Assembly (NCBI GenBank): GCA_022821845.1
Contig: JAJECT010000002.1
Location: 1 to 59,175 of the forward strand
DNA length: 59,175 nucleotides
Direction: 5' to 3'
From: Rhodothermales bacterium
GTDB lineage: Bacteria; Bacteroidota; Rhodothermia; Rhodothermales; VXPQ01
Shown in pieces: positions 1 through 59,175 of this stretch (position 1 is the first letter of the stretch; each line of letters starts with the position of its first letter). The translations under genes and the position numbers were made by a program. The notes below the pieces were generated by a model. It was not told the origin of the DNA and searched no databases. It was given only the letters and a program-made list of their open reading frames with translations.

Positions 1-135
1 AGCCTCCCGAAGGGCGCGTCACGGACGCAACGTACCGAATCTACTGTATTTTCTGCTGATTTCAATGATCCGGGCATGACGGTCTTTGCGGGCAATAGTG
101 ACGCGCTGAGCGAAGCGGCTTTGATCAGAGTATCC
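1..135 (+). repeat. 255-bp TIR element, right half (cut by window edge)
   Basis: This matches the right half of the full element at 49108-49362 in the same orientation. It begins at the equivalent of position 49228 of that copy and ends with the terminal motif TTGATCAGAGTATCC at 121-135. It is the reverse complement of the copy at 58924-59175, and the 3' parts of the two (for example the segment containing GCATGACGGTCTTTGCGGGC) are almost identical. No credible coding frame is present. The frame that opens at 76 runs through the tRNA gene and is spurious. Confidence 0.85.
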
Positions 136-200
136 TTTACGCCGCGCAATCCGGAAACCACGCGGAGCAAGCCCGCGAAACCCGGATTATCCCTGGCATG

Positions 201-287
201 CGGAGGGGGAGGGATTCGAACCCTCGGTGCCCCGAAGGGCACAACGGTTTTCGAGACCGCCCCGTTCGACCACTCCGGCACCCCTCC
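201..287 (-). tRNA. tRNA-Ser (anticodon CGA)
   Basis: Read on the minus strand this folds as a class II tRNA. The acceptor GGAGGGG pairs with CCCCTCC, the T-loop is GGTTCGAATCC, and there is a long variable arm (GTGCCC-TTCG-GGGCAC type). The seven-base anticodon loop CTCGAAA gives anticodon CGA, which reads UCG serine codons. The discriminator is G, as usual for serine. CCA is not encoded (CAT follows). The 184 bases from 288 to the stop of the next gene contain nothing recognisable. Confidence 0.95.
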
Positions 288-471
288 GTGGCTCGTCGAT
301 GGCGCTATCTGCCCGCGAAGGGAAGATAACCCGGCTCGCTCGATTTCGGGCGAAGAATCAACAAGCGATGCGGGCGTCTGTTCCGCAACGCTTGTCGCCG
401 GGTTCCACAAGAACGTCGCGCCGCCCCATGCAAGCGAACGCCGGACGAAAGCGGTTTCGAGGAGCGTATCC

Positions 472-945
472 CTATTTCGACCCCCGACGCCCGCCGGATT
501 GCTTATGATGGTCGGAATGGTCTGAATGCGACCCCTTGCGCCCGGGTCCCATGGACGAGGAATCCTTGCGCCCGCGGGACTTCCTGTATTTCCACGCCCG
601 CTCCATGCGTTCGTTCAGCGCCTCCAGTTGCTCCTCCGTAAGCAAGCTGTCCAGCGAGACGCGAAACGTACCCATGATCTCTTCCAGCGCCTCCCGACTC
701 TCTGCATGGTGCGCGTTGAGCGCCGCCGCCGCGTCTTCCAGCGCCGCCTGGATGGCTTCGCGCTGCGCGTCGTCCGTCGGTTCGATCATCTTGTCCATGA
801 ATCGCACGAATCCGGCCTGGGAACGCAGGGAGGTGAGCCGTTCGATACGGTTTTCCACCATAAGCGCATGGATAAATACGCCCAGCAACATGCCGATGAG
901 CAGCGTGCCCAGCAACAGCAAGATCGATTTCGTACGAGCAGTCAT
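472..945 (-). CDS. Membrane-anchored Metal_resist/Spy-CpxP-like periplasmic protein with His-rich tail
   Basis: A 157-residue protein with one N-terminal membrane segment (about residues 7-28), then a helical, charged periplasmic domain of the type seen in Spy/CpxP/ZraP and CnrX-like 'Metal_resist' proteins. It ends in a basic tail with a histidine cluster (H140, H143, H146, H147, spaced by Ser/Asp) that could bind metal ions. It is the third gene of a minus-strand cassette after an ECF sigma factor and a probable anti-sigma factor. By analogy with CnrX or CpxP systems it may act as the envelope sensor that modulates the anti-sigma factor. The family call rests on topology, length and helix pattern; the sensory role is inference. 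Confidence 0.6.
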   Translation of the reverse strand: MTARTKSILLLLGTLLIGMLLGVFIHALMVENRIERLTSLRSQAGFVRFMDKMIEPTDDAQREAIQAALEDAAAALNAHHAESREALEEIMGTFRVSLDSLLTEEQLEALNERMERAWKYRKSRGRKDSSSMGPGRKGSHSDHSDHHKQSGGRRGSK

Positions 946-990
946 GGTTTCCCGGTTCGATCCGGAATGCGTGAAAAGGTATCCTTGTAA

Positions 991-1410
991 TTACATAACC
1001 GACCAGGACAGCGCGTCCGCCAGCGATACGGACGGCAAGCCAAACACGGCTTCCAGCAAGGAAGAAGCCGCGCCCAGCGACTGGTACGTGACGGCGTTGT
1101 AGGCCGCGAACGCAAGCGCCGCCGCAAAACTGGCGGTCGCCGTACGCAGAAATATCCATTGCAGGCCGCGATAGAACGACTCGCCGAGCGCGTGCCCGTC
1201 GCCCTGCAATCGCCGCATCGCGCGTTCGCTGAAATACGGCCCGAACGATTCCGCCCGGCTCGCCCGCAACACGCCCTGCAACCCGCGCAACGCATCCAGC
1301 GCGTCCTGCAAAGGAGCTTCCTCTGCAAGGCGCGCTTCGAGCTTGCGGCGCGCCTCGGCAGGCAAGCGGTCTTCCATGTATCGTAGCAATGTTTCCTGAT
1401 CCGGGTGCAT
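991..1410 (-). CDS. Probable anti-sigma factor, single-pass membrane protein
   Basis: A 139-residue protein beginning MHPDQETLLRYMEDRLP. This resembles the N-terminal helical domain of zinc-finger-type anti-sigma factors, but the His-x3-Cys-x2-Cys zinc ligands are absent. One membrane helix lies near residues 85-106, followed by a short extracytoplasmic tail of about 30 residues. The start at 1410 lies 20 bases after the stop of the ECF sigma gene, and the Metal_resist-like gene follows 45 bases downstream. The role, sequestering the sigma factor at the inner membrane until an envelope signal arrives, is inferred from position and topology. Confidence 0.65.
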   Translation of the reverse strand: MHPDQETLLRYMEDRLPAEARRKLEARLAEEAPLQDALDALRGLQGVLRASRAESFGPYFSERAMRRLQGDGHALGESFYRGLQWIFLRTATASFAAALAFAAYNAVTYQSLGAASSLLEAVFGLPSVSLADALSWSVM

Positions 1411-1430
1411 TTCGCGCCTCGCCAATAGGT

Positions 1431-2006
1431 TTACGAATAATCCGAAAGCAGCGGGCCAAGCAACTTTTCGAGCTGCGCCAGCCCCCGCGACAATCGGGAC
1501 ATGACCGTGCCTTCCGGGATATTCAGCATCGCCGCCGTTTCCCGGGTCGAATACCCTTCCAGCATCCGCAGCGTCACAACCGCCCGCTGCGACGCGCTGA
1601 TTTCCTGCAGGGCGCGATGCACAAGCCGTTCGCGCTCCCGCCCGTCCACCGCCTCTTCCCCCTTGACGACCGGCTCGGCAAGCCGCTCCGCCTCCTGGTC
1701 GTACCGAACGAACCGCTGCCGCCGCCGCTTGCGCCGTTTCAGCGCCTTGAGCGACTGATTGATGGCGATGCGCACGATGTACGTGCCCAGCGCGGCGTCT
1801 CCCCGGTACTTGTGCAGATAGGTATGGAGACGAATAAACGTCTCCTGCCCTGCGTCTTCCGCCTCCGGGCATCTCCCCATCATGCCAATCACGGTCGCAG
1901 CCACTTGTCCCTCGTATCGTCGTATGATTTGCTCGAATGCGGATGCGTCTCCGGCGCGCGCACGCTCCACCAGTTCTTTATCCGTAGGCTTCACCGCATG
2001 CGGCAT
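1431..2006 (-). CDS. ECF (sigma-70 family group 4) RNA polymerase sigma factor
   Basis: A 191-residue protein with the two domains of ECF sigma factors. Region 2 spans residues 23-98 (including DAGQETFIRLH at 51-61 and the INQSLKALKRRKRR segment). Region 4 spans about 131-183 (SASQRAVVTLRMLEGYSTRE, then the helix-turn-helix segment IPEGTVMSRLSRG at 163-175). The open frame continues upstream, but the first Met that leaves a normal short N-terminus is at 2006. It is followed by a probable anti-sigma factor and a metal-sensor-like gene, so it probably drives an envelope or metal-stress regulon and its own cassette. Confidence 0.9.
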   Translation of the reverse strand: MPHAVKPTDKELVERARAGDASAFEQIIRRYEGQVAATVIGMMGRCPEAEDAGQETFIRLHTYLHKYRGDAALGTYIVRIAINQSLKALKRRKRRRQRFVRYDQEAERLAEPVVKGEEAVDGRERERLVHRALQEISASQRAVVTLRMLEGYSTRETAAMLNIPEGTVMSRLSRGLAQLEKLLGPLLSDYS

Positions 2007-2185
2007 AACGAATTCGCACGGTCCGTTCCGGGCAAGTACAGTTTCTGTTGTCGTATGCATGCGCAACCGGTCCATAAGAACGGTGCGCAACGATTCGATC
2101 CCCTTAAACAGGTTTTCATTCCATCCGGCCCGCGCGAATATAACGTCCCCGCCCAACGCGCCTGCATGAACCAAAAAGCGCGCCG

Positions 2186-5100
2186 TCAGGGGGCCGCGCC
2201 TTCCAGCGTCGCGCGAACCGTTTCGGCTGTCGCAGCCAGCGCCTCGTCCAGGCGCTCCGGGCGCCGCCCGCCGGCCGTGGCCAATCCGGGCCGCCCGCCC
2301 CCGCCGCCCCCCACGATCCGGGCAAGGCGCCCCACCAGGTCGCCCGCCTTCAACGCGCCCGACTGCGCAAGATCGTCGGATACGGCGGCGGCAAGATACG
2401 CCTTTCCGCCCTCCGGATCCGGCGCGCCCAGCGCGGCCACAGCCGAATCTCCCATGCGCTCGCGCATCGTTTCCGCCAAACTGCGCAACATATCCATCGG
2501 CGCCGCTTCTATCCGGCCCGTGACCACGCGAACCCCCGCCACGTCCTGCGCTTGCGCAAGAAAACCCGCCAGTTGCGCGGCAAGCGCCTCTTCCCGCAGG
2601 CGCGCTGCCTCGCGCCGAAGGCGTTTGTTTTCCGCCACCAGCCGGGCAACTTCCTCGGAAGCCGAACGCGCCGCAGAACCCAGACACTCCCGAACGCCCG
2701 CCAATTCCTGCCGCTCCCGCTCAATGACCTCCAGCGCTTCTTCGCCAACCACGGCCTCCAGGCGCCGTATGCCCGCCGCAACCGACCCTTCCGACAAAAA
2801 ACGGAAAACGCCCAATTCCCCCGTGGCGCGCACATGCGTACCGCCGCACAACTCCACCGACCAGGCCGGATCGAACGTAACGACGCGCACCCGATCTCCG
2901 TATTTTTCGCCAAACAACGCAATGGCGCCCCGCGCTTTCGCCTCGGCGATCGGAACGTCGAATTCAATGCGCGCCGGGACGTCCCGCTGAATCACCCCGT
3001 TAATCCGGGCCTGCACCGCTTCGAGGACCTCCGGCGCCACCCGCTCGTAGTGGCTGAAGTCGAAACGCAGCCGGTCGGGCGCCACAAGCGACCCTCTTTG
3101 CTGCACATGCTCTCCCAGCGCTTCGCGCAACGCCGCATGCAGCAAATGGGTCGCGGTATGATGTTTTTCGATGCGAAGCCGCCGATCCGCATCCACGACG
3201 GCGTGCACGAGCGCGCGGGGATCTGCGGGCAACCGGTCCACGCAATGCACGATGCGCCGCTGCTGTTTCTTCGTATCGAGGACCCGAATTCGCTCCCCGC
3301 CTACGTCGAGCATGCCCGTATCCCCTACCTGCCCCCCGCCTTCCCCGTAGAACGGCGTCCGGTCCAGTACGATTTCGTACCGCGCGGAAACGGTTTGCTC
3401 CGCCTTGCCGTCCGCCTGCTCGCCATTCGATGGCGCGGCAACCGCGCGCATGGCCGCAATGCGGACGTCCGTGGCTTCGAGGGCCGCGTACCCTGCGAAC
3501 AGCGAATCTCCCGGCTCGGCCTCTTCTCCCGACGTGAAGACCTCCCATGCTTCTTCCCCGTCCGCCGCGACCCTGAACGAAGCGCCCGCCCGCGCCCGCT
3601 CCTTCTGCACGCGCATAAGGTCTTCGTACCGCGCCAGGTCTTCGTCCTGCACCGCAAGGCCCTTCTCCCGCGCCATGAGTTGCGTCAAGTCCACGGGAAA
3701 CCCGTAGGTGTCGTGCAACAGGAATACGATCTCCCCCGGAACGCGCCCCTCCATAGCCGCAAAGATGAATACCCGGTAGGCTTCGTACCCCGGACGCTTC
3801 CCGAAAGCCTTTTGCAGGATATCCAGCATCTTGCGATCCGAACCCAGCAAGCTGAGCACGCCCTGCGCAGCCAGTTTCGTTTCCCGGACGCGCTGGTAAT
3901 TCGCGCCGGCATGGCCCGACCGGGCCCTGCTGTTCGCCTCGTGGACCGACAGGCCCTCGCGTTCCGCCGCGTCGCGAGCCGCCTCTTCCGCCTCCCGGAT
4001 GGCGTCGGACAACGCCTTGACATGGTTCGCAATGTACTCGAAGAATTCGATGCCCGTGCCGAGCGTACGCAGGAAATGCTCTTCTTCCGCGCGCGTGACC
4101 CGCTCCATATGCTCGCGGCGCGCGCGCAATTCCGGGAAGGCGTCGCCCATCGCGTCCGCAATGGGCGCAATGAGCCGGTAGACGAACGGCTCCCGGATCC
4201 CCAGCGCCTGGTACCCGAACCGCACGGCGCGGCGCAAAATACGCCGAATGACATAGGAGCGCCCCATATTGCCGGGCGCCACGCCATCCGCTATGGCGAA
4301 GGCGATGGCGCGCGCATGATCGGCGACCACGCGCATGGCTACGCGCCGCCGTTCGCGCTCCGCCTCGTCCTCCACGCGTATGTCGTCGTAGGAAACGATT
4401 TCCTGCCGGGGCGAAAGCGCCGCCACGCCGGCAAGCAGGGGGGCAAACAAATCCGTGTCGTAATTCGACCGCTTGCCCTGCAAGACCGCGACCAGCCGCT
4501 CCAGTCCCAGCCCGGTGTCCACGTGTACGGCCGCAAGCGGTTCAAGCGACCCGCCCGGCAGCGCATTGTACTGAATGAACACAAGATTCCACAACTCGAT
4601 GACTTCCGGGTAATCCGCATTGACCAGGTCCTTGCCGGGCGCGGCCCGACGCGCTTCGTCCGCGCGCAAGTCGATATGCACTTCCGAGCACGGCCCGCAC
4701 GGCCCCTCGTCCCCCATCATCCAGAAATTGTCCTTCGAAGGAAAGAAAAGTATGTGCGCCGGGTCGATGTTCGTTTCGGATTCCCAGAGCGCCGCCGCCT
4801 CCGAATCGGGCGGCAGGTCCAATGCCTCGTCGCCTGCGTGCACCGTAGCGTACAGCCTGTCCGGCTCCAGCCCGAATACGTCCACAAGCAACGTCCAGGC
4901 CCACCCGATGGCCTCTTTCTTGAAATACTCCCCGAAAGACCAGTTGCCCAGCATCTCGAAAAACGTATGGTGGTACGTATCGAGACCCACCTCTTCGAGG
5001 TCGTTGTGCTTCCCGGATACCCGCAGGCATTTCTGGGTGTCCGCGGCGCGGCGATACGAACGCTGGCCCGTCCCAAGAAACACATCCTTGAACTGGTTCA

Positions 5101-5236
5101 TCCCGGCATTCGTGAAAAGCAGTGTGGGGTCCCCCTCGGGCGCCAGCGAATCGCTCGGCACGATCTCGTGCCCCCGCTCCCTGAAAAAATCAAGGAACGC
5201 GCTGCGAATGTCGTTGGAAGAAAGCAAATCGGACAT
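2186..5236 (-). CDS. alaS: Alanyl-tRNA synthetase
   Basis: Charges tRNA-Ala in the cytoplasm. The class II catalytic core is clear: FTNAGMNQFKD at 41-51, the RAADTQKCLR motif at 63-72 and GNWSFGEYFK at 97-106. The editing domain carries HHTATHLLH at 692-700 and CGGTHV at 797-802, the zinc/editing-site histidines and cysteine. A coiled-coil and C-Ala domain follow. At 1016 residues it is about 140 longer than the E. coli enzyme. The extra length lies mainly around residues 420-480 and 560-600. A glycine run (residues 286-290) sits near the C-terminus, as in other AlaRS C-Ala domains. It is transcribed apart from the downstream sigma cassette (179-base gap). Confidence 0.97.
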   Translation of the reverse strand: MSDLLSSNDIRSAFLDFFRERGHEIVPSDSLAPEGDPTLLFTNAGMNQFKDVFLGTGQRSYRRAADTQKCLRVSGKHNDLEEVGLDTYHHTFFEMLGNWSFGEYFKKEAIGWAWTLLVDVFGLEPDRLYATVHAGDEALDLPPDSEAAALWESETNIDPAHILFFPSKDNFWMMGDEGPCGPCSEVHIDLRADEARRAAPGKDLVNADYPEVIELWNLVFIQYNALPGGSLEPLAAVHVDTGLGLERLVAVLQGKRSNYDTDLFAPLLAGVAALSPRQEIVSYDDIRVEDEAERERRRVAMRVVADHARAIAFAIADGVAPGNMGRSYVIRRILRRAVRFGYQALGIREPFVYRLIAPIADAMGDAFPELRARREHMERVTRAEEEHFLRTLGTGIEFFEYIANHVKALSDAIREAEEAARDAAEREGLSVHEANSRARSGHAGANYQRVRETKLAAQGVLSLLGSDRKMLDILQKAFGKRPGYEAYRVFIFAAMEGRVPGEIVFLLHDTYGFPVDLTQLMAREKGLAVQDEDLARYEDLMRVQKERARAGASFRVAADGEEAWEVFTSGEEAEPGDSLFAGYAALEATDVRIAAMRAVAAPSNGEQADGKAEQTVSARYEIVLDRTPFYGEGGGQVGDTGMLDVGGERIRVLDTKKQQRRIVHCVDRLPADPRALVHAVVDADRRLRIEKHHTATHLLHAALREALGEHVQQRGSLVAPDRLRFDFSHYERVAPEVLEAVQARINGVIQRDVPARIEFDVPIAEAKARGAIALFGEKYGDRVRVVTFDPAWSVELCGGTHVRATGELGVFRFLSEGSVAAGIRRLEAVVGEEALEVIERERQELAGVRECLGSAARSASEEVARLVAENKRLRREAARLREEALAAQLAGFLAQAQDVAGVRVVTGRIEAAPMDMLRSLAETMRERMGDSAVAALGAPDPEGGKAYLAAAVSDDLAQSGALKAGDLVGRLARIVGGGGGGRPGLATAGGRRPERLDEALAATAETVRATLEGAAP

Positions 5237-5345
5237 ATTAAGGATAATTCAACAGATGCGGAGCGGGCGCAAGGGCCCTGCGCAAAGGATTCGGCAGTCG
5301 CAAGTGAACGAAGCGGCGGGCGCAATGTGCCCGCGCGGCGGACGC

Positions 5346-6011
5346 CTACGCCATGGCGCCCTGCTTCGCTCGCCGTTTCCGGGCTTGCGCGACGTCGCTG
5401 GGCGCGCCCCGCGAAACGTACGGATTCTCCGCCGCATAAAACCGCCACGGCAAATCGACGCCGCGGGTAATTCCGACGCGGGACGAGGTCTTGATGGCAA
5501 GCGGGGCTTCGTCTTCCGGGTCCCTCGCATACAGCGGCGGCTCCGTAAAAGGCGTCTTGTGCAGCCCGCCGTCGATCCCGAAAGCCTGGGCCAGTTTGCC
5601 GGGGCCGTTCGCCAGGTCGATATCCCGCTGCGCCCTTGCCCGCCGCGCATACATGGACGCCAGGCCCTCGAGCGGCTCTACGGCGCGCAACAGGACGCCT
5701 CCGCCCGTGCCCTCTGGCTCCGTCACCACATTCATCAGCCAGTGGACCCCATAGGTAAGGTAGACGTACGCGGTCCCCGGCTTGCCAAACAGGTCGCGCC
5801 CGCGGCCTTCCGGCTTGAGCGCCCCGGTTCGCCGATCCAGCAAGCCCCATCCATGGAACGCGGGGTCGTCCTGCGTATAGGCCTCCGTCTCCACGATGCG
5901 GCCCGCCAGTTCGGTCCCGTCGTCCAGTACGCGCACAAGATGCTTGCCGACGAGGTCCCGGGCCACCTCCAGCGTAGGCCGGTTATAAAAATTTTTCGTT
6001 AAAATGCGCAT
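5346..6011 (-). CDS. mpg: DNA-3-methyladenine glycosylase (AAG/MPG family)
   Basis: Excises alkylated purines such as 3-methyladenine, opening base-excision repair. The 221-residue sequence from the Met at 6011 shows the AAG fold landmarks: FYNRPTLEVARDLVGK near the N-terminus, the catalytic glutamate in GRIVETEAYTQDDPAFHG, the TAYVYLTYGVHWLMNVVTEP strand and the RAVEPLEG segment. Between DPAFHG and LFGKPG there is an insertion of roughly ten residues compared with common bacterial members. The longer upstream frame has no conserved content. It lies 109 bases downstream of the alaS start, on the same strand. Confidence 0.93.
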   Translation of the reverse strand: MRILTKNFYNRPTLEVARDLVGKHLVRVLDDGTELAGRIVETEAYTQDDPAFHGWGLLDRRTGALKPEGRGRDLFGKPGTAYVYLTYGVHWLMNVVTEPEGTGGGVLLRAVEPLEGLASMYARRARAQRDIDLANGPGKLAQAFGIDGGLHKTPFTEPPLYARDPEDEAPLAIKTSSRVGITRGVDLPWRFYAAENPYVSRGAPSDVAQARKRRAKQGAMA

Positions 6012-6271
6012 GGCGAGCGTAACCTTGCAACCAAATCTTTCGTAACGGCGATATACGCGCCGGAATTTTCCGCCCGGAACGCGCCCGAACCCGGACGAGA
6101 AGCCTTCGCGGCGGCAAACATACGATGCAAGCGATGGAAAGGATGCAATCCCCGTCGTTATCGTTGTTTTTGCAACGCCCGGAAGAGAGGCGAAATATCT
6201 GAACGCAGGTTCAGGCGCAAGGCGCCCACCCGGCGCTTCCCCGATTTTTTCAAAAAAACTTCCCCGTTTCC
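6012..6271. other. Divergent intergenic region, mpg / DUF4097-like gene
   Basis: These 260 bases separate divergently transcribed genes and should hold both promoters. A small hairpin-forming segment (CGTTG, T-rich loop, CAACG) lies near 6161-6176. I could not assign -33/-7 boxes with confidence. No coding potential is visible. Confidence 0.4.
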
Positions 6272-7426
6272 ATGCGCTCCACGCTCCGTATCGCAGGCTC
6301 CGCCATGGCCTTGTTGCTTCTGGCCGTCGCCGCCACCCTGTTTTTTGATCGCGCAGAACCCGCTGCGTACGCCGCGCCAAACCATGCCGACCGCCTTGCC
6401 CTCCATGCCGACGCACAGAACCCGGACGGCGTCCGGGGCCAGGCCGAAGAGGAGATGATCGACGAAACCTTTTCCGTGCAGCCTGGAGAGGCGCTGCGCG
6501 TGGACGTCGGGCACAGCGACGTCCATATCGAAAAAAGCGACGGAAACGAAGCGCGCATTCGCGTCGTGCTGGAAGGCGAGCAAATCACCGACCGCCTGCG
6601 CGAGTTTTACGAATACCTGAACTTCGAGACAGGACAAGCGAACGGCGCGCTTTTCGTCCGCACGAATCCCGACGGCAAGTGGCGCTGGAACCGGAACGGA
6701 TGGCGCCTGCGCGGCGGCGTCCACGTGTATATTTCCGTGCCGGAGGTGTTCGACGCCGATATGGACATAGCCCATGGCGACGTGGAAATAGACGCCCTGA
6801 AAGGCGCCCTGAAGATGGACCTTGCCCATGGGGACATAGACGCCGGATCGCTAAGCGGCGCCTCGTTGTCCATAGACATAGCGCACGGCGACGTGCAGAC
6901 CAGTCAGGTGGGCAGCGAACGCGTCCGGCTGGCCTTGCAGCATGGCGACCTTTCGGCAAGCAGCATCGACGCGCAGGGCGTGGAAGTGCATACCGCCCAC
7001 GGCGATATCGAACTGAACGAGGTGGCTGCGGAAACGGTCCGCATCCGCGCGGCGCACGGGGACATCGACCTGGACCGCATTGCCGCCGGTGAAATCGACG
7101 TAGACGTAGCCCATGGGGACATTCACGTGCGGGAAATGAACGGCTATCCGCGCATGGAAGCCCGGCATGGAGACATCAGCCTGTACTTCGTCGAAGCGGC
7201 GGGCGGCAAGTTCAGCGCCGCGCATGGAGATATCGACCTGTACGCGCCGGCACAGGCCGCGCTGGACGTCGATCTGAAGGCCTCGGACATTGCTATGGCA
7301 AACGCTTTCCGGACGCGGTTCGAGGGCGTAAGCAAGGACAAGGAAGTGCAGGGCCGGGTGAATGGCGGCGGTCCCGAATTGCATGCCCGCGCCTCCCATG
7401 GAGACGTTGCGCTCCGGGCGCGATAG
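6272..7426 (+). CDS. Exported DUF4097-like beta-helix repeat protein with 'AHGDI' repeats
   Basis: A 384-residue protein with an N-terminal signal or anchor (residues 1-25) and a second half built of regular repeats about 17-20 residues long. Each carries a turn of the form (A/Q/R/S)HGD(I/V/L). I count ten HGD turns plus one HSD at the start. This is the signature of right-handed beta-helix or putative adhesin (DUF4097) proteins, in which each repeat forms one coil rung. The histidine-aspartate ladder would stack along one face. The function of DUF4097 proteins is unknown. The gene stands alone between divergent mpg and convergent thioesterase genes. Confidence 0.7.
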   Translation: MRSTLRIAGSAMALLLLAVAATLFFDRAEPAAYAAPNHADRLALHADAQNPDGVRGQAEEEMIDETFSVQPGEALRVDVGHSDVHIEKSDGNEARIRVVLEGEQITDRLREFYEYLNFETGQANGALFVRTNPDGKWRWNRNGWRLRGGVHVYISVPEVFDADMDIAHGDVEIDALKGALKMDLAHGDIDAGSLSGASLSIDIAHGDVQTSQVGSERVRLALQHGDLSASSIDAQGVEVHTAHGDIELNEVAAETVRIRAAHGDIDLDRIAAGEIDVDVAHGDIHVREMNGYPRMEARHGDISLYFVEAAGGKFSAAHGDIDLYAPAQAALDVDLKASDIAMANAFRTRFEGVSKDKEVQGRVNGGGPELHARASHGDVALRAR

Positions 7427-7481
7427 GCGGGCCCGCGCATGCTACGCGCCATGCCGGGGCGGACAGGCGACGGAACGCCGC

Positions 7482-7955
7482 TCAGGAACGAGGTTCCGGC
7501 GCCGCAAGCACGATGATGGTCAAGCGGCTCACGCCCACAAGCGCGCCGGCGGCGTTTTCGATGCGAATTTCCCAGACGTGCGTAGTTCGCCCGATGTGCA
7601 AGGGGCGCGCCGTGCCCGTGACTTCGCCGGGGGCGGGCGCCCGCCGAATATGATTTACGGAAATGTCCAGTCCCAGACAACGCTTTCTGGACCGGTCCAC
7701 GCACAACCAGGCCGCCACGCTCCCCAATGTTTCCGCAAACGCGGCGGACGCTCCGCCGTGCATGATGCCCCGGGGCTGCATGGTCCGCTCGTCTACCGGC
7801 ATCACGCCGCGCAGAAAATCGGGGCCGATCTCCGTAAACCGAATGCCGAGATGGGAAGCAAGCGTACCCTCGGTCATGTCGGCGAGCGCGCTCAGGTCGG
7901 GCGCATCGAACCAGATGGGCGCCGCAGCGGATTCTTGCGAAGAGGATTTACGCAT
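7482..7955 (-). CDS. Hotdog-fold thioesterase (PaaI/EntH/YdiI-like)
   Basis: A 157-residue protein with the hotdog thioesterase core. The segment PRGIMHGGASAAFAETLGS holds the HGG turn and the glutamate expected to be catalytic, followed by the typical GLDISVNHIRRAP strand and the C-terminal VWEIRIENAAG...VSRLTIIVL strands. It probably hydrolyses an acyl- or aryl-CoA thioester; the substrate is not predictable. The start codon is 2 bases after the CCA end of the tRNA-Gly gene on the same strand, so the mRNA is probably released by tRNA 3' processing. The long upstream continuation of the frame crosses the tRNA and is not coding. Confidence 0.85.
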   Translation of the reverse strand: MRKSSSQESAAAPIWFDAPDLSALADMTEGTLASHLGIRFTEIGPDFLRGVMPVDERTMQPRGIMHGGASAAFAETLGSVAAWLCVDRSRKRCLGLDISVNHIRRAPAPGEVTGTARPLHIGRTTHVWEIRIENAAGALVGVSRLTIIVLAAPEPRS

Positions 7956-7957
7956 TA

Positions 7958-8033
7958 TGGAGCGGAAGACGGGATTCGAACCCGCGACCTTTTGCATGGC
8001 AAGCAAATGCTCTACCAACTGAGCTACTTCCGC
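7958..8033 (-). tRNA. tRNA-Gly (anticodon GCC), CCA encoded
   Basis: The minus strand folds into a class I tRNA. The acceptor GCGGAAG pairs with CTTCCGC, the D-arm is AGCTCAGTTGGTAGAGC, and the anticodon stem TTTGC/GCAAA carries loop TTGCCAT, giving anticodon GCC (Gly). The T-arm is GCGGGTTCGAATCCCGT and the discriminator is T. Genomic CCA follows at 7960-7958. It sits between asd (83 bases upstream) and the thioesterase (2 bases downstream). Confidence 0.96.
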
Positions 8034-8116
8034 AGGACCCAAAACGGAACGGCTTGTACAAACGCAACGAAGACATTCGTGTTCCCCGCAATTGCTAAGG
8101 CGCCGCCCAGGCCCAA

Positions 8117-9175
8117 TCAATAAGCCCGTCTTGCCAGGCGCCCCTGCTTCGCCAGCAATTCGGCGTTGAGCACCGCGCCGCCCGCAGCGCCCCGGATCGT
8201 GTTGTGCGAAAGGACGATAAATTTCACGTCCAGCACTTCGCAGGGACGAATGCGGCCGACCGATACGGTCATGCCGCGCCCCAGGCCGACATGCCGACGG
8301 GGCTGGGGAAAACGCGCGTCCTCGAAAACTTCGATGAATCGCGCAGGGGCCGTCGGCAGGCCATAGTCCGCGATCGGGCTGCGCCACGCGCGCAAGGCGC
8401 TTTTTACGTCTTCCGCCTGCACCTTGCCCGGAAACCGTACGGAAACCGCCTCCAGATGCCCTTCGAGGACGGGCGCCCGCGTACACTGCGCGCTGATGCG
8501 CAGCGCCGCCGGATCGATGCGGCCCTCCGTCAGGCGGCCCAGCAACTTGTTCGGCTCCGTAACCACCTTGTCCTCTTCGCCCGCGATATACGGAACCACA
8601 TTGCCCAGCGCATCCAGCGAAGACACGCCCGGATACCCGGCCCCGGATAGCGCCTGCATGGTCACCACATGCGCCGCATCGACGCCGAAACGGTCGAACA
8701 GCGGCTTGAGCGCGCACACCAGGCCGACCGTACTGCAATTCGGGTTCGTAACGATAAATCCGTCGCCGCGGTCCTGAAAATCGATCAGCCCCGTATGGTC
8801 CGGGTTCACTTCGGGAATGAGCAGCGGAACGTCTTCGGCCATGCGATAATTGCTCGCATTCGAAATCACCGGATAGCCCGCCCGCGCAAAAAGCGGCTCG
8901 ATCTCCCCCGCCGCGGACGAATCCAGGCCCGAGAATACGAAATCGGCGTCGAGGTCCGGCGCAGCCGCCACGACCTCCATGCCTGCGATGCGCGGCGGAA
9001 TAGCCGAGGACCCGATCCAGTTCGCCGCCTCCGCATACCGCTTCCCGGCGGAACGCGCCGAGGCGGCGAGGGCCGTAATCTCGAACCAGGGATGTCCGTC
9101 GAGGACTTCAATAAATTTCTGGCCTACCGCGCCGGTAGCGCCAAGAATGCCCACCCGGAGTTTTTCCTTCGTCAT
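8117..9175 (-). CDS. asd: Aspartate-semialdehyde dehydrogenase
   Basis: Reduces beta-aspartyl phosphate to aspartate semialdehyde with NADPH, the branch point to Met, Thr and Lys. The 352-residue sequence has the dinucleotide-binding GATGAVG (12-18), the catalytic cysteine in NPNCST (C147) and, near the C-terminus, SHNTIRGAAGG. Its length and the pattern around NPNCST fit the archaeal/fungal-type branch of the family rather than the E. coli Asd type. It is third in the minus-strand metY-metX-asd cluster, 93 bases after metX. It is therefore probably under the same SAM riboswitch unless an internal promoter exists. Confidence 0.93.
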   Translation of the reverse strand: MTKEKLRVGILGATGAVGQKFIEVLDGHPWFEITALAASARSAGKRYAEAANWIGSSAIPPRIAGMEVVAAAPDLDADFVFSGLDSSAAGEIEPLFARAGYPVISNASNYRMAEDVPLLIPEVNPDHTGLIDFQDRGDGFIVTNPNCSTVGLVCALKPLFDRFGVDAAHVVTMQALSGAGYPGVSSLDALGNVVPYIAGEEDKVVTEPNKLLGRLTEGRIDPAALRISAQCTRAPVLEGHLEAVSVRFPGKVQAEDVKSALRAWRSPIADYGLPTAPARFIEVFEDARFPQPRRHVGLGRGMTVSVGRIRPCEVLDVKFIVLSHNTIRGAAGGAVLNAELLAKQGRLARRAY

Positions 9176-9268
9176 GCGCTTTGTTTCGTACGTTGCAATG
9201 CGGCGGCGCCGGGATAAAACAAGGCGTACGCCATGGCATCCTGCCGAACGCCCGCAACGCCTGCAATC

Positions 9269-10345
9269 TCAAACGCCCATAAGTTTTTCGCTCCGAACCA
9301 CAGGCGCGCGCGGCGGTTCCGGGCGCCGCAATTCCTCCGCTATCCACGAGCGCAGGATCCGGTCCAATTGCGCGAATTCGATCAGGAACGCATCGTGTCC
9401 GGCGGGCGAGCGAATGACTTCGAGGCGGGCGCCGGGAACGAGCGAAGCCAGCTCCTCCTGTTCGGCCAACGGGTACAACACATCGGTATCCACGCCTATC
9501 ACCAGCGTTTTGCGATCTATGCCGCGCAAAACGTCCTCGTAGTCTCCGCGTCCTCGCGCTACGTCGTGCGTATCCATTTGCCGGGTGAGATGCACGTAAC
9601 AATTGGCGTCGAACCGATCCGCCAGCTTGGCGCCCTGGTAACGCAGGTAGCTCTCGACGGCGAACAGATCGTCGGCGGCTTCCTGGGGATTTCGTCCGAA
9701 TCGCGCGGCGAGCGAACCCGGAGAGCGGTACGTCAGCATGGCGATCATGCGCGCCGCAGCCAGGCCTTGCCGGGGCTGTTCCGCGTAGCGGCCGCCGTTC
9801 CAGCCGGCGTCCGCATAAATGGCCTGCCGCTGCGCCTCGCTGAATCCGATGCACCAGGCGGAATGCCGCCCCCCTACCGCGATTGGCGCGACGCCGTCCA
9901 CGAAATCGTCCTCAAAGGCCCATTCGAGCGCCTGCATGCCGCCCATGGACCCCCCAAGCGCGCACAGCGCCCGACGCGCGCCAAGCGTTTCCAGCGCCCG
10001 GCGGTGCGCCCGCACCGTATCGCGAATCGTTATGGCCGGGAAGGAGGGGCCGTACGGACCGCCCGTCTCGGGGTTAATCGAGACGGGCGAGGCCGAACCG
10101 TACGGCGACCCCAATACATTCAGGCATACGACGAAGAACCGGTTCGTATCGAGCGTTCGACCCGGCCCGATAAGCGGTCCCCACCATTCGTCCGCCGCCG
10201 AACTGCCCGTCAGGGCATGGCAAACGACGATGGCGTTGTCGCCTTGCGCGTTCAGTTCGCCCCAGGACGAAAACGCGACGGACACGTCCGTCAGCGTGCG
10301 TCCCGATTCAAGCTGGAGCGACGGAAGCCTGATTGCCTCAGCCAT
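9269..10345 (-). CDS. metX: Homoserine O-acetyltransferase (MetX, alpha/beta-hydrolase fold)
   Basis: Acylates homoserine, the first committed step of methionine synthesis, giving the substrate of MetY. The 358-residue sequence shows the MetX landmarks: CHALTGSSAADEWW (42-55) and LNVLGSPYGSASPVSINP. The nucleophile serine is in GGSMGGMQ (S133), and the C-terminal Asp/His of the triad lie in VIGVDTDVLYP and SPAGHDAF. Acetyl versus succinyl donor cannot be settled by eye, although MetX-type enzymes usually use acetyl-CoA. It lies 17 bases after metY and is clearly in the same operon. Confidence 0.92.
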   Translation of the reverse strand: MAEAIRLPSLQLESGRTLTDVSVAFSSWGELNAQGDNAIVVCHALTGSSAADEWWGPLIGPGRTLDTNRFFVVCLNVLGSPYGSASPVSINPETGGPYGPSFPAITIRDTVRAHRRALETLGARRALCALGGSMGGMQALEWAFEDDFVDGVAPIAVGGRHSAWCIGFSEAQRQAIYADAGWNGGRYAEQPRQGLAAARMIAMLTYRSPGSLAARFGRNPQEAADDLFAVESYLRYQGAKLADRFDANCYVHLTRQMDTHDVARGRGDYEDVLRGIDRKTLVIGVDTDVLYPLAEQEELASLVPGARLEVIRSPAGHDAFLIEFAQLDRILRSWIAEELRRPEPPRAPVVRSEKLMGV

Positions 10346-10362
10346 GAATCGATGCGTTGTCT

Positions 10363-11760
<1,398 letters not shown>

Positions 11761-11828
11761 TCAGAGGCTCTTCCCGAAGAGATGGAGGCTGCAAGCGGCG
11801 CAGCCTTCGCGCCGGACAGGAGGGGCAT

Positions 11829-11863
11829 AAAAAAACCCCTTCCGCGCCGACGGGCGGAAGAGG
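11829..11863 (-). terminator. Rho-independent terminator of the SAM riboswitch expression platform
   Basis: On the minus strand a GC-rich stem (CCTCTTCCGC pairing with GCGGAAGGGG, one mismatch, 8-base loop) is followed directly by seven U residues (positions 11835-11829). It lies about 30 bases after the aptamer P1 stem and 131 bases before the metY start, as expected for a transcription-attenuating OFF switch. Confidence 0.85.
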
Positions 11864-11893
11864 CAGTGTCCTTTCGGACAGGGAATCTCTCCC

Positions 11894-12045
11894 GCTCATC
11901 TTTCCTCGCGGGTTTCCGGGACGCCTGGAGCGTCGCGAAGCGAGGCAGGACTTGGCACCTTTCCTGCCCGGCGGGTAGGTCCCGACCGAACAAGGCGGTT
12001 GCCAGGGCTTCAAAGGGCCTGCACCCTCCACCCTTCTGGATGAGC
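11894..12045 (-). promoter_or_regulatory. SAM-I riboswitch (S-box) upstream of metY
   Basis: Read on the minus strand, the P1 strands GCTCATC (12045-12039) and GATGAGC (11900-11894) are perfectly complementary. Between them lie the S-box core segments: GGTGGAGGG, CCCTTTGAAGCCCTGGCAACC and, after a variable hairpin, AAGGTGCCAAGTCC. The order and spacing match the SAM-I aptamer (kink-turn, pseudoknot loop, junction). SAM binding should stabilise P1 and favour the adjacent terminator, turning off metY-metX-asd. The rest of the 491-base gap (to 12188) holds the presumed promoter and the 3' flank of the lipoprotein gene. Confidence 0.93.
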
Positions 12046-12188
12046 TATCTGAAACATCGTTTCATGGGCCTTGAAACAGGCGCGTTCCGGCCAGGTTCCC
12101 GAAAACGGAAATTTTTTTCGAAGGCGTGTTTTTAGGGGAGGGCACCGGGCGCACAGGAGCCGGCGCCTGTCGCGGGGCAGCCTGCGCC

Positions 12189-13145
12189 CTACAGCGTTCC
12201 CAGGCAATAATCGCCCCCGTCCCGCTGTATGAAATCGAAAAACGGGGTGTCAGCGACTGCCCTGCTGGAGGGATATAGCGTGGCTTCCTCATTGTACCCT
12301 CCAACGACCAGGCCATACCCGTTCTCCACGTTCGAAAGCGTACCCGGCTGAGCCAATAGGCGTCCGTCTGCCGGGTCGCCCCCTGGCGGGTCCCATTCAA
12401 AACTCCCGACCGTGACTTCCAGGCCTAACCTCAATAGGGCAAGCCCATCCTGCGTGGGATTCCTGAAGTTAATCCCCGTATCGTCATGATAGTATGATCG
12501 CATGGTCTCGTACAGCAGGTTCAGATCCGTTGTGAATTCCCACCCGCGATCCAGTTTTTCCTCCATGCCCTTTTGGGAAAACGCATAGCGGCGGCGAGGA
12601 GTCGCACATACCGTATCGGAGGCATTCACATGATAAAACGAGACCTCGTATACGGTTTCTATGCGAACAAGGGAGAATGGCTCATCGGCGACGCCCAGGA
12701 CGCGCACATGCAGGTCTCGCGTACCCGCATCGCTATCCTCGACACGCACATCTCCGGGCACCTCCAACTCTACGAAGGTATGCTCTCCGTCGGAGCGTAC
12801 CACTTCCATGCGATGACGACTCCCGTACCCGGGCGTAAAATCGGCCCAATAGATATGATCCAGTTGCCCCGTAGCGTTGGCCGCCACCGAATCTCGCCAT
12901 ACATAAGCCTTGCCGCTACCCAGGTCGGTTGAGGTAACGACCGCATCAAGCGCCTCTCCCGTTTCCGGGAAAAGAAGGTCTTCCACGGGAGCCACAAGCA
13001 CCGTTTGCATAAGCAACCGGGGATTAAAAACGCCGTACAGCGAAAACGGCTCGTCCACTCCAGTCGGTCCCGCCACATCCTCCTCGCAACCGGCAAGGCT
13101 CAGGAAAAACAACAAGGCAGCGGCACAAAAATAATATCTGCGCAT
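12189..13145 (-). CDS. Lipoprotein of a three-copy tandem family, copy 1
   Basis: A 318-residue protein with a lipoprotein signal peptide (lipobox LAGC, Cys20, followed by acidic residues), so it is probably membrane-anchored on the outside. I do not recognise the family with certainty. The body looks all-beta and is vaguely like the Bacteroidota DUF4249 lipoproteins. It shares near-identical N-terminal (about residues 1-125) and C-terminal (about 220-318, ending DYCLGTL) parts with the genes at 13511 and 14731, whereas residues 125-220 diverge strongly. Conserved cysteines sit in the variable core (VCATPRR) and near the C-terminus. Each copy has its own upstream region. Confidence 0.7.
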   Translation of the reverse strand: MRRYYFCAAALLFFLSLAGCEEDVAGPTGVDEPFSLYGVFNPRLLMQTVLVAPVEDLLFPETGEALDAVVTSTDLGSGKAYVWRDSVAANATGQLDHIYWADFTPGYGSRHRMEVVRSDGEHTFVELEVPGDVRVEDSDAGTRDLHVRVLGVADEPFSLVRIETVYEVSFYHVNASDTVCATPRRRYAFSQKGMEEKLDRGWEFTTDLNLLYETMRSYYHDDTGINFRNPTQDGLALLRLGLEVTVGSFEWDPPGGDPADGRLLAQPGTLSNVENGYGLVVGGYNEEATLYPSSRAVADTPFFDFIQRDGGDYCLGTL

Positions 13146-13240
13146 TCAGGTCCTGCAATTGCGTACGGGGAAGCCTATGGGGCAAATGGTACATACGCCC
13201 GGAACGAAACACAAGGGTTTCATTCATTTTTCACCTGTGC
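13146..13240 (-). promoter_or_regulatory. Shared upstream (promoter) segment of lipoprotein copy 1
   Basis: The first 90 or so bases upstream of copy 1 are nearly identical to those upstream of copy 2 (14462-14555). On the minus strand both contain a TTG about 20 bases before an AT-rich TACCATTTG segment, which is compatible with the Bacteroidota -33/-7 pattern (TTG ... TAnnTTTG), though with one extra base. Exact promoter assignment is tentative. The conservation points to shared regulation of the paralogues or recent duplication. Confidence 0.4.
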
Positions 13241-13255
13241 CCGCCGCGCCTCTGG

Positions 13256-13355
13256 CTAATGTCTCAGAGCGCGACATGCCTGCATCGTTGAAATCAATAG
13301 AAACCGGTGCATCATGGACGTGACGCGCCCTTCGGAGGCTGCGAGGGGCGCCTGG
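13256..13355 (-). repeat. Decayed fragment of the 255-bp TIR element
   Basis: The stretch resembles the copy at 58924-59175 from its CATGCCYGSATCRTTGAAAT part through GGACGTGACGCGCCCTTCGG and GGCTGCGAGGGGC. It has substitutions and a deletion and lacks both termini, so it is an old, broken copy. The gap 13146-13510 (365 bases) contains this, the promoter segment above and the possible transposase remnant below. Confidence 0.7.
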
Positions 13356-13377
13356 AGCATCCCTCTGGGGCGATCCA

Positions 13378-13482
13378 GCATCTGCGGAATTACCGCAAGG
13401 GGCGGCGCCGGGGCTTGCAGAAGAGTGCGACGCAGGTCTATGCGCTGTTTGCCCTGGCTATTTCGATATGGCGCGCAAGAAA
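13378..13482 (+). pseudogene. Possible C-terminal remnant of a DDE transposase
   Basis: In the frame of positions 13388-13390 the translation reads HLRNYRKGRRRGLQKSATQ followed by VYALFALAISIWRARNR. This recalls the basic, helical C-terminal end of IS4/IS5/IS1182-type transposases (arginine-rich stretch, then a hydrophobic helix ending in Arg). There is no N-terminal part or catalytic residue, and the segment lies directly beside the decayed TIR-element copy. The identification is by pattern only and could be chance. Confidence 0.25.
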
Positions 13483-13510
13483 CCGGCGCCTGTCGCGGGA
13501 CAGGCATGCC

Positions 13511-14461
13511 CTACAGCGTTCCCAAGCAGTAATCGCCGCCGTCCCGCTGTATGTAATCGAAGAACGGGGTGTCGGCGACTGCCCTGAAAGAGGGATATAA
13601 CACGGTCTCCTCATTGTACCCCCCGGCTACGAGACCATACCCATTATCCACGTTTGAAAGCGTACCCGGATGAACCAGTACGCGCTCGTCCGACGGATCA
13701 CCCCCCGGCGGGTCCCAATCCGCACTGCCAACAGTAATGTCAAGCCATATCCCGAATAAAGCAAGACCGTCCGTATCCGGGTTCCAAAACTCAATTCCCG
13801 TATCGTCGTGATAATATGATCGCATCGTTTCGTACGGCAGGCTCAAGTTAATATCTAATTCCCAGCCATTTTCAATTTCAATTTCCTTATTATTATATGA
13901 AAATGTATAATTTTTTAAAGGCGTACTACACGGCGTATTTGATTTAAATTTATCATAAAAACGTACACTATATATAACATCTATCCGAACCAATAAAAAA
14001 TCAGACATGCCTTTAGCAGTAACCATAATATCCCGAGTATTCGAATCATAATAATTGATTCGAACTTCTCCAGGAATTTCTATATTTACGACGCTCTTGG
14101 CACCATCGGATCGCACCACTTCCATGCGATGACGACTCCCGTATCCGGGCGTAAAATCAGCCCAATAGATATGATCCAATTGGCCCGTAGCGTTGGCCAC
14201 GACAGAATCCTGCCATACATACACCTTGCCGCTACCCAGGTCGGTTGACGTTACGACCGCATCAAGCGCCTCTCTCGTTTCCGGGAAAAGCAGGTCTTCC
14301 ACAGGGCCCACAAGCACCGTCTGCATAGGCAGCCGAGGATTAAAAACGCCGTACATCGAAAACGGCTCGTCCACGCCGGTCGGCCCCGCCACGTCTTCCT
14401 CGCATCCGACAAGGCTCAGGATCAACAACAAGGGAACAGCACAAAAATAATATCTGCGCAT
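13511..14461 (-). CDS. Lipoprotein of a three-copy tandem family, copy 2 (AT-rich mosaic core)
   Basis: A 316-residue paralogue of the genes at 12189 and 14731 with lipobox LVGC (Cys20). The ends are nearly identical to the other copies, but the core (residues about 122-205, DNA 13845-14095) is strikingly AT-rich and uses Lys, Asn, Ile and Tyr codons rare elsewhere in the window. It nevertheless keeps the reading frame, the Cys in CSTP and the overall pattern (YYDSNTRDIMV matching the DSDAGTRDLHV of copy 1). This suggests replacement of the core by recombination with a diverged donor. Function is unknown. Confidence 0.7.
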   Translation of the reverse strand: MRRYYFCAVPLLLILSLVGCEEDVAGPTGVDEPFSMYGVFNPRLPMQTVLVGPVEDLLFPETREALDAVVTSTDLGSGKVYVWQDSVVANATGQLDHIYWADFTPGYGSRHRMEVVRSDGAKSVVNIEIPGEVRINYYDSNTRDIMVTAKGMSDFLLVRIDVIYSVRFYDKFKSNTPCSTPLKNYTFSYNNKEIEIENGWELDINLSLPYETMRSYYHDDTGIEFWNPDTDGLALFGIWLDITVGSADWDPPGGDPSDERVLVHPGTLSNVDNGYGLVAGGYNEETVLYPSFRAVADTPFFDYIQRDGGDYCLGTL

Positions 14462-14505
14462 TCAGGTCCTGCAATTGCGTACGGGGAGGCCTATGGGGCA
14501 AATGG

Positions 14506-14667
14506 TACATACGCCCGGAGCAAAACGCAAGGGCTTCATTCATTTTTCAACGAAAAACCTCGACTCGACTTCATGGAGGCCGCTGCCTTCGTATGTTTCC
14601 TGTCCGTATCTTGTCCAATGCGCCGCGGACGCAAAAGGCGACAGCGCGAAACGGATCGCCCGCGGCG
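14506..14667. repeat. 162-bp direct repeat, duplicate of the region upstream of folD
   Basis: Aligns without gaps to 16232-16393 with only a few mismatches (for example CTCGACTCGACTTC versus CTCGCCTCGACTTC). The original segment lies between the small secreted protein gene and folD. Here it sits upstream of lipoprotein copy 2 and contains an orphan copy of the folD upstream DNA that points at nothing but the 3' end of copy 3. Confidence 0.9.
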
Positions 14668-14713
14668 TAAATCGGGACCGAGCGCGCGTTCGTAGCGGTG
14701 TCTGGCGCCTGTC
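14664..14713. repeat. 50-bp stray fragment of the metY coding region
   Basis: Matches metY positions 11590-11639 in the same strand orientation at 48 of 50 bases (differences at the 18th and 40th base). It starts exactly where the folD-upstream duplicate ends (sharing GGCG) and runs into the GGCGCCTGTC motif that precedes the 3' end of all three lipoprotein genes. It therefore joins two repeat modules at short homologies. It is non-coding here. Confidence 0.9.
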
Positions 14714-14730
14714 GCGGGGCAGGCTACGCC

Positions 14731-15687
14731 CTACAGCATTCCCAGGCAGTAATCGCCCCCGTCCCGCTGGATGAAATCGAAGAACGGGGTGTAGCCAACC
14801 ACCCTGCTTGAGGGGTATAGCGCGGCTTCGTCATTGTACCCTCCAACGACCAAGCCGTACCCATTCTCCACGTTCGAAAGCGTACCCGGATGAACCAGTA
14901 CGCGCTCGTCCGACGGATCGCCCCCCGGCGGATTCCATTCGGGGCTGCCAACCGTGAACGCCAAGCGAAGGCGCAACAAGGCCAGGCCGTCCCGAGTCGG
15001 ATTCCAAAAATCAATTCCAGTGTCGTCATGATAATATGATCGCATGGTTTCATAAAAAATATTCATGTCAACGATCAATTCCCATCCGCCATCTATTTTA
15101 TTTTCTGTCCCCTTATGCGAAAAAACATACTGCCGACGCGGGGTCGTACATACTGTAGTAGGGTCATCGATATTGTAAAAAGAAACATCGTATATAGTTT
15201 CTATGCGCGGCAAAACAAAATTCTCATCCTCGATACCCAAAATGCGTACATGCAGGTCTTGCCTTCCCGCCTCGCTACCCTCAACACGCACTTCCCCGGG
15301 TATTTCCACGTTTACAGTGCTTGTCTTTCCATCGGAGCGCACCACTTCCATACGATGATGGCTCCCGTATCCGGGCGTAAAATCAGCCCAATAGATATGA
15401 TCCAGTTGTCCCGTAGCGTTCGCTGCGACCGAATCTCGCCATACATAGGCCTGCCCGCTACCCAAATCGGTTGAGGTTACGAACGCATCAAGCGGCTTCC
15501 CGGAGTTCGGGGCAAGCAAGTCTTCTACGGGAGCCACAAGCACTGTCTGCATAAACAGCCGGGGGTTAAAGACGCCGTACAGCGAGAAAGCCTCGTCCAC
15601 TCCGCCGGGCCCGGCGACCTCCTCCTCGCAACCGGCAAGGCTCAGGAAAAACAACAAGGCAGCGGCACAAAAATAATATCTGCGCAT
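14731..15687 (-). CDS. Lipoprotein of a three-copy tandem family, copy 3
   Basis: A 318-residue paralogue with lipobox LAGC (Cys20) and the same conserved ends (N-terminus to about residue 125; C-terminus ending DYCLGML). Its core is closer to copy 1 than to copy 2 (RVEGSEAGRQDLHVRILG; VCTTPRRQYVFSHKG) but is still clearly diverged. Unlike copies 1 and 2, its upstream sequence differs after about 12 bases, so it may be transcribed from the promoter of the small secreted protein gene 47 bases upstream. Function is unknown. Confidence 0.7.
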   Translation of the reverse strand: MRRYYFCAAALLFFLSLAGCEEEVAGPGGVDEAFSLYGVFNPRLFMQTVLVAPVEDLLAPNSGKPLDAFVTSTDLGSGQAYVWRDSVAANATGQLDHIYWADFTPGYGSHHRMEVVRSDGKTSTVNVEIPGEVRVEGSEAGRQDLHVRILGIEDENFVLPRIETIYDVSFYNIDDPTTVCTTPRRQYVFSHKGTENKIDGGWELIVDMNIFYETMRSYYHDDTGIDFWNPTRDGLALLRLRLAFTVGSPEWNPPGGDPSDERVLVHPGTLSNVENGYGLVVGGYNDEAALYPSSRVVGYTPFFDFIQRDGGDYCLGML

Positions 15688-15734
15688 TCAGGCACTACAT
15701 TATGTTGTGCTCCCGGAAAACCTGATGATTCTAC

Positions 15735-16169
15735 CTAAGGAGCTGTTTCAAGCTCGGCAACGGCACCGCCTATTCCACCTGCTTTTCTAAATCCTACGAC
15801 TCGGATACTGCTTGTCGATGCAACAGTGCCCCTTGCATAATTAAGATAACAAAAATAAGTGCATAGCATACTCGAAACAACCCTCTCTCTCCCATTGCTT
15901 GGCACTTCATAAATCAAGAAGTACGTTGGCTGCGGACCTCCTACGGGTGCGTTATACTTAACCGACCAATTGGTACACTCCCCTACAGTGCCAGTACTGG
16001 ACGTTTTGTATACAAATCCAGAATCTGTGCCGATCTGAACAGTGGCAGACGGGCAGTACCCCTCGCCTGCCGCATTACCGGATTCGGAGAAAACGTCCGC
16101 AGGCGCATGCGAGCCAAGCAGGAACGGAAGCGTCAGGAAAATGGCCAGCGGGCCGGTCAAGCGTTTCAT
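15735..16169 (-). CDS. Small secreted protein of unknown function
   Basis: A 144-residue protein with a clear signal peptide (MKRLTGPLAIFLTLPFLLGS) and no lipobox. The mature part is rich in Ser, Thr, Gly and Val, with four cysteines (in GYCPS, GECTNW, MLCTY and FCYL) that could form two disulfides outside the cytoplasm. It has no recognisable domain. Base composition is lower in GC than the flanking housekeeping genes, like the core of lipoprotein copy 2, hinting at foreign origin. Its upstream region is duplicated upstream of lipoprotein copy 2, and it lies 47 bases before copy 3, so it may be co-expressed with that lipoprotein. Confidence 0.6.
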   Translation of the reverse strand: MKRLTGPLAIFLTLPFLLGSHAPADVFSESGNAAGEGYCPSATVQIGTDSGFVYKTSSTGTVGECTNWSVKYNAPVGGPQPTYFLIYEVPSNGRERVVSSMLCTYFCYLNYARGTVASTSSIRVVGFRKAGGIGGAVAELETAP

Positions 16170-16231
16170 GGCACATGTCGGTTTGGTTACAGAAGGTATT
16201 CAATGTGCGGGCGAAACCCGTGATGTAAAAA

Positions 16232-16393
16232 TACATACGCTCCGAGCAAAACGCAAGGGCTTCATTCATTTTTCAACGAAAAACCTCGCCTCGACTTCAT
16301 GGAGGCCGCTGCCTTCCTATGTTTCCTGTGCGTATCTTGTCCAATGCGCCGCGGACGCAAAAGGCGACAGCGCGAAACGGATCGCCCGCGGCG
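16232..16393. repeat. 162-bp direct repeat upstream of folD
   Basis: Partner of 14506-14667. It occupies most of the divergent gap between the secreted protein gene (starting at 16169) and folD (starting at 16434) and so probably contains promoters for both. On the minus strand there is a TTG, about 19 bases, then TATGTATTTTT, which resembles a Bacteroidota promoter for the secreted protein. Confidence 0.85.
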
Positions 16394-16433
16394 CAAGGAC
16401 CCGCTTCCCGTACTGCCCATTCTTTCCTTCCAA

Positions 16434-17324
16434 ATGACGCAAGCCCGAATCATAGACGGACGCGCCGTAGCGCAAGCCGTCCGCGAAGAAGTCCGCGAAG
16501 AAGTCTCGAACTGGATTGCGCAAGGGCGCCCGGCCCCGCGCCTTGCGGTCGTACTGGTTGGAAACCACCCTGCCTCCGCCTCCTACGTACGCGGCAAACG
16601 CAAGGCTTCCGCCGAAGCAGGCGTGGAAAGCGAAACGCTGCGCCGCGACGACAGCGTATCCGAAGAGGCGCTGCTGGACCTCGTCCATACGCTCAACGCG
16701 GACCAGGAGATCGACGGAATACTCGTGCAATTGCCGCTCCCGGGGCATATTTCCGAAAAACGAATCATCCACGCCATCGATCCGGCGAAAGACGTGGACG
16801 GATTTCATCCCGAAAACGCAGGGCGCCTGCTGATCGGAGACCCGGCGTTCGTATCCGCCACGCCGGCGGGGATCATGGAACTGCTCTCCCGCGCCGGTAT
16901 CGCGCTGCGCGGCCAGCGGGCCGTCATCGTGGGGCGGTCGAATATTGTGGGGAAACCCCTCGCGGCCTTACTGATGCAGCGCGGAACGGACGCCACGGTG
17001 ACGGTCTGCCACAGCCGAACGCAACGCATAGAAGAAATTACGCGAGAAGCCGATATTCTGGTGGCCGCCATAGGCCGGGCCGGATTCGTTACCCGAAACA
17101 TGGTAAAGCCCGGCGCCGCGGTCATCGACGTGGGGATCAACCGGGTGGACGATCCGACGCGGGCGCGAGGCTATCGGCTGGCGGGGGACGTGGATTTCGA
17201 CGACGTACTGGAGCAGGCCGGACATATCACGCCCGTACCCGGCGGCGTAGGCCCCATGACGATAGCCATGTTGCTGCGGAACACGCTGGCCGCCGCGCAG
17301 GGAACGTACCGGCAGAAACCATAA
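16434..17324 (+). CDS. folD: Bifunctional methylene-THF dehydrogenase / methenyl-THF cyclohydrolase
   Basis: Interconverts 5,10-methylene-, methenyl- and 10-formyl-tetrahydrofolate with NADP. The 296-residue sequence starting MTQARIIDG contains the FolD active-site segment SYVRGKRKASAEAG (Tyr and Lys), the QLPLPGHISEKRI signature, DVDGFHPENAG, GRSNIVGKPLAALL (NADP-binding) and the C-terminal TPVPGGVGPMTIAML signature. The frame is open further upstream but that part is the 162-bp repeat, so the Met at 16434 is preferred. It is monocistronic in appearance: the arginine operon begins after a 316-base gap containing a terminator. Confidence 0.97.
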   Translation: MTQARIIDGRAVAQAVREEVREEVSNWIAQGRPAPRLAVVLVGNHPASASYVRGKRKASAEAGVESETLRRDDSVSEEALLDLVHTLNADQEIDGILVQLPLPGHISEKRIIHAIDPAKDVDGFHPENAGRLLIGDPAFVSATPAGIMELLSRAGIALRGQRAVIVGRSNIVGKPLAALLMQRGTDATVTVCHSRTQRIEEITREADILVAAIGRAGFVTRNMVKPGAAVIDVGINRVDDPTRARGYRLAGDVDFDDVLEQAGHITPVPGGVGPMTIAMLLRNTLAAAQGTYRQKP

Positions 17325-17511
17325 GGCAACGTTCCGTATTATCTATAATGCCTGCTATGGAAACGTTCTGCCCTTTACCGGCGTACCAGCGGAAATTAAC
17401 GTGCGCCCACGCCCCCATGCATGCATTCCCCGCCGATAGAAACCGTTTCGCCCTCTCCCCGCTGCGTCTGCGACGAGGAGACATTCTTTTCATGTGGAGA
17501 AGCGCTTCGCC

Positions 17512-17559
17512 ATGACAACCGCAGGGGCTGCCCTGGCCAAATTGCTCGTACAGCGCTGA
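17512..17559 (+). CDS. Candidate leader peptide upstream of argG (15 codons)
   Basis: A short frame encodes MTTAGAALAKLLVQR and then TGA. Its last codon is an arginine CGC, and that codon plus the stop lie inside the 5' arm of the terminator hairpin just upstream of argG. A ribosome stalled at this codon would block the hairpin, which is the simplest geometry for arginine attenuation. Only one Arg codon is present and there is no clear ribosome-binding site, so this is a hypothesis. Confidence 0.25.
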   Translation: MTTAGAALAKLLVQR

Positions 17560-17583
17560 TTCACCCGGGTCAGCGCTTTTTTT
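17552..17583 (+). terminator. Rho-independent terminator / candidate attenuator before argG
   Basis: A perfect 8-bp stem (AGCGCTGA / TCAGCGCT, 10-base loop) is followed by seven T residues. It lies 228 bases after the folD stop but only 57 bases before the argG start, so it may act as a conditional attenuator of the arginine operon rather than merely ending folD mRNA. A self-complementary GAAGCGCTTC at 17500-17509 could compete for the same AGCGCT arm. The rest of the 17325-17640 gap shows no other recognisable feature. Confidence 0.8.
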
Positions 17584-17640
17584 GTACCGCGCGCCCCTCC
17601 TGCGCCCTGCCCTCTTTTTTCTTTTTTCTGCATTGACGCC

Positions 17641-18876
17641 ATGGCCATAGTCCTTGCTTTCAGCGGCGGCCTCGATACGTCTTTTTGCGTACCGTATCTC
17701 GCCGAAACCTTTGACGAACCGGTCTATACGGTTACGGTCAACACCGGCGGCCTTTCCGAAAAAGACGCGCAAGCCGTCGAAGCGCGCGCCCGGACGCTGG
17801 GCGCCGCCCGGCACATCCTCGTCGACGCCCGGAAAACCCTTTTCGACGATCACCTGAGCTACCTGATTAAGGGAAATGTGCTGCGCGGCGGCGTATATCC
17901 GCTGTGTGTAGGGCCGGAACGGGTAACCCAGGCCCGCATGGTGGTGCAAGCGGCGCGGGAAACGGGGGCGCGGGCCATCGCCCACGGATCCACCGGCGCC
18001 GGAAACGATCAGGTCCGCTTTGACGTCGCCACGCGCCTCTTGGCGGAGGATCTGGATATTTTGACCCCCATCCGCTCCCTCGGGCTGGATCGCGAGCAAA
18101 CGACCGCCTTTTTGCAGGAACGCGGCTTCGAGGTGCCCCGCAAAACCACGGTGTGGTCTATCAACCGGGGCCTGTGGGGCGCCACGATCGGAGGCGGCGA
18201 AACGCTGACCCCCGCCGACCCGCTACCCGAAGAAGGGTGGGCAGACACAGTAACGCCTTCGCAGGCGCCCGAGGCCGGGCAGGAATGGGTGATCGGTTTC
18301 GAGGCGGGCCTGCCCGTTTCGCTGAACGGATCGCCCATGGATCCGGTCGCGCTCGTCGAAACGCTCAATGCCGAAGGAGCGGCGCACGGCGTGGGAAGAG
18401 GCATGCACACAGGCGATACGATCCTCGGCGTCAAGGGGCGCGTGGCCTTCGAAGCGCCTGCGCCCGCCATCCTGATTCCGGCCCACCGGGAACTGGAGAA
18501 AATCGTGCTGACGAGCCGCCAGCGCTTCCAGAAAGACCATCTGGCGGATTATTATGGGCAGATGCTGCACGAAGGACACTATTTCGATCCGGTCATGCGA
18601 GACATAGAGGCCCTCGTCGATTCGTCGCAAAAGCGCGTTACCGGCGCGGTGCGGGCGAAGGCGCGTCAGGGATGCGTCGAAATACGGGGATGCGAAAGCC
18701 CCTGGTCCATGTTCGACCCGGAGGTGGCGGTCTATGGCGAAACGAACGCCTTGTGGGACGGACGGGACGCCGAAGGATTTACGCAGATTTACGGCGTACA
18801 GGCGCTTCTGGCGCGCAGGGCGCGGCGGCAAGCGGAAAACGCGGCTGAAAAATCTTCCGAGGAAGGACATGAATAG
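17641..18876 (+). CDS. argG: Argininosuccinate synthase
   Basis: Joins citrulline and aspartate with ATP to give argininosuccinate. The 411-residue sequence opens with the PP-loop nucleotide site LAFSGGLDTS (5-14) and has AHGSTGAGNDQVRFD, the citrulline/aspartate-binding segment, and the C-terminal TGAVRAKARQG...RGCESPWSMFD region. It is first in a seven-gene plus-strand arginine operon. Its 3' end overlaps argC by 8 bases, indicating translational coupling. Confidence 0.96.
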   Translation: MAIVLAFSGGLDTSFCVPYLAETFDEPVYTVTVNTGGLSEKDAQAVEARARTLGAARHILVDARKTLFDDHLSYLIKGNVLRGGVYPLCVGPERVTQARMVVQAARETGARAIAHGSTGAGNDQVRFDVATRLLAEDLDILTPIRSLGLDREQTTAFLQERGFEVPRKTTVWSINRGLWGATIGGGETLTPADPLPEEGWADTVTPSQAPEAGQEWVIGFEAGLPVSLNGSPMDPVALVETLNAEGAAHGVGRGMHTGDTILGVKGRVAFEAPAPAILIPAHRELEKIVLTSRQRFQKDHLADYYGQMLHEGHYFDPVMRDIEALVDSSQKRVTGAVRAKARQGCVEIRGCESPWSMFDPEVAVYGETNALWDGRDAEGFTQIYGVQALLARRARRQAENAAEKSSEEGHE

Positions 18877-19897
18877 CCAGCATCACCGGACCGCGCTGCT
18901 TCACGGCGCAGGATATACGGGCGGCGAACTGATCCGCCTGCTTCTTGCCCATCCCGTCGCCCGACTGCATGCGGTCACCAGCCGGTCGTACGCCGGAGAG
19001 CCGCTGTGGCGCGCGCACCCGCATCTGCGCGGGCAGACGGACCTCGCGTTCAGCGATCCGGACGCGTTCGACGCCGCCGGGGCGGACAGCATCTTCGTCG
19101 CGGCGGAACATGGCCAAAGCGCCCGCCTCGCCGCCGCCTTGCTCGCGGACGGGTTCGACGGCATACTCATCGACCTGAGCGCGGATTTCCGGCTCGACCG
19201 GGCGGGCCTCTACGAAACATGGTACGATTTCGAGCATCCGGCGCCCGGATTGCTCTCGTCCTTCGCCTATGGCCTCCCGGAGCTTTGCGCCCCGTACCCG
19301 CCCGGAACGAAGCGTATTGCGAATCCGGGGTGCTTCGCCACGGGCGTCACGCTGGCGCTATGGCCGGCGGCGCGGCATATGGACCAGATGGACGCGTTCG
19401 TAACGGCCTGGACCGGCGCTTCGGGTTCGGGCGCGCGGCCCAGGGCCACGACCCACTTTCCGACCCGGGACGGGAACGCGCGGGCCTACAAGGCGCTGCG
19501 CCATCAGCATCTTCCGGAAATACAACACATGCTGGGCCCTGGCGCCACCGTTCGCTTCGTGCCCGTTTCCGGCCCCTGGAGCCGAGGCATCTGGGGGGTG
19601 GCGGATATCCCGCTCCCGGCGGGCGTCGCCGCTGCCGACGTAGACGCATGGTATGCGGAAGCCTATGCGGATTGCCCCCTTGTCCGGCGCTATCCGGGCG
19701 CGCTCCCGGAACTTCGGTTCGCCGCGCATTCGCCGTTCTGCGACATTGGATGGATGGTGCGCGACGGACGCCTGCTGGTCGGATTCGCAGAAGACAATCT
19801 GATCAAGGGCGCCTCGGGACAAGCCATCCAGAACCTCAACATCTTGCTTGGCTTGCCGGAGGCGACGGGCCTTTTGCCTCATCCGCAAACATCCTGA
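18869..19897 (+). CDS. argC: N-acyl-gamma-glutamyl-phosphate reductase
   Basis: NADPH-dependent reduction of N-acylglutamyl phosphate to the semialdehyde. The 342 residues show the nucleotide-binding GAGYTGGEL (13-21), DLSADFRL (102-109) and the catalytic cysteine in NPGCFATG (C155). The ATG at 18869 lies inside the end of argG behind an SD-like GAGGAAGG. Because the carbamoyltransferase in this operon looks N-succinylornithine-specific, the acyl group may be succinyl rather than acetyl. Confidence 0.95.
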   Translation: MNSQHHRTALLHGAGYTGGELIRLLLAHPVARLHAVTSRSYAGEPLWRAHPHLRGQTDLAFSDPDAFDAAGADSIFVAAEHGQSARLAAALLADGFDGILIDLSADFRLDRAGLYETWYDFEHPAPGLLSSFAYGLPELCAPYPPGTKRIANPGCFATGVTLALWPAARHMDQMDAFVTAWTGASGSGARPRATTHFPTRDGNARAYKALRHQHLPEIQHMLGPGATVRFVPVSGPWSRGIWGVADIPLPAGVAAADVDAWYAEAYADCPLVRRYPGALPELRFAAHSPFCDIGWMVRDGRLLVGFAEDNLIKGASGQAIQNLNILLGLPEATGLLPHPQTS

Positions 19898-19909
19898 CCC
19901 ACTCGGAAT

Positions 19910-21079
19910 ATGACGACCCAGGACGTTATCACGCTCGAACAGCGCTATCAGATTCCCACGTACGCTCATATGCCCCTTGCGCTTGCGCGGGGAGAAGGGA
20001 GCTACGTATGGGATCTCGACGGGCGCAAATATCTGGACCTGTACGGCGGGCATTGCGTGGCGCTCCTCGGCCATAGTCCGCCCCGGGTGACGGAAGCCAT
20101 CCGGAAGCAAGCCGGACGGCTCCTTTTTTATTCGAACACCGTCTACAACGATACGCGGGCGCGGGCGCTCGAACGCCTCGGACAGCTGGCCCCCGAAGGA
20201 CTCCGGCATATATTCTTTTGCAATTCGGGCGCCGAAGCCAACGAAACGGCCATGAAACTGGCGCGCAAGCATACCGGACGGCCCCGCATCCTCGCGATGG
20301 AAGGCGGCTTCCACGGGCGTACGCTTGGCTGCCTGGCCGCTACCTGGCAAGAAAAATACCGGGCGCCGTATCGGGAAGCGCTGGCCCCGACGACCTTCGT
20401 TCCGTTTGGGGACGCCGCCGCGGCAGAGGCCGCCTTCGCCGAGCATGGCGATATCGCGGGCGTGATCCTCGAACCGATCCAGAGCATGGCCGGCATGGTC
20501 GAGGCGGAGCCGTCGTATTACCGGGCGTTGCGGGCGCTCTGCAACCGGCACGGCGCCCTGCTCGTCTTCGACGAGGTGCAAACGGGCGTGGGACGCACGG
20601 GGACCTTTTCCATTAGCGAGCACTACGGGATGCGCCCGGATTGCATTTCGCTGGCGAAAAGCCTTGGGGCAGGCGTACCCGCAGGCGCCGTGCTCTTGTC
20701 CGACGAACTGGCCGCCACGGTGAAGCCCGGAGACCAGGGCACTACGTTTGGCGGCGGTATGATCGCCATGGCCGCCGTAGAAGCCACGCTGCAAACCCTT
20801 GTGGAAGACAACCTCATGCCGCGCGCAGTCCGCCTGTTCGAGCATGTACGGGACGGCCTGGCGTCGCTGGACTGCACGGTGCGCGGGCGAGGCGGCCTCC
20901 TTGGCGTCGTCCTGGATCGGCCCTCCGCACCCGTTCGCTCGGCGCTGCTGGCGCAGGGCGTCATTACGGGCGGGGCGGACGACCCGAACGTGATCCGGCT
21001 GATGCCTCCGATCAACACCCCTTTCGACGCGCTGGACAGGTTTTGCGAAGCGCTTTCCTCGGCCTTGAAAGAACAGTAA
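19910..21079 (+). CDS. argD: N-acyl-ornithine aminotransferase (class III PLP)
   Basis: Transfers an amino group from glutamate to the N-acylglutamate semialdehyde. The 389-residue class III aminotransferase has FFCNSGAEANETAMKLAR (102-119), GGFHGRTLG (132-140), the Asp-containing LVFDEVQTGVGRTG (218-231) and the PLP lysine in ISLAKSLGAG (K250). It starts 12 bases after argC. Relatives include ornithine and succinylornithine aminotransferases; the operon context makes the biosynthetic role clear. Confidence 0.94.
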   Translation: MTTQDVITLEQRYQIPTYAHMPLALARGEGSYVWDLDGRKYLDLYGGHCVALLGHSPPRVTEAIRKQAGRLLFYSNTVYNDTRARALERLGQLAPEGLRHIFFCNSGAEANETAMKLARKHTGRPRILAMEGGFHGRTLGCLAATWQEKYRAPYREALAPTTFVPFGDAAAAEAAFAEHGDIAGVILEPIQSMAGMVEAEPSYYRALRALCNRHGALLVFDEVQTGVGRTGTFSISEHYGMRPDCISLAKSLGAGVPAGAVLLSDELAATVKPGDQGTTFGGGMIAMAAVEATLQTLVEDNLMPRAVRLFEHVRDGLASLDCTVRGRGGLLGVVLDRPSAPVRSALLAQGVITGGADDPNVIRLMPPINTPFDALDRFCEALSSALKEQ

Positions 21080-21090
21080 GCACACTCGTT

Positions 21091-22083
21091 ATGAGACATC
21101 TGATCGACTGGCAATCGCTCAGCCGCGCCGTATGGAACGCGGCGGTGGAGCGGGCCTTGCATTATTACGAAAACGCCGGGGTATGGACCGACGCAGCGCG
21201 GGGCCGCAGCATCGGGCTCATGTTTTTCAACCCTTCCCTGCGTACGCGAACGTCCATGGAGCTGGCGGCGGCGCAATTGGGCGCGCATTCGACCGTGCTC
21301 AGTCCGGGACAAGACACCTGGCGTTTCGCCTTCAAGGAGGGCGGCGTCATGGATGGCGCCGAGGCCGAACATATCCGGGAAGCCATCGGGGTGCTGTCGA
21401 GGTATTACGACGCGCTGGGGGTACGGCTTTTCGCTTCGCTCAAGAGTTACAACAAGGACCGGGACGAACGGCTTATCCGCACCATTGCGGCGGCCTCGTC
21501 CGTGCCGGTCGTGAACCTCGAATCCGCTTTCTACCATCCCTGCCAGGCCCTGGCCGACGCCGCGGTCATTCGGCGGCGCCTGGGCGATCCGCGCGGAAAG
21601 AAGTTCGTGCTGGCGTGGACGTATCATCCCAAAGCCCTCCCCATGGCCGTGCCCAATTCCGCCGTACTGATGGCGGCCCGCTCCGGCATGCAGGTAACCG
21701 TCGTGCGGCCGGACGAGTACGCGCTGGATTACGGAATCATGGAAAAGGCGCGAACCTATGGCGCGCAGGTGGAGGAAACGGATAACCGCGAGCAAGCCTT
21801 CGACGGGGCGGACGTCGTGTACGCCAAGGCATGGAGCGGACAGATGGTCTATTCCGATCCCGAACACGAAGCGGCGCGGCGGGAAAACTTGCGGGACTGG
21901 TGCGTCACGACGGAATGGATGCAAAAAACGCGGGAAGCGCGCTTCATGCATTGCTTGCCCGTACGGCGCAACGTGGTCGTGGAGGACGACGTGCTGGACG
22001 GGCCGGGAGCCATTCACCTCGAACAGGCCGAATTTCGCTTGCACGCGCAAAAAGCGATCCTCGAATACGCCTGGGGACTATAA
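21091..22083 (+). CDS. argF': N-acylornithine carbamoyltransferase (ArgF', probably N-succinylornithine type)
   Basis: Carbamoylates the delta-amino group of an N-acylated ornithine, giving N-acylcitrulline. The 330-residue protein has the carbamoyl-phosphate motif in FFNPSLRTRTS (45-55), HPCQ (149-152) and FMHCLPVRRN near the C-terminus. The FFNPS(L/M)RTRTS form and the MDGxxxEH segment mark the acetyl/succinylornithine subfamily rather than ordinary OTCase. The specificity position (Glu92 in the Xanthomonas acetyl enzyme, Pro90 in the Bacteroides succinyl enzyme) is Ala92 here, which argues for succinylornithine. It lies between argD and argB with short spacers. Confidence 0.9.
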   Translation: MRHLIDWQSLSRAVWNAAVERALHYYENAGVWTDAARGRSIGLMFFNPSLRTRTSMELAAAQLGAHSTVLSPGQDTWRFAFKEGGVMDGAEAEHIREAIGVLSRYYDALGVRLFASLKSYNKDRDERLIRTIAAASSVPVVNLESAFYHPCQALADAAVIRRRLGDPRGKKFVLAWTYHPKALPMAVPNSAVLMAARSGMQVTVVRPDEYALDYGIMEKARTYGAQVEETDNREQAFDGADVVYAKAWSGQMVYSDPEHEAARRENLRDWCVTTEWMQKTREARFMHCLPVRRNVVVEDDVLDGPGAIHLEQAEFRLHAQKAILEYAWGL

Positions 22084-22108
22084 GGAGTACAGGATACCCT
22101 TGGACGAA

Positions 22109-22894
22109 ATGCCAGCAAGAACGACCGTGATCAAAACGGGCGGCGCATCCGTCGAGCGGACGGCGTCTCTCGACGCGCTATGGACCGCCGTGGCCGAACG
22201 GACGGGCAGTGAGCGCGTCGTGGTCGTGCATGGCGGCGGCGCGCGGGCCACCGAAGTCGCCGAACGGCTCGGTCATGCCCCGCGCATGGTGCATGGCCGC
22301 CGGGTCACCACGGACATGGACCTGCGCATCGTGCAATGGACCCTGCGCGGCGAACTGAACGGACGCCTTGCGGCCCATGCGGCGCGGCGCGGCGTACAGG
22401 CCGTGGGACTGTCCGGAGCCGACGGGCCTACGGTATACGTTACGAAACGGCCTCCCTGGAACGTGGACGGGGAAACGATCGACTTCGGATGGGTCGGCGA
22501 TATCGCATCGGTCGATACGGGCCTGCTGGACCTCCTGCTGGATCGGGGGTACGTGCCGGTCGTCGCCCCGATCGGCGTGGACCGCGCAGGACAATTGTAC
22601 AACGTAAACGCGGACACCTTTTCGTGCGCGCTGGCGCGCGCCTTGCGGGCGGACGAATACCTGCTGGTCACAGAGGTCGGAGGCATTCGCCGCAAGGCGG
22701 ACGACCCGGATTCCCTGTTGCCCTCCCTCGACGCCGAACAACATGCCCGGGGCGTACGAGAAGGGTGGGTCACGGATGGCATGCGCGTAAAAATCGACGT
22801 GGGATTCGCCGCCCGGCAAGCCGGAATTCCGCGCGTCTTCGTCGTGTCCCCCGACGGCGTCCGGGCGCCCTCGACAGGTACGCAAATAACGTAA
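22109..22894 (+). CDS. argB: N-acylglutamate kinase
   Basis: Phosphorylates N-acylglutamate, the second step of the pathway. The 261-residue amino-acid-kinase-fold protein has a Lys-Thr-Gly-Gly nucleotide loop at its N-terminus (VIKTGGAS), VVVVHGGGARATE (37-49) and VNADTFSCALARAL. The overall length fits ArgB and LysZ enzymes. The Met at 22109 is used; a TTG nine bases earlier is an alternative start. An AGGAG lies about 20 bases upstream of the TTG. As with the other genes here, the acyl group (acetyl or succinyl) is set by the first enzyme of the pathway, which is not in the window. Confidence 0.93.
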   Translation: MPARTTVIKTGGASVERTASLDALWTAVAERTGSERVVVVHGGGARATEVAERLGHAPRMVHGRRVTTDMDLRIVQWTLRGELNGRLAAHAARRGVQAVGLSGADGPTVYVTKRPPWNVDGETIDFGWVGDIASVDTGLLDLLLDRGYVPVVAPIGVDRAGQLYNVNADTFSCALARALRADEYLLVTEVGGIRRKADDPDSLLPSLDAEQHARGVREGWVTDGMRVKIDVGFAARQAGIPRVFVVSPDGVRAPSTGTQIT

Positions 22895-22905
22895 CCCCTG
22901 ACGGT

Positions 22906-23970
22906 ATGCCGCAGGAAGAAGTCATAGCGCTTTTGAAATCCCTCGTGCGCATCCCCTCCCTGAGCGGCGAGGAGCAAAACATCGCCGGATTCGTGGAGCG
23001 GTATGTGGCGCAGCGCGGAATCGAGGCGGGACGCCTGGACAACAATGTGTTCTTTGGCCTGGGCGACGGCGAAGACGTCTTGTTGCTGAATACGCATCTG
23101 GACACCGTGCCTCCGTCGGAGCGTCATCCGCGCGGCGCATTCGACGCCTTTGAGGCGGACGGTTGCGTGTACGGACGCGGAAGCGTGGACGCGAAAGCCT
23201 CCGTCGCCGCCATGACCGCCGCATTGCTTTCGCTGGTCGCCGAGGGCTTCCGGCCTCCCGGGCGCGTTATCGTAGCCCTGACCGCCTGCGAGGAAACGGG
23301 GGGCGAATACAACGGACTCCAGGCGTTGCGCCCGCATTTGCCCCCGGTAACGGCGGCGCTTGTGGGCGAACCCACGGACCTTGCGCCATGCATCGCCCAA
23401 AAAGGCCTGCTCGTTCTGCGCGTGGAAGCGCAGGGCGAAACGGCCCATGCCGCGCGGGCGCATCTTGGAAAAAACGCCATCGAAATCGCGGCGAGGGACA
23501 TTCGGCGCGCCGCAGAGATGACCTTCGAGCGGGAAGACCCTTTCCTCGGACGCCCTACGGTAACCGTAACCACCGTAACGGGAGGGTCCGCCCGCAACGT
23601 GGTGCCCGAGCATTGCGCGTTCACGCTCGACATCCGCTCGACGCCCGCCTGGACGCACCGGGAACTGATCGACCGGGTTCGCGATACGCTGGAGTCGGAG
23701 GTTCATGTGCATAGCGAACGGATCGCGCCCGTCGCGACGGACCCGAACGAACGCATCGCGCAGGCATGTTTCCGCGCCCTGCCGGACGCCGAACCGTTCG
23801 GCTCCCCCACCGCGTCGGACTGGATCTTTCTGGCCGACGTCCCCACGGTCAAGATAGGGCCGGGATCAAGCGCGTTATCCCATACTCCCGAAGAGCGTAT
23901 CCCCGTCGCCGAAGCAAGGCGAGCCGTGGATGCGTACCGTTCCATTATCAAAGCGTACTTCGAATCATGA
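22906..23970 (+). CDS. argE: M20-family N-acyl-citrulline/ornithine deacylase (ArgE/DapE-like)
   Basis: A zinc aminoacylase expected to remove the acyl group from N-acylcitrulline, which the ArgF' route requires before argG can act. The 354 residues show the M20 metal ligands and catalytic acids: H64 and D66 in NTHLDTVPP, GRGSVDAKA with D95, E129-E130 in ACEETGGEY, and a dimerisation domain with the conserved HAARAHLGKNAI. C-terminal SALSHTPEERIP supplies the last His. The DapE-like active site leaves open acetyl or succinyl cleavage; context supports the arginine role. Its stop overlaps the argH start (ATGA). Confidence 0.85.
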   Translation: MPQEEVIALLKSLVRIPSLSGEEQNIAGFVERYVAQRGIEAGRLDNNVFFGLGDGEDVLLLNTHLDTVPPSERHPRGAFDAFEADGCVYGRGSVDAKASVAAMTAALLSLVAEGFRPPGRVIVALTACEETGGEYNGLQALRPHLPPVTAALVGEPTDLAPCIAQKGLLVLRVEAQGETAHAARAHLGKNAIEIAARDIRRAAEMTFEREDPFLGRPTVTVTTVTGGSARNVVPEHCAFTLDIRSTPAWTHRELIDRVRDTLESEVHVHSERIAPVATDPNERIAQACFRALPDAEPFGSPTASDWIFLADVPTVKIGPGSSALSHTPEERIPVAEARRAVDAYRSIIKAYFES

Positions 23971-25301
23971 CCCGCCCCTCGCCCCCGCCGCTCTGGAAAA
24001 AATCGGACGCCTCCGAAACGATGGAGGACAAGGCGATGCGCTTCGCCGTAGGCGAGGACTATCGGTGGGATACGCTCCTGTTGCCCTACGACATACGGGC
24101 TACGCGGGCGCATGCCTGGGGCCTTGCGGAAATCGGCATTCTGAGCCGGGCGGAATTCGAGGCGGTCGACCAGGCGCTGGATGCGCTGGCGGAGCAGGAA
24201 CTGTCCGTCCGCCCCGAAGACGAGGATTCCCACACGGTGATCGAGCATCGCCTGACGGAAGCGCTGGGCGACACGGGCAAAAAAATCCATGCGGGGCGCT
24301 CGCGGAACGATCAGGTGCTGGCTGCGCTGCGGTTGTACCTGCGGGACGCGCTGACGGACGTCATGCGGCAAACCGCGGACATGGCGCGCATCCTGTGCCG
24401 CCGGGGCAAGGAGTGGGAACGGTATCTGATGCCCGGCTACACGCACATGCAACGGGCCATGCCGTCTACGGCGGGATTGTGGGCCATGGGCTACGCCGAA
24501 CTGTTCGCCGTCGATATCGAGCGGCTGGGAGAGACTGTCGGACGGATCAACGTATCGCCCCTTGGATCGGCGGCGGGGTACGGCGTGCCCGGACTGGCGC
24601 TGCCGCGCAAGGAGGTGGCCCGGCGGCTCGGCTTCGACGGCGTACAGGAACATGTTACCGCCGTACAGTTGTCGCGCGGGAAGCTGGAACTGGACGTAGC
24701 GCATGCGCTTGCGCAAATCGCCGGAACCTGCAACCGCCTCGCTTCGGACCTTGTGCTGTATCAAACGGCGGAATTCGGTTTTCTGGAACCCGCCGACGCG
24801 TACGGCACGGGCAGTTCCATCATGCCGCAAAAACGGAACCCGGACATACCGGAACTGGCGCGGGCCTCGTACCACCGCGTCCTGGCCGAAATGCACCTGC
24901 TGGCCTCCCTGCCCGCCAATCTGCCCTCTGGATATCACAGAGACCTGCAGCTCACCAAGGAAGCCGTCCTGCGCGCCGTGCATACGACGTCGAGCGTGGC
25001 GGACGCCATGACGGCGACGCTCCGGAACATCCGCTTCGACCCGGCGCGCCTCGACGAAGCCGTATCGCCCGATCTGTTCGCTACCGCCAGGGCCCTTGAA
25101 CTGACGCAAAAAGGCGCGCCGTTTCGGGAAGCCTATCGGCAAACCGCCGCCGAACTGGAAACGCTCCGGAAACCGTCCGCCGAGGAAGCCCTGTCGGCGT
25201 ACCGGGTAGACGGATACCCGGGGCAATGCCGCCCGGAGCGCATCCTCAAACGCCTGAAATCGGCTTTGGACGCGGTCGATAAGGAGGAAGAATCGGCGTA
25301 G
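23967..25301 (+). CDS. argH: Argininosuccinate lyase
   Basis: Splits argininosuccinate into arginine and fumarate, the final step. The 444-residue fumarase-superfamily enzyme has AGRSRNDQV (109-117), MPGYTHMQRAMPST (155-168) and the signature GSSIMPQKRNPD (282-293) containing the mobile catalytic-serine loop. It starts inside the end of the deacylase gene. It is last in the operon; the next gene is convergent and of lower GC content. With argG, argC, argD, argF' and argB this leaves only the initial glutamate acyltransferase missing from the cluster. Confidence 0.96.
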   Translation: MTRPSPPPLWKKSDASETMEDKAMRFAVGEDYRWDTLLLPYDIRATRAHAWGLAEIGILSRAEFEAVDQALDALAEQELSVRPEDEDSHTVIEHRLTEALGDTGKKIHAGRSRNDQVLAALRLYLRDALTDVMRQTADMARILCRRGKEWERYLMPGYTHMQRAMPSTAGLWAMGYAELFAVDIERLGETVGRINVSPLGSAAGYGVPGLALPRKEVARRLGFDGVQEHVTAVQLSRGKLELDVAHALAQIAGTCNRLASDLVLYQTAEFGFLEPADAYGTGSSIMPQKRNPDIPELARASYHRVLAEMHLLASLPANLPSGYHRDLQLTKEAVLRAVHTTSSVADAMTATLRNIRFDPARLDEAVSPDLFATARALELTQKGAPFREAYRQTAAELETLRKPSAEEALSAYRVDGYPGQCRPERILKRLKSALDAVDKEEESA

Positions 25302-25339
25302 AATCTATGCCAATCTCGCACTTCATGGATACGCGAAAA

Positions 25340-25873
25340 TTAATGTCTAACATTTAGACGTATCCACTGGGCAAGTTCCTCCACGGGTAGCATATCGGAA
25401 AGCTTTTTTGTCAACTTAAACGTTATGGATTGCCCCTCTGCCATCCGTACAAGATGCCCGGCGGCGCCTTCGGAAATATCTCCCTTTCGCCAACCGTTAA
25501 ACACGATGGCGTTGGGACATACGCCAAGGCAAAGAAGATACTTATACGCCTTATCATGCCGTATATGATTAAACTGGAAAGTGCCGTTAGCCCCCAAAGA
25601 TGCGGTTTTTACTTCTATGGGCACTCCCAATATGGTCATATCGGTTGGATCCGTTCGATTTTCACTCTTCGCTACGCTTATGCCGTTCTCCTCGGCATAA
25701 CGCCTTACAAATTCTTCGCCAATTGCGCCTCGATTCGTCATGCCAACATGCCTATAGGATTCCAAAGCAGAATTTTTCCATATTGATTCAGGAGTGTGAT
25801 CCCGAATCACATCACGCATGATTTGCAGGATTTCTATGCTGGAGGTTTCCATACGCCGTGGCCATCCTGGCAT
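25340..25873 (-). CDS. Probable restriction endonuclease (PD-(D/E)xK-type) of a small R-M system
   Basis: A 177-residue protein with a compact nuclease-like centre: RGAIGEEFVRRYAEENGI (a typical alpha-helix before the core), then Asp78 in DPTDMT and Glu87-Val-Lys89 in GVPIEVKTAS, matching the D-x(n)-E-x-K catalytic pattern. The N-terminus is uncertain: Met at 25873 or, less overlapping, Met at 25852. It begins within the last 40 bases of the methyltransferase gene, in another frame, so the two are co-transcribed and coupled. No named restriction family was recognised; the call rests on the motif plus the partner gene. Confidence 0.6.
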   Translation of the reverse strand: MPGWPRRMETSSIEILQIMRDVIRDHTPESIWKNSALESYRHVGMTNRGAIGEEFVRRYAEENGISVAKSENRTDPTDMTILGVPIEVKTASLGANGTFQFNHIRHDKAYKYLLCLGVCPNAIVFNGWRKGDISEGAAGHLVRMAEGQSITFKLTKKLSDMLPVEELAQWIRLNVRH

Positions 25874-26580
25874 TTCCAGAAAACAAGGAAATATGAATGA
25901 TTCTTTCGTGCATGAACCTGTCTAACGGCCCTGCTCACACCTGGACGATTGTTTCTCACGACGACAAAAAGGTCTTCTGCAACGAAGCCTATTTCAGCAT
26001 ATTTTTGCATGATTTCGACATGGGTAAACCGCTGCCTGTTAGAGCAAACCTCATCCTGGCACTTGACGATCATAACGCCTCGATCACGTAGTACCCGGTA
26101 TGCCTCCTCGCCTGCCTCGAAATACAAATCCAGAACAGCTTCGTGGTATTTTTTGTTCGTACGATTTCCACTGTCGTTGTTCCGGTAGTATCGCTCAAAG
26201 GCGCGATGCGTTTTAGCCGAATGCGCCGTTCCGCCAGGTGAATGCATATAAGGCGGATCGAGAACAACCGCGTCTATTTCCCCATTAGAATAGGGTAAAT
26301 CCCGGCAATCGGTGCCCGTTAGAATATCGGTTGCGCGAAGGGCGTATAAACCATCCGGAACCCTCCGCCAAAAAACGCCTTTTCCATAGGTTACGTCAGC
26401 AACGATGCTGCCAGGTTTTAGATAGAGGCTGAGGATTTGCGGAAAGGCATATTCGTTCCCCGACTGGAAAACGCTAAAAACAAGGTTGTTCGTTGCTTTT
26501 CCGTTTTGAACCACCCGCCTGTTCGACTCCGGCAACGACGGGCTTGGCAATCCCTGAATAACAGGCTGTGTGTAGACCAT
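25834..26580 (-). CDS. DNA methyltransferase (amino-methyltransferase with DPPY motif)
   Basis: A 248-residue SAM-dependent methyltransferase. Motif I-like VADVTYGKGVF is at 60-70, an acidic SAM-ribose position is in RATDILTGTD, and the catalytic DPPY is at 108-111 followed by MHSPGGT. This marks N6-adenine or N4-cytosine methylation rather than C5. It precedes a nuclease-like gene, so it would protect host DNA. The recognition site cannot be inferred. The island has lower GC and lies between two housekeeping operons, suggesting horizontal gain. Confidence 0.8.
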   Translation of the reverse strand: MVYTQPVIQGLPSPSLPESNRRVVQNGKATNNLVFSVFQSGNEYAFPQILSLYLKPGSIVADVTYGKGVFWRRVPDGLYALRATDILTGTDCRDLPYSNGEIDAVVLDPPYMHSPGGTAHSAKTHRAFERYYRNNDSGNRTNKKYHEAVLDLYFEAGEEAYRVLRDRGVMIVKCQDEVCSNRQRFTHVEIMQKYAEIGFVAEDLFVVVRNNRPGVSRAVRQVHARKNHSYFLVFWKCQDGHGVWKPPA

Positions 26581-26659
26581 CGTCCTATGCGTTGTGGCGC
26601 TTGATGCGGCGGTTTCTCATGACCAGGGCCTTGGGTGTCGTCTAACCAACCTCCAGGAA

Positions 26660-26818
26660 TATGACCTCCCTGACGCGCCGATCCATGATCCAGGCGGCGA
26701 GCCGCAATAGGCCCAAATCTCGGTACAACCTCATGGAGGATACGCTTTTCAGGTTGGTTTTCATAAGATACATACCAAATACCCACATACGCAAGGACAA
26801 ATTTGCGTCGGCCATGAT
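26660..26818 (-). pseudogene. IS1595-family transposase remnant
   Basis: In one minus-strand frame the translation reads LRMWVFGMYLMKTNLKSVSS, then MRLYRDLGLLRLAAWIMDRRVREV. This strongly recalls the conserved N-terminal segment of IS1595/ISXO2-type transposases (W..A.Y.M....KG.SS..L.RDLG...K.AW...HRIR). Upstream zinc-ribbon and downstream DDE catalytic parts are missing and no inverted repeats were found, so it is a dead fragment. It adjoins the restriction-modification genes and may record how they arrived. The remaining bases of the 26581-26856 gap show nothing else. Confidence 0.6.
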
Positions 26819-26856
26819 TGTTTTCGTCTTCAGCCGGAAAAAAGCGCGGCAATGTC

Positions 26857-27765
26857 CTACCACCCCCACTCCGACAAAGGCCTCGCAAAATCGCGCGCCG
26901 TGAGATCGTAGTGAATGGGCGTGATGGAAACGTACCCGTCCCGCACCGCCGCCACGTCCGTACCTTCGGCGACGTCCCGGTGTTCGGACGTCCCGGTCAT
27001 CCAGTAGTACGGCCGGTTGTTTGGATCAAGGCGCTTGACGAACGATTCCTGCCAGCTGGAATGCGCCTGCCGGGTAACGCGAAAGCCCCGTATGGACGAC
27101 AGCGGAACGTACGGAATGTTTACGTTCAGCAACATGCCGGGCGGCAATATCTTCGGCAGACGCCGCGCCCGATGCTTCGAAAGGTCTTTTGGCAAATCCT
27201 GCGCCCGGTCCTTCGCCAACTCTTTTTCCTGCTCCAACTTCTTCCTGACCAATTTCTCAACGACCTGGTAGGCAATTTCCCGGGCGGCAGCAAAGTCTTC
27301 CGCCTTCCACTCGCAAAGCGACAAGGCTATTGCGTCGATGCCCAGAATAGCCGCTTCCATTGCCGCGCTGACCGTGCCCGAATAAAGTACGTTCAGCCCC
27401 ATATTCTCGCCTCGGTTGATCCCGCTAACCACCAGGTCCGGCTTGCGGGGCAGCAATGCCTGATCCCCCAGTTTGACGCAATCGGCGGGCTTGCCCTGTA
27501 CGACGAAGACCTGCTTAACATGGCGCATCGGCGACTCCAAAGGGAAAGCGCGCACCGGATCTGCCCGCACCGGATCGCGCACCGTAATCGCGCACCCCAC
27601 GGCGCTTTCCTCCAGGCGCGGCGCGACCACATACACATCCACCTCCAACTCCTCCAATCCCCTCAGCCTGACCATGGCCTCCGCAAGCGCAGTAATCCCC
27701 GGCGCGTCTACCCCATCGTCGTTACTGACCAGAATAAGCAGGCGATCTTCAGACCGAGAAGCCAT
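26857..27765 (-). CDS. surE: 5'/3'-nucleotidase SurE
   Basis: A metal-dependent nucleotidase/exopolyphosphatase implicated in stationary-phase survival. The 302-residue protein has the metal-binding SNDDGVDAPG (14-23), a second conserved block SGINRGENMG (114-123) followed by YSGTVSAAMEA, and the C-terminal GYVSITPIHYDLT. Between residues 174 and 206 there is a lysine/aspartate-rich insertion, with repeated KD..QDLPKDLSKH character, absent from standard SurE of about 250-260 residues. It is last in a long minus-strand series and lies 47 bases after panB. The Met at 27765 gives the canonical N-terminus. Confidence 0.93.
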   Translation of the reverse strand: MASRSEDRLLILVSNDDGVDAPGITALAEAMVRLRGLEELEVDVYVVAPRLEESAVGCAITVRDPVRADPVRAFPLESPMRHVKQVFVVQGKPADCVKLGDQALLPRKPDLVVSGINRGENMGLNVLYSGTVSAAMEAAILGIDAIALSLCEWKAEDFAAAREIAYQVVEKLVRKKLEQEKELAKDRAQDLPKDLSKHRARRLPKILPPGMLLNVNIPYVPLSSIRGFRVTRQAHSSWQESFVKRLDPNNRPYYWMTGTSEHRDVAEGTDVAAVRDGYVSITPIHYDLTARDFARPLSEWGW

Positions 27766-27812
27766 GGCGTGTATCTCTTGCGATTTCGCGCGTACGCAGC
27801 GAGCGCCACGCC

Positions 27813-28646
27813 TCAATAACTTTCGTTTTCGGATGGAAAAGCGCGCACGCGGACATCCGCTACATATTGCTGCACCGCTTCCGTAATCGTTTTTTCGAGC
27901 TGCGCGTACCGACGCACGAACCGGGGGGCGAAATCCGTATTCAGTCCCAGCATGTCGTGCGTAACCAGCACCTGCCCGTCGCAATGCGCCCCCGCCCCAA
28001 TGCCGATCACCGGAATCGAAAGGGCAGACGAAACGTCCCGCGCCAGGCCCGCCGGAATTTTTTCGAGCACCAGCCCGAAACAGCCTGCGTCTTCGAGTAG
28101 CCGGGCGTCCTCCCGAATGGCGTCCGCCTCCTCCGTGTCCTGCGCCCGCACCCGGTACGTCCCGAACCGGTAAATGCTCTGGGGCGTGAGGCCCAGATGC
28201 CCCATCACGGGAATGCCCGCGTCGGTGATGCGACGGACCGCCTCAAGGGCCGGTTTTCCGCCCTCCATCTTGACGGCGTGCGCGCCCGCCTCTTTCATCA
28301 CCCGAATGGCGGAGACCAGCGCCTCCTTCGAATTGCCCTGATACGACCCGAACGACAGGTCCACCACGACAAGCGCATGCCGCACCGCCCGAATGACGGA
28401 CTGGGCATGGTATATCATCTGGTCCAGCGTAATGGGCAGGGTCGTTTCGTAGCCCGCCATCACATTGGACGCCGAATCGCCGACCAGAAGCACGTCCACG
28501 CCGGCGGCGTCCAGAATGCGCGCCGACGTATAATCGTAGGCCGTCAGCATCGCAATGGGTATGCCGTCGCGCTTCAGGTTCTGCAGGGTCTGCGTGGTGA
28601 TGCGCGGGGCGTCCACCGCGCCGGTAACAACGGGTTCACGGCTCAT
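27813..28646 (-). CDS. panB: 3-methyl-2-oxobutanoate hydroxymethyltransferase
   Basis: Makes ketopantoate from alpha-ketoisovalerate and methylene-THF, the first step to pantothenate and CoA. The 277-residue TIM-barrel protein has the PanB signatures [39 protein letters not shown] (metal and substrate site), [17 protein letters not shown] and [17 protein letters not shown]. It lies between the second Skp-like gene and surE with small gaps, probably part of the same long transcript although functionally unrelated. Confidence 0.95.
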
Positions 28647-28689
28647 ATCGACGTCTCCTTGCCTCTGTCCCGACTCCTGCGAATAGCAA

Positions 28690-29283
28690 TTAATTCGCGC
28701 CCGAGGCCGCCGGGGCGTCGGCGGCTCCTTCTTCGTCTACGTCCAGACCCATCGCGCGCGCTACGTGCAGCGTAATGTCCTGCACGGTATCCGGGTTGAC
28801 GAACAGCAAAAGCGGCTCCGCGCCGACCCGCGTACGCAATACGATATCCAGGCCGTTCGCGGCGGCGACTTCGTTGATGGCGTCCTGTATCTGTTCCAGA
28901 AGCGGCTGCATCAGTTCCGCCTGGCGCGCCGCCAGTTGCTGATCCTGACTCTGGGCTTCGGTCTGAATCTGCTCTTGCAATTGCACCAGTTCCTGCTCGC
29001 GCTCCAGCCGTCGATCCTCGGAAAGCAGGGACTGCTGCCGCTGATACCGCTCCAGTTTATCCTGATAATCGGCGTACAAGGCTTGCAGCCCCTCCTGACT
29101 GGCGTCGAAATCCGTCTGAAGTTGCTGCTGCACTTCCTGGTACTGCGGCATATTGATCAGGATAATCTCATGATCGGTGAAGCCCACGGAGAGCGACTGG
29201 GCCTGGACGTCGCTGGCGCGGCCAGCGAGGGCAAACAAAACGAGGGCGAAAAAAAGGCTTCCTGCAGAGCGGCGCGTAAACAT
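28690..29283 (-). CDS. OmpH/Skp-family periplasmic chaperone, second copy
   Basis: A 197-residue secreted protein. After a signal peptide (through about residue 29, ending VQAQ) comes [20 protein letters not shown], then a long charged coiled coil (EVQQQLQ ... [10 protein letters not shown]) and a globular end with [12 protein letters not shown]. This is the OmpH (Skp) layout, whose coiled-coil tentacles hold unfolded outer-membrane proteins for the Bam complex. It follows a paralogue and bamA in the same operon. The start at 29283 places the signal peptide correctly; the longer upstream frame is not conserved. Confidence 0.85.
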
Positions 29284-29362
29284 AACGGATCGTTGGCGTT
29301 TTCTTGTGATGCGCGGCGTCCGGCAAGCAGGGCGCAAGGCGCCGGAACGCAACGCGGGGCAA

Positions 29363-29947
29363 TCAATTTTGACTATCCACATCGACGCCAAGTTCCTCAA
29401 GCACATCGTCGCTCAGGTCCAATTGCTCCCGAACATACATGAAAATATAGTCCCCGCTCTTGTCGAATACATAGTCGTACCCGTCCCGTTCGGCCACCGT
29501 CTCGATGGCTTCGAGCACGGTTTCCTGAATGGGACGGACCAGGCGCTCCTGCTCCTGAAAAACGCGCCCTTCCGGGCCGAAGTATTGGGACCGAAGCTGC
29601 TCCACCTCTTCTTCGGCCCGAATGATTTCGTCGCGTTTCCGCTGCCGCTCCTCGTTCGTGTACAACAATTCCCGGGCCTGGTACTCCCGAAAGAGTTCCT
29701 CCACTTCGTCGCGGCGGGTTTCGACCTCCTCCTGCCATTCCTGCGCCATCCGGTCGAGCTGCTGCTGCACCGTAGCGTACTCCGGCAGGTTGTCCAGGAT
29801 ATACTCCGAATCCACGTACCCCAGCTTCTGGGCGTGCGCCGGGGCCGTCCCGAGCGCCGCGGCGAAAAGCAGCGCAGCGAATACATACGACGCCGGGCGG
29901 GCGCCTCGCCTTAAAAACCTTGCCCAAGCGTAAACTGGAATCTCCAT
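29363..29947 (-). CDS. OmpH/Skp-family periplasmic chaperone, first copy
   Basis: A 194-residue protein with an N-terminal membrane/signal segment ending APAHAQ, then KLGYVDSEYILDNLPEYATV, the typical OmpH opening. A long acidic-basic coiled coil (about residues 65-130) and a terminal DGYDYVFDKSGDYIF block follow. It probably carries nascent outer-membrane proteins across the periplasm to BamA. The annotated start overlaps the last 37 bases of bamA in another frame. No other Met exists before the mature region, so either the overlap is real or a non-ATG start just inside is used. Confidence 0.85.
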   Translation of the reverse strand: MEIPVYAWARFLRRGARPASYVFAALLFAAALGTAPAHAQKLGYVDSEYILDNLPEYATVQQQLDRMAQEWQEEVETRRDEVEELFREYQARELLYTNEERQRKRDEIIRAEEEVEQLRSQYFGPEGRVFQEQERLVRPIQETVLEAIETVAERDGYDYVFDKSGDYIFMYVREQLDLSDDVLEELGVDVDSQN

Positions 29948-32409
29948 GATTTCGAGCCGTCCTGGTTCCGGGTGGAAGCGAATTCGTCGAAATTATACCC
30001 GTAGGTTAATTCCACCATCCGCAATATTGGAAGATACATGCGCACCCCAACGCCGGCGGACCGGAATAGTTCTGCGGGATTGTACAGATCGAACCGGTCC
30101 CAGGCATTGACGGCGTCGAGGAACGCGTAGGGTTGCGCCGAGAGCTGCTCGGTCTGGATCGCCATCCATTTTATTTCGGACATGTATTTGTTCAGCACGA
30201 CGCCGCCCACCGGCTCGTCGTTCAGGCGCGGACCTATCGCGGCGGATGGATAGCCGCGCATATACACGATATCCCGACCGAAATAATTATAATAGCCCTG
30301 CGTATCGAACGGCGACCCGCCCACGACGAAGCGTTCGAAATTCACGCGATCCCCCGTAAGCGACCCCACATATCCGAAGTCGGAGCCGAACCGGACGGAC
30401 AATTTGCGAAACAGCGGGACATTCCACTCCGTCTTGAAGCGCGTCTTGTAATACTGCACGAACCCCGGAACGGGCGGCGCGATTTCAAGAGACAGCGAAA
30501 AACTGGACCCGGTGGAGGGAAAGATCGGATGGTCCAGGGAATTTCTGGAAAGACTTTGCTGGAAAGTGGCGATGCGGCTGACGCCTTCCGGAATCGAGCG
30601 AAAGAGGTCCTGATTATCGTAATGCTGATAGCGCAGGGCGCTCCCCATGCTGAATTTGTCGTCCGGCCATTGCAGGCGGCGTTCGTAGAATATCCGGGCC
30701 GACGCCGTTCGCAAATGTCCCTGCGAACTGAATCCATAGTTGTACAAGCGACTGCTTCGACGGCGATTCCCGCCCCCGTAACTCGAATAGGAAAGCGACA
30801 TGCCCACCGGCGTAGGGCGCCCCCGGAACCAGGGCTCCGTATAGGAAAGCGAATAATTCTGATAAAATGATCCGGTCGTCTGTACGCCGAGGGATAGCTG
30901 CTGCCCGTCGCCCGAAGGCAGCGGGTCCCACGCCGAGCCCTTGAACAGATTTTGCGCCGAAAAATTATTGAAGCCGAACCGAAGCATCAGAATAGGCCCG
31001 AAAGACCCCCACGATCCCGAAAGTTCCAGTTGATCGCTGCTCTGCTCCACGACGGAATACGTCAGGTCAACCGTTTTTTCGGCCTCGTCGATGTCTATGC
31101 CGGGCCCGCCGCCCAGCGATTCCTGCGTAAAATAATTTAGCTGGCTCAGGCGGCGAATCGACTCCTGAATGGCGTCGCGGCTAAAGGTCCGTCCCGGAAT
31201 CGTATACAATTCTCGCCGGACGACATGCTCCTTGGTCTTTGTATTCCCGGAAATGCTCACGTCCCCGAATTCGTATACGTCTCCTTCAAGGATATCGAAA
31301 TGAATGTCGAGCGAATCTCCTTCGACCGTACGGATCGTGGGTTCGATGCTGAACCGCATGTAGCCGCGGTTCATGTACAGGCTGGAAATATCGCTGTTGT
31401 TCCTGTTCTGATACAGATTCTGCTCCAGTTTCGAACGGTCGAACGCCTCTCCGCGCGCAATGCCCAGCGCGCCGCCCAGGAAATCGTCGGGATAGACCGT
31501 ATTCCCCTCCCATACGACGTCCCGGATATAATAGCGCGGCCCCTCCTCGACCGACAATTCGACCATGACGCCCGGATCGTCCCCCTCTTGCACGAACACG
31601 GAGTCGCGGGTAATGCGCGCGTCGTAATATCCGTTGTCGTTGTAGTGCCGAACGATATTGGCCAAGTCGGTTTCGTATTCGTTCCGGTCGAATTTCGCCC
31701 CGCTCCAGAAACGCCACCATTTGTTTTCGTTCGTCTTCTTCATTTTGCGCTTCAGGCGAAAATCGGAAACGGCGTCGTTGCCCTCGATCCGGATTCCCTC
31801 GACGCGCACTTTCTTGCCCCGGTCGATTACGAAATCAAGCGTCACTTGCCCGTCGGCGGTTTCTTCGCGCCGGACGTCTACCTTGGCGAGCAGATACCCC
31901 TTTTCCCGATAATATTGCTTGATCTGCCGATCCGTCCGCTCGATATCGGAGGGACGAACAGGCGTACCCCGCAAAAGCGGCGCTTCTTCGCGCAAATCTT
32001 TCTGCTGCCCCTTCTTGATCCCGGAAAAGGCGTATTCGGCAAGGCGCGGCTCCTCTTTCACTGCGATGGAAAGGTATACGCCGTCCCCCGAACGCCGCTC
32101 CTCTACGATCTTGACGTCCGAAAAAAGGCCCAGCCGATAGATCGAGCGTACGGCGTCCGCGATGGTTTCGTCCCCGGGCAACGTAACGGTATCGCCCGCC
32201 GTGAGGCCGCTGGCCTGCGCGATAATGGCGCGCGCGCTTTCGCTATCCGACCCCTCCACCGTAATGTCGAGAATCTCGTAGGCCGCGGGCGGAGACGAAT
32301 ACGGACCCGCCGCAGCGAAGGCGCCGGCCCCGCCGGACACGCCTTGCGCCCAGGCGGGCGCGGCGGACAAGGCGGCGACAAGCAGAAAAAGGGGCGTTCT
32401 GGCGTTCAT
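29911..32409 (-). CDS. bamA: Outer-membrane protein assembly factor BamA
   Basis: The Omp85 insertase of the Bam complex. From the Met at 32409 it is 832 residues with a signal peptide ending APAWAQ. A series of POTRA repeats follows (for example the blocks YEILDITVEGSDSESA, KVRVEGIRIEGNDAVSDFRL, YIRDVVWEGNTVYP and YEFGDVSISGNTKTK), then a C-terminal 16-strand barrel. The loop-6 motif (V/M)RGY is at 717-720 and the protein ends ...FQFTLGQGF, with the terminal aromatic. Alternative Mets at 32421 and 32514 would only lengthen the N-terminus. It sits between uppS and two Skp-like chaperones. Confidence 0.95.
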   Translation of the reverse strand: MNARTPLFLLVAALSAAPAWAQGVSGGAGAFAAAGPYSSPPAAYEILDITVEGSDSESARAIIAQASGLTAGDTVTLPGDETIADAVRSIYRLGLFSDVKIVEERRSGDGVYLSIAVKEEPRLAEYAFSGIKKGQQKDLREEAPLLRGTPVRPSDIERTDRQIKQYYREKGYLLAKVDVRREETADGQVTLDFVIDRGKKVRVEGIRIEGNDAVSDFRLKRKMKKTNENKWWRFWSGAKFDRNEYETDLANIVRHYNDNGYYDARITRDSVFVQEGDDPGVMVELSVEEGPRYYIRDVVWEGNTVYPDDFLGGALGIARGEAFDRSKLEQNLYQNRNNSDISSLYMNRGYMRFSIEPTIRTVEGDSLDIHFDILEGDVYEFGDVSISGNTKTKEHVVRRELYTIPGRTFSRDAIQESIRRLSQLNYFTQESLGGGPGIDIDEAEKTVDLTYSVVEQSSDQLELSGSWGSFGPILMLRFGFNNFSAQNLFKGSAWDPLPSGDGQQLSLGVQTTGSFYQNYSLSYTEPWFRGRPTPVGMSLSYSSYGGGNRRRSSRLYNYGFSSQGHLRTASARIFYERRLQWPDDKFSMGSALRYQHYDNQDLFRSIPEGVSRIATFQQSLSRNSLDHPIFPSTGSSFSLSLEIAPPVPGFVQYYKTRFKTEWNVPLFRKLSVRFGSDFGYVGSLTGDRVNFERFVVGGSPFDTQGYYNYFGRDIVYMRGYPSAAIGPRLNDEPVGGVVLNKYMSEIKWMAIQTEQLSAQPYAFLDAVNAWDRFDLYNPAELFRSAGVGVRMYLPILRMVELTYGYNFDEFASTRNQDGSKSWRFQFTLGQGF

Positions 32410-32522
32410 AACGAATGGCATGCGCAGGGCCAGCCTCGTCCGGCGGATCGCCGAGCGAATCCGGGCGGCGAGCGAGGCGGGCGCGCGTTGTATCGACACG
32501 GTGGTTGTTTTCATTAACGAAG

Positions 32523-33305
32523 TTAATCGTCCGTTAGTATCCGTCCGAACCGGCGTTCCCGATCCTGATAATCCCGAATGGCCTCGTACAGCGCCTGCTG
32601 GCGAAACGCCGGCCAGTAGCAATCGGTGACATACAGTTCCGCATACGCCAGGCGCCACAGAAGAAAATTCGATATCCGAAACTCGCCGCCGGTGCGGATA
32701 AGTAAATCCGGGTCTGGCAAGTACGAAGTCATCAGGGCAGATTCAAAAAGCGCTTCGTCGATATCGCCGGGCTCGAAATCGCCTGCGCGCACGCGCTCCG
32801 CCAGTTTCCGGGCGGCGCGCACGATTTCGAGCCGTCCGCTATACGATACCGCAATGGTCAAGGTCATCCGGTCGTTGTCGCGCGTCTCGTCTATCGCTTC
32901 CTGCAACCTGCGCTGCACTTCGGCGGGCATCCTGGACAAATCCCCTACGGCGCAAAGGCGGATATTGTTCTTGTCCAGCGTCCGCTTTTCGTGGCGGATG
33001 CTGTGCAAAAGCAACCGCATGAGGGCGCGCACCTCTTTGGAAGGCCGGTCCCAGTTTTCGTGGCTGAAGGTATAGAGCGTAAGATATTTCACCCCCAGCT
33101 GCGCGCACGCCTCGGCAATTTCCCGCACGGAATCGACCCCGGCGCGGTGTCCCGCCACCCGGCGCTTGCCCTGTTCGCGCGCCCAGCGCCCGTTTCCGTC
33201 CATAATCGCGGCAATATGGGACGGAATCTCCCCGCGCCGCTTCAGCGCATCCTGCAATGCTGCGTCGTCGTCCGTGCGCATATCCCTGTTTGCCGTAACC
33301 TGCAC
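32523..33305 (-). CDS. uppS: Isoprenyl (undecaprenyl) diphosphate synthase
   Basis: A cis-prenyltransferase that makes the C55 lipid carrier for peptidoglycan and O-antigen. The 260-residue protein shows HIAAIMDGNGRWA (catalytic D36), the GHRAGVDSVREI block, YTFSHENWDRP, SYSGRLEIV and the terminal signature PDPDLLIRTGGEFRISNFLLW with the second set of substrate residues. It overlaps nothing: 12 bases separate it from rseP and 113 from the bamA start. Confidence 0.96.
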   Translation of the reverse strand: MQVTANRDMRTDDDAALQDALKRRGEIPSHIAAIMDGNGRWAREQGKRRVAGHRAGVDSVREIAEACAQLGVKYLTLYTFSHENWDRPSKEVRALMRLLLHSIRHEKRTLDKNNIRLCAVGDLSRMPAEVQRRLQEAIDETRDNDRMTLTIAVSYSGRLEIVRAARKLAERVRAGDFEPGDIDEALFESALMTSYLPDPDLLIRTGGEFRISNFLLWRLAYAELYVTDCYWPAFRQQALYEAIRDYQDRERRFGRILTDD

Positions 33306-33317
33306 CGTCGAAAAAAT

Positions 33318-34709
33318 CTACAAACGCAAAATGTCGTTGAACACAAGGAATACCATAAAGGCGAGCAGCAGAACCATGCCCACCTGCTGCGTAACCATGC
33401 GAAACCGCAAGGACGGTTCCCGCCGGACGATCCCTTCGTATATCAGAAAAACGAGATGGCCCCCGTCCAGCGCCGGAATAGGCAAAATATTGATGATGGC
33501 CAGCGTAATGGACAGCATCGCCAGGATATCCCAGAAAAGCCCGCCCCCGACCTCGGTGGCCTGACTGATGACCTGCGCAATCATGATCGGTCCGCCAAGA
33601 TTTTCCCGGAGGTCTTCCCGGCCCGTGAAAATGCGTTTGAGGCTCAGCACGATGACCCGCGTGTTGATCCAGGTATCGCCTATGCCGGCGCCCACCGCTT
33701 CGAACAGCCCGTACCGCCGCTGCGCCGCGCCGAATTCCTGCATCAGCATGGCCCCCGTGGGCGGATACACGCCGATAAAATACCCGGTTTCCTGCAGCGC
33801 CGGCGCGACCCGCCCTTCGGATACGGAAAAGCCTCCTGCCGCCGCAGAATCGGGGCTTAGCCACCGGATGGTCACCGGATGCCCCTCGGTAGCCTGTATG
33901 CGCTCGATCATTTCTGCCCAGAAGCGGATTTCTTCTCCGTCTATGGCCACGATGCGGTCCGCGGGCCGCAAGCCCATCGAATCGGCAGGCGAACCCCGCA
34001 AGACGCCGCCAAGCCACGCCGGCGCAATATGCACCCCGAGCCCGCCCCGGCGGTTGATCTGGGTGAAAATGTCTTGCGGACCCCGCGCAACAAGGGTATC
34101 GCGGCCCCGCAGCGCCGTGACCGTAAACGGATCTGCCGCCAGCGACTCCATGCTTTCGAAGTCCTCGTATCGTTCGAGGGGTTTGCCGTTTACCGCCAGC
34201 AGGCGATCCCCCGTACGCAAGCCCATATCGTAGGCAAGGGACGAATCCGCAACGAACACGGCGTCGATATTTTCCGCCGGAATCGTCGTTTCTCCGTACG
34301 AAAGCCGCAGCCCGGTGAAAATCGCGAACGCCAGCAAGACGTTGAATACCACGCCCGCGGAAATCACGACCATGCGCTGCCACAAGGGCTTTGCGCGAAA
34401 CTCCCAGGGCTTCGGGGCCTCTTTCAGGCCGTCCGTATCCATACTCTCGTCCACCATGCCCACGATCTTGACATAGCCTCCGATCGGCGTGGCCCCCAGC
34501 ACATATTCGGTCTCCCCAACCTGTTTTTTCAGGATTTTCGGCGGAAATCCGATAGAAAACCGCTCCACCCGCATCCCGAACAGCTTGGCGAACAGGAAAT
34601 GCCCCATCTCGTGCACGAACACAAGCAGGGTAATGGCGAGAAGAAACGGAACAACGTACGACAGAAAAATCCCGGCGACGAGCCGGAAAATCTCAACAAT
34701 TATCTCCAT
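33318..34709 (-). CDS. rseP: Site-2 membrane metalloprotease RseP with two PDZ domains
   Basis: An intramembrane zinc protease that cleaves anti-sigma factors after site-1 cutting. The 463-residue protein has the HExxH motif in VHEMGHFLFAK (H33, E34, H37) within the first membrane helix, GGYVKIVGM, two PDZ domains (around AYDMGLRTGDRLLAVNGKP and ADSMGLRPADRIVAIDGEE) and the C-terminal NILPIPALDGGH third-ligand motif. It sits between dxr and uppS, a common arrangement. The ECF/anti-sigma pair at 1.0-2.0 kb is one possible client. Confidence 0.95.
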   Translation of the reverse strand: MEIIVEIFRLVAGIFLSYVVPFLLAITLLVFVHEMGHFLFAKLFGMRVERFSIGFPPKILKKQVGETEYVLGATPIGGYVKIVGMVDESMDTDGLKEAPKPWEFRAKPLWQRMVVISAGVVFNVLLAFAIFTGLRLSYGETTIPAENIDAVFVADSSLAYDMGLRTGDRLLAVNGKPLERYEDFESMESLAADPFTVTALRGRDTLVARGPQDIFTQINRRGGLGVHIAPAWLGGVLRGSPADSMGLRPADRIVAIDGEEIRFWAEMIERIQATEGHPVTIRWLSPDSAAAGGFSVSEGRVAPALQETGYFIGVYPPTGAMLMQEFGAAQRRYGLFEAVGAGIGDTWINTRVIVLSLKRIFTGREDLRENLGGPIMIAQVISQATEVGGGLFWDILAMLSITLAIINILPIPALDGGHLVFLIYEGIVRREPSLRFRMVTQQVGMVLLLAFMVFLVFNDILRL

Positions 34710-34812
34710 TGATCTCGATATGCTGTGAAATGCTGCGAATCGCCCCGTACAAGGCGCGTTCAACAAGAACGGGGCCCAGAGCAGTCCTGAAAAGCAGTAG
34801 TAAAGGGGTACG

Positions 34813-36024
34813 TTATATGGAAATCGACGGAATATGTTTCAGGACGACGCGGCGGGCTTCGGCGTCGCAGGCGACAAGGTCTTCGAGCGACGGGTCCGCT
34901 TGCGCAGGCATGCGGCCAAGCGCATCGCCAATCAGGTCGGGAATGTCCGTAAAGCGGATTTTTTCCTCCAGAAAAAGGGCGACGGCTTGCTCGTTCGCCG
35001 CGTTCAGGACGGCCGGCGCCGTCCCGCCGGCGGCGAGGGCCTCGTACGCAAGGTCGAGACACGGGAATTTGGCGCGGTCGGGCGGTTCGAAATGCAAATG
35101 CATGACGTCCGACCAATCGAGGCGCTCGCGCGGCGCGGCCCACCGCTCCGGGTAACTCAGCGCATACTGAATCGGCAGGCCCATATCCGGCAGGCCCAGT
35201 TGCGCCTTGACGGAACCGTCCTCGAACACCACGAGGGAATGCACGATGGACTGCGGATGCGTCAGCACCGCGATGCGCTCCGGCGGCATGTCGAAAAGCC
35301 AATGCGCCTCCACCACCTCCAGCCCCTTGTTCATCATGGTGGCCGAATCGATCGTAATCTTGGCTCCCATCGACCAGTTCGGATGCGCGAGGGCTTCCGC
35401 CCGGGTGATGCTCCCGAACGTTTCCGCGGGGCGCGTTCGAAACGGCCCGCCCGACGCCGTCAGCGCCAGCGATTCGACGCTCCGTTCGGGTTCGCCCGCA
35501 AGGCACTGAAAAATAGCCGAATGCTCGCTATCGACAGGCAGCAACATCCCCTGGCCGTCTTGCAGAAGAGATTTGACCAGGCGCCCGGCGACGACCAGGG
35601 TTTCCTTGTTCGCCAGGGCTATTTTTTTTCCGGCGCGCAGCGCGGCGAGAACGGATTCAAGCCCGGCGAAGCCCACAAGCGCCGCCACTACCGTATCTAT
35701 TTCGTCCAGCGCCGCCGCCTCGCAAAGCCCTTCCTTTCCCGTCAGTACGCGGACGCCAAGGGGGCGGAGCGCGTCCTCCACCTGCTTGCGGCGGCGGGCG
35801 TCCCCTATGACTACGCATTCGGGCGAAAATTCCCGGGCCTGCGCAATCAGACGTTCCGCGTTCGAACCGGCGGTCAGCGCGCGCACGTCGAAGCGGTCCG
35901 GGAAAAGGCGGACGACGTCCAGCGTTTGCGCGCCGATAGAGCCGGTCGATCCCAATATGCCCAGCCGTTGTACGCCTGCCTCCCGATCAGGCGAACGCGC
36001 AGGCCGCGTATTCGTCGAATGCAT
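34813..36024 (-). CDS. dxr: 1-deoxy-D-xylulose 5-phosphate reductoisomerase
   Basis: Second enzyme of the MEP isoprenoid pathway, feeding UppS downstream. The 403-residue protein contains the NADPH-binding LGILGSTGSIGAQTLDV, AGKKIALANKETLV, PVDSEHSAIFQCL, the flexible catalytic loop SGGPFR and WSMGAKITIDSATMMNKGLE with the metal and substrate ligands. The Met at 36024 gives a short variable head before the nucleotide site; the frame stays open upstream without conserved content. It appears to be the first gene of the minus-strand envelope operon. Confidence 0.96.
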   Translation of the reverse strand: MHSTNTRPARSPDREAGVQRLGILGSTGSIGAQTLDVVRLFPDRFDVRALTAGSNAERLIAQAREFSPECVVIGDARRRKQVEDALRPLGVRVLTGKEGLCEAAALDEIDTVVAALVGFAGLESVLAALRAGKKIALANKETLVVAGRLVKSLLQDGQGMLLPVDSEHSAIFQCLAGEPERSVESLALTASGGPFRTRPAETFGSITRAEALAHPNWSMGAKITIDSATMMNKGLEVVEAHWLFDMPPERIAVLTHPQSIVHSLVVFEDGSVKAQLGLPDMGLPIQYALSYPERWAAPRERLDWSDVMHLHFEPPDRAKFPCLDLAYEALAAGGTAPAVLNAANEQAVALFLEEKIRFTDIPDLIGDALGRMPAQADPSLEDLVACDAEARRVVLKHIPSISI

Positions 36025-36193
36025 GGAACGCAAGGAATGTATTGTTTTGTGCCTCTCCCGGAAAATACGCAGGGCGATCCGGACGCCCATGGTCGCATGA
36101 AACATACCGCGCAGGAAAACAATATCAAAAGGCAGTCCGATTCGATCTTGCCGCTCGCGCTCTGGAAGGCGCCGTACGCACTGCGGGCGCCCT

Positions 36194-38086
36194 ATGTATA
36201 CGATGATACGAACGTTCTCCTTGCCTCTCCGGTCATGGGCTGGCGCGCTTTTGCTTGCCGCGCTGTGCTCGGCGCCGGTCGCCGACGCAGCGGGCCAATC
36301 GCGGGAAGACCCGCAAATGGCCCGTTTTCGCCTGGCCGACGCTTTTCTGCGGGCGGGACAGTTCGAGCAGGCCATTGGCTTGCTCGAGGACCTGTACGCG
36401 GGCGCGCCGCGCAACGAGACGTTCTACCAGAAACTGAAAGAGGCCTACGAAAACGTCAAGCGCTACGACGAAGCCACCGCGCTCATCCAGTCGCGGCTGG
36501 CCGATACGCGCTCCGCGGCGCTCCTCTCGGACCTGGCGCGCATCCGCTATTTGCAGGGAGACGAGGAAGCAGCCCGGGCAACCTGGAAAGAAGCCGTGGC
36601 CACGGCGCCCGCCGACCCGATGGCCTGGCGCGTCGCATACCAGTCCCTGGTCGCCGTGCGGGAGTTCGACCAGGCCGTCTCCTTGCTTGAAGAAGCGCGA
36701 GAAGCCACCGGAATGCCCGCGCTGTTCCGGGTGGACCTGGCCTGGCTATGCAGCATTTCGGGGCGCTACGGGCAGGCTACGGAAGAATATCTGGCCCTCC
36801 TCAAGGAAAACGAGGGACATCTCGACTTCGTGCGGGCGCGCATGACGCCCTTCATGGAGGACCAGGAGGCGCTGGCCCCCAGCATCGCAGCGGCGCGGAA
36901 TGCCGTCCAGACCGACCCGCTCTACCGGGCATGGCGCGAATTATTGGGATGGTTGTACGCCGAGGCGGCGGATTTTCCGCGCGCGCTGGAAGAATACCGG
37001 GCCATAGACGGACTGGAAAACGGCCAGGGGAGCCGGCTCTTCGAGTTTGCCCTTGCGGCTGCCGACGCCGGGGCCTGGGAAGAAGCAGCCAAAGCCTGGC
37101 GGGAAGTGTTGACGCGGTATCCGGATGCCCCGGCGGCGCCGCGAACGCTTGCCGCTTTGGGCGCTATGCATACGCAGCGGGCAGAGGAAATCGGGGAACG
37201 CGCCTTTGACGAAACCGGGCAGCGCATTCCGGCGCCGCATTACGAGCGGGCGCTGGCCGCCTACCAGGCCTTCCTGCAAGAGCACCCGAACCATGCGATG
37301 TATCCGGACGTGCTGCACCGCGTCGGGCGCCTGCAACAGGATGTGTTTCTTGACGTCGGCGCCGCCGAATCCGTTTTCCTGCAGGCCCTTGCTGCGTTCC
37401 CGGACACCCGCGCCGCAGACCGGGCCGCGTTCGACCTGGCGCATATCGCCATCGAGCGGGGGCAACTGGACGAGGCCCGCCTCCGTTTCAACCGGCTCGT
37501 CGACCGGCTGCGGACGGGCGAACTGGCCGAACAATCCCGGTTCGATCTGGCGCGCATCCATCTGTTCGCCGGAGAATTCGACGCGGCGCTGGCCCTGGTC
37601 GATATTCTCGACGCGCATACCTCGACAAACATTTCCAACGATGCGATCGCGTTGAAAATATTGCTTCTCGAAAATCGCGGCCCCGACTCGCTTGATACGC
37701 CGCTGCGGCGGTATGCGGGCGCCCTGCTTGCCCAAAAACAACGACAACCGCTGACCGCCCTCGACTCGCTGGACGCCTTGCTCGCCGCCTATCCCGGCCA
37801 CGCGCTGGCGGACGAAGCCCGTTTCCTGCGCGGAGAACTCCTGCTTGCCGCCGGGCGCCGCGAGGAAGCGTACGCAACGTTCGCGGAAATCCCCCTGATG
37901 CATCCGGCGAGTTTCCTGACGGACCGGGCGCTTTTTGAAGCCGCGGGCATTTTGTCGCGCAATCCGGATACCCGGGAAGAAGCCGCCGCCGCGTACCGAC
38001 GATTATTGTCCGAATATCCCGGCTCCCTCCTTGCGGACAAGGCCCGCGACCGCCTCCGTCGCCTCCGGGGCGACGAAGGCGTCTGA
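36194..38086 (+). CDS. Secreted tetratricopeptide-repeat protein
   Basis: A 630-residue protein with a signal peptide (about 1-33) followed by TPR-like helical pairs through the whole length. Examples are FLRAGQFEQAIGLLEDLYAGAP, LARIRYLQGDEEAARATWKEAV, AFDLAHIAIERGQLDEARLRFN and LRGELLLAAGRREEAYATFAEI. It resembles YbgF/BamD-like or outer-membrane TPR scaffolds in which helices bind partner proteins. The partner is unknown. It is divergent from dxr (170-base gap) and 35 bases upstream of a conserved secreted protein, so the two are probably co-transcribed. Confidence 0.75.
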   Translation: MYTMIRTFSLPLRSWAGALLLAALCSAPVADAAGQSREDPQMARFRLADAFLRAGQFEQAIGLLEDLYAGAPRNETFYQKLKEAYENVKRYDEATALIQSRLADTRSAALLSDLARIRYLQGDEEAARATWKEAVATAPADPMAWRVAYQSLVAVREFDQAVSLLEEAREATGMPALFRVDLAWLCSISGRYGQATEEYLALLKENEGHLDFVRARMTPFMEDQEALAPSIAAARNAVQTDPLYRAWRELLGWLYAEAADFPRALEEYRAIDGLENGQGSRLFEFALAAADAGAWEEAAKAWREVLTRYPDAPAAPRTLAALGAMHTQRAEEIGERAFDETGQRIPAPHYERALAAYQAFLQEHPNHAMYPDVLHRVGRLQQDVFLDVGAAESVFLQALAAFPDTRAADRAAFDLAHIAIERGQLDEARLRFNRLVDRLRTGELAEQSRFDLARIHLFAGEFDAALALVDILDAHTSTNISNDAIALKILLLENRGPDSLDTPLRRYAGALLAQKQRQPLTALDSLDALLAAYPGHALADEARFLRGELLLAAGRREEAYATFAEIPLMHPASFLTDRALFEAAGILSRNPDTREEAAAAYRRLLSEYPGSLLADKARDRLRRLRGDEGV

Positions 38087-38121
38087 AGCCGTCCGCCCTC
38101 CGAACCCCTGGCCTGCCTGTT

Positions 38122-39420
38122 ATGGATACGCTGATCAAAACCATTTCCTTTCGCAGTATTCGATTGCTGTTGCTGGCGGCGGCGCTGCTGCCGTTCGCCG
38201 CAACCTCCGCAAGGGCGCAGGACATCCTCATTCCCATGGACATTCGGCAGTCCAACCACTTGAAGGCGTACGGCGTCGCGTTCTGGCTGCTCGAACAGGG
38301 AGAACCCGTGGACTGGCTGCTCAACTACCGGGGCGGCTCCTTCCTGAGCGCCGGATTCGACCGGCTCGAAGAAGAATTGCAGGTGCGCGGCGTGTATTTC
38401 GAACGCATCGGAGCGGACGCCGCCGCCCGCATCGTGGCGGAAGTAGAAAGCGAAGACTACAACACGGCGACCGTGCGCCTGGAAACGGCGCCGAATATCG
38501 CCGTGTACGCGCCGGAGCAAACGCTCCCCTGGGACGACGCCGTCCTGCTGGCGCTCGAATACGCCGAAGTGCCGTACGACATGCTGTACGACGACGCAAT
38601 TCTGGACGGAGAACTCCGCGAATACGACTGGCTGCACCTGCATCACGAAGATTTCACGGGGCAATACGGCAAATTCCTGCAATACCGCAACATACCCTGG
38701 TACATCGAACAGCAACGGAAGGCGGAGGCCATGGCCGCGCAGTACGGCTTTCGCAAGACCAGCCGCCTGAAACTGGAAGTGGCCCAAACCATCAAGGACT
38801 ATGTGGCGCAGGGCGGCTTCCTCTTCGCCATGTGCTCCGGCACGGATACCTACGATATCGCGTTGGCGGCGCACCGAACCGACATTGTGCCGTCCGAATA
38901 CGACGGCGACCCGGTGGACCCCGACGCCCTGTCGCAACTTGATTACGACGCGACGCTCGCATTCGAGAATTTTACGCCCGTATTCCATCCCGGCGAATAC
39001 GAACACGCAAACATCGACGTCGGCCCGCCGCCGCCCGCCTTGCGGAATCAGGCCGTCGATTATTTCACGCTGTTCGACTTCAGCGCGAAATGGGACCCGG
39101 TGCCCACCATGCTCACGCAGAATCACGTGGCGACCGTCAAAGGATTCGTTGGACAAACCACAAGTTTTCGCAAGCGCCTTGTGAAACCGTCCGCGGTCGT
39201 GCTGGCGGAAGCGCCCAATCGGGACGAAGTCAAGTACTTGCACGGAAACTTCGGGGAAGGGACCTTTACGTTCTACGCCGGCCACGACCCGGAGGATTAT
39301 CAGCATTTCGTAGGCGATCCGCCCACCGACCTCGACTTGCACAAGAATTCGCCGGGCTACCGACTCATCCTGAATAATATTCTCTTCCCCGCCGCAAAGA
39401 AGAAAAAGCAAAAAACCTGA
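38122..39420 (+). CDS. Conserved Bacteroidota secreted protein, often mislabelled 'asparagine synthetase B'
   Basis: A 432-residue exported protein with a signal peptide ending near ATSARA-QD. From memory it belongs to a highly conserved Bacteroidota family with LIPMDIRQSNHLKAYGVAFW, NYRGGSF, YDWLHLHHEDFTGQYGKF, GGFLFAMCSGTD, DYFTLFDFSAKWDPVPTMLT and a basic C-terminal tail AAKKKKQKT. Databases often call it asparagine synthetase B, but no glutamine amidotransferase (N-terminal Cys) or PP-loop motif is present. A glutamine-amidotransferase-like flavodoxin fold (MCSG around a Cys) is possible. The true function is unknown. Its first codons coincide with a terminus of the TIR element (38124-38139). 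Confidence 0.75.
   Translation: MDTLIKTISFRSIRLLLLAAALLPFAATSARAQDILIPMDIRQSNHLKAYGVAFWLLEQGEPVDWLLNYRGGSFLSAGFDRLEEELQVRGVYFERIGADAAARIVAEVESEDYNTATVRLETAPNIAVYAPEQTLPWDDAVLLALEYAEVPYDMLYDDAILDGELREYDWLHLHHEDFTGQYGKFLQYRNIPWYIEQQRKAEAMAAQYGFRKTSRLKLEVAQTIKDYVAQGGFLFAMCSGTDTYDIALAAHRTDIVPSEYDGDPVDPDALSQLDYDATLAFENFTPVFHPGEYEHANIDVGPPPPALRNQAVDYFTLFDFSAKWDPVPTMLTQNHVATVKGFVGQTTSFRKRLVKPSAVVLAEAPNRDEVKYLHGNFGEGTFTFYAGHDPEDYQHFVGDPPTDLDLHKNSPGYRLILNNILFPAAKKKKQKT
38124..38139 (+). repeat. Lone terminus of the TIR element inside a gene start
   Basis: GGATACGCTGATCAAA is identical over 16 bases to the left end of the element copy at 58924, and two of the next three bases also match. It supplies codons 2-6 (after ATG) of the secreted protein gene. 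A chance match of this length to a known repeat end in a window of this size is unlikely, but the rest of the element is absent. Confidence 0.5.
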
Positions 39421-39478
39421 CCCGGCCCGGCAGGCGCTTGCCGCGCATGCGCCCTGCTTCAGTAAAGACCAAGCCGTT

Positions 39479-39961
39479 ATGAATGTGCCCAACGCATGCG
39501 CGCTGCGAACCGCCGCAGTCCTGACGCTCTGTATGCTGGCGACGACCGGGATCGAACCCGCCCATGCGCAACGGCAAGCGGGCAGCGCGGGGGCGGGGGT
39601 GCAGTTCGGAACCCCCGGCGGCGTCTCCTTCAAGCGGTACGGGAAGCCGCGATTCGCCTACGAAGGGCTGGCCGCATGGAATCTCAACGATTTTTTCTTT
39701 CTTTCTGCGCACGTATTGCAGGAACGGACTATTCCTGCTTCCCCGCTCGGTTATTATTTTGGGGCAGGGCTCGCGACAAGCATACAGAAAAAAGAATCGC
39801 AAGAAGATTTCGTTGTGGGCGTCAGCGGAACGTTCGGGGTCCATTTTTTCGCAGACCGCTACGAAATCTTTTTGCAGGCGAACCCCCGACTCGACTTGCT
39901 GCCCGGCACCGCGGGCCATCTTGGCGGCGGCATCGGGGTGCGCTACTATTTCAGGAAATAA
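39479..39961 (+). CDS. Small outer-membrane beta-barrel-like protein
   Basis: A 160-residue protein with a signal peptide ending AHAQ at about residue 31, then alternating hydrophobic/polar strands rich in Gly and aromatics (GAGVQFGTPGGVSFKRY, YYFGAGLATS, GVSGTFGVHFFADRYEIFLQ). It ends GGIGVRYYFRK, the typical penultimate-aromatic end of outer-membrane barrels. Family and function are not recognised. It is 58 bases after the conserved secreted protein and 28 bases before rmlD, so probably co-transcribed. Confidence 0.6.
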   Translation: MNVPNACALRTAAVLTLCMLATTGIEPAHAQRQAGSAGAGVQFGTPGGVSFKRYGKPRFAYEGLAAWNLNDFFFLSAHVLQERTIPASPLGYYFGAGLATSIQKKESQEDFVVGVSGTFGVHFFADRYEIFLQANPRLDLLPGTAGHLGGGIGVRYYFRK

Positions 39962-39989
39962 CTACGCCCCTGCGTCCTCCATAAAACCC

Positions 39990-40889
39990 ATGTTGTACGA
40001 GCGCATACTGGTAACGGGAGCAAACGGCCTGCTCGGCACGGAACTGATTGGCCTGCTCGGCCGGCATCCCGAATACGACGTCCTGGCCACGGGCCGCAGC
40101 GAAACGAGCCGGTCCGAAGGGTCGCACGGATACATGCCGCTGGATATCACGGCGAAACGCGACGCGCGACAGGCGATCCGGGATTTCCAGCCCACCGTGG
40201 TGATCAACTGCGCAGCCATGACCGACGTCGATCGCTGCGAAACGGACCGGGAAGCCTGCTGGAAAGCAAATGTGGACGCCGTAGAAACGCTTGCGCGGCA
40301 ATGCAAGGATATCGGCGCGCGCCTCATCCAGCTTTCCACGGATTTCGTGTTCGACGGGCTGGACGGTCCGTACCACGAAGACGCCCGTCCGAATCCTGTC
40401 AATTTCTACGGAAAATCCAAGCAAGCCGCCGAGAATGCGGTGCGGAAAACCGGCTTCGGCAAATGGGCCATTGTCCGCACGGTCCTCGTCTACGGGGCCG
40501 CGTCGCGCGCGAACCGCTCCGATTTCGTACTTTGGTTGCTGGAGCGGCTGTCTGCGGGACAATCCGTCCGGATCGTTACGGACCAATGGCGGAACCCTAC
40601 CTGCGTGACAGACCTTGCCGAAGGCGTCGAACGCCTCGTGCGGCGGCGGCGCAGCGGCGTCTTTCATCTTTCGGGAGCCGAATGGATGTCCATGTACGAC
40701 TTTGCCCGAATGATCGCCGAGACGTTCGACCTGGACGACGCGCTGATCCAGCCGGTCGACAGCGCCACGTTTCGGCAAACCGCCGAGCGCCCGACCAAAA
40801 CCGGATTGATTATCCTGAAAGCCCAAACAGAACTCGATTACCGCCCCAGGCCCCTTCGGGAGCGCCTGCGCAAGATCAGGCGTCCGTAA
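39990..40889 (+). CDS. rfbD: dTDP-4-dehydrorhamnose reductase-like (RmlD/RfbD) SDR protein
   Basis: An NAD(P)-dependent sugar-nucleotide reductase of the extended SDR type. The 299 residues show ILVTGANGLLGTEL (6-19), VINCAAMTDVDRCE, the catalytic STDFVFDG (Thr117) and YGKSK (Tyr140, Lys144). A second half has NPTCVTDLAEG and VFHLSGAEWMS, as in RmlD. It may finish dTDP-rhamnose or a related sugar. No other rml genes are nearby, so the exact substrate is uncertain and a MAT2B-like relative cannot be excluded. Confidence 0.8.
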   Translation: MLYERILVTGANGLLGTELIGLLGRHPEYDVLATGRSETSRSEGSHGYMPLDITAKRDARQAIRDFQPTVVINCAAMTDVDRCETDREACWKANVDAVETLARQCKDIGARLIQLSTDFVFDGLDGPYHEDARPNPVNFYGKSKQAAENAVRKTGFGKWAIVRTVLVYGAASRANRSDFVLWLLERLSAGQSVRIVTDQWRNPTCVTDLAEGVERLVRRRRSGVFHLSGAEWMSMYDFARMIAETFDLDDALIQPVDSATFRQTAERPTKTGLIILKAQTELDYRPRPLRERLRKIRRP

Positions 40890-40963
40890 GCGCGACATCC
40901 AACCCGTCGCTCGCATTTTCCGGCGCGCAACCGCATCGTTTGCCTTAATCAGCGTAATCCCAA

Positions 40964-42244
40964 GTGATCGACATTCAGATACTTCGCGAAGACCCCGAAC
41001 GGATACGCAAAGCCATCCGGGACAAGGGAACCGGGGACCCGGCGCGGGTCGACGAACTGGCGGAACTGGATCGGCAGCGTCGGAAGCGTCTGGCGGCGCT
41101 CCAGGCGGCGCAAGCGCGATCCAACGCCATATCGAAGGACATTGGGCGCTATATGCAAAGCGGTCGCGCCGAAGACGCCCGGGCGCTCATCGCCGAATCG
41201 AACGAACTGAAAATATCTATCCGGGAAAATCAGGAAGCCGCTGCCGAGGCCAACGAACGCCTGTCGCAAGGCCTCCTCGAAATTCCGAATATCCCCCAGC
41301 CCGACGTGCCCGTGGGACGTACGCCGGCGGAAAATCAGGTTGTCGCCCGGCGAGGCGAGCCGCGCGCCTTCGATTTCGACCCGCTTCCGCACTGGGAATT
41401 GGCCGAGCGGCATGGACTTATCGATTTCGAGCGCGGCGCCAACGTTGCCGGGGCCGGGTTTCCTTTCTACCGGGGCAAGGGCGCGCGGCTCCAGCGGGCG
41501 CTTGTCAATTACTTTCTGGACCTCGCCACAGCGCGCGGAGGCTACGAGGAGATACAAGCCCCGCTGCTGGTCAATGCGGACAGCGCGCGCGGCACGGGAC
41601 AACTCCCGGACAAGGAAGACCTGATGTACGAAGTCGCGAGGGACGGGCTGTACCTGATTCCCACGGCCGAAACGCCGGTGACCAACCTGCATCGCGGGGA
41701 AATCCTGGACGGAACCCGCTTGCCGATCCGGTACGCGGCCTGGACGCCCTGTTTTCGGCGCGAGGCGGGCTCGTACGGCAAAGACGTGCGCGGGCTGAAC
41801 CGTCTGCACCAGTTCGACAAGGTGGAACTGGTCTGGTTTACCCGCCCGGAGCAAAGCGGCGAAGCGCTGGAAACCCTGCGGAGCGACGCGGAGCGTCCGC
41901 TGAAAGGGTTGGGCCTCGTCTGGCGCGTCCTGTTGATGTGCACGGGGGACATGGGCTTTACGCAAGCCAAAAAATACGATCTGGAGGTCTGGAGTCCGGG
42001 TCAGGACCGCTGGCTCGAAGTGTCTTCGATATCGAATTTCGAAGATTTTCAGGCCCGGCGGATGCAGATCCGGTGCCGCCTCGAAGACCGTAAAAAACCG
42101 GCGCTCGCGCACACCCTCAACGGATCGGGGCTGGCGCTTCCGCGCGTCGTGGCGGCGTTGCTCGAACAGGGGCAGCAGCGCGACGGAAGCATCGCCATCC
42201 CGGAGGCGCTGCAACCCTGGACCGGTTTCGACCGTATAGGATAA
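40964..42244 (+). CDS. serS: Seryl-tRNA synthetase
   Basis: Charges serine tRNAs, such as the tRNA-Ser at 201-287. The 426-residue class II synthetase has the N-terminal coiled-coil arm (LDRQRRKRLAALQAAQARSN ... QEAAAEANERL), TAETPVTNLHRGEIL, the motif-2 loop CFRREAGSYGKDVRGLNRLHQFDKVE and motif 3 near GSGLALPRVVAALLE. Translation starts at GTG (40964), the only start giving the canonical MIDIQILREDPERIR beginning. It lies 7 bases before pyrF. Confidence 0.96.
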   Translation: MIDIQILREDPERIRKAIRDKGTGDPARVDELAELDRQRRKRLAALQAAQARSNAISKDIGRYMQSGRAEDARALIAESNELKISIRENQEAAAEANERLSQGLLEIPNIPQPDVPVGRTPAENQVVARRGEPRAFDFDPLPHWELAERHGLIDFERGANVAGAGFPFYRGKGARLQRALVNYFLDLATARGGYEEIQAPLLVNADSARGTGQLPDKEDLMYEVARDGLYLIPTAETPVTNLHRGEILDGTRLPIRYAAWTPCFRREAGSYGKDVRGLNRLHQFDKVELVWFTRPEQSGEALETLRSDAERPLKGLGLVWRVLLMCTGDMGFTQAKKYDLEVWSPGQDRWLEVSSISNFEDFQARRMQIRCRLEDRKKPALAHTLNGSGLALPRVVAALLEQGQQRDGSIAIPEALQPWTGFDRIG

Positions 42245-42251
42245 CGACCCC

Positions 42252-43091
42252 ATGACCACCGTACGCTCGTTCGCAGACCGCCTTTCGGACCGCCAGGCCC
42301 AGGCCGCCTCGCTCGTTTGCGTGGGGCTGGACCCCGATCCCGTGCGGCTTCCCGCGCCGCTCTCTGGAGGAAAAAACACAGCCGAGGCGGTCCTTGCCTT
42401 TAACCGGACCATTGTGGAGGCCACGTCCGACCTTGCGGCGGCCTACAAACTGAATCTTGCGTTTTTCGAGTCGCTCGGCCCCGACAGCTGGCGCGTTCTG
42501 GAAGCCACGTTGCGCGCGATCCCGCCGGACACGCCCGTCATCGCCGATGGAAAACGGGGCGATATCGGCAATTCGGCGCGCTTTTACGCGCAGGCCTGCT
42601 TCGACCTGCTCGGCTTCGACGCCTGCACCGTATCGGGATACATGGGTCGGGACAGCGTAACGCCGTTCCTTTCCTGGCCAGGCCGGGGCGTTTTTTTGCT
42701 TGCCCGCACGTCCAATGCGGGCGGCGCGGATTTTCAGCAAGCGAAATGCGAAGGCAGGCCCCTCTACGAACAGGTAACGCGGGCGGCGCAGACCTGGGCG
42801 GCCTCCATGCATGAATCAGGGACGCTGGGCTTTGTGGCGGGCGCTTCGGACACGGAAGCCCTGCGCCGCATCCGCGCCCTCGCTCCCGACGCGCCGCTCC
42901 TTATCCCCGGCGTGGGCGCGCAGGGAGGCCATATCGGAAGCGTGCTGGAGGCCGTGCGCGAAGGCTCGGGGCCCGTTCTGGTCAACAGCAGCCGGGCGAT
43001 TCTGTACGCCTCGTCAGGACAGGACTTTGCCCAGGCGGCCCGCAGCGCAGCGGAAAACCTGCGTGCGTCGCTGGCCCCTGGCCTGTCGTAA
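42252..43091 (+). CDS. pyrF: Orotidine 5'-phosphate decarboxylase (type 2)
   Basis: Final step of UMP synthesis. The 279-residue protein is of the longer 'type 2' class: VCVGLDPDPVRLP near the start, the catalytic Asp-Lys pair in VIADGKRGDIGNSA (D99, K101), VSGYMGRDSVTPFL, LARTSNAGGADFQ and LIPGVGAQGGHIG phosphate-binding. It is directly downstream of serS and convergent with glgC, whose stop is 42 bases away; no clear terminator hairpin is visible between them. Confidence 0.95.
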   Translation: MTTVRSFADRLSDRQAQAASLVCVGLDPDPVRLPAPLSGGKNTAEAVLAFNRTIVEATSDLAAAYKLNLAFFESLGPDSWRVLEATLRAIPPDTPVIADGKRGDIGNSARFYAQACFDLLGFDACTVSGYMGRDSVTPFLSWPGRGVFLLARTSNAGGADFQQAKCEGRPLYEQVTRAAQTWAASMHESGTLGFVAGASDTEALRRIRALAPDAPLLIPGVGAQGGHIGSVLEAVREGSGPVLVNSSRAILYASSGQDFAQAARSAAENLRASLAPGLS

Positions 43092-43133
43092 AAGGCCTCC
43101 CGGTTCAGCGCGGGCGCGACGAATCCTGGATCC

Positions 43134-44399
43134 TCAAATCACGGTATCGTCGGGAATGCGCGCATTCTTGGGGATGACGATAATGCCGTCGCGCACGAAA
43201 TAATTCTCGCCGTCTGCGTTGCGTACGCCCTCCCGCCTCCTGATCACGCACCGCTTGCCTATCTGCACGTTCCGATCCACGATGGCCCCCTCGACGTAGC
43301 TTCCGTCGCCAATGCCTGGACTGGGCGGCCCCTCTGGCGGATTCCGCAAACGGGGATCGTGCCATGCGTAATAGTCCGCCCCCATGAACACCGTGTTCTC
43401 GACGGTGGTGCCCGCGCCGATATAGGAACGAATGCCTATCACCGAATTCGATATGCGGCTGTTGTCCACGACCGCCGCCTCCCCCATCAGGGAGTCTTCG
43501 ACATGGGAACTCAGAATCTTGGCGGGCGGCAGCATGCGCGTATTCGTGTACAGCGGCGCCGTGGCGTTATAGATATCGTATTCGGGGGACCGCTTCGCCA
43601 GCATCAGATTGGCCTCGAAAAACGATTGCACCGTTCCGACGTCGCTCCAGTAGCCCTCGAACGCATAACTTGCCACCGGGTATTTGCCGATCGCTTCAGG
43701 GATAATCTCCTGTCCGAAATCGTTGGCGTCCGGCCTGGCGGCGAGCAATTCCTTCAGCACCTTCTTGTCGAATACGTAAATGCCCATGGAGGCCAGAAAT
43801 ACGCGCCCCGCCTCGCGCATTTCCTTGCTCACCGGACTGGCCTTGTCCGCAAGGTCGTCCGACGCGGGTTTTTCGTAAAATTCGGAAACAAATCCGTTCT
43901 CCGTCTTGACGACGCCGAACGCAGGGGCTTCGTCCGCCCGCACCGGAATGGTGGCGAGCGTAACGCCCGCGCCGCTGTCCATGTGGCATTGCATCAACTT
44001 CCGGTAGTCCATGGTGTAGAGCTGGTCGCCCGACAAAATGAGCACATGGGAATGCCGATACGACCGCAGGTTGAACAGGGACTGGCGTACGGCGTCCGCC
44101 GTGCCCTGAAACCAGTTTTTGGATTCCTGGGTCTGCTGGGCGGCCAGCACGGTGACGAACCCGCCGCGGAACCGGTCGAACTGGTAGGTGCGCGCAATGT
44201 GGCGATTCAGGCTCGCCGAATTGAACTGCGTAAGAACGAATATCCGGCTGATGTCCGAATTAATGCAATTCGACACCGGAATATCGATGAGGCGATATTT
44301 CCCGCCCAGCGGAACCGCCGGTTTGGAACGGTGCATCGTAAGCGGGAAGAGCCGTTTTCCGGCGCCTCCCCCGAGAATGACGGCAAGCAAATCGTCCAT
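43134..44399 (-). CDS. glgC: Glucose-1-phosphate adenylyltransferase
   Basis: Makes ADP-glucose for glycogen synthesis. The 421-residue protein has the pyrophosphorylase loop [14 protein letters not shown] (8-21), [44 protein letters not shown] and [11 protein letters not shown]-terminal left-handed beta-helix ([35 protein letters not shown]) follows. Its 199-base upstream gap faces the DUF4175-like gene and contains a miniature of the TIR element. The GT5-like gene at 48.2 kb is the only other glycogen-related gene in the window. Confidence 0.95.
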
Positions 44400-44529
44400 A
44401 TGCGCAAAGGCCCTTCGTTGTGGAAATATCGCATGGCTGCGCTGTCAAGGTACGAACGGCGGGACTATCATGCCGCGCGGCGAATCCATTGCGGGAAACT
44501 CCCTCCATGCGCTGCGGTACACGAACACA

Positions 44530-44566
44530 GGATACGCTGATCAAGCCCGCGAAGCGCAGCGTATCC
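44530..44566. repeat. 37-bp palindromic miniature of the TIR element
   Basis: GGATACGCTG at 44530-44539 and CAGCGTATCC at 44557-44566 form a perfect 10-bp inverted repeat around a 17-base centre that retains the ATCAAGCCCGCGAAGCG-type subterminal sequence of the big element. It looks like both termini joined with the middle lost. It lies 32 bases before the start of the DUF4175-like gene and could form a hairpin in its leader. Confidence 0.75.
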
Positions 44567-44597
44567 CATAAAATTCGTTCCTTGCGGTTTCTGCGGC

Positions 44598-47500
44598 ATG
44601 CACGACAACGCTTCTGAACTTCTAAAACGCATTCGAGGCCGCCTGCGCGCCACGGCCCGGCGCATGACCCTGGCCGAATTTCTTTTCGGGTGCGTCCTGA
44701 CCGCAGGCGCCATAGCCGGGCTGTGGCTTGCCGCAACGCTGATCGAGGCGGGATGGCGACTGGACGCCACGCCCCGGACCGTGCTGCTCCAGATCGTCGG
44801 ATGGACTGCGCTGGGCCTGCTGGCCTGGTTTCCCGGGCGCCCCCTGTTGATCCTGTCGGGGCTTTTGCGCGACCGGCCGCTCCATGCCGTCGCCCGCGAA
44901 ATCGGACAACGCATGCCGCGCATCGGGGATCGTCTCGTAAACCTGCTGGACCTTTCGGAAGGTCGGCACAGCAAGGCCCCGCCTCCCCTGCTGGATCAGG
45001 CCGTACGCATGCTGGGCGCCGAAGTCGAGGCGGTCTCGTTCGAAACCGTAGCCGACTTTTCCAAAGCGAAACGGAGCCTGCGTTTTGCGGCCATCCCTGT
45101 TGTCCTGTTGCTGGCCTTTCTCGCCGCCGCCCCTGGAACCTTTACGGGCGCCTCGGCCCGCCTTCTTTCGCCCGGCGTCCAGTTCGACCGCCCGGCTCCG
45201 TTCCAGCTGGACGTAACGCCCGGCGACGTCGAAATAGCAAAGGGCGCTTCCCTGGCCATCGAAGCCCGCGCAACGGGAACAGCGCGGCCCGACGCCGTCG
45301 AAATAGCGATCCGGCGCGAAAACGAAGACCATATCGAGACGTTTCGCCTGCGGGAAGATTCAAGCGGCGCCTTTCGGCATGAAATAGAAAATGTGCGGCG
45401 GCCCCTGCGCTATCGCGTGGCGGCGGCGCCCGTCGCCAGCGCATGGCATCGCGTATCCGTCGTAGACTATCCGCTTGTGCGCAGCCTGCGGATCGCCTTG
45501 CGCCCGCCAGCCTACGCCGGCCTGCCCGCGCAGCAGCTGGACCCGGACAGGGGCGACGTGTCGGGATTGCCCGGCACCCGGGTAACGCTCGACCTTGTCC
45601 TGGGCGGCTCCGAAACCGTCCGCGCCCGCCTCGCCTTCGACGACGGCGCCTCCGCGCCGCTCGAAATAAACGACGGACGCGCTGCAGGCGCCTTCGCGAT
45701 CACCCGAAGCGGGTCCTACCGGATCGTGCTGGAAAACGCCCGGGGCGTACAAAACCATGCCCCCATCGAGTACGCCATTTCCGCAGAGGAAGACCGCGCG
45801 CCGTCCATCGCGCTGGCGCGCCCGGAGGCGGACGCCTTGCTGGACGAAACGCTGCAACGCACGCTCGAAGGCAGCATCCGGGACGATTACGGCTTCCATG
45901 ACCTCGCGCTTTTCTACCGGCTTTCGGAGAGCCGTTTCGGCGCGCCTTCCGATGCGTTCGAAAAAATTCCGTTGCCCCTCCCCGATCCGCGCTTGCCGGA
46001 CCAGCGCCTTGCGTACGACTGGCTTATCGGCGAAACGACCTCCCTTGATCCCGTCCCGGGAGACGTAATCGAATACTTCGTGCGCGTACGCGACAACGAC
46101 GCCTGGGCAGGCTACAAGGCCGCGCAAACCCCCCCGCGATACCTCCGAATGCCCTCGCTCGCCGAACGGTACGAATCCTTGCGCGAAGAGCAGGAAGGGG
46201 TCGAATCCCGGCTCCTGGACATCATGGACGAGGCGGAGCAGCTGGACGAACAATTCGACGAACTGCGCGACGAGGTGCGCAATAAACAGCGCGCGGACTG
46301 GGAGGAGCAGCGACAGCTTGAGCAAATCGAACAGCGGCACCGGCGCATGGAGGAGCAGGTAAACGACCTTGCCGAACAGGTCGAATCCATGAATCGCGCG
46401 GCGGAGCGCAACAACCTGCTAAGCGAGGAAACGCTTTCGCTGTACCGGGAGATGCAGCAGGTCGTGGAGGAAATCGATTCGCCTGAACTGAGGGAAGCCA
46501 TGGCGCAATTGCAGGAGGCCATCGCCAACATGGATCTGACGCAGATTCAGGAAGCCGTCGAGCAGTTCGAATTCAGCGAAACGCAGTACCGGGAGCGCCT
46601 GGAGCGAACCCTTGAATTGTTCAAAAACCTGCGGGCGCAGCAAAGCCTCGAAGAAGCGGCGCGCAGGGCCGAGGAACTGGCGCGTCAGCAAGAACGCATG
46701 GAGGAAGAAACCGCCGAACTGGCGCAGCAACAGGAAACGGAGAACCTGTCGGAGGAGACAGGCGAGGGGAGCGAAGAGAACGAGGCGGACGCGCCTTCCG
46801 AACAAGCCCCCGAAACGCCCGCGGGCGAAAACGAAACCGGCGCGGCGGAAGAACCCTCCGGGCAGGAACGGCTTGCCGAGCGGCAGGAAAGCGCCGTCGA
46901 AGAAATGCAACAGCTGGAAGAATTGATGAAGGAGGCGCAAAGGCGGATCGAAGAAATGCAGCACGGCCCGGCTCGCGACATGCAACAATTGAACCGCTCG
47001 ATGCAGGAGCAGGACATGCCGCGGCAATTGCGGGAAAACGCGGATCAGCTGCGCTCCGACCAGCTCGACGAGGCGCAATCCGGGCAGCAGCAGATGCAAC
47101 AATGGTTGCGGCGCCTCCAGAACGACCTGACCAATATGCAGCAGGGCATGCAGGGCGCGCAGCGGCAAATCAACCTGGCGGGACTCCGGCGCGCGCTCGG
47201 CGACGTGCTCACGCTCTCGCAGGAACAGGAATCGCTCCGTAAAAATCTTCTGGAGCATGTTTCGAACCAGCCGTCGCTACGGGAGGACGCCCGCCTGCAG
47301 GATGCGTTGTCGGCAGGGTTCGCCACCGTCATCGACTCCCTGCGAAGCCTTGAAAAGAACATTCCCCAACTCAGTCGGGAAGTGCAACGGCTGTCGGGAC
47401 AAGCGCTTATGGAAATGGAGCGCGCCACAAGCGCCATGACGGAGCGGTCCGTCGGCGAGGCGGGCGGCCACCAGACCGCCTCCATGATGCACCTGAACGA

Positions 47501-48119
47501 ACTGGCCTTGCTACTGGCGGGCGTACTCGATCAGCTCATGAATCAGCAGGGATCTGGCGGAGGCGGCAGCATGCAGCAGGTCCTCCAGCAAATGCAGCAA
47601 ATGGCGCAGCAGCAACAGCAACTGAACCAGCAAATCCAGCAATTTCTGAACGACATGCAAGGAAGTCGTCTCGGAAACGATATGGAACAGCGCCTCGCGC
47701 AAATGCGCGCGCAACAGCAAGCCATACGGGATCAACTGGGGCAGGTGCGGCGCAATCCGGAAGCCCGCGGCAAATTGCTGGGCGACCTGGACAAAATCGC
47801 CGACGACATGGAAGAAACGCTGCGCGAACTGGAAGCGCGCCGCGTAGCGCCGCGAACGATCCAACGGCAACGCCAGATTCTGCAACGCCTGCTGGACGCC
47901 CAGCGCTCCATGCACGAACGAGGCCGCGAACGTCGGAGAGAAGCGCGCGAAGGGCAAGACGCGCCCCGCGTCGCGCCCCCCGACGCCCTTCCCGAAGACC
48001 CGGCGGACAAACTGCATCGCGACCTCATCCGGGCGCTAGAAAGCGGCTACGCGCCCGACTTCGAAGAGCGGATCCGGCGCTATTTCGAGATGCTCCAGCG
48101 CGAGCGGCAGGAACCGTGA
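44598..48119 (+). CDS. Large DUF4175-like membrane protein with long Gln/Glu-rich helical region
   Basis: A 1173-residue protein. The N-terminus has two or three membrane helices (about 27-50, 63-80 and 163-180), followed by an Ig-like/beta region to about residue 520 (repeated strands such as YPLVRSLRIALRPPAYAG). The remaining 600 or so residues are extremely rich in Gln, Glu, Arg and Met, arranged in coiled coils (EQLDEQFDELRDEVRNKQ, then QQMQQWLRRLQNDLTNMQQG) with an acidic spacer near 715-760. This is the layout of DUF4175 proteins, whose role is unknown. The long periplasmic or cytoplasmic helical tail suggests a scaffold. Confidence 0.75.
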   Translation: MHDNASELLKRIRGRLRATARRMTLAEFLFGCVLTAGAIAGLWLAATLIEAGWRLDATPRTVLLQIVGWTALGLLAWFPGRPLLILSGLLRDRPLHAVAREIGQRMPRIGDRLVNLLDLSEGRHSKAPPPLLDQAVRMLGAEVEAVSFETVADFSKAKRSLRFAAIPVVLLLAFLAAAPGTFTGASARLLSPGVQFDRPAPFQLDVTPGDVEIAKGASLAIEARATGTARPDAVEIAIRRENEDHIETFRLREDSSGAFRHEIENVRRPLRYRVAAAPVASAWHRVSVVDYPLVRSLRIALRPPAYAGLPAQQLDPDRGDVSGLPGTRVTLDLVLGGSETVRARLAFDDGASAPLEINDGRAAGAFAITRSGSYRIVLENARGVQNHAPIEYAISAEEDRAPSIALARPEADALLDETLQRTLEGSIRDDYGFHDLALFYRLSESRFGAPSDAFEKIPLPLPDPRLPDQRLAYDWLIGETTSLDPVPGDVIEYFVRVRDNDAWAGYKAAQTPPRYLRMPSLAERYESLREEQEGVESRLLDIMDEAEQLDEQFDELRDEVRNKQRADWEEQRQLEQIEQRHRRMEEQVNDLAEQVESMNRAAERNNLLSEETLSLYREMQQVVEEIDSPELREAMAQLQEAIANMDLTQIQEAVEQFEFSETQYRERLERTLELFKNLRAQQSLEEAARRAEELARQQERMEEETAELAQQQETENLSEETGEGSEENEADAPSEQAPETPAGENETGAAEEPSGQERLAERQESAVEEMQQLEELMKEAQRRIEEMQHGPARDMQQLNRSMQEQDMPRQLRENADQLRSDQLDEAQSGQQQMQQWLRRLQNDLTNMQQGMQGAQRQINLAGLRRALGDVLTLSQEQESLRKNLLEHVSNQPSLREDARLQDALSAGFATVIDSLRSLEKNIPQLSREVQRLSGQALMEMERATSAMTERSVGEAGGHQTASMMHLNELALLLAGVLDQLMNQQGSGGGGSMQQVLQQMQQMAQQQQQLNQQIQQFLNDMQGSRLGNDMEQRLAQMRAQQQAIRDQLGQVRRNPEARGKLLGDLDKIADDMEETLRELEARRVAPRTIQRQRQILQRLLDAQRSMHERGRERRREAREGQDAPRVAPPDALPEDPADKLHRDLIRALESGYAPDFEERIRRYFEMLQRERQEP

Positions 48120-48153
48120 CCCGACGGCAAAAAAGGTCCTTCTTCTCCGCAAC

Positions 48154-48184
48154 TTGGAAAATCAGTTTGCTTTTAGTATATTTC
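48154..48184 (+). promoter_or_regulatory. Candidate Bacteroidota-type promoter before the GT5-like gene
   Basis: TTG at 48154-48156 and TATATTTC at 48177-48184 are separated by 20 bases, resembling the Bacteroidota sigma-A pattern TTG ... TAnnTTTG (last base C). Transcription would start close to 48190, about 45 bases before the ATG at 48237. The assignment is by eye and rests on one site. Confidence 0.35.
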
Positions 48185-48236
48185 TTCGTTACGTGCAGCC
48201 TCTTTTGATCGTTACACATTCTGGCATACCAATCCC

Positions 48237-49004
48237 ATGAAGCTTCTCTTCGTATCCGATGAGGTCACTCCTTTTGTAAAATCTTCCGCCGCCGCAACGA
48301 TCGTTCGAAGTCTCTCCGAGCAACTCCAGGAGGAGGGAGGGTGCGAAATGCGTATTATGATGCCGCGCTACGGCGTGGTCAGCCAGCGCAAGAATCGCCT
48401 GCACGAAGTAATTCGCCTTTCTGGAACGCGCATCGAAATGGGCGCGCGTACGGAAACGCTCAAAGTCAAAGTGGCCTCGATTCCGGGCGCGCGCTTGCAA
48501 GTCTATTTCATGGACAACGATTATTATTTCAAGCGCAAAGGCGTGTATCGCACGGCGCAGAACCCGCAATTTTTCGAAGACAATCTGGAGCGGGCGCTGT
48601 TTTTCGGGCGGGCGGCGCTCGAAACGATCCGTAAACTGGGCTGGGCCCCGGACGTTATTCATGCGTTCGGGTGGTTGAGCGGTTTTATCCCCATGCTCTT
48701 GCAAACCGAATACGCCGGCGACGACATTCTGGCGAACGCGCAAAGCGTATTCACGGCGCACGCGACGCCTTTCGACAACGCGATCGACGAAGCCTTCGCG
48801 GAAACCGAACGCCTGGAGCGCGGCGCGGCGCTGGTCGGCAAGAATCCGAACCACGTGGGCAACCTGTTCGCGGACGCCGCCATCGCCCTCCCGCAGGACG
48901 AAGACGCGCCGGGCGGCGCGTTGTCCTTTGGCGATACGCCCGCGGAGCAAGCCGCAACGGCCCGGGCGACGTACGAACAGTTGCTAAGCAAGGCTGCCGC
49001 CTGA
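48237..49004 (+). CDS. Short GT5 (glycogen/starch synthase N-terminal domain) protein
   Basis: A 255-residue protein starting MKLLFVSDEVTPFVKSS, the N-terminal Rossmann domain of GT5 glycogen synthases (MPRYGVVSQRKNRLHEV, then PDVIHAFGWLSGFIPMLL for the acceptor side). The second GT-B domain, with the ADP-glucose-binding residues, is wholly absent. The length is normal for a Bacteroidota-specific family that keeps only this domain and is often annotated glycogen synthase, so this is not a truncated gene. Independent catalysis is doubtful; role unknown. In relatives it commonly precedes a DUF4270 lipoprotein gene, as here. Confidence 0.75.
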   Translation: MKLLFVSDEVTPFVKSSAAATIVRSLSEQLQEEGGCEMRIMMPRYGVVSQRKNRLHEVIRLSGTRIEMGARTETLKVKVASIPGARLQVYFMDNDYYFKRKGVYRTAQNPQFFEDNLERALFFGRAALETIRKLGWAPDVIHAFGWLSGFIPMLLQTEYAGDDILANAQSVFTAHATPFDNAIDEAFAETERLERGAALVGKNPNHVGNLFADAAIALPQDEDAPGGALSFGDTPAEQAATARATYEQLLSKAAA

Positions 49005-49107
49005 ATTACGCGCCGGTTTGCGCGCGCTTGCAGGGAACCCGCGCGCGTTTTGCGCATACGCAACGTTTGCCCTTTCGCAATAAAATCCGGTCGATGTCGT
49101 TCCTCAT

Positions 49108-49362
49108 GGGATACGCTGATTAAATCCGCGAAGCTCAGAGGCTGAGAGGGGTGCGCTGGCAAGGAATGACGAAGCAATGTGGCAGGCCCCACATAATGAG
49201 GAATGACACAGCCAGCGTGCCCCTCGCAGCCTCCCGAAGGGCGCGTCACGGACGTAACGTACCGAACCTACGGTTTTTTCTACTCGTTTCAACAATGCAA
49301 GCATGACATCCTTGATATGCGGCAGTGACGCGCTGAGCGAAGTGGCTTTGATCAGAGTATCC
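49108..49362 (+). repeat. Complete 255-bp non-coding element with terminal inverted repeats
   Basis: It begins GGGATACGCTGATTAAATCC and ends GGCTTTGATCAGAGTATCCC, imperfect terminal inverted repeats of about 20 bp. An internal imperfect palindrome spans 49141-49230 (GCTGAGAGGGGTGCGCTGGC versus the complement of GCCAGCGTGCCCCTCGCAGC), with a TGTGG/CCACA hairpin at its tip. No reading frame of note is present. Size and structure are those of a miniature inverted-repeat transposable element or a long palindromic repeat. It fills most of the 396-base gap 49005-49400, between the GT5-like and DUF4270-like genes. Confidence 0.9.
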
Positions 49363-49400
49363 CAATGGGACCGGATCGTTTACGCCAACACTGCGCCCGC

Positions 49401-50594
49401 GTGAAGACTGCATTTTCCACCCTGTTCGCATGCGTCTGCATGGGCGCCCTGCTGGGCGCCTGCGACGATCCCGCAAACGTGGGCGGGGACCTGCTTGGCG
49501 CCGCCGGGGGCGAACCGGTCAACGCCGTCGAATCCCTCTCGGCCTTGCGCGCGGCGGAATGGACCCCGTCCGACCGGCCTGCGCGCGTACTGGCGGGCAT
49601 GGTGGACGATCCCATGCTCGGCCAGTACGAAGTGCAGGGATATTTCGACGTAACGGCCCTCACCTCCGAGGAATTTCGGGCGGGCGGCGTCGAATCCGTC
49701 GAATTGCGTCTGCGCCGCACGTACGTATACGGCGACTCGACCAGTACGATGCAAGCTGCGTTGCGGCAAATCGACGAAGCCTGGGAGGCGGACGACCTGT
49801 CCGTCGGGGCCTCGTTCGCCACCGGGCCCGTTATTACCGAATTCGCCTTCCTGGCCACGGATACGCTGGTCGTCGTTCCCCTGCCCGATTCCTGGGTTGC
49901 CGAGCACGACGCCGCGCTCAGGAACGAGGACGTCGGGAATCTTTTGCATGGTTTCCGGATCGACCCCATTGCAGGCAACGCCGTGGTCGGATTCGGCCCG
50001 CAGCGTTCTTTCCTGTTCGCTTCCACCGGTTCGGACTCGCTTTCCCATCCGCTTGGGCGGGCCTATCCTTTCGTGTCCCGCGCGGCCCCGGCGGCTATGC
50101 CCGAAGGCCGATTCCTCATGCAGGCAGGCATTGGACCCACGCCCGAATTTTCCCTGTCTGTCTCCAGCGAGGTTCATGCGCCGGGAGATCCCCTTTCTGT
50201 GAACCGGGCACGCTTCGCGCTGTGGGCGGACACCCTGACGCTCCGGCAAAACGCGCCGGCGCATTTCGAACGCCCCCTGATCCGTACGCTGGACCTGTAT
50301 GCGCGCGCGCCGGGCGACACATCCTACGTCGTGCTGGGCCGCAGCACGATGGACGAGGAGGGCCGCTTCGTATTCGAGGGCCCCGGGCTGGCTCGCATGA
50401 TCGAGGACCGAATTGCAGAAGACATGGTCTTCGAACTCCGCATGCCCAACCCGGTCAATTTGCCCACCTCGCTCGTCTCGGACAACGCAAGTTATTACTA
50501 TTATTACAGTTCGCTGAATCCTGTGCTGTTGTACGACGCCGACGCCAACGAGCGGACGCCCGCCGGATTCATCACGCTTACCCCGATCTATTGA
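49401..50594 (+). CDS. DUF4270-like outer-surface lipoprotein
   Basis: A 397-residue lipoprotein when started at the GTG at 49401, which puts the signal peptide at the very N-terminus and the lipobox LGAC at Cys21. An ATG at 49365 in frame would add a 12-residue head and begins only 2 bases after the TIR element. The mature part is beta-rich (VESVELRLRRTYVYGDST, VLGRSTMDEEGRFVFEGPG) and ends with NASYYYYYSSLNPVLLYD, in keeping with DUF4270. Location after the GT5-like gene matches the usual Bacteroidota pairing. Function is unknown. Confidence 0.7.
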   Translation: MKTAFSTLFACVCMGALLGACDDPANVGGDLLGAAGGEPVNAVESLSALRAAEWTPSDRPARVLAGMVDDPMLGQYEVQGYFDVTALTSEEFRAGGVESVELRLRRTYVYGDSTSTMQAALRQIDEAWEADDLSVGASFATGPVITEFAFLATDTLVVVPLPDSWVAEHDAALRNEDVGNLLHGFRIDPIAGNAVVGFGPQRSFLFASTGSDSLSHPLGRAYPFVSRAAPAAMPEGRFLMQAGIGPTPEFSLSVSSEVHAPGDPLSVNRARFALWADTLTLRQNAPAHFERPLIRTLDLYARAPGDTSYVVLGRSTMDEEGRFVFEGPGLARMIEDRIAEDMVFELRMPNPVNLPTSLVSDNASYYYYYSSLNPVLLYDADANERTPAGFITLTPIY

Positions 50595-50613
50595 CCGGCC
50601 CCGTCGAATCGCA

Positions 50614-51984
50614 ATGCCCTTGTCCCCGTACTTTAGCACAGGATCCGGTCCCGGCCGCTTCGTCCGGTCGCCCGCGGCGTACGCCGTTCTGTGCCTTGTC
50701 GCCGGCCTCTTCGCCGTAGCGCCGGCCGGCGCGCAAGACGCCCGCGACGGCTCGTTGTATTCCCGCTTCGGCATTGGCGCGTTGCAGGTTCATACGGGCG
50801 GACAGGGCGCAGGCATCGGCCACGCCGGATACGCGCTGCATTCGTTGCAATACGTGAATCCGAACAATCCGGGCGCCTGGGCCGATCAGGCGCTCACCCG
50901 GCTTTCGGCGGGCTTCGCCTACCAGAGCCTGGAGATTTCCGACGCAAGCGACGAAACCAGTCGGCTGGCGTCGGGCCAACTCAGCGGCATACAGATCGGT
51001 TTCCCGATCCTCGAACGGAAACTGGGCGTGGCGCTGGGATTCGCTCCGTTTTCCCGCGTGAGTTACCATGTGGGCAACGACGGCGTATTGTATTCCGGGG
51101 ACCCGGCCCGGCCCGATACGGTGGGATACCGCGTCAATTTTTTCGGATCGGGAGGCATACAGCAAATTACGGGCGGACTGGGATACAAGGTCCATCCCAA
51201 TATTCGCGTGGGGGCGGCGCTCAACGCCCTCTTCGGCATCATCGACGACGGACGGGAAACCATCTTTTTCGAGGGCGCTTCCGCCCCGCCGTTTCTGGAC
51301 ACCCATCTTGAGACCTCGACGCGATTGCATGGGTTTTCGGCTACGTTCGGGGCCTTGTTCAGCGTCCAGGGCGTATTGGCGGACGACGATTACGTCACGG
51401 CGGGCGCGGCCTTTACGCTCCCCGCGACCCTTTCGGGCGAACGGGTTACTTCGCTGGGACTAAACCTCGACAGGGATACGCTGGGCACGACCGTCTCCGG
51501 CTCCATCGACATCCCCTGGCAACTGGGCCTGGGCGTAGCGTATTATCCCGATGCGCGATGGACCGTGTCGGCAGGGGGCAAGATCGCTCCGTGGACCAAT
51601 ATGGAAAGCACGATTCCCTTGCCGGGCTATCGGCCCGGAACCGAACAGGGATTGTCGAACGCCATACAAATCGGAACCGGCTTCGAATTCCTCCCGGCGG
51701 GCAACGACCTGCTTGCGGCGTGGCCTGCGCGCATTGCCTATCGCTTCGGAATTTCCTGGGATCGGGCGTATATTTCGCCAGACCGGAATACGAACATCGA
51801 AACCCTTATGGCGTCGGCGGGCTTTGGCTTGCCCACGCTTGTGCCCGGGGCGCGCCTCGACCTGAACATGCAGGTAGGCATGCGCGGCGCAGCCAGCGAC
51901 AATCTCGTCCGCGACGTATTCTACCGATTGTCTATGTCGGTGAATATTGGCGAACGCTGGTTCCAGACCCCGAAATTGCGTTAA
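50614..51984 (+). CDS. Outer-membrane beta-barrel protein (FadL/PorV-like layout)
   Basis: A 456-residue protein with a long signal region (about 1-41, ending APAGAQ). It then has the opening DGSLYSRFGIGALQVHTGGQGAGIGHAGYAL typical of FadL-, PorV- and OmpP1-like barrels in Bacteroidota, and multiple amphipathic strands (GLGYKVHPNIRVGAALNALF, LGLGVAYYPDARWTVSAGGK). It ends in SMSVNIGERWF plus a short tail. The substrate is unknown. It is 19 bases after the DUF4270-like gene, and the two may form one surface system. Confidence 0.65.
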   Translation: MPLSPYFSTGSGPGRFVRSPAAYAVLCLVAGLFAVAPAGAQDARDGSLYSRFGIGALQVHTGGQGAGIGHAGYALHSLQYVNPNNPGAWADQALTRLSAGFAYQSLEISDASDETSRLASGQLSGIQIGFPILERKLGVALGFAPFSRVSYHVGNDGVLYSGDPARPDTVGYRVNFFGSGGIQQITGGLGYKVHPNIRVGAALNALFGIIDDGRETIFFEGASAPPFLDTHLETSTRLHGFSATFGALFSVQGVLADDDYVTAGAAFTLPATLSGERVTSLGLNLDRDTLGTTVSGSIDIPWQLGLGVAYYPDARWTVSAGGKIAPWTNMESTIPLPGYRPGTEQGLSNAIQIGTGFEFLPAGNDLLAAWPARIAYRFGISWDRAYISPDRNTNIETLMASAGFGLPTLVPGARLDLNMQVGMRGAASDNLVRDVFYRLSMSVNIGERWFQTPKLR

Positions 51985-52045
51985 TTACAAGGATGTAGCG
52001 TAACCACCGGCAGACCTTATCCTTTTCACGAGACGAGCTTTAATC

Positions 52046-53398
52046 ATGCGACGCATTGCAAAGCATATCCCTCTTTGCGCCGAGGGCCTCATCGCATTTT
52101 TACTGATTGCGGCTGCATGGGCCGTCGGACCGGCGCAGCCTGTCCTTGCCCAATCCGACGAGGCGAACGCCGTGAGCACCCAGGACAAAGGCATGCACTA
52201 CAGCCTCTACTACGAGGATTTCAAGAACAGAAATTATTTGAGCGCGCTGCCCAACCTCCACTGGGTCCTGGAAAACGCTGCGGACTATCCCCGGAACGAC
52301 GACCGGAATTTCGAACGCGCCGTGGAACTCTACGCCGCGCTGGCCGAAGAAGCGCCAAGCGAAGAGGGCAAGCAGGCCTACCTCGATTCGGCCTACGTCT
52401 GGTTTGATCGATCCATTGCCCGGATGAAGGGAAGCGCCATCGAGTTCGACGAATCCCAGTGGATGCTCAGCAAGGGCCGCTTCCTTCAGGAGCACCAGCA
52501 GGCGCTGAGCGGCGACCCGCCCACCTTCGCGGAGGTCTACAACGAGGTCTACGCCATGATCGGGTGCAACATCGACGCGTACTATGTGCGGATCATCATC
52601 GACGACGCCGCCCGCAACGGCGACAAGCAGCGCGCCGTAAACCTGACCGACGAGGCGGAAGCATGCTATCCCGAGAATGCGGACGTCGCCGCATACCTCA
52701 CGGAAATACGCAACACGCTGTTCAGCACCCCGGAAGAGCGCCTTGAATTCCTCCAGACGCGCCTTGAAGCAGACCCGGAGAACGTCGAGGTGGCCGCAGA
52801 ACTGTTCGACATCTACCTTGAGCTGGGCTACCGCGACGAGGGCGCGGAACTCGGCGACCGCCTGCTCGAAATGGACCCCTCGCCCCTGACGTACCGCCGC
52901 CTTGGCGAACTGCATCTGCAGGACGGCAACGCCGCGCAAGCCACGTCCTATTACGAAGAAGCGCTCGCCATGCTTGGCGACGACGAGGACGCGACGGTCC
53001 GGCGAGACATTTTGTTCAACCTGGGGATCGCCCGGCAACAGGAAGGCGGCGTTTCCCAGGCGCGGTCCTTTTTCCGGCAAGCCATTCAACTGGACGCGAA
53101 CTTCGGGCAGGCCTACATCGCCATCGGGGACCTGTACGCCACCGCCGTATCGAATTGCGGAAGTTTCGAGCGGGAAGACCGGGCCGTGTACTGGCTGGCC
53201 GTGGATTACTACGAGCGAGCCCGGGCCATGGACTCCAGCGTAGCCGCGCAGGCAAACCAGAAAGTCGCTACGTACCGGCGCAGTTTCCCGGACCAGGAAG
53301 CCCTGTTCTTCAAAAGCTGGGAGCCCGGGCAATCCTATCAGGTGAATTACGGCTGCTACGCCTGGATCGCCGAAACGACCACCGTGCGCGCCCCGTAG
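52046..53398 (+). CDS. Secreted TPR protein
   Basis: A 450-residue protein with a signal peptide (about 1-36, ending VLAQ) followed by TPR units. Examples are YYEDFKNRNYLSALPNLHWVLENA, YRRLGELHLQDGNAAQATSYYEEAL, ILFNLGIARQQEGGVSQARSFFRQAIQLDANF and AYIAIGDLYATA. It has several cysteines (for example SNCGSFEREDRAVYW and NYGCYAWI) that could be oxidised in the periplasm. It is similar in style to Bacteroidota periplasmic TPR scaffolds; the partner is unknown. It lies 61 bases after the barrel gene and 80 before eno. Confidence 0.7.
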   Translation: MRRIAKHIPLCAEGLIAFLLIAAAWAVGPAQPVLAQSDEANAVSTQDKGMHYSLYYEDFKNRNYLSALPNLHWVLENAADYPRNDDRNFERAVELYAALAEEAPSEEGKQAYLDSAYVWFDRSIARMKGSAIEFDESQWMLSKGRFLQEHQQALSGDPPTFAEVYNEVYAMIGCNIDAYYVRIIIDDAARNGDKQRAVNLTDEAEACYPENADVAAYLTEIRNTLFSTPEERLEFLQTRLEADPENVEVAAELFDIYLELGYRDEGAELGDRLLEMDPSPLTYRRLGELHLQDGNAAQATSYYEEALAMLGDDEDATVRRDILFNLGIARQQEGGVSQARSFFRQAIQLDANFGQAYIAIGDLYATAVSNCGSFEREDRAVYWLAVDYYERARAMDSSVAAQANQKVATYRRSFPDQEALFFKSWEPGQSYQVNYGCYAWIAETTTVRAP

Positions 53399-53436
53399 CG
53401 GACTTGCTCAGCGCATCCTTGATCGCACTATTCTGA

Positions 53437-54759
<1,323 letters not shown>

Positions 54760-54778
54760 ACGATCGCGCCATAGCGAC

Positions 54779-55216
54779 ATGAGAAAAAAATCCGTCAGAC
54801 AGGGATTGAACCAGACCGAACCGGGCGGCCCCGCCTCCCGGGCGGCCCTGTCCGCGGACGCGAAACGGCGGCTGCGCAAGGTCCTGCTCTGGATTCTTGC
54901 GGGCGCCGTCGTGGTCTCCTTCGTGTTTTTCGACAGCCACAGCCTCCTGAAGCGCATGACGTGGCGCAGCGAATACCTCGACGTGCGCGAGGAAAACGAA
55001 CAACTGCGGACGGACATTGCGGAACTCGAAAAAGAAGTGAGCGAAGGACTCTCCGACGAAGCCGTGGAAAAAATCGCGCGCGAAGAGTACGGGATGCGCC
55101 GCCCCGGCGAAACGGTGTACCGGATCGCAACGCCCGACGAAGAAGACGATCCGGACAACCCGGCGGAATCTGAGGGCAGCGTGGCGGACGAGCGACCCGA
55201 CGACGAGGACGAGTAA
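54779..55216 (+). CDS. FtsB/DivIC-like septum-formation initiator
   Basis: A 145-residue bitopic protein. It has a basic cytoplasmic head (about 34 residues), one membrane helix (residues 35-51, VLLWILAGAVVVSFVFF) and a coiled coil (about 63-92, with EENEQLRTDIAELEKEV). The conserved EKIAREEYGMRRPGETVYRI block is the hallmark of FtsB/DivIC. A long acidic tail follows (residues 117-145, Glu/Asp rich), which is unusual. It probably acts in the divisome with FtsL and FtsQ. The location directly after eno supports the assignment. Confidence 0.88.
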   Translation: MRKKSVRQGLNQTEPGGPASRAALSADAKRRLRKVLLWILAGAVVVSFVFFDSHSLLKRMTWRSEYLDVREENEQLRTDIAELEKEVSEGLSDEAVEKIAREEYGMRRPGETVYRIATPDEEDDPDNPAESEGSVADERPDDEDE

Positions 55217-55287
55217 GTTTCCGCCGCCGCGCTGCGCGCCTGCGTACGCGCCGCCCCCATCAATCCGGCGCTTCGCCGAAACCCGGC

Positions 55288-56277
55288 ATGAATCCACTGG
55301 CAATAGGGATCGACCTCGGAGGGACCCGGATCAAGGCGGCCCTGGTCCGGCGCGACGAGGGATTCGTCGTCGAGCAAGCATGCGATACGGAGGGCGTCCA
55401 TGGGCCGGAGCATGTGCTGGACCGCATTGCGGACCTGATCCGTTCGGTGGCAGCGAAGGCCCCGGACGAAACCGTCCACGGCGTCGGCATCGGCGCGCCG
55501 GGCGCCATCAACTGGGAGCGCACGTCGGTCGTGCAGCCGCCCAACCTGCCCGGATGGGGCGTCGTGAATCTCCGGGAAGCCTTGCAACGGCGCCTGGGGA
55601 AACGCCTTCCCGTATTCGTGGAGAACGACGCCAACCTCGCCGGGCTGGGTTCGGCGCACTATGGCCGAGGCCGCCCGTATCCCTCGTTTATCATGATCAC
55701 GCTGGGGACGGGCGTAGGCGGCGCCATTATCCACGACCGGACGATATTTCGCGGAACCACCGGCGCGGCGGGCGAAATAGGCCACATGACGATTAATTTC
55801 GCAGGAGATATCGACCGGTACGGCATTGCAGGTTCCATCGAAGCGTACCTTGGCCAGAAATACCTGTCCCGCTACGGACGCCACAAGTTGCTCACGCGGC
55901 CCGAAAGCGTCATACACGAGATGGCCGGGCAGGACCTGCGAGACCTGACGCCGCGCATGCTCTACGAGGCGGCTTGCCGCGGCGACGAACCGGCCCGGGA
56001 AATTCTGGGATGGGCCGGGCATAAACTGGGCGTAATGCTTGGCGCATGCATCAACCTGCTGGACATACGCAAGGTGGTGGTGGGCGGCGGCCTTTCGGCG
56101 GCGGGCGATTTCATCATCGACGCGGCCCGGAAAAGCGTTCGGGAATACGTGATTCCAGACCATCGGGACGCGATAGAAATCGCGCGAGAAACCCTCGGCA
56201 ACGAAGCCGGTATGCTTGGAGCCGCCCATCTGGTCTTTCAGTTTCTCGACGAAAAGGCGGGCAAGTCGCCTGCGTAG
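55288..56277 (+). CDS. ROK-family sugar kinase (probable glucokinase)
   Basis: A 329-residue ROK kinase with the phosphate loop IGIDLGGTRIK (6-16), VGIGAPGAIN, the catalytic Asp in FVENDANLAGLG (D114) and ITLGTGVGGAII. The glutamate and histidine of the sugar site lie in GAAGEIGHMTI (E163, H166). The usual CxCGxxGCxE zinc motif that should follow is replaced by FAGDIDRYGIAGSIEAYLG with no cysteines. Glucose is the most likely substrate given the class, but repressor-type or other sugar ROK roles are possible; no DNA-binding domain is present. Confidence 0.85.
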   Translation: MNPLAIGIDLGGTRIKAALVRRDEGFVVEQACDTEGVHGPEHVLDRIADLIRSVAAKAPDETVHGVGIGAPGAINWERTSVVQPPNLPGWGVVNLREALQRRLGKRLPVFVENDANLAGLGSAHYGRGRPYPSFIMITLGTGVGGAIIHDRTIFRGTTGAAGEIGHMTINFAGDIDRYGIAGSIEAYLGQKYLSRYGRHKLLTRPESVIHEMAGQDLRDLTPRMLYEAACRGDEPAREILGWAGHKLGVMLGACINLLDIRKVVVGGGLSAAGDFIIDAARKSVREYVIPDHRDAIEIARETLGNEAGMLGAAHLVFQFLDEKAGKSPA

Positions 56278-56339
56278 CCGCGACGTCCGGCGGCCCCGCA
56301 TGTTCGCCTCCGCCCTTTTTCGCGACCGTTGACGTCCTT

Positions 56340-58922
56340 ATGTTCAGGGTTCGCCGCCGACCGCTTCTTGCTTTGCTGCTTTGCCTGGCAGGCGCTGCCG
56401 GGTCCCTTCCCTGTCTGGCCCAGCAGGCGGACGCGCCCATCCGGTTTTCGGCCAAAGATTCCCTGATTATTTCCTTTCGGGAAGGCAACGACGTGGGCAA
56501 TTTATACAACTATGCAAAAATTGCATACAAAGAGGCCGAACTATACGCATTTCGCATAGATATGCTTTTTGATCAGGAGGAACTGCGCGCGTCCGGCCTC
56601 CAAAGCGATAGCGGCGCGGTCGGCAGGCCCTCTTTTACGCAGGGCGAAGAGACCTTCGAAGGAAACGAAATCGCCTTCAACGCCGCCACGGAACGAGGAC
56701 GGGTGACCGGCGCGCGCACCACGCTGGACGAGGGATTCATTCGGGCCGACGTGGTGAAAGTCGGGGAAGACAGCACGTTGTACATCGCAGAAGGCGCCTA
56801 TACGACCTGCGAATGCCTGGACGATCCGTCGTACTCGCTCCGGTCGGACAAAATGAAAGTCGTGAACCAGGAGTGGATCTACACAGGGCCGATTCGCCTG
56901 TATCTGTTCAATATCCCGACGCCGCTGTGGCTGCCGTTCGGCTTCGTGCCGGCCCAGGAAGGACGGCGCAGCGGCCCCCTGCCCCCGCGCTACGGAGAAG
57001 ACGAGCGCGGCTTCTACTTGCGCAACTGGGGATGGTATCAGGCCATAAACGACTATATGGACGCCCAACTGGAGTTTGGCCTGTGGACGCGGGGAAGTTT
57101 TCAGGTCACGCCGCAGTTCCGGTATGCGAAGCGATATCGCTATTCCGGGCAGATTGTCGTGGACTACCTGCAAAACCGCAACGGCGAAAAAGGCGACCCC
57201 GACTTCTCGGAATTCGGCACGGGCCGACTGCGCTGGACGCACAATCAGGAACTGAGTCCCACGGCCCGCCTCCGCGCGAACATCGATCTGTCCTCGTCCA
57301 GTTACCTGCGCACTTCGTCGGAACAATACGACGACCGCGTCCGGCAAACCGTGCAATCGAGCGCGGGATTCAGCAAAACCTGGCGCAATGCGGGACGCAA
57401 CCTGTCCCTGAACCTGAGCCACCAGCAAAACCTCGACAACGGCTCGGTGCGCGTGGTGTTGCCCAGCCTCACCTTCCGGCAGAACACCCGCAAACCGTTT
57501 GCGCGCGCGCAAGGCGGAGGCCGGGACCGGTGGTACGAACGCATCACGTACGACTACAGCCTGAACGCGGACAACCGGTATAATTTCGTTCCGAACGAAT
57601 CCACGGATATCGCCTGGTACGAAGCGCTCGTATCGCCCTCTAAATACCGGGAAGCCACGGGCGGGTCGGAACCCTTCGCGTTCAAGGCGGCGCATCGCAT
57701 GAACATAGGCGCCGGGCTGCCCGCCCTTTCCAGAACCTTGCCCATCCATATCGTCCCGAACATCCGATACACGGAAGACTGGTTTATCCAGACCGAACGA
57801 CGGCGACTAGACGACGAAGGCCGCCTCGCCGTCGAAAAAACGCCGGATTTCCTTGCGCTGCGGCAATTTTCGACCGGCGTTTCCGCGAATACCACGTTCT
57901 ACGGGATTTTTCCCTTCCGCATCGGACCGCTGGACGGCCTGCGCCATACCGTCCGCCCCAGCGCGAGTTTCAGTTACCAGCCGGACTTTTATGCGGACGC
58001 CTGGGGCTATACGGCCTCCTATACGGATGCGAACGGCGCAAGCCAACGCTATGCGCTTGTCCCCGGCGTACAGCGCTCCGGACAAAAAAGCATGCGTTTT
58101 TCGGTGGATAACGTATTCGAAACCCGATACGTCTCCGCCGACTCCACCGGGGCCGAACAGAGAAAGGTCGTGCAACTGCTGAACATGGGGCTGGCTACAG
58201 GCTACAATTTCGCCGCCGATTCCATGAAACTGGGGGATCTGCGCATGAACGCGCGCACGCGCATCGCACGTAATCTTAGCCTGAATGCGGGCGCAACGTT
58301 TTCTCCCTACGCCCTGAATGCGGAGCGCACCCGGGTCGTTAGCCAATCTCTCTTTTCCGAACGGCTCTGGTTTCCCCTGCGCACGACCTCGTTCAGGGCC
58401 AGTCTGAATACGTCGTTCCAAAGCAAGCAAACCGGACCGGCTCGTCCCTTCAACCAGCTGCGCTCGCGCAATCTGCCCGCCGGCGCGAATATCCCCGGCG
58501 GGGGCCTGCCTATCGGAAACGGCGCGTTCGGCTCCCCGTATTCGGGCGCGGCGGACAGCTACGCCGACTTCGCCATTCCATGGTCCCTGCGCCTGGACTT
58601 CAGTTACAACTATGCCAAACCGCTGGGCGAATCCCGGCGCACGGCAGCGGTGAACGCCAACGTCGATTTCAACCTTACGCCAAACTGGAAAGTGCAGGGA
58701 CGCTCCGGATACGATTTCGAGGCGAAAAAACTGATTTACACGAGTTTGTCCGTTTTCCGCGATTTCGATTGCTGGGAAATGGCCATCAACTGGGTGCCGT
58801 TCGGTCCCTACCAGTCGTACAGCTTCGACCTGCACGTAAAAAGCGGGCAACTGCGCGACCTGCTGCGCCTGCGGCAACCGCGTTCCGACGTCCGGGGGCG
58901 GTTCGGACGGCTGCGGAACTAA
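56340..58922 (+). CDS. lptD: LPS-assembly outer-membrane protein LptD-like
   Basis: An 860-residue outer-membrane protein. After a signal peptide ending PCLAQ comes an OstA-like beta-jellyroll (EGNEIAFNAATERGRVTGAR, then SLRSDKMKVVNQEWIYTG) and then a barrel of many amphipathic strands ending in YSFDLHVKSGQLRDL. Two cysteines (C157, C159) sit in the linker before the barrel. The layout matches Bacteroidota LptD, which together with LptE inserts LPS. The Met at 56340 begins the signal peptide; the longer upstream frame overlaps the ROK gene. The stop lies one base before the TIR element at 58924. Confidence 0.85.
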   Translation: MFRVRRRPLLALLLCLAGAAGSLPCLAQQADAPIRFSAKDSLIISFREGNDVGNLYNYAKIAYKEAELYAFRIDMLFDQEELRASGLQSDSGAVGRPSFTQGEETFEGNEIAFNAATERGRVTGARTTLDEGFIRADVVKVGEDSTLYIAEGAYTTCECLDDPSYSLRSDKMKVVNQEWIYTGPIRLYLFNIPTPLWLPFGFVPAQEGRRSGPLPPRYGEDERGFYLRNWGWYQAINDYMDAQLEFGLWTRGSFQVTPQFRYAKRYRYSGQIVVDYLQNRNGEKGDPDFSEFGTGRLRWTHNQELSPTARLRANIDLSSSSYLRTSSEQYDDRVRQTVQSSAGFSKTWRNAGRNLSLNLSHQQNLDNGSVRVVLPSLTFRQNTRKPFARAQGGGRDRWYERITYDYSLNADNRYNFVPNESTDIAWYEALVSPSKYREATGGSEPFAFKAAHRMNIGAGLPALSRTLPIHIVPNIRYTEDWFIQTERRRLDDEGRLAVEKTPDFLALRQFSTGVSANTTFYGIFPFRIGPLDGLRHTVRPSASFSYQPDFYADAWGYTASYTDANGASQRYALVPGVQRSGQKSMRFSVDNVFETRYVSADSTGAEQRKVVQLLNMGLATGYNFAADSMKLGDLRMNARTRIARNLSLNAGATFSPYALNAERTRVVSQSLFSERLWFPLRTTSFRASLNTSFQSKQTGPARPFNQLRSRNLPAGANIPGGGLPIGNGAFGSPYSGAADSYADFAIPWSLRLDFSYNYAKPLGESRRTAAVNANVDFNLTPNWKVQGRSGYDFEAKKLIYTSLSVFRDFDCWEMAINWVPFGPYQSYSFDLHVKSGQLRDLLRLRQPRSDVRGRFGRLRN

Positions 58923-58923
58923 A

Positions 58924-59175
58924 GGATACGCTGATCAAAGCCGCTTCGCTCAGCGCGTCACTATTGCCCGCAAAGACTGTCATGCCCGGATCATTGAAAT
59001 CAGCAAAAAACACCGTAGATTCGATATGTCGCGGACGTGACGCGCCCTTCGGGAGGCTGCGAGGGGCACGCTGGCTGTGTCATTCCTCATTATGTGGGGC
59101 CTGCCACATCGCTTCGTCATTCCTTGCCAGCGCACCCCTCGCATGCCTCTGAGCTTCGCGGATTTAATCAGAGTA
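58924..59175 (-). repeat. 255-bp TIR element, nearly complete (cut by window edge)
   Basis: Begins GGATACGCTGATCAAAGCCG and ends ATTTAATCAGAGTA, about three bases short of the other terminus. Relative to the full copy at 49108 it is inverted. It contains the same internal palindrome (CGCTGGCTGTGTCATTCCTC ... CATTCCTTGCCAGCG). It starts one base after the lptD stop codon and may provide the 3' structure of that transcript. Confidence 0.9.

Follow-up and report, generated by a model that had tools for sequence, protein, structure and literature searches.

A predicted succinyl-type arginine operon in a Rhodothermales lineage and a candidate acylglutamate synthase encoded in related operons

Background

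The described system closest to the locus considered here is the Bacteroides arginine pathway, represented by the SOTCases BT3717 and that of B. fragilis, the first enzyme ArgA2 (BT3761) and the desuccinylase BT3549. The GNAT protein encoded in the Bacteroidetes operons was named ArgA2 and predicted to be an N-succinylglutamate synthase, and the same report describes BT3761 of B. thetaiotaomicron as critical on minimal medium, with rescue by arginine (PMC9026213). The GapMind report likewise regards BT3761 as probably an N-succinylglutamate synthase (PMC7311316). The pathway as such is already known, and the operon described below would, judging by its sequence, be a further example of it with succinyl as the predicted acyl group.

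The rule concerning Glu92 of the carbamoyltransferase reportedly goes back to Shi et al. 2007. According to PMC4581275, AOTCases are distinguished by Glu92, Asn185 and Lys302 from SOTCases, which have A/S/P/V/Q, P and V/I/E at the respective positions, and the succinyl group is anchored in the B. fragilis SOTCase by H176, R178 and R278. GapMind takes S, P, A or V at the site equivalent to Glu92 to denote succinyl preference, and 61 of 69 Bacteroidetes with the pathway carry one of these residues there (PMC7311316).

The arginine operon of the window

The stretch of DNA analysed here (the window) is 59,175 nt long and forms part of a contig (C10) of a 2.8 Mb genome, which is in 45 contigs and is estimated to be about 96% complete. 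On the plus strand, from 17641 to 25301, the ORF list and family profile scores give the gene order argG-argC-argD-argF'-argB-M20-argH. The operon opens with genes for an argininosuccinate synthase (argG, 17641..18876; TIGR00032, 316.8 bits, cut-off 268.2) and an N-acyl-gamma-glutamyl-phosphate reductase (argC, 18869..19897; TIGR01850, 305 bits, cut-off 233.6). Going by the ORF coordinates, the likely ATG of argC at 18869 lies inside the 3' end of argG, the two genes overlapping with none between them, whereas many relatives have at this point a conserved gene that we term X0. Next come argD (19910..21079), assigned as an N-acylornithine aminotransferase from its best matches only, with 352.8 bits to TIGR00707 lying below the cut-off of 410.05; argF' (21091..22083), for an N-acylornithine carbamoyltransferase predicted to be of the succinylornithine type (NF003384, 426.5 bits, cut-off 288); and argB, for an N-acylglutamate kinase (22109..22894, starting at 22109 or at a TTG at 22100; TIGR00761, 178.6 bits, cut-off 151.3). 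The last two genes code for an M20 deacylase, predicted to act on N-acylcitrulline (22906..23970; PF01546, 103.1 bits), and an argininosuccinate lyase (argH, 23967..25301; TIGR00838, 304 bits, cut-off 279.5). Three M20 genes were found in the genome; the two outside the operon code for TIGR01891 amidohydrolases scoring above the cut-off, and the operon enzyme passes no NCBIfam cut-off among the matches listed (25 models).

Elsewhere in the window, two adjacent and similar genes for putative lipoproteins on the minus strand (13511-14461 and 14731-15687) likely represent a tandem duplication. An overlapping pair on the same strand adjoins argH (25340-25873 and 25834-26580) and is possibly a restriction-modification pair, the product of the latter gene having a DPPY motif of the kind seen in DNA methyltransferases.

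Specificity residues of ArgF'

The plus-strand translation of argF' is 330 aa long, and its MDGAEAEH segment (residues 87-94; 21349..21372) contains the acyl-specificity position. The initial annotation had placed an alanine there, and our comparisons bear this out: in phmmer searches against PDB sequences Ala92 (codon 21364-21366) stands opposite Glu92 of the X. campestris AOTCase (3kzc, VMDGDTEEHI), and the aligned site of the B. fragilis SOTCase is Pro90 (1js1, IMDGDKPEHL), the 2g7m chain having Glu. The equivalent of Xanthomonas Asn185 is Pro184 (codon 21640..21642), a residue of the proline-rich loop that is Pro in SOTCases and invariant in an alignment of 21 ArgF' sequences, and from alignment the equivalent of Lys302 (V/I/E in SOTCases) is Val296 (codon 21976..21978). 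The combination A/P/V matches the published SOTCase rule at all three positions. Furthermore, the transcarbamylase motifs SxRT, HPxQ and HxLP, here SLRT, HPCQ and HCLP, are invariant or nearly so in the 21 rows, and signs of the knotted group can be read from the sequence in the proline-rich loop HPKALPMAVPNS and in Trp77 of the 80's loop, the latter also invariant across the 21 aligned rows.

Among PDB sequences the X. campestris AOTCase is the best match of ArgF' (the top-scoring chain, 3l02, is an AOTCase chain with Ala at position 92, VMDGDTAEHI) and shares with it the proline-rich loop and Trp77 signatures; the two differ in that ArgF' has Ala92 for Glu92, Pro184 for Asn185 and Val296 for Lys302. 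The NCBIfam model matched by ArgF' is named N-acetylornithine carbamoyltransferase. These features bear on the main alternative to a succinylated pathway, namely that ArgA2 makes N-acetylglutamate and that ArgF' is relaxed, or acetyl-specific through other residues. Such a reading draws on the greater overall closeness of ArgF' to the AOTCase (3kzc, 270 bits) than to the SOTCase (1js1, 174 bits) and on the succinyl anchors, of which H176 and R278 correspond to His179 and Arg292, while R178 is replaced by Lys181, as in Xanthomonas. It is opposed by the succinyl-type identity of all three discriminating residues and by the succinyl preference that GapMind assigns to Ala at the site (PMC7311316).

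We then surveyed 195 genomes of the class, counting ArgF' at E 1e-30 or better and OTC at E 1e-60 or better, and found ArgF' in 135, a GNAT of the ArgA2 type described below in 72, ArgJ in 44 and OTC in 27. The 136 ArgF' sequences (one genome, G178, supplies two, one of them a fragment) have at site 92 A in 98 cases, T in 13, Q in 11, V in 10, P in 2, S in 1, G in 1 and Glu in none; the Gly and one of the Thr sequences are fragments, and both Thr (13 rows) and Gly (the one fragment) fall outside the published residue set. All six genomes of the window's genus have Ala92, with the full A/P/V set and ArgA2 present in each. Since the alanine is constant in the genus and no ArgF' of the class has Glu, Ala92 is no chance or sequencing oddity.

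The first enzyme

The initial annotation had held that the acyltransferase was missing from the cluster. This stands, none having been recognised among the ORFs beside the seven arg genes, but the enzyme is very likely encoded at an unlinked place in the genome. A genome-wide search for an atypical acyltransferase with the single model PF00583 gave three GNAT matches (on C24, C36 and C3). The C24 protein, P0002, is of the ArgA2 type; the C36 and C3 proteins gave low scores with other GNAT models (48-51 bits, well under the cut-off). P0002 is 195 aa long and is encoded on the minus strand (L005:1276-1860) between prfA and rpsF, as named from their sequences; the same genes flank it in five of the six genomes of the genus, the contig ending there in the sixth. 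Four named loci (Flavobacteria, Flammeovirgaceae, Flavobacterium zepuense and Balneolaceae) have an arg operon that starts with a gene whose product is 63-68% identical to P0002. In a Balneolaceae family (f17), 38 genomes have a relative of P0002 and a cluster that was read, and in every one the relative leads the arg operon. Based on this shared operon position of its relatives, and on a presumed likeness to the BT3761 sequence, P0002 very likely belongs to the ArgA2 family.

A profile search across the genome, of the kind suggested by the initial annotation, found no ArgJ; the same model was positive in 10 of 14 controls. Neither was there an ordinary OTC in the genome at E 1e-60. A second OTCace_N gene (on C19), considered as an OTC, is an aspartate carbamoyltransferase (374 bits against a cut-off of 263).

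Among genomes of the class with ArgF', ArgJ also occurs in three with ArgA2 and nine with X0, and in all six loci examined (seven were fetched, L322 and L327 being the same place) it adjoins an argC of its own plus argB and/or argD. It looks as if this second cluster were a separate acetyl route to ornithine, with two acyl pools kept apart, which argues against acetylated intermediates in the ArgF' operons. In their favour, the Caldithrix relative of ArgA2, Cabys_1732, has been called an N-acetylglutamate synthase on the basis of unpublished results (PMC5317091). The argJ-centred clusters (L323, L324, L325, L326, L327 and L328, from genomes G108, G113, G117, G149, G066 and G068) occur in genomes whose ArgF' has Thr or Gln at site 92. 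For the Thr-site operons ArgJ is an unlikely first enzyme, given that the six loci have their own argC plus argB and/or argD.

The predicted pathway and its alternatives

We consider it quite probable that the window harbours a Bacteroides-type arginine operon working on N-succinylated intermediates, with an unlinked ArgA2 as the first enzyme. This is predicted because ArgF' has three SOTCase-type residues, the genome has no match to ArgJ or OTC, and an ArgA2-type GNAT is present; the gene order and the lack of an X0 match in the genome-wide search were likewise observed directly. The succinylated pathway proposed by the initial annotation thereby gains support, and its view of the pathway type is probably right. 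We infer the acyl group, its donor and the activity of each enzyme as follows. ArgA2 (P0002) would convert glutamate to N-succinylglutamate, from which ArgB, ArgC and ArgD would produce N-succinylornithine; ArgF', with a side pocket opened by Ala92, would carbamoylate the latter; the M20 enzyme would take succinate off succinylcitrulline; and ArgG and ArgH would perform the final steps to arginine. The likeness to the Bacteroides pathway would extend to the succinyl-type site residues, the ArgA2-family first enzyme and the DapE-related deacylase, the difference being that ArgA2 in the window's genus is unlinked, between prfA and rpsF.

On balance of the evidence given above, we regard the acetylated pathway as improbable. 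To our knowledge, there is no precedent for an arginine pathway with an acyl group other than acetyl or succinyl. The spread of Ala, Thr, Gln, Val, Pro and Ser at the site within one class, with Thr outside the published set, could mean that an open pocket only marks "not acetyl" and that a further group such as glutaryl or malonyl is used, which we deem very improbable, the nearest characterised pathway being succinyl (PMC7311316).

A conserved gene in place of ArgA2

In genomes of the class that lack ArgA2, the ArgF' operons have X0 as a conserved gene between argG and argC. The 135 genomes with ArgF' comprise 64 with X0 only, 68 with ArgA2 only, one with both (G010) and two with neither, in one of which (G161) the arg cluster is cut by a contig end; the other (G148) has on C221 a fragmentary P-loop match that is perhaps X0, scoring 25.2 bits to DUF1611 when counted with its neighbours. 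Of the 65 genomes that have X0 as well as argF', 62 have the two genes no more than 5 kb apart and three have them on different contigs. Among class genomes without an ArgF' match X0 occurs in three and ArgA2 in three, and neither occurs in any of the 27 OTC genomes. The opposition of X0 and ArgA2 gives p = 5e-35 in Fisher's exact test, which ignores kinship. On an ArgF' tree (fasttree, with some long branches) X0 changes eight times and ArgA2 seven; of six independent pairs on well supported branches, ArgA2 changes opposite to X0 in about five and in the same direction in none, the sign test being non-significant (median p 0.06) with pairs too few to reach 0.05.

X0 also occurs outside the class. 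The best 80 of at least 587 confirmed named ArgF' loci include 62 with X0, four with ArgA2, none with both and 14 with neither, the last including three Rhodothermales loci (L203, L207 and L244) and several short contigs. By the labelled genes, X0 is directly 5' of argC in 60 of the 62 loci and in 50 of these directly 3' of argG; it has no preceding labelled gene in nine and neighbours argF' in L239 and L255. X0 operons occur in Rhodothermales, Acidobacteria, Gammaproteobacteria, Planctomycetota and others. Fifty of the 62 loci were followed to their genomes and searched for ArgA and ArgJ, ArgA2 being sought at the loci, where none was found in those read. ArgA scored above the model cut-off in none of the 50 (one of 14 controls), and ArgJ was present in three. 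The amino-acid-kinase part of the ArgA model has matches in all 50, and its acetyltransferase part matches weakly (19-39 bits) in 16, the two such matches near argB (L252, L261) being GNATs downstream of argH. In X0 genomes of other phyla (e.g. L299-L302), which have no full ArgA, the kinases score mostly 127-172 bits against the kinase part, compared with about 50-75 bits in the four Rhodothermia genomes of the set (G195-G198).

X0 (e.g. L082:3615-4793, L086:10653-11714 and, on the plus strand, L209:731-1789; all outside the window) is a two-domain P-loop protein of about 350 aa with an all-beta N-terminal domain. An alignment of 23 X0 sequences (A2) has a P-loop with the invariant core GxxMxxGKT and the conserved motifs TGxxxxRD and ELGDGxxGxYGV. 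Its predicted structure (mean pLDDT 94) shows a C-terminal domain of the dethiobiotin synthetase/CTP synthase/DUF1611 fold, with Z 16.6 to 2g0t, 16.0 to 2obn and 15.3 to 7xrj (DgcN); the top rows are tied at Z 15.9-16.8, 2g0t and 2obn being level with dethiobiotin synthetase and CTP synthase. The modelled fold would favour neither an acyl-CoA nor an ATP mechanism. For the N-terminal domain there was no convincing fold match (best Foldseek E 0.41, best Z 3.1), which does not imply a new fold.

DgcN acetylates D-glutamate. X0 appears to resemble DUF1611/DgcN (7xrj, titled N-acetyltransferase) in the C-terminal P-loop fold, to which a weak profile match is also confined (hhalign probability 58, E 1e-4), and differs from it in the N-terminal beta domain outside the profile alignment, in the arg-operon location and in its Pfam scores. 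Assignment as plain DUF1611 failed for the five operon proteins scanned, which gave 17.0, 18.8, 16.3, 20.4 and 12.6 bits against a gathering score of 25 (the fifth, L298, has argG before it and argC after it); none of the five passed a Pfam cut-off and none of four an NCBIfam cut-off, and several further X0 proteins scored 19-21 bits to DUF1611, below the cut-off. An X0 paralogue (L290:3610-4650 in G182, L292:2821-3894 in G186 and L294:3065-4090 in G124) matches X0 along almost the entire sequence (hhalign probability 100). In G182 and G124 it is encoded apart from the argF' operon, and G186 has no ArgF' match; one of the three proteins scores 0.1 bit above the DUF1611 cut-off. Our literature search, in which subscription journals were little covered, found no description of X0. 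The accounts consulted place DgcN in D-glutamate use, stating no reaction, and according to PMC12363236 many Rhodothermia and Woeseiales have dgcN (DUF1611). X0 is also found in both groups, and some of the published dgcN calls there might be X0.

X0 replaces ArgA2, accompanies succinyl-type ArgF' and is the only conserved candidate that we found in genomes lacking ArgA and, for the most part, ArgJ. On these grounds we propose, with somewhat better than even confidence, that it is a so far unrecognised acylglutamate synthase, most likely an N-succinylglutamate synthase, unrelated to ArgA, ArgJ and ArgA2; the replacement, co-occurrence and location are observed, and the reaction is what we posit from them. 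X0 may instead be a helper or regulator, with a further synthase elsewhere, or a short stand-alone GNAT may be the first enzyme in some of the 16 X0 genomes with weak ArgA-acetyltransferase matches.

Several lineages, the window's genus among them, have ArgA2 in place of X0. The window's ArgF' is 57-66% identical to the best-matching sequences from other genera, some from genomes with X0 and some from genomes lacking it, 39-45% to those of f17 and 36-38% to three Balneolaceae homologues in a further alignment (A1). It stands nearer to lineages in which X0 is present in many operons than to the Balneolaceae homologues. G010, at 66% one of the closest genomes beyond the genus, retains both X0 and ArgA2. 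Given these identities, the argG/argC overlap and G010, the window operon may, on sequence grounds, derive from an X0-type operon by loss of X0.

Conclusions

The present analysis corrects the acetyl-specific database name (NCBIfam) of the window's ArgF', which we predict to be of the succinylornithine type, and assigns a probable succinyl pathway, its first enzyme encoded at an unlinked site, to a Rhodothermales lineage. Should X0 prove to be the first enzyme, this would close a gap in the arginine biosynthesis of several phyla together and extend the succinyl pathway far beyond Bacteroidota. As X0 and ArgA2 would be two unrelated genes interchangeable beside one arg set, the claim is directly testable by complementation.
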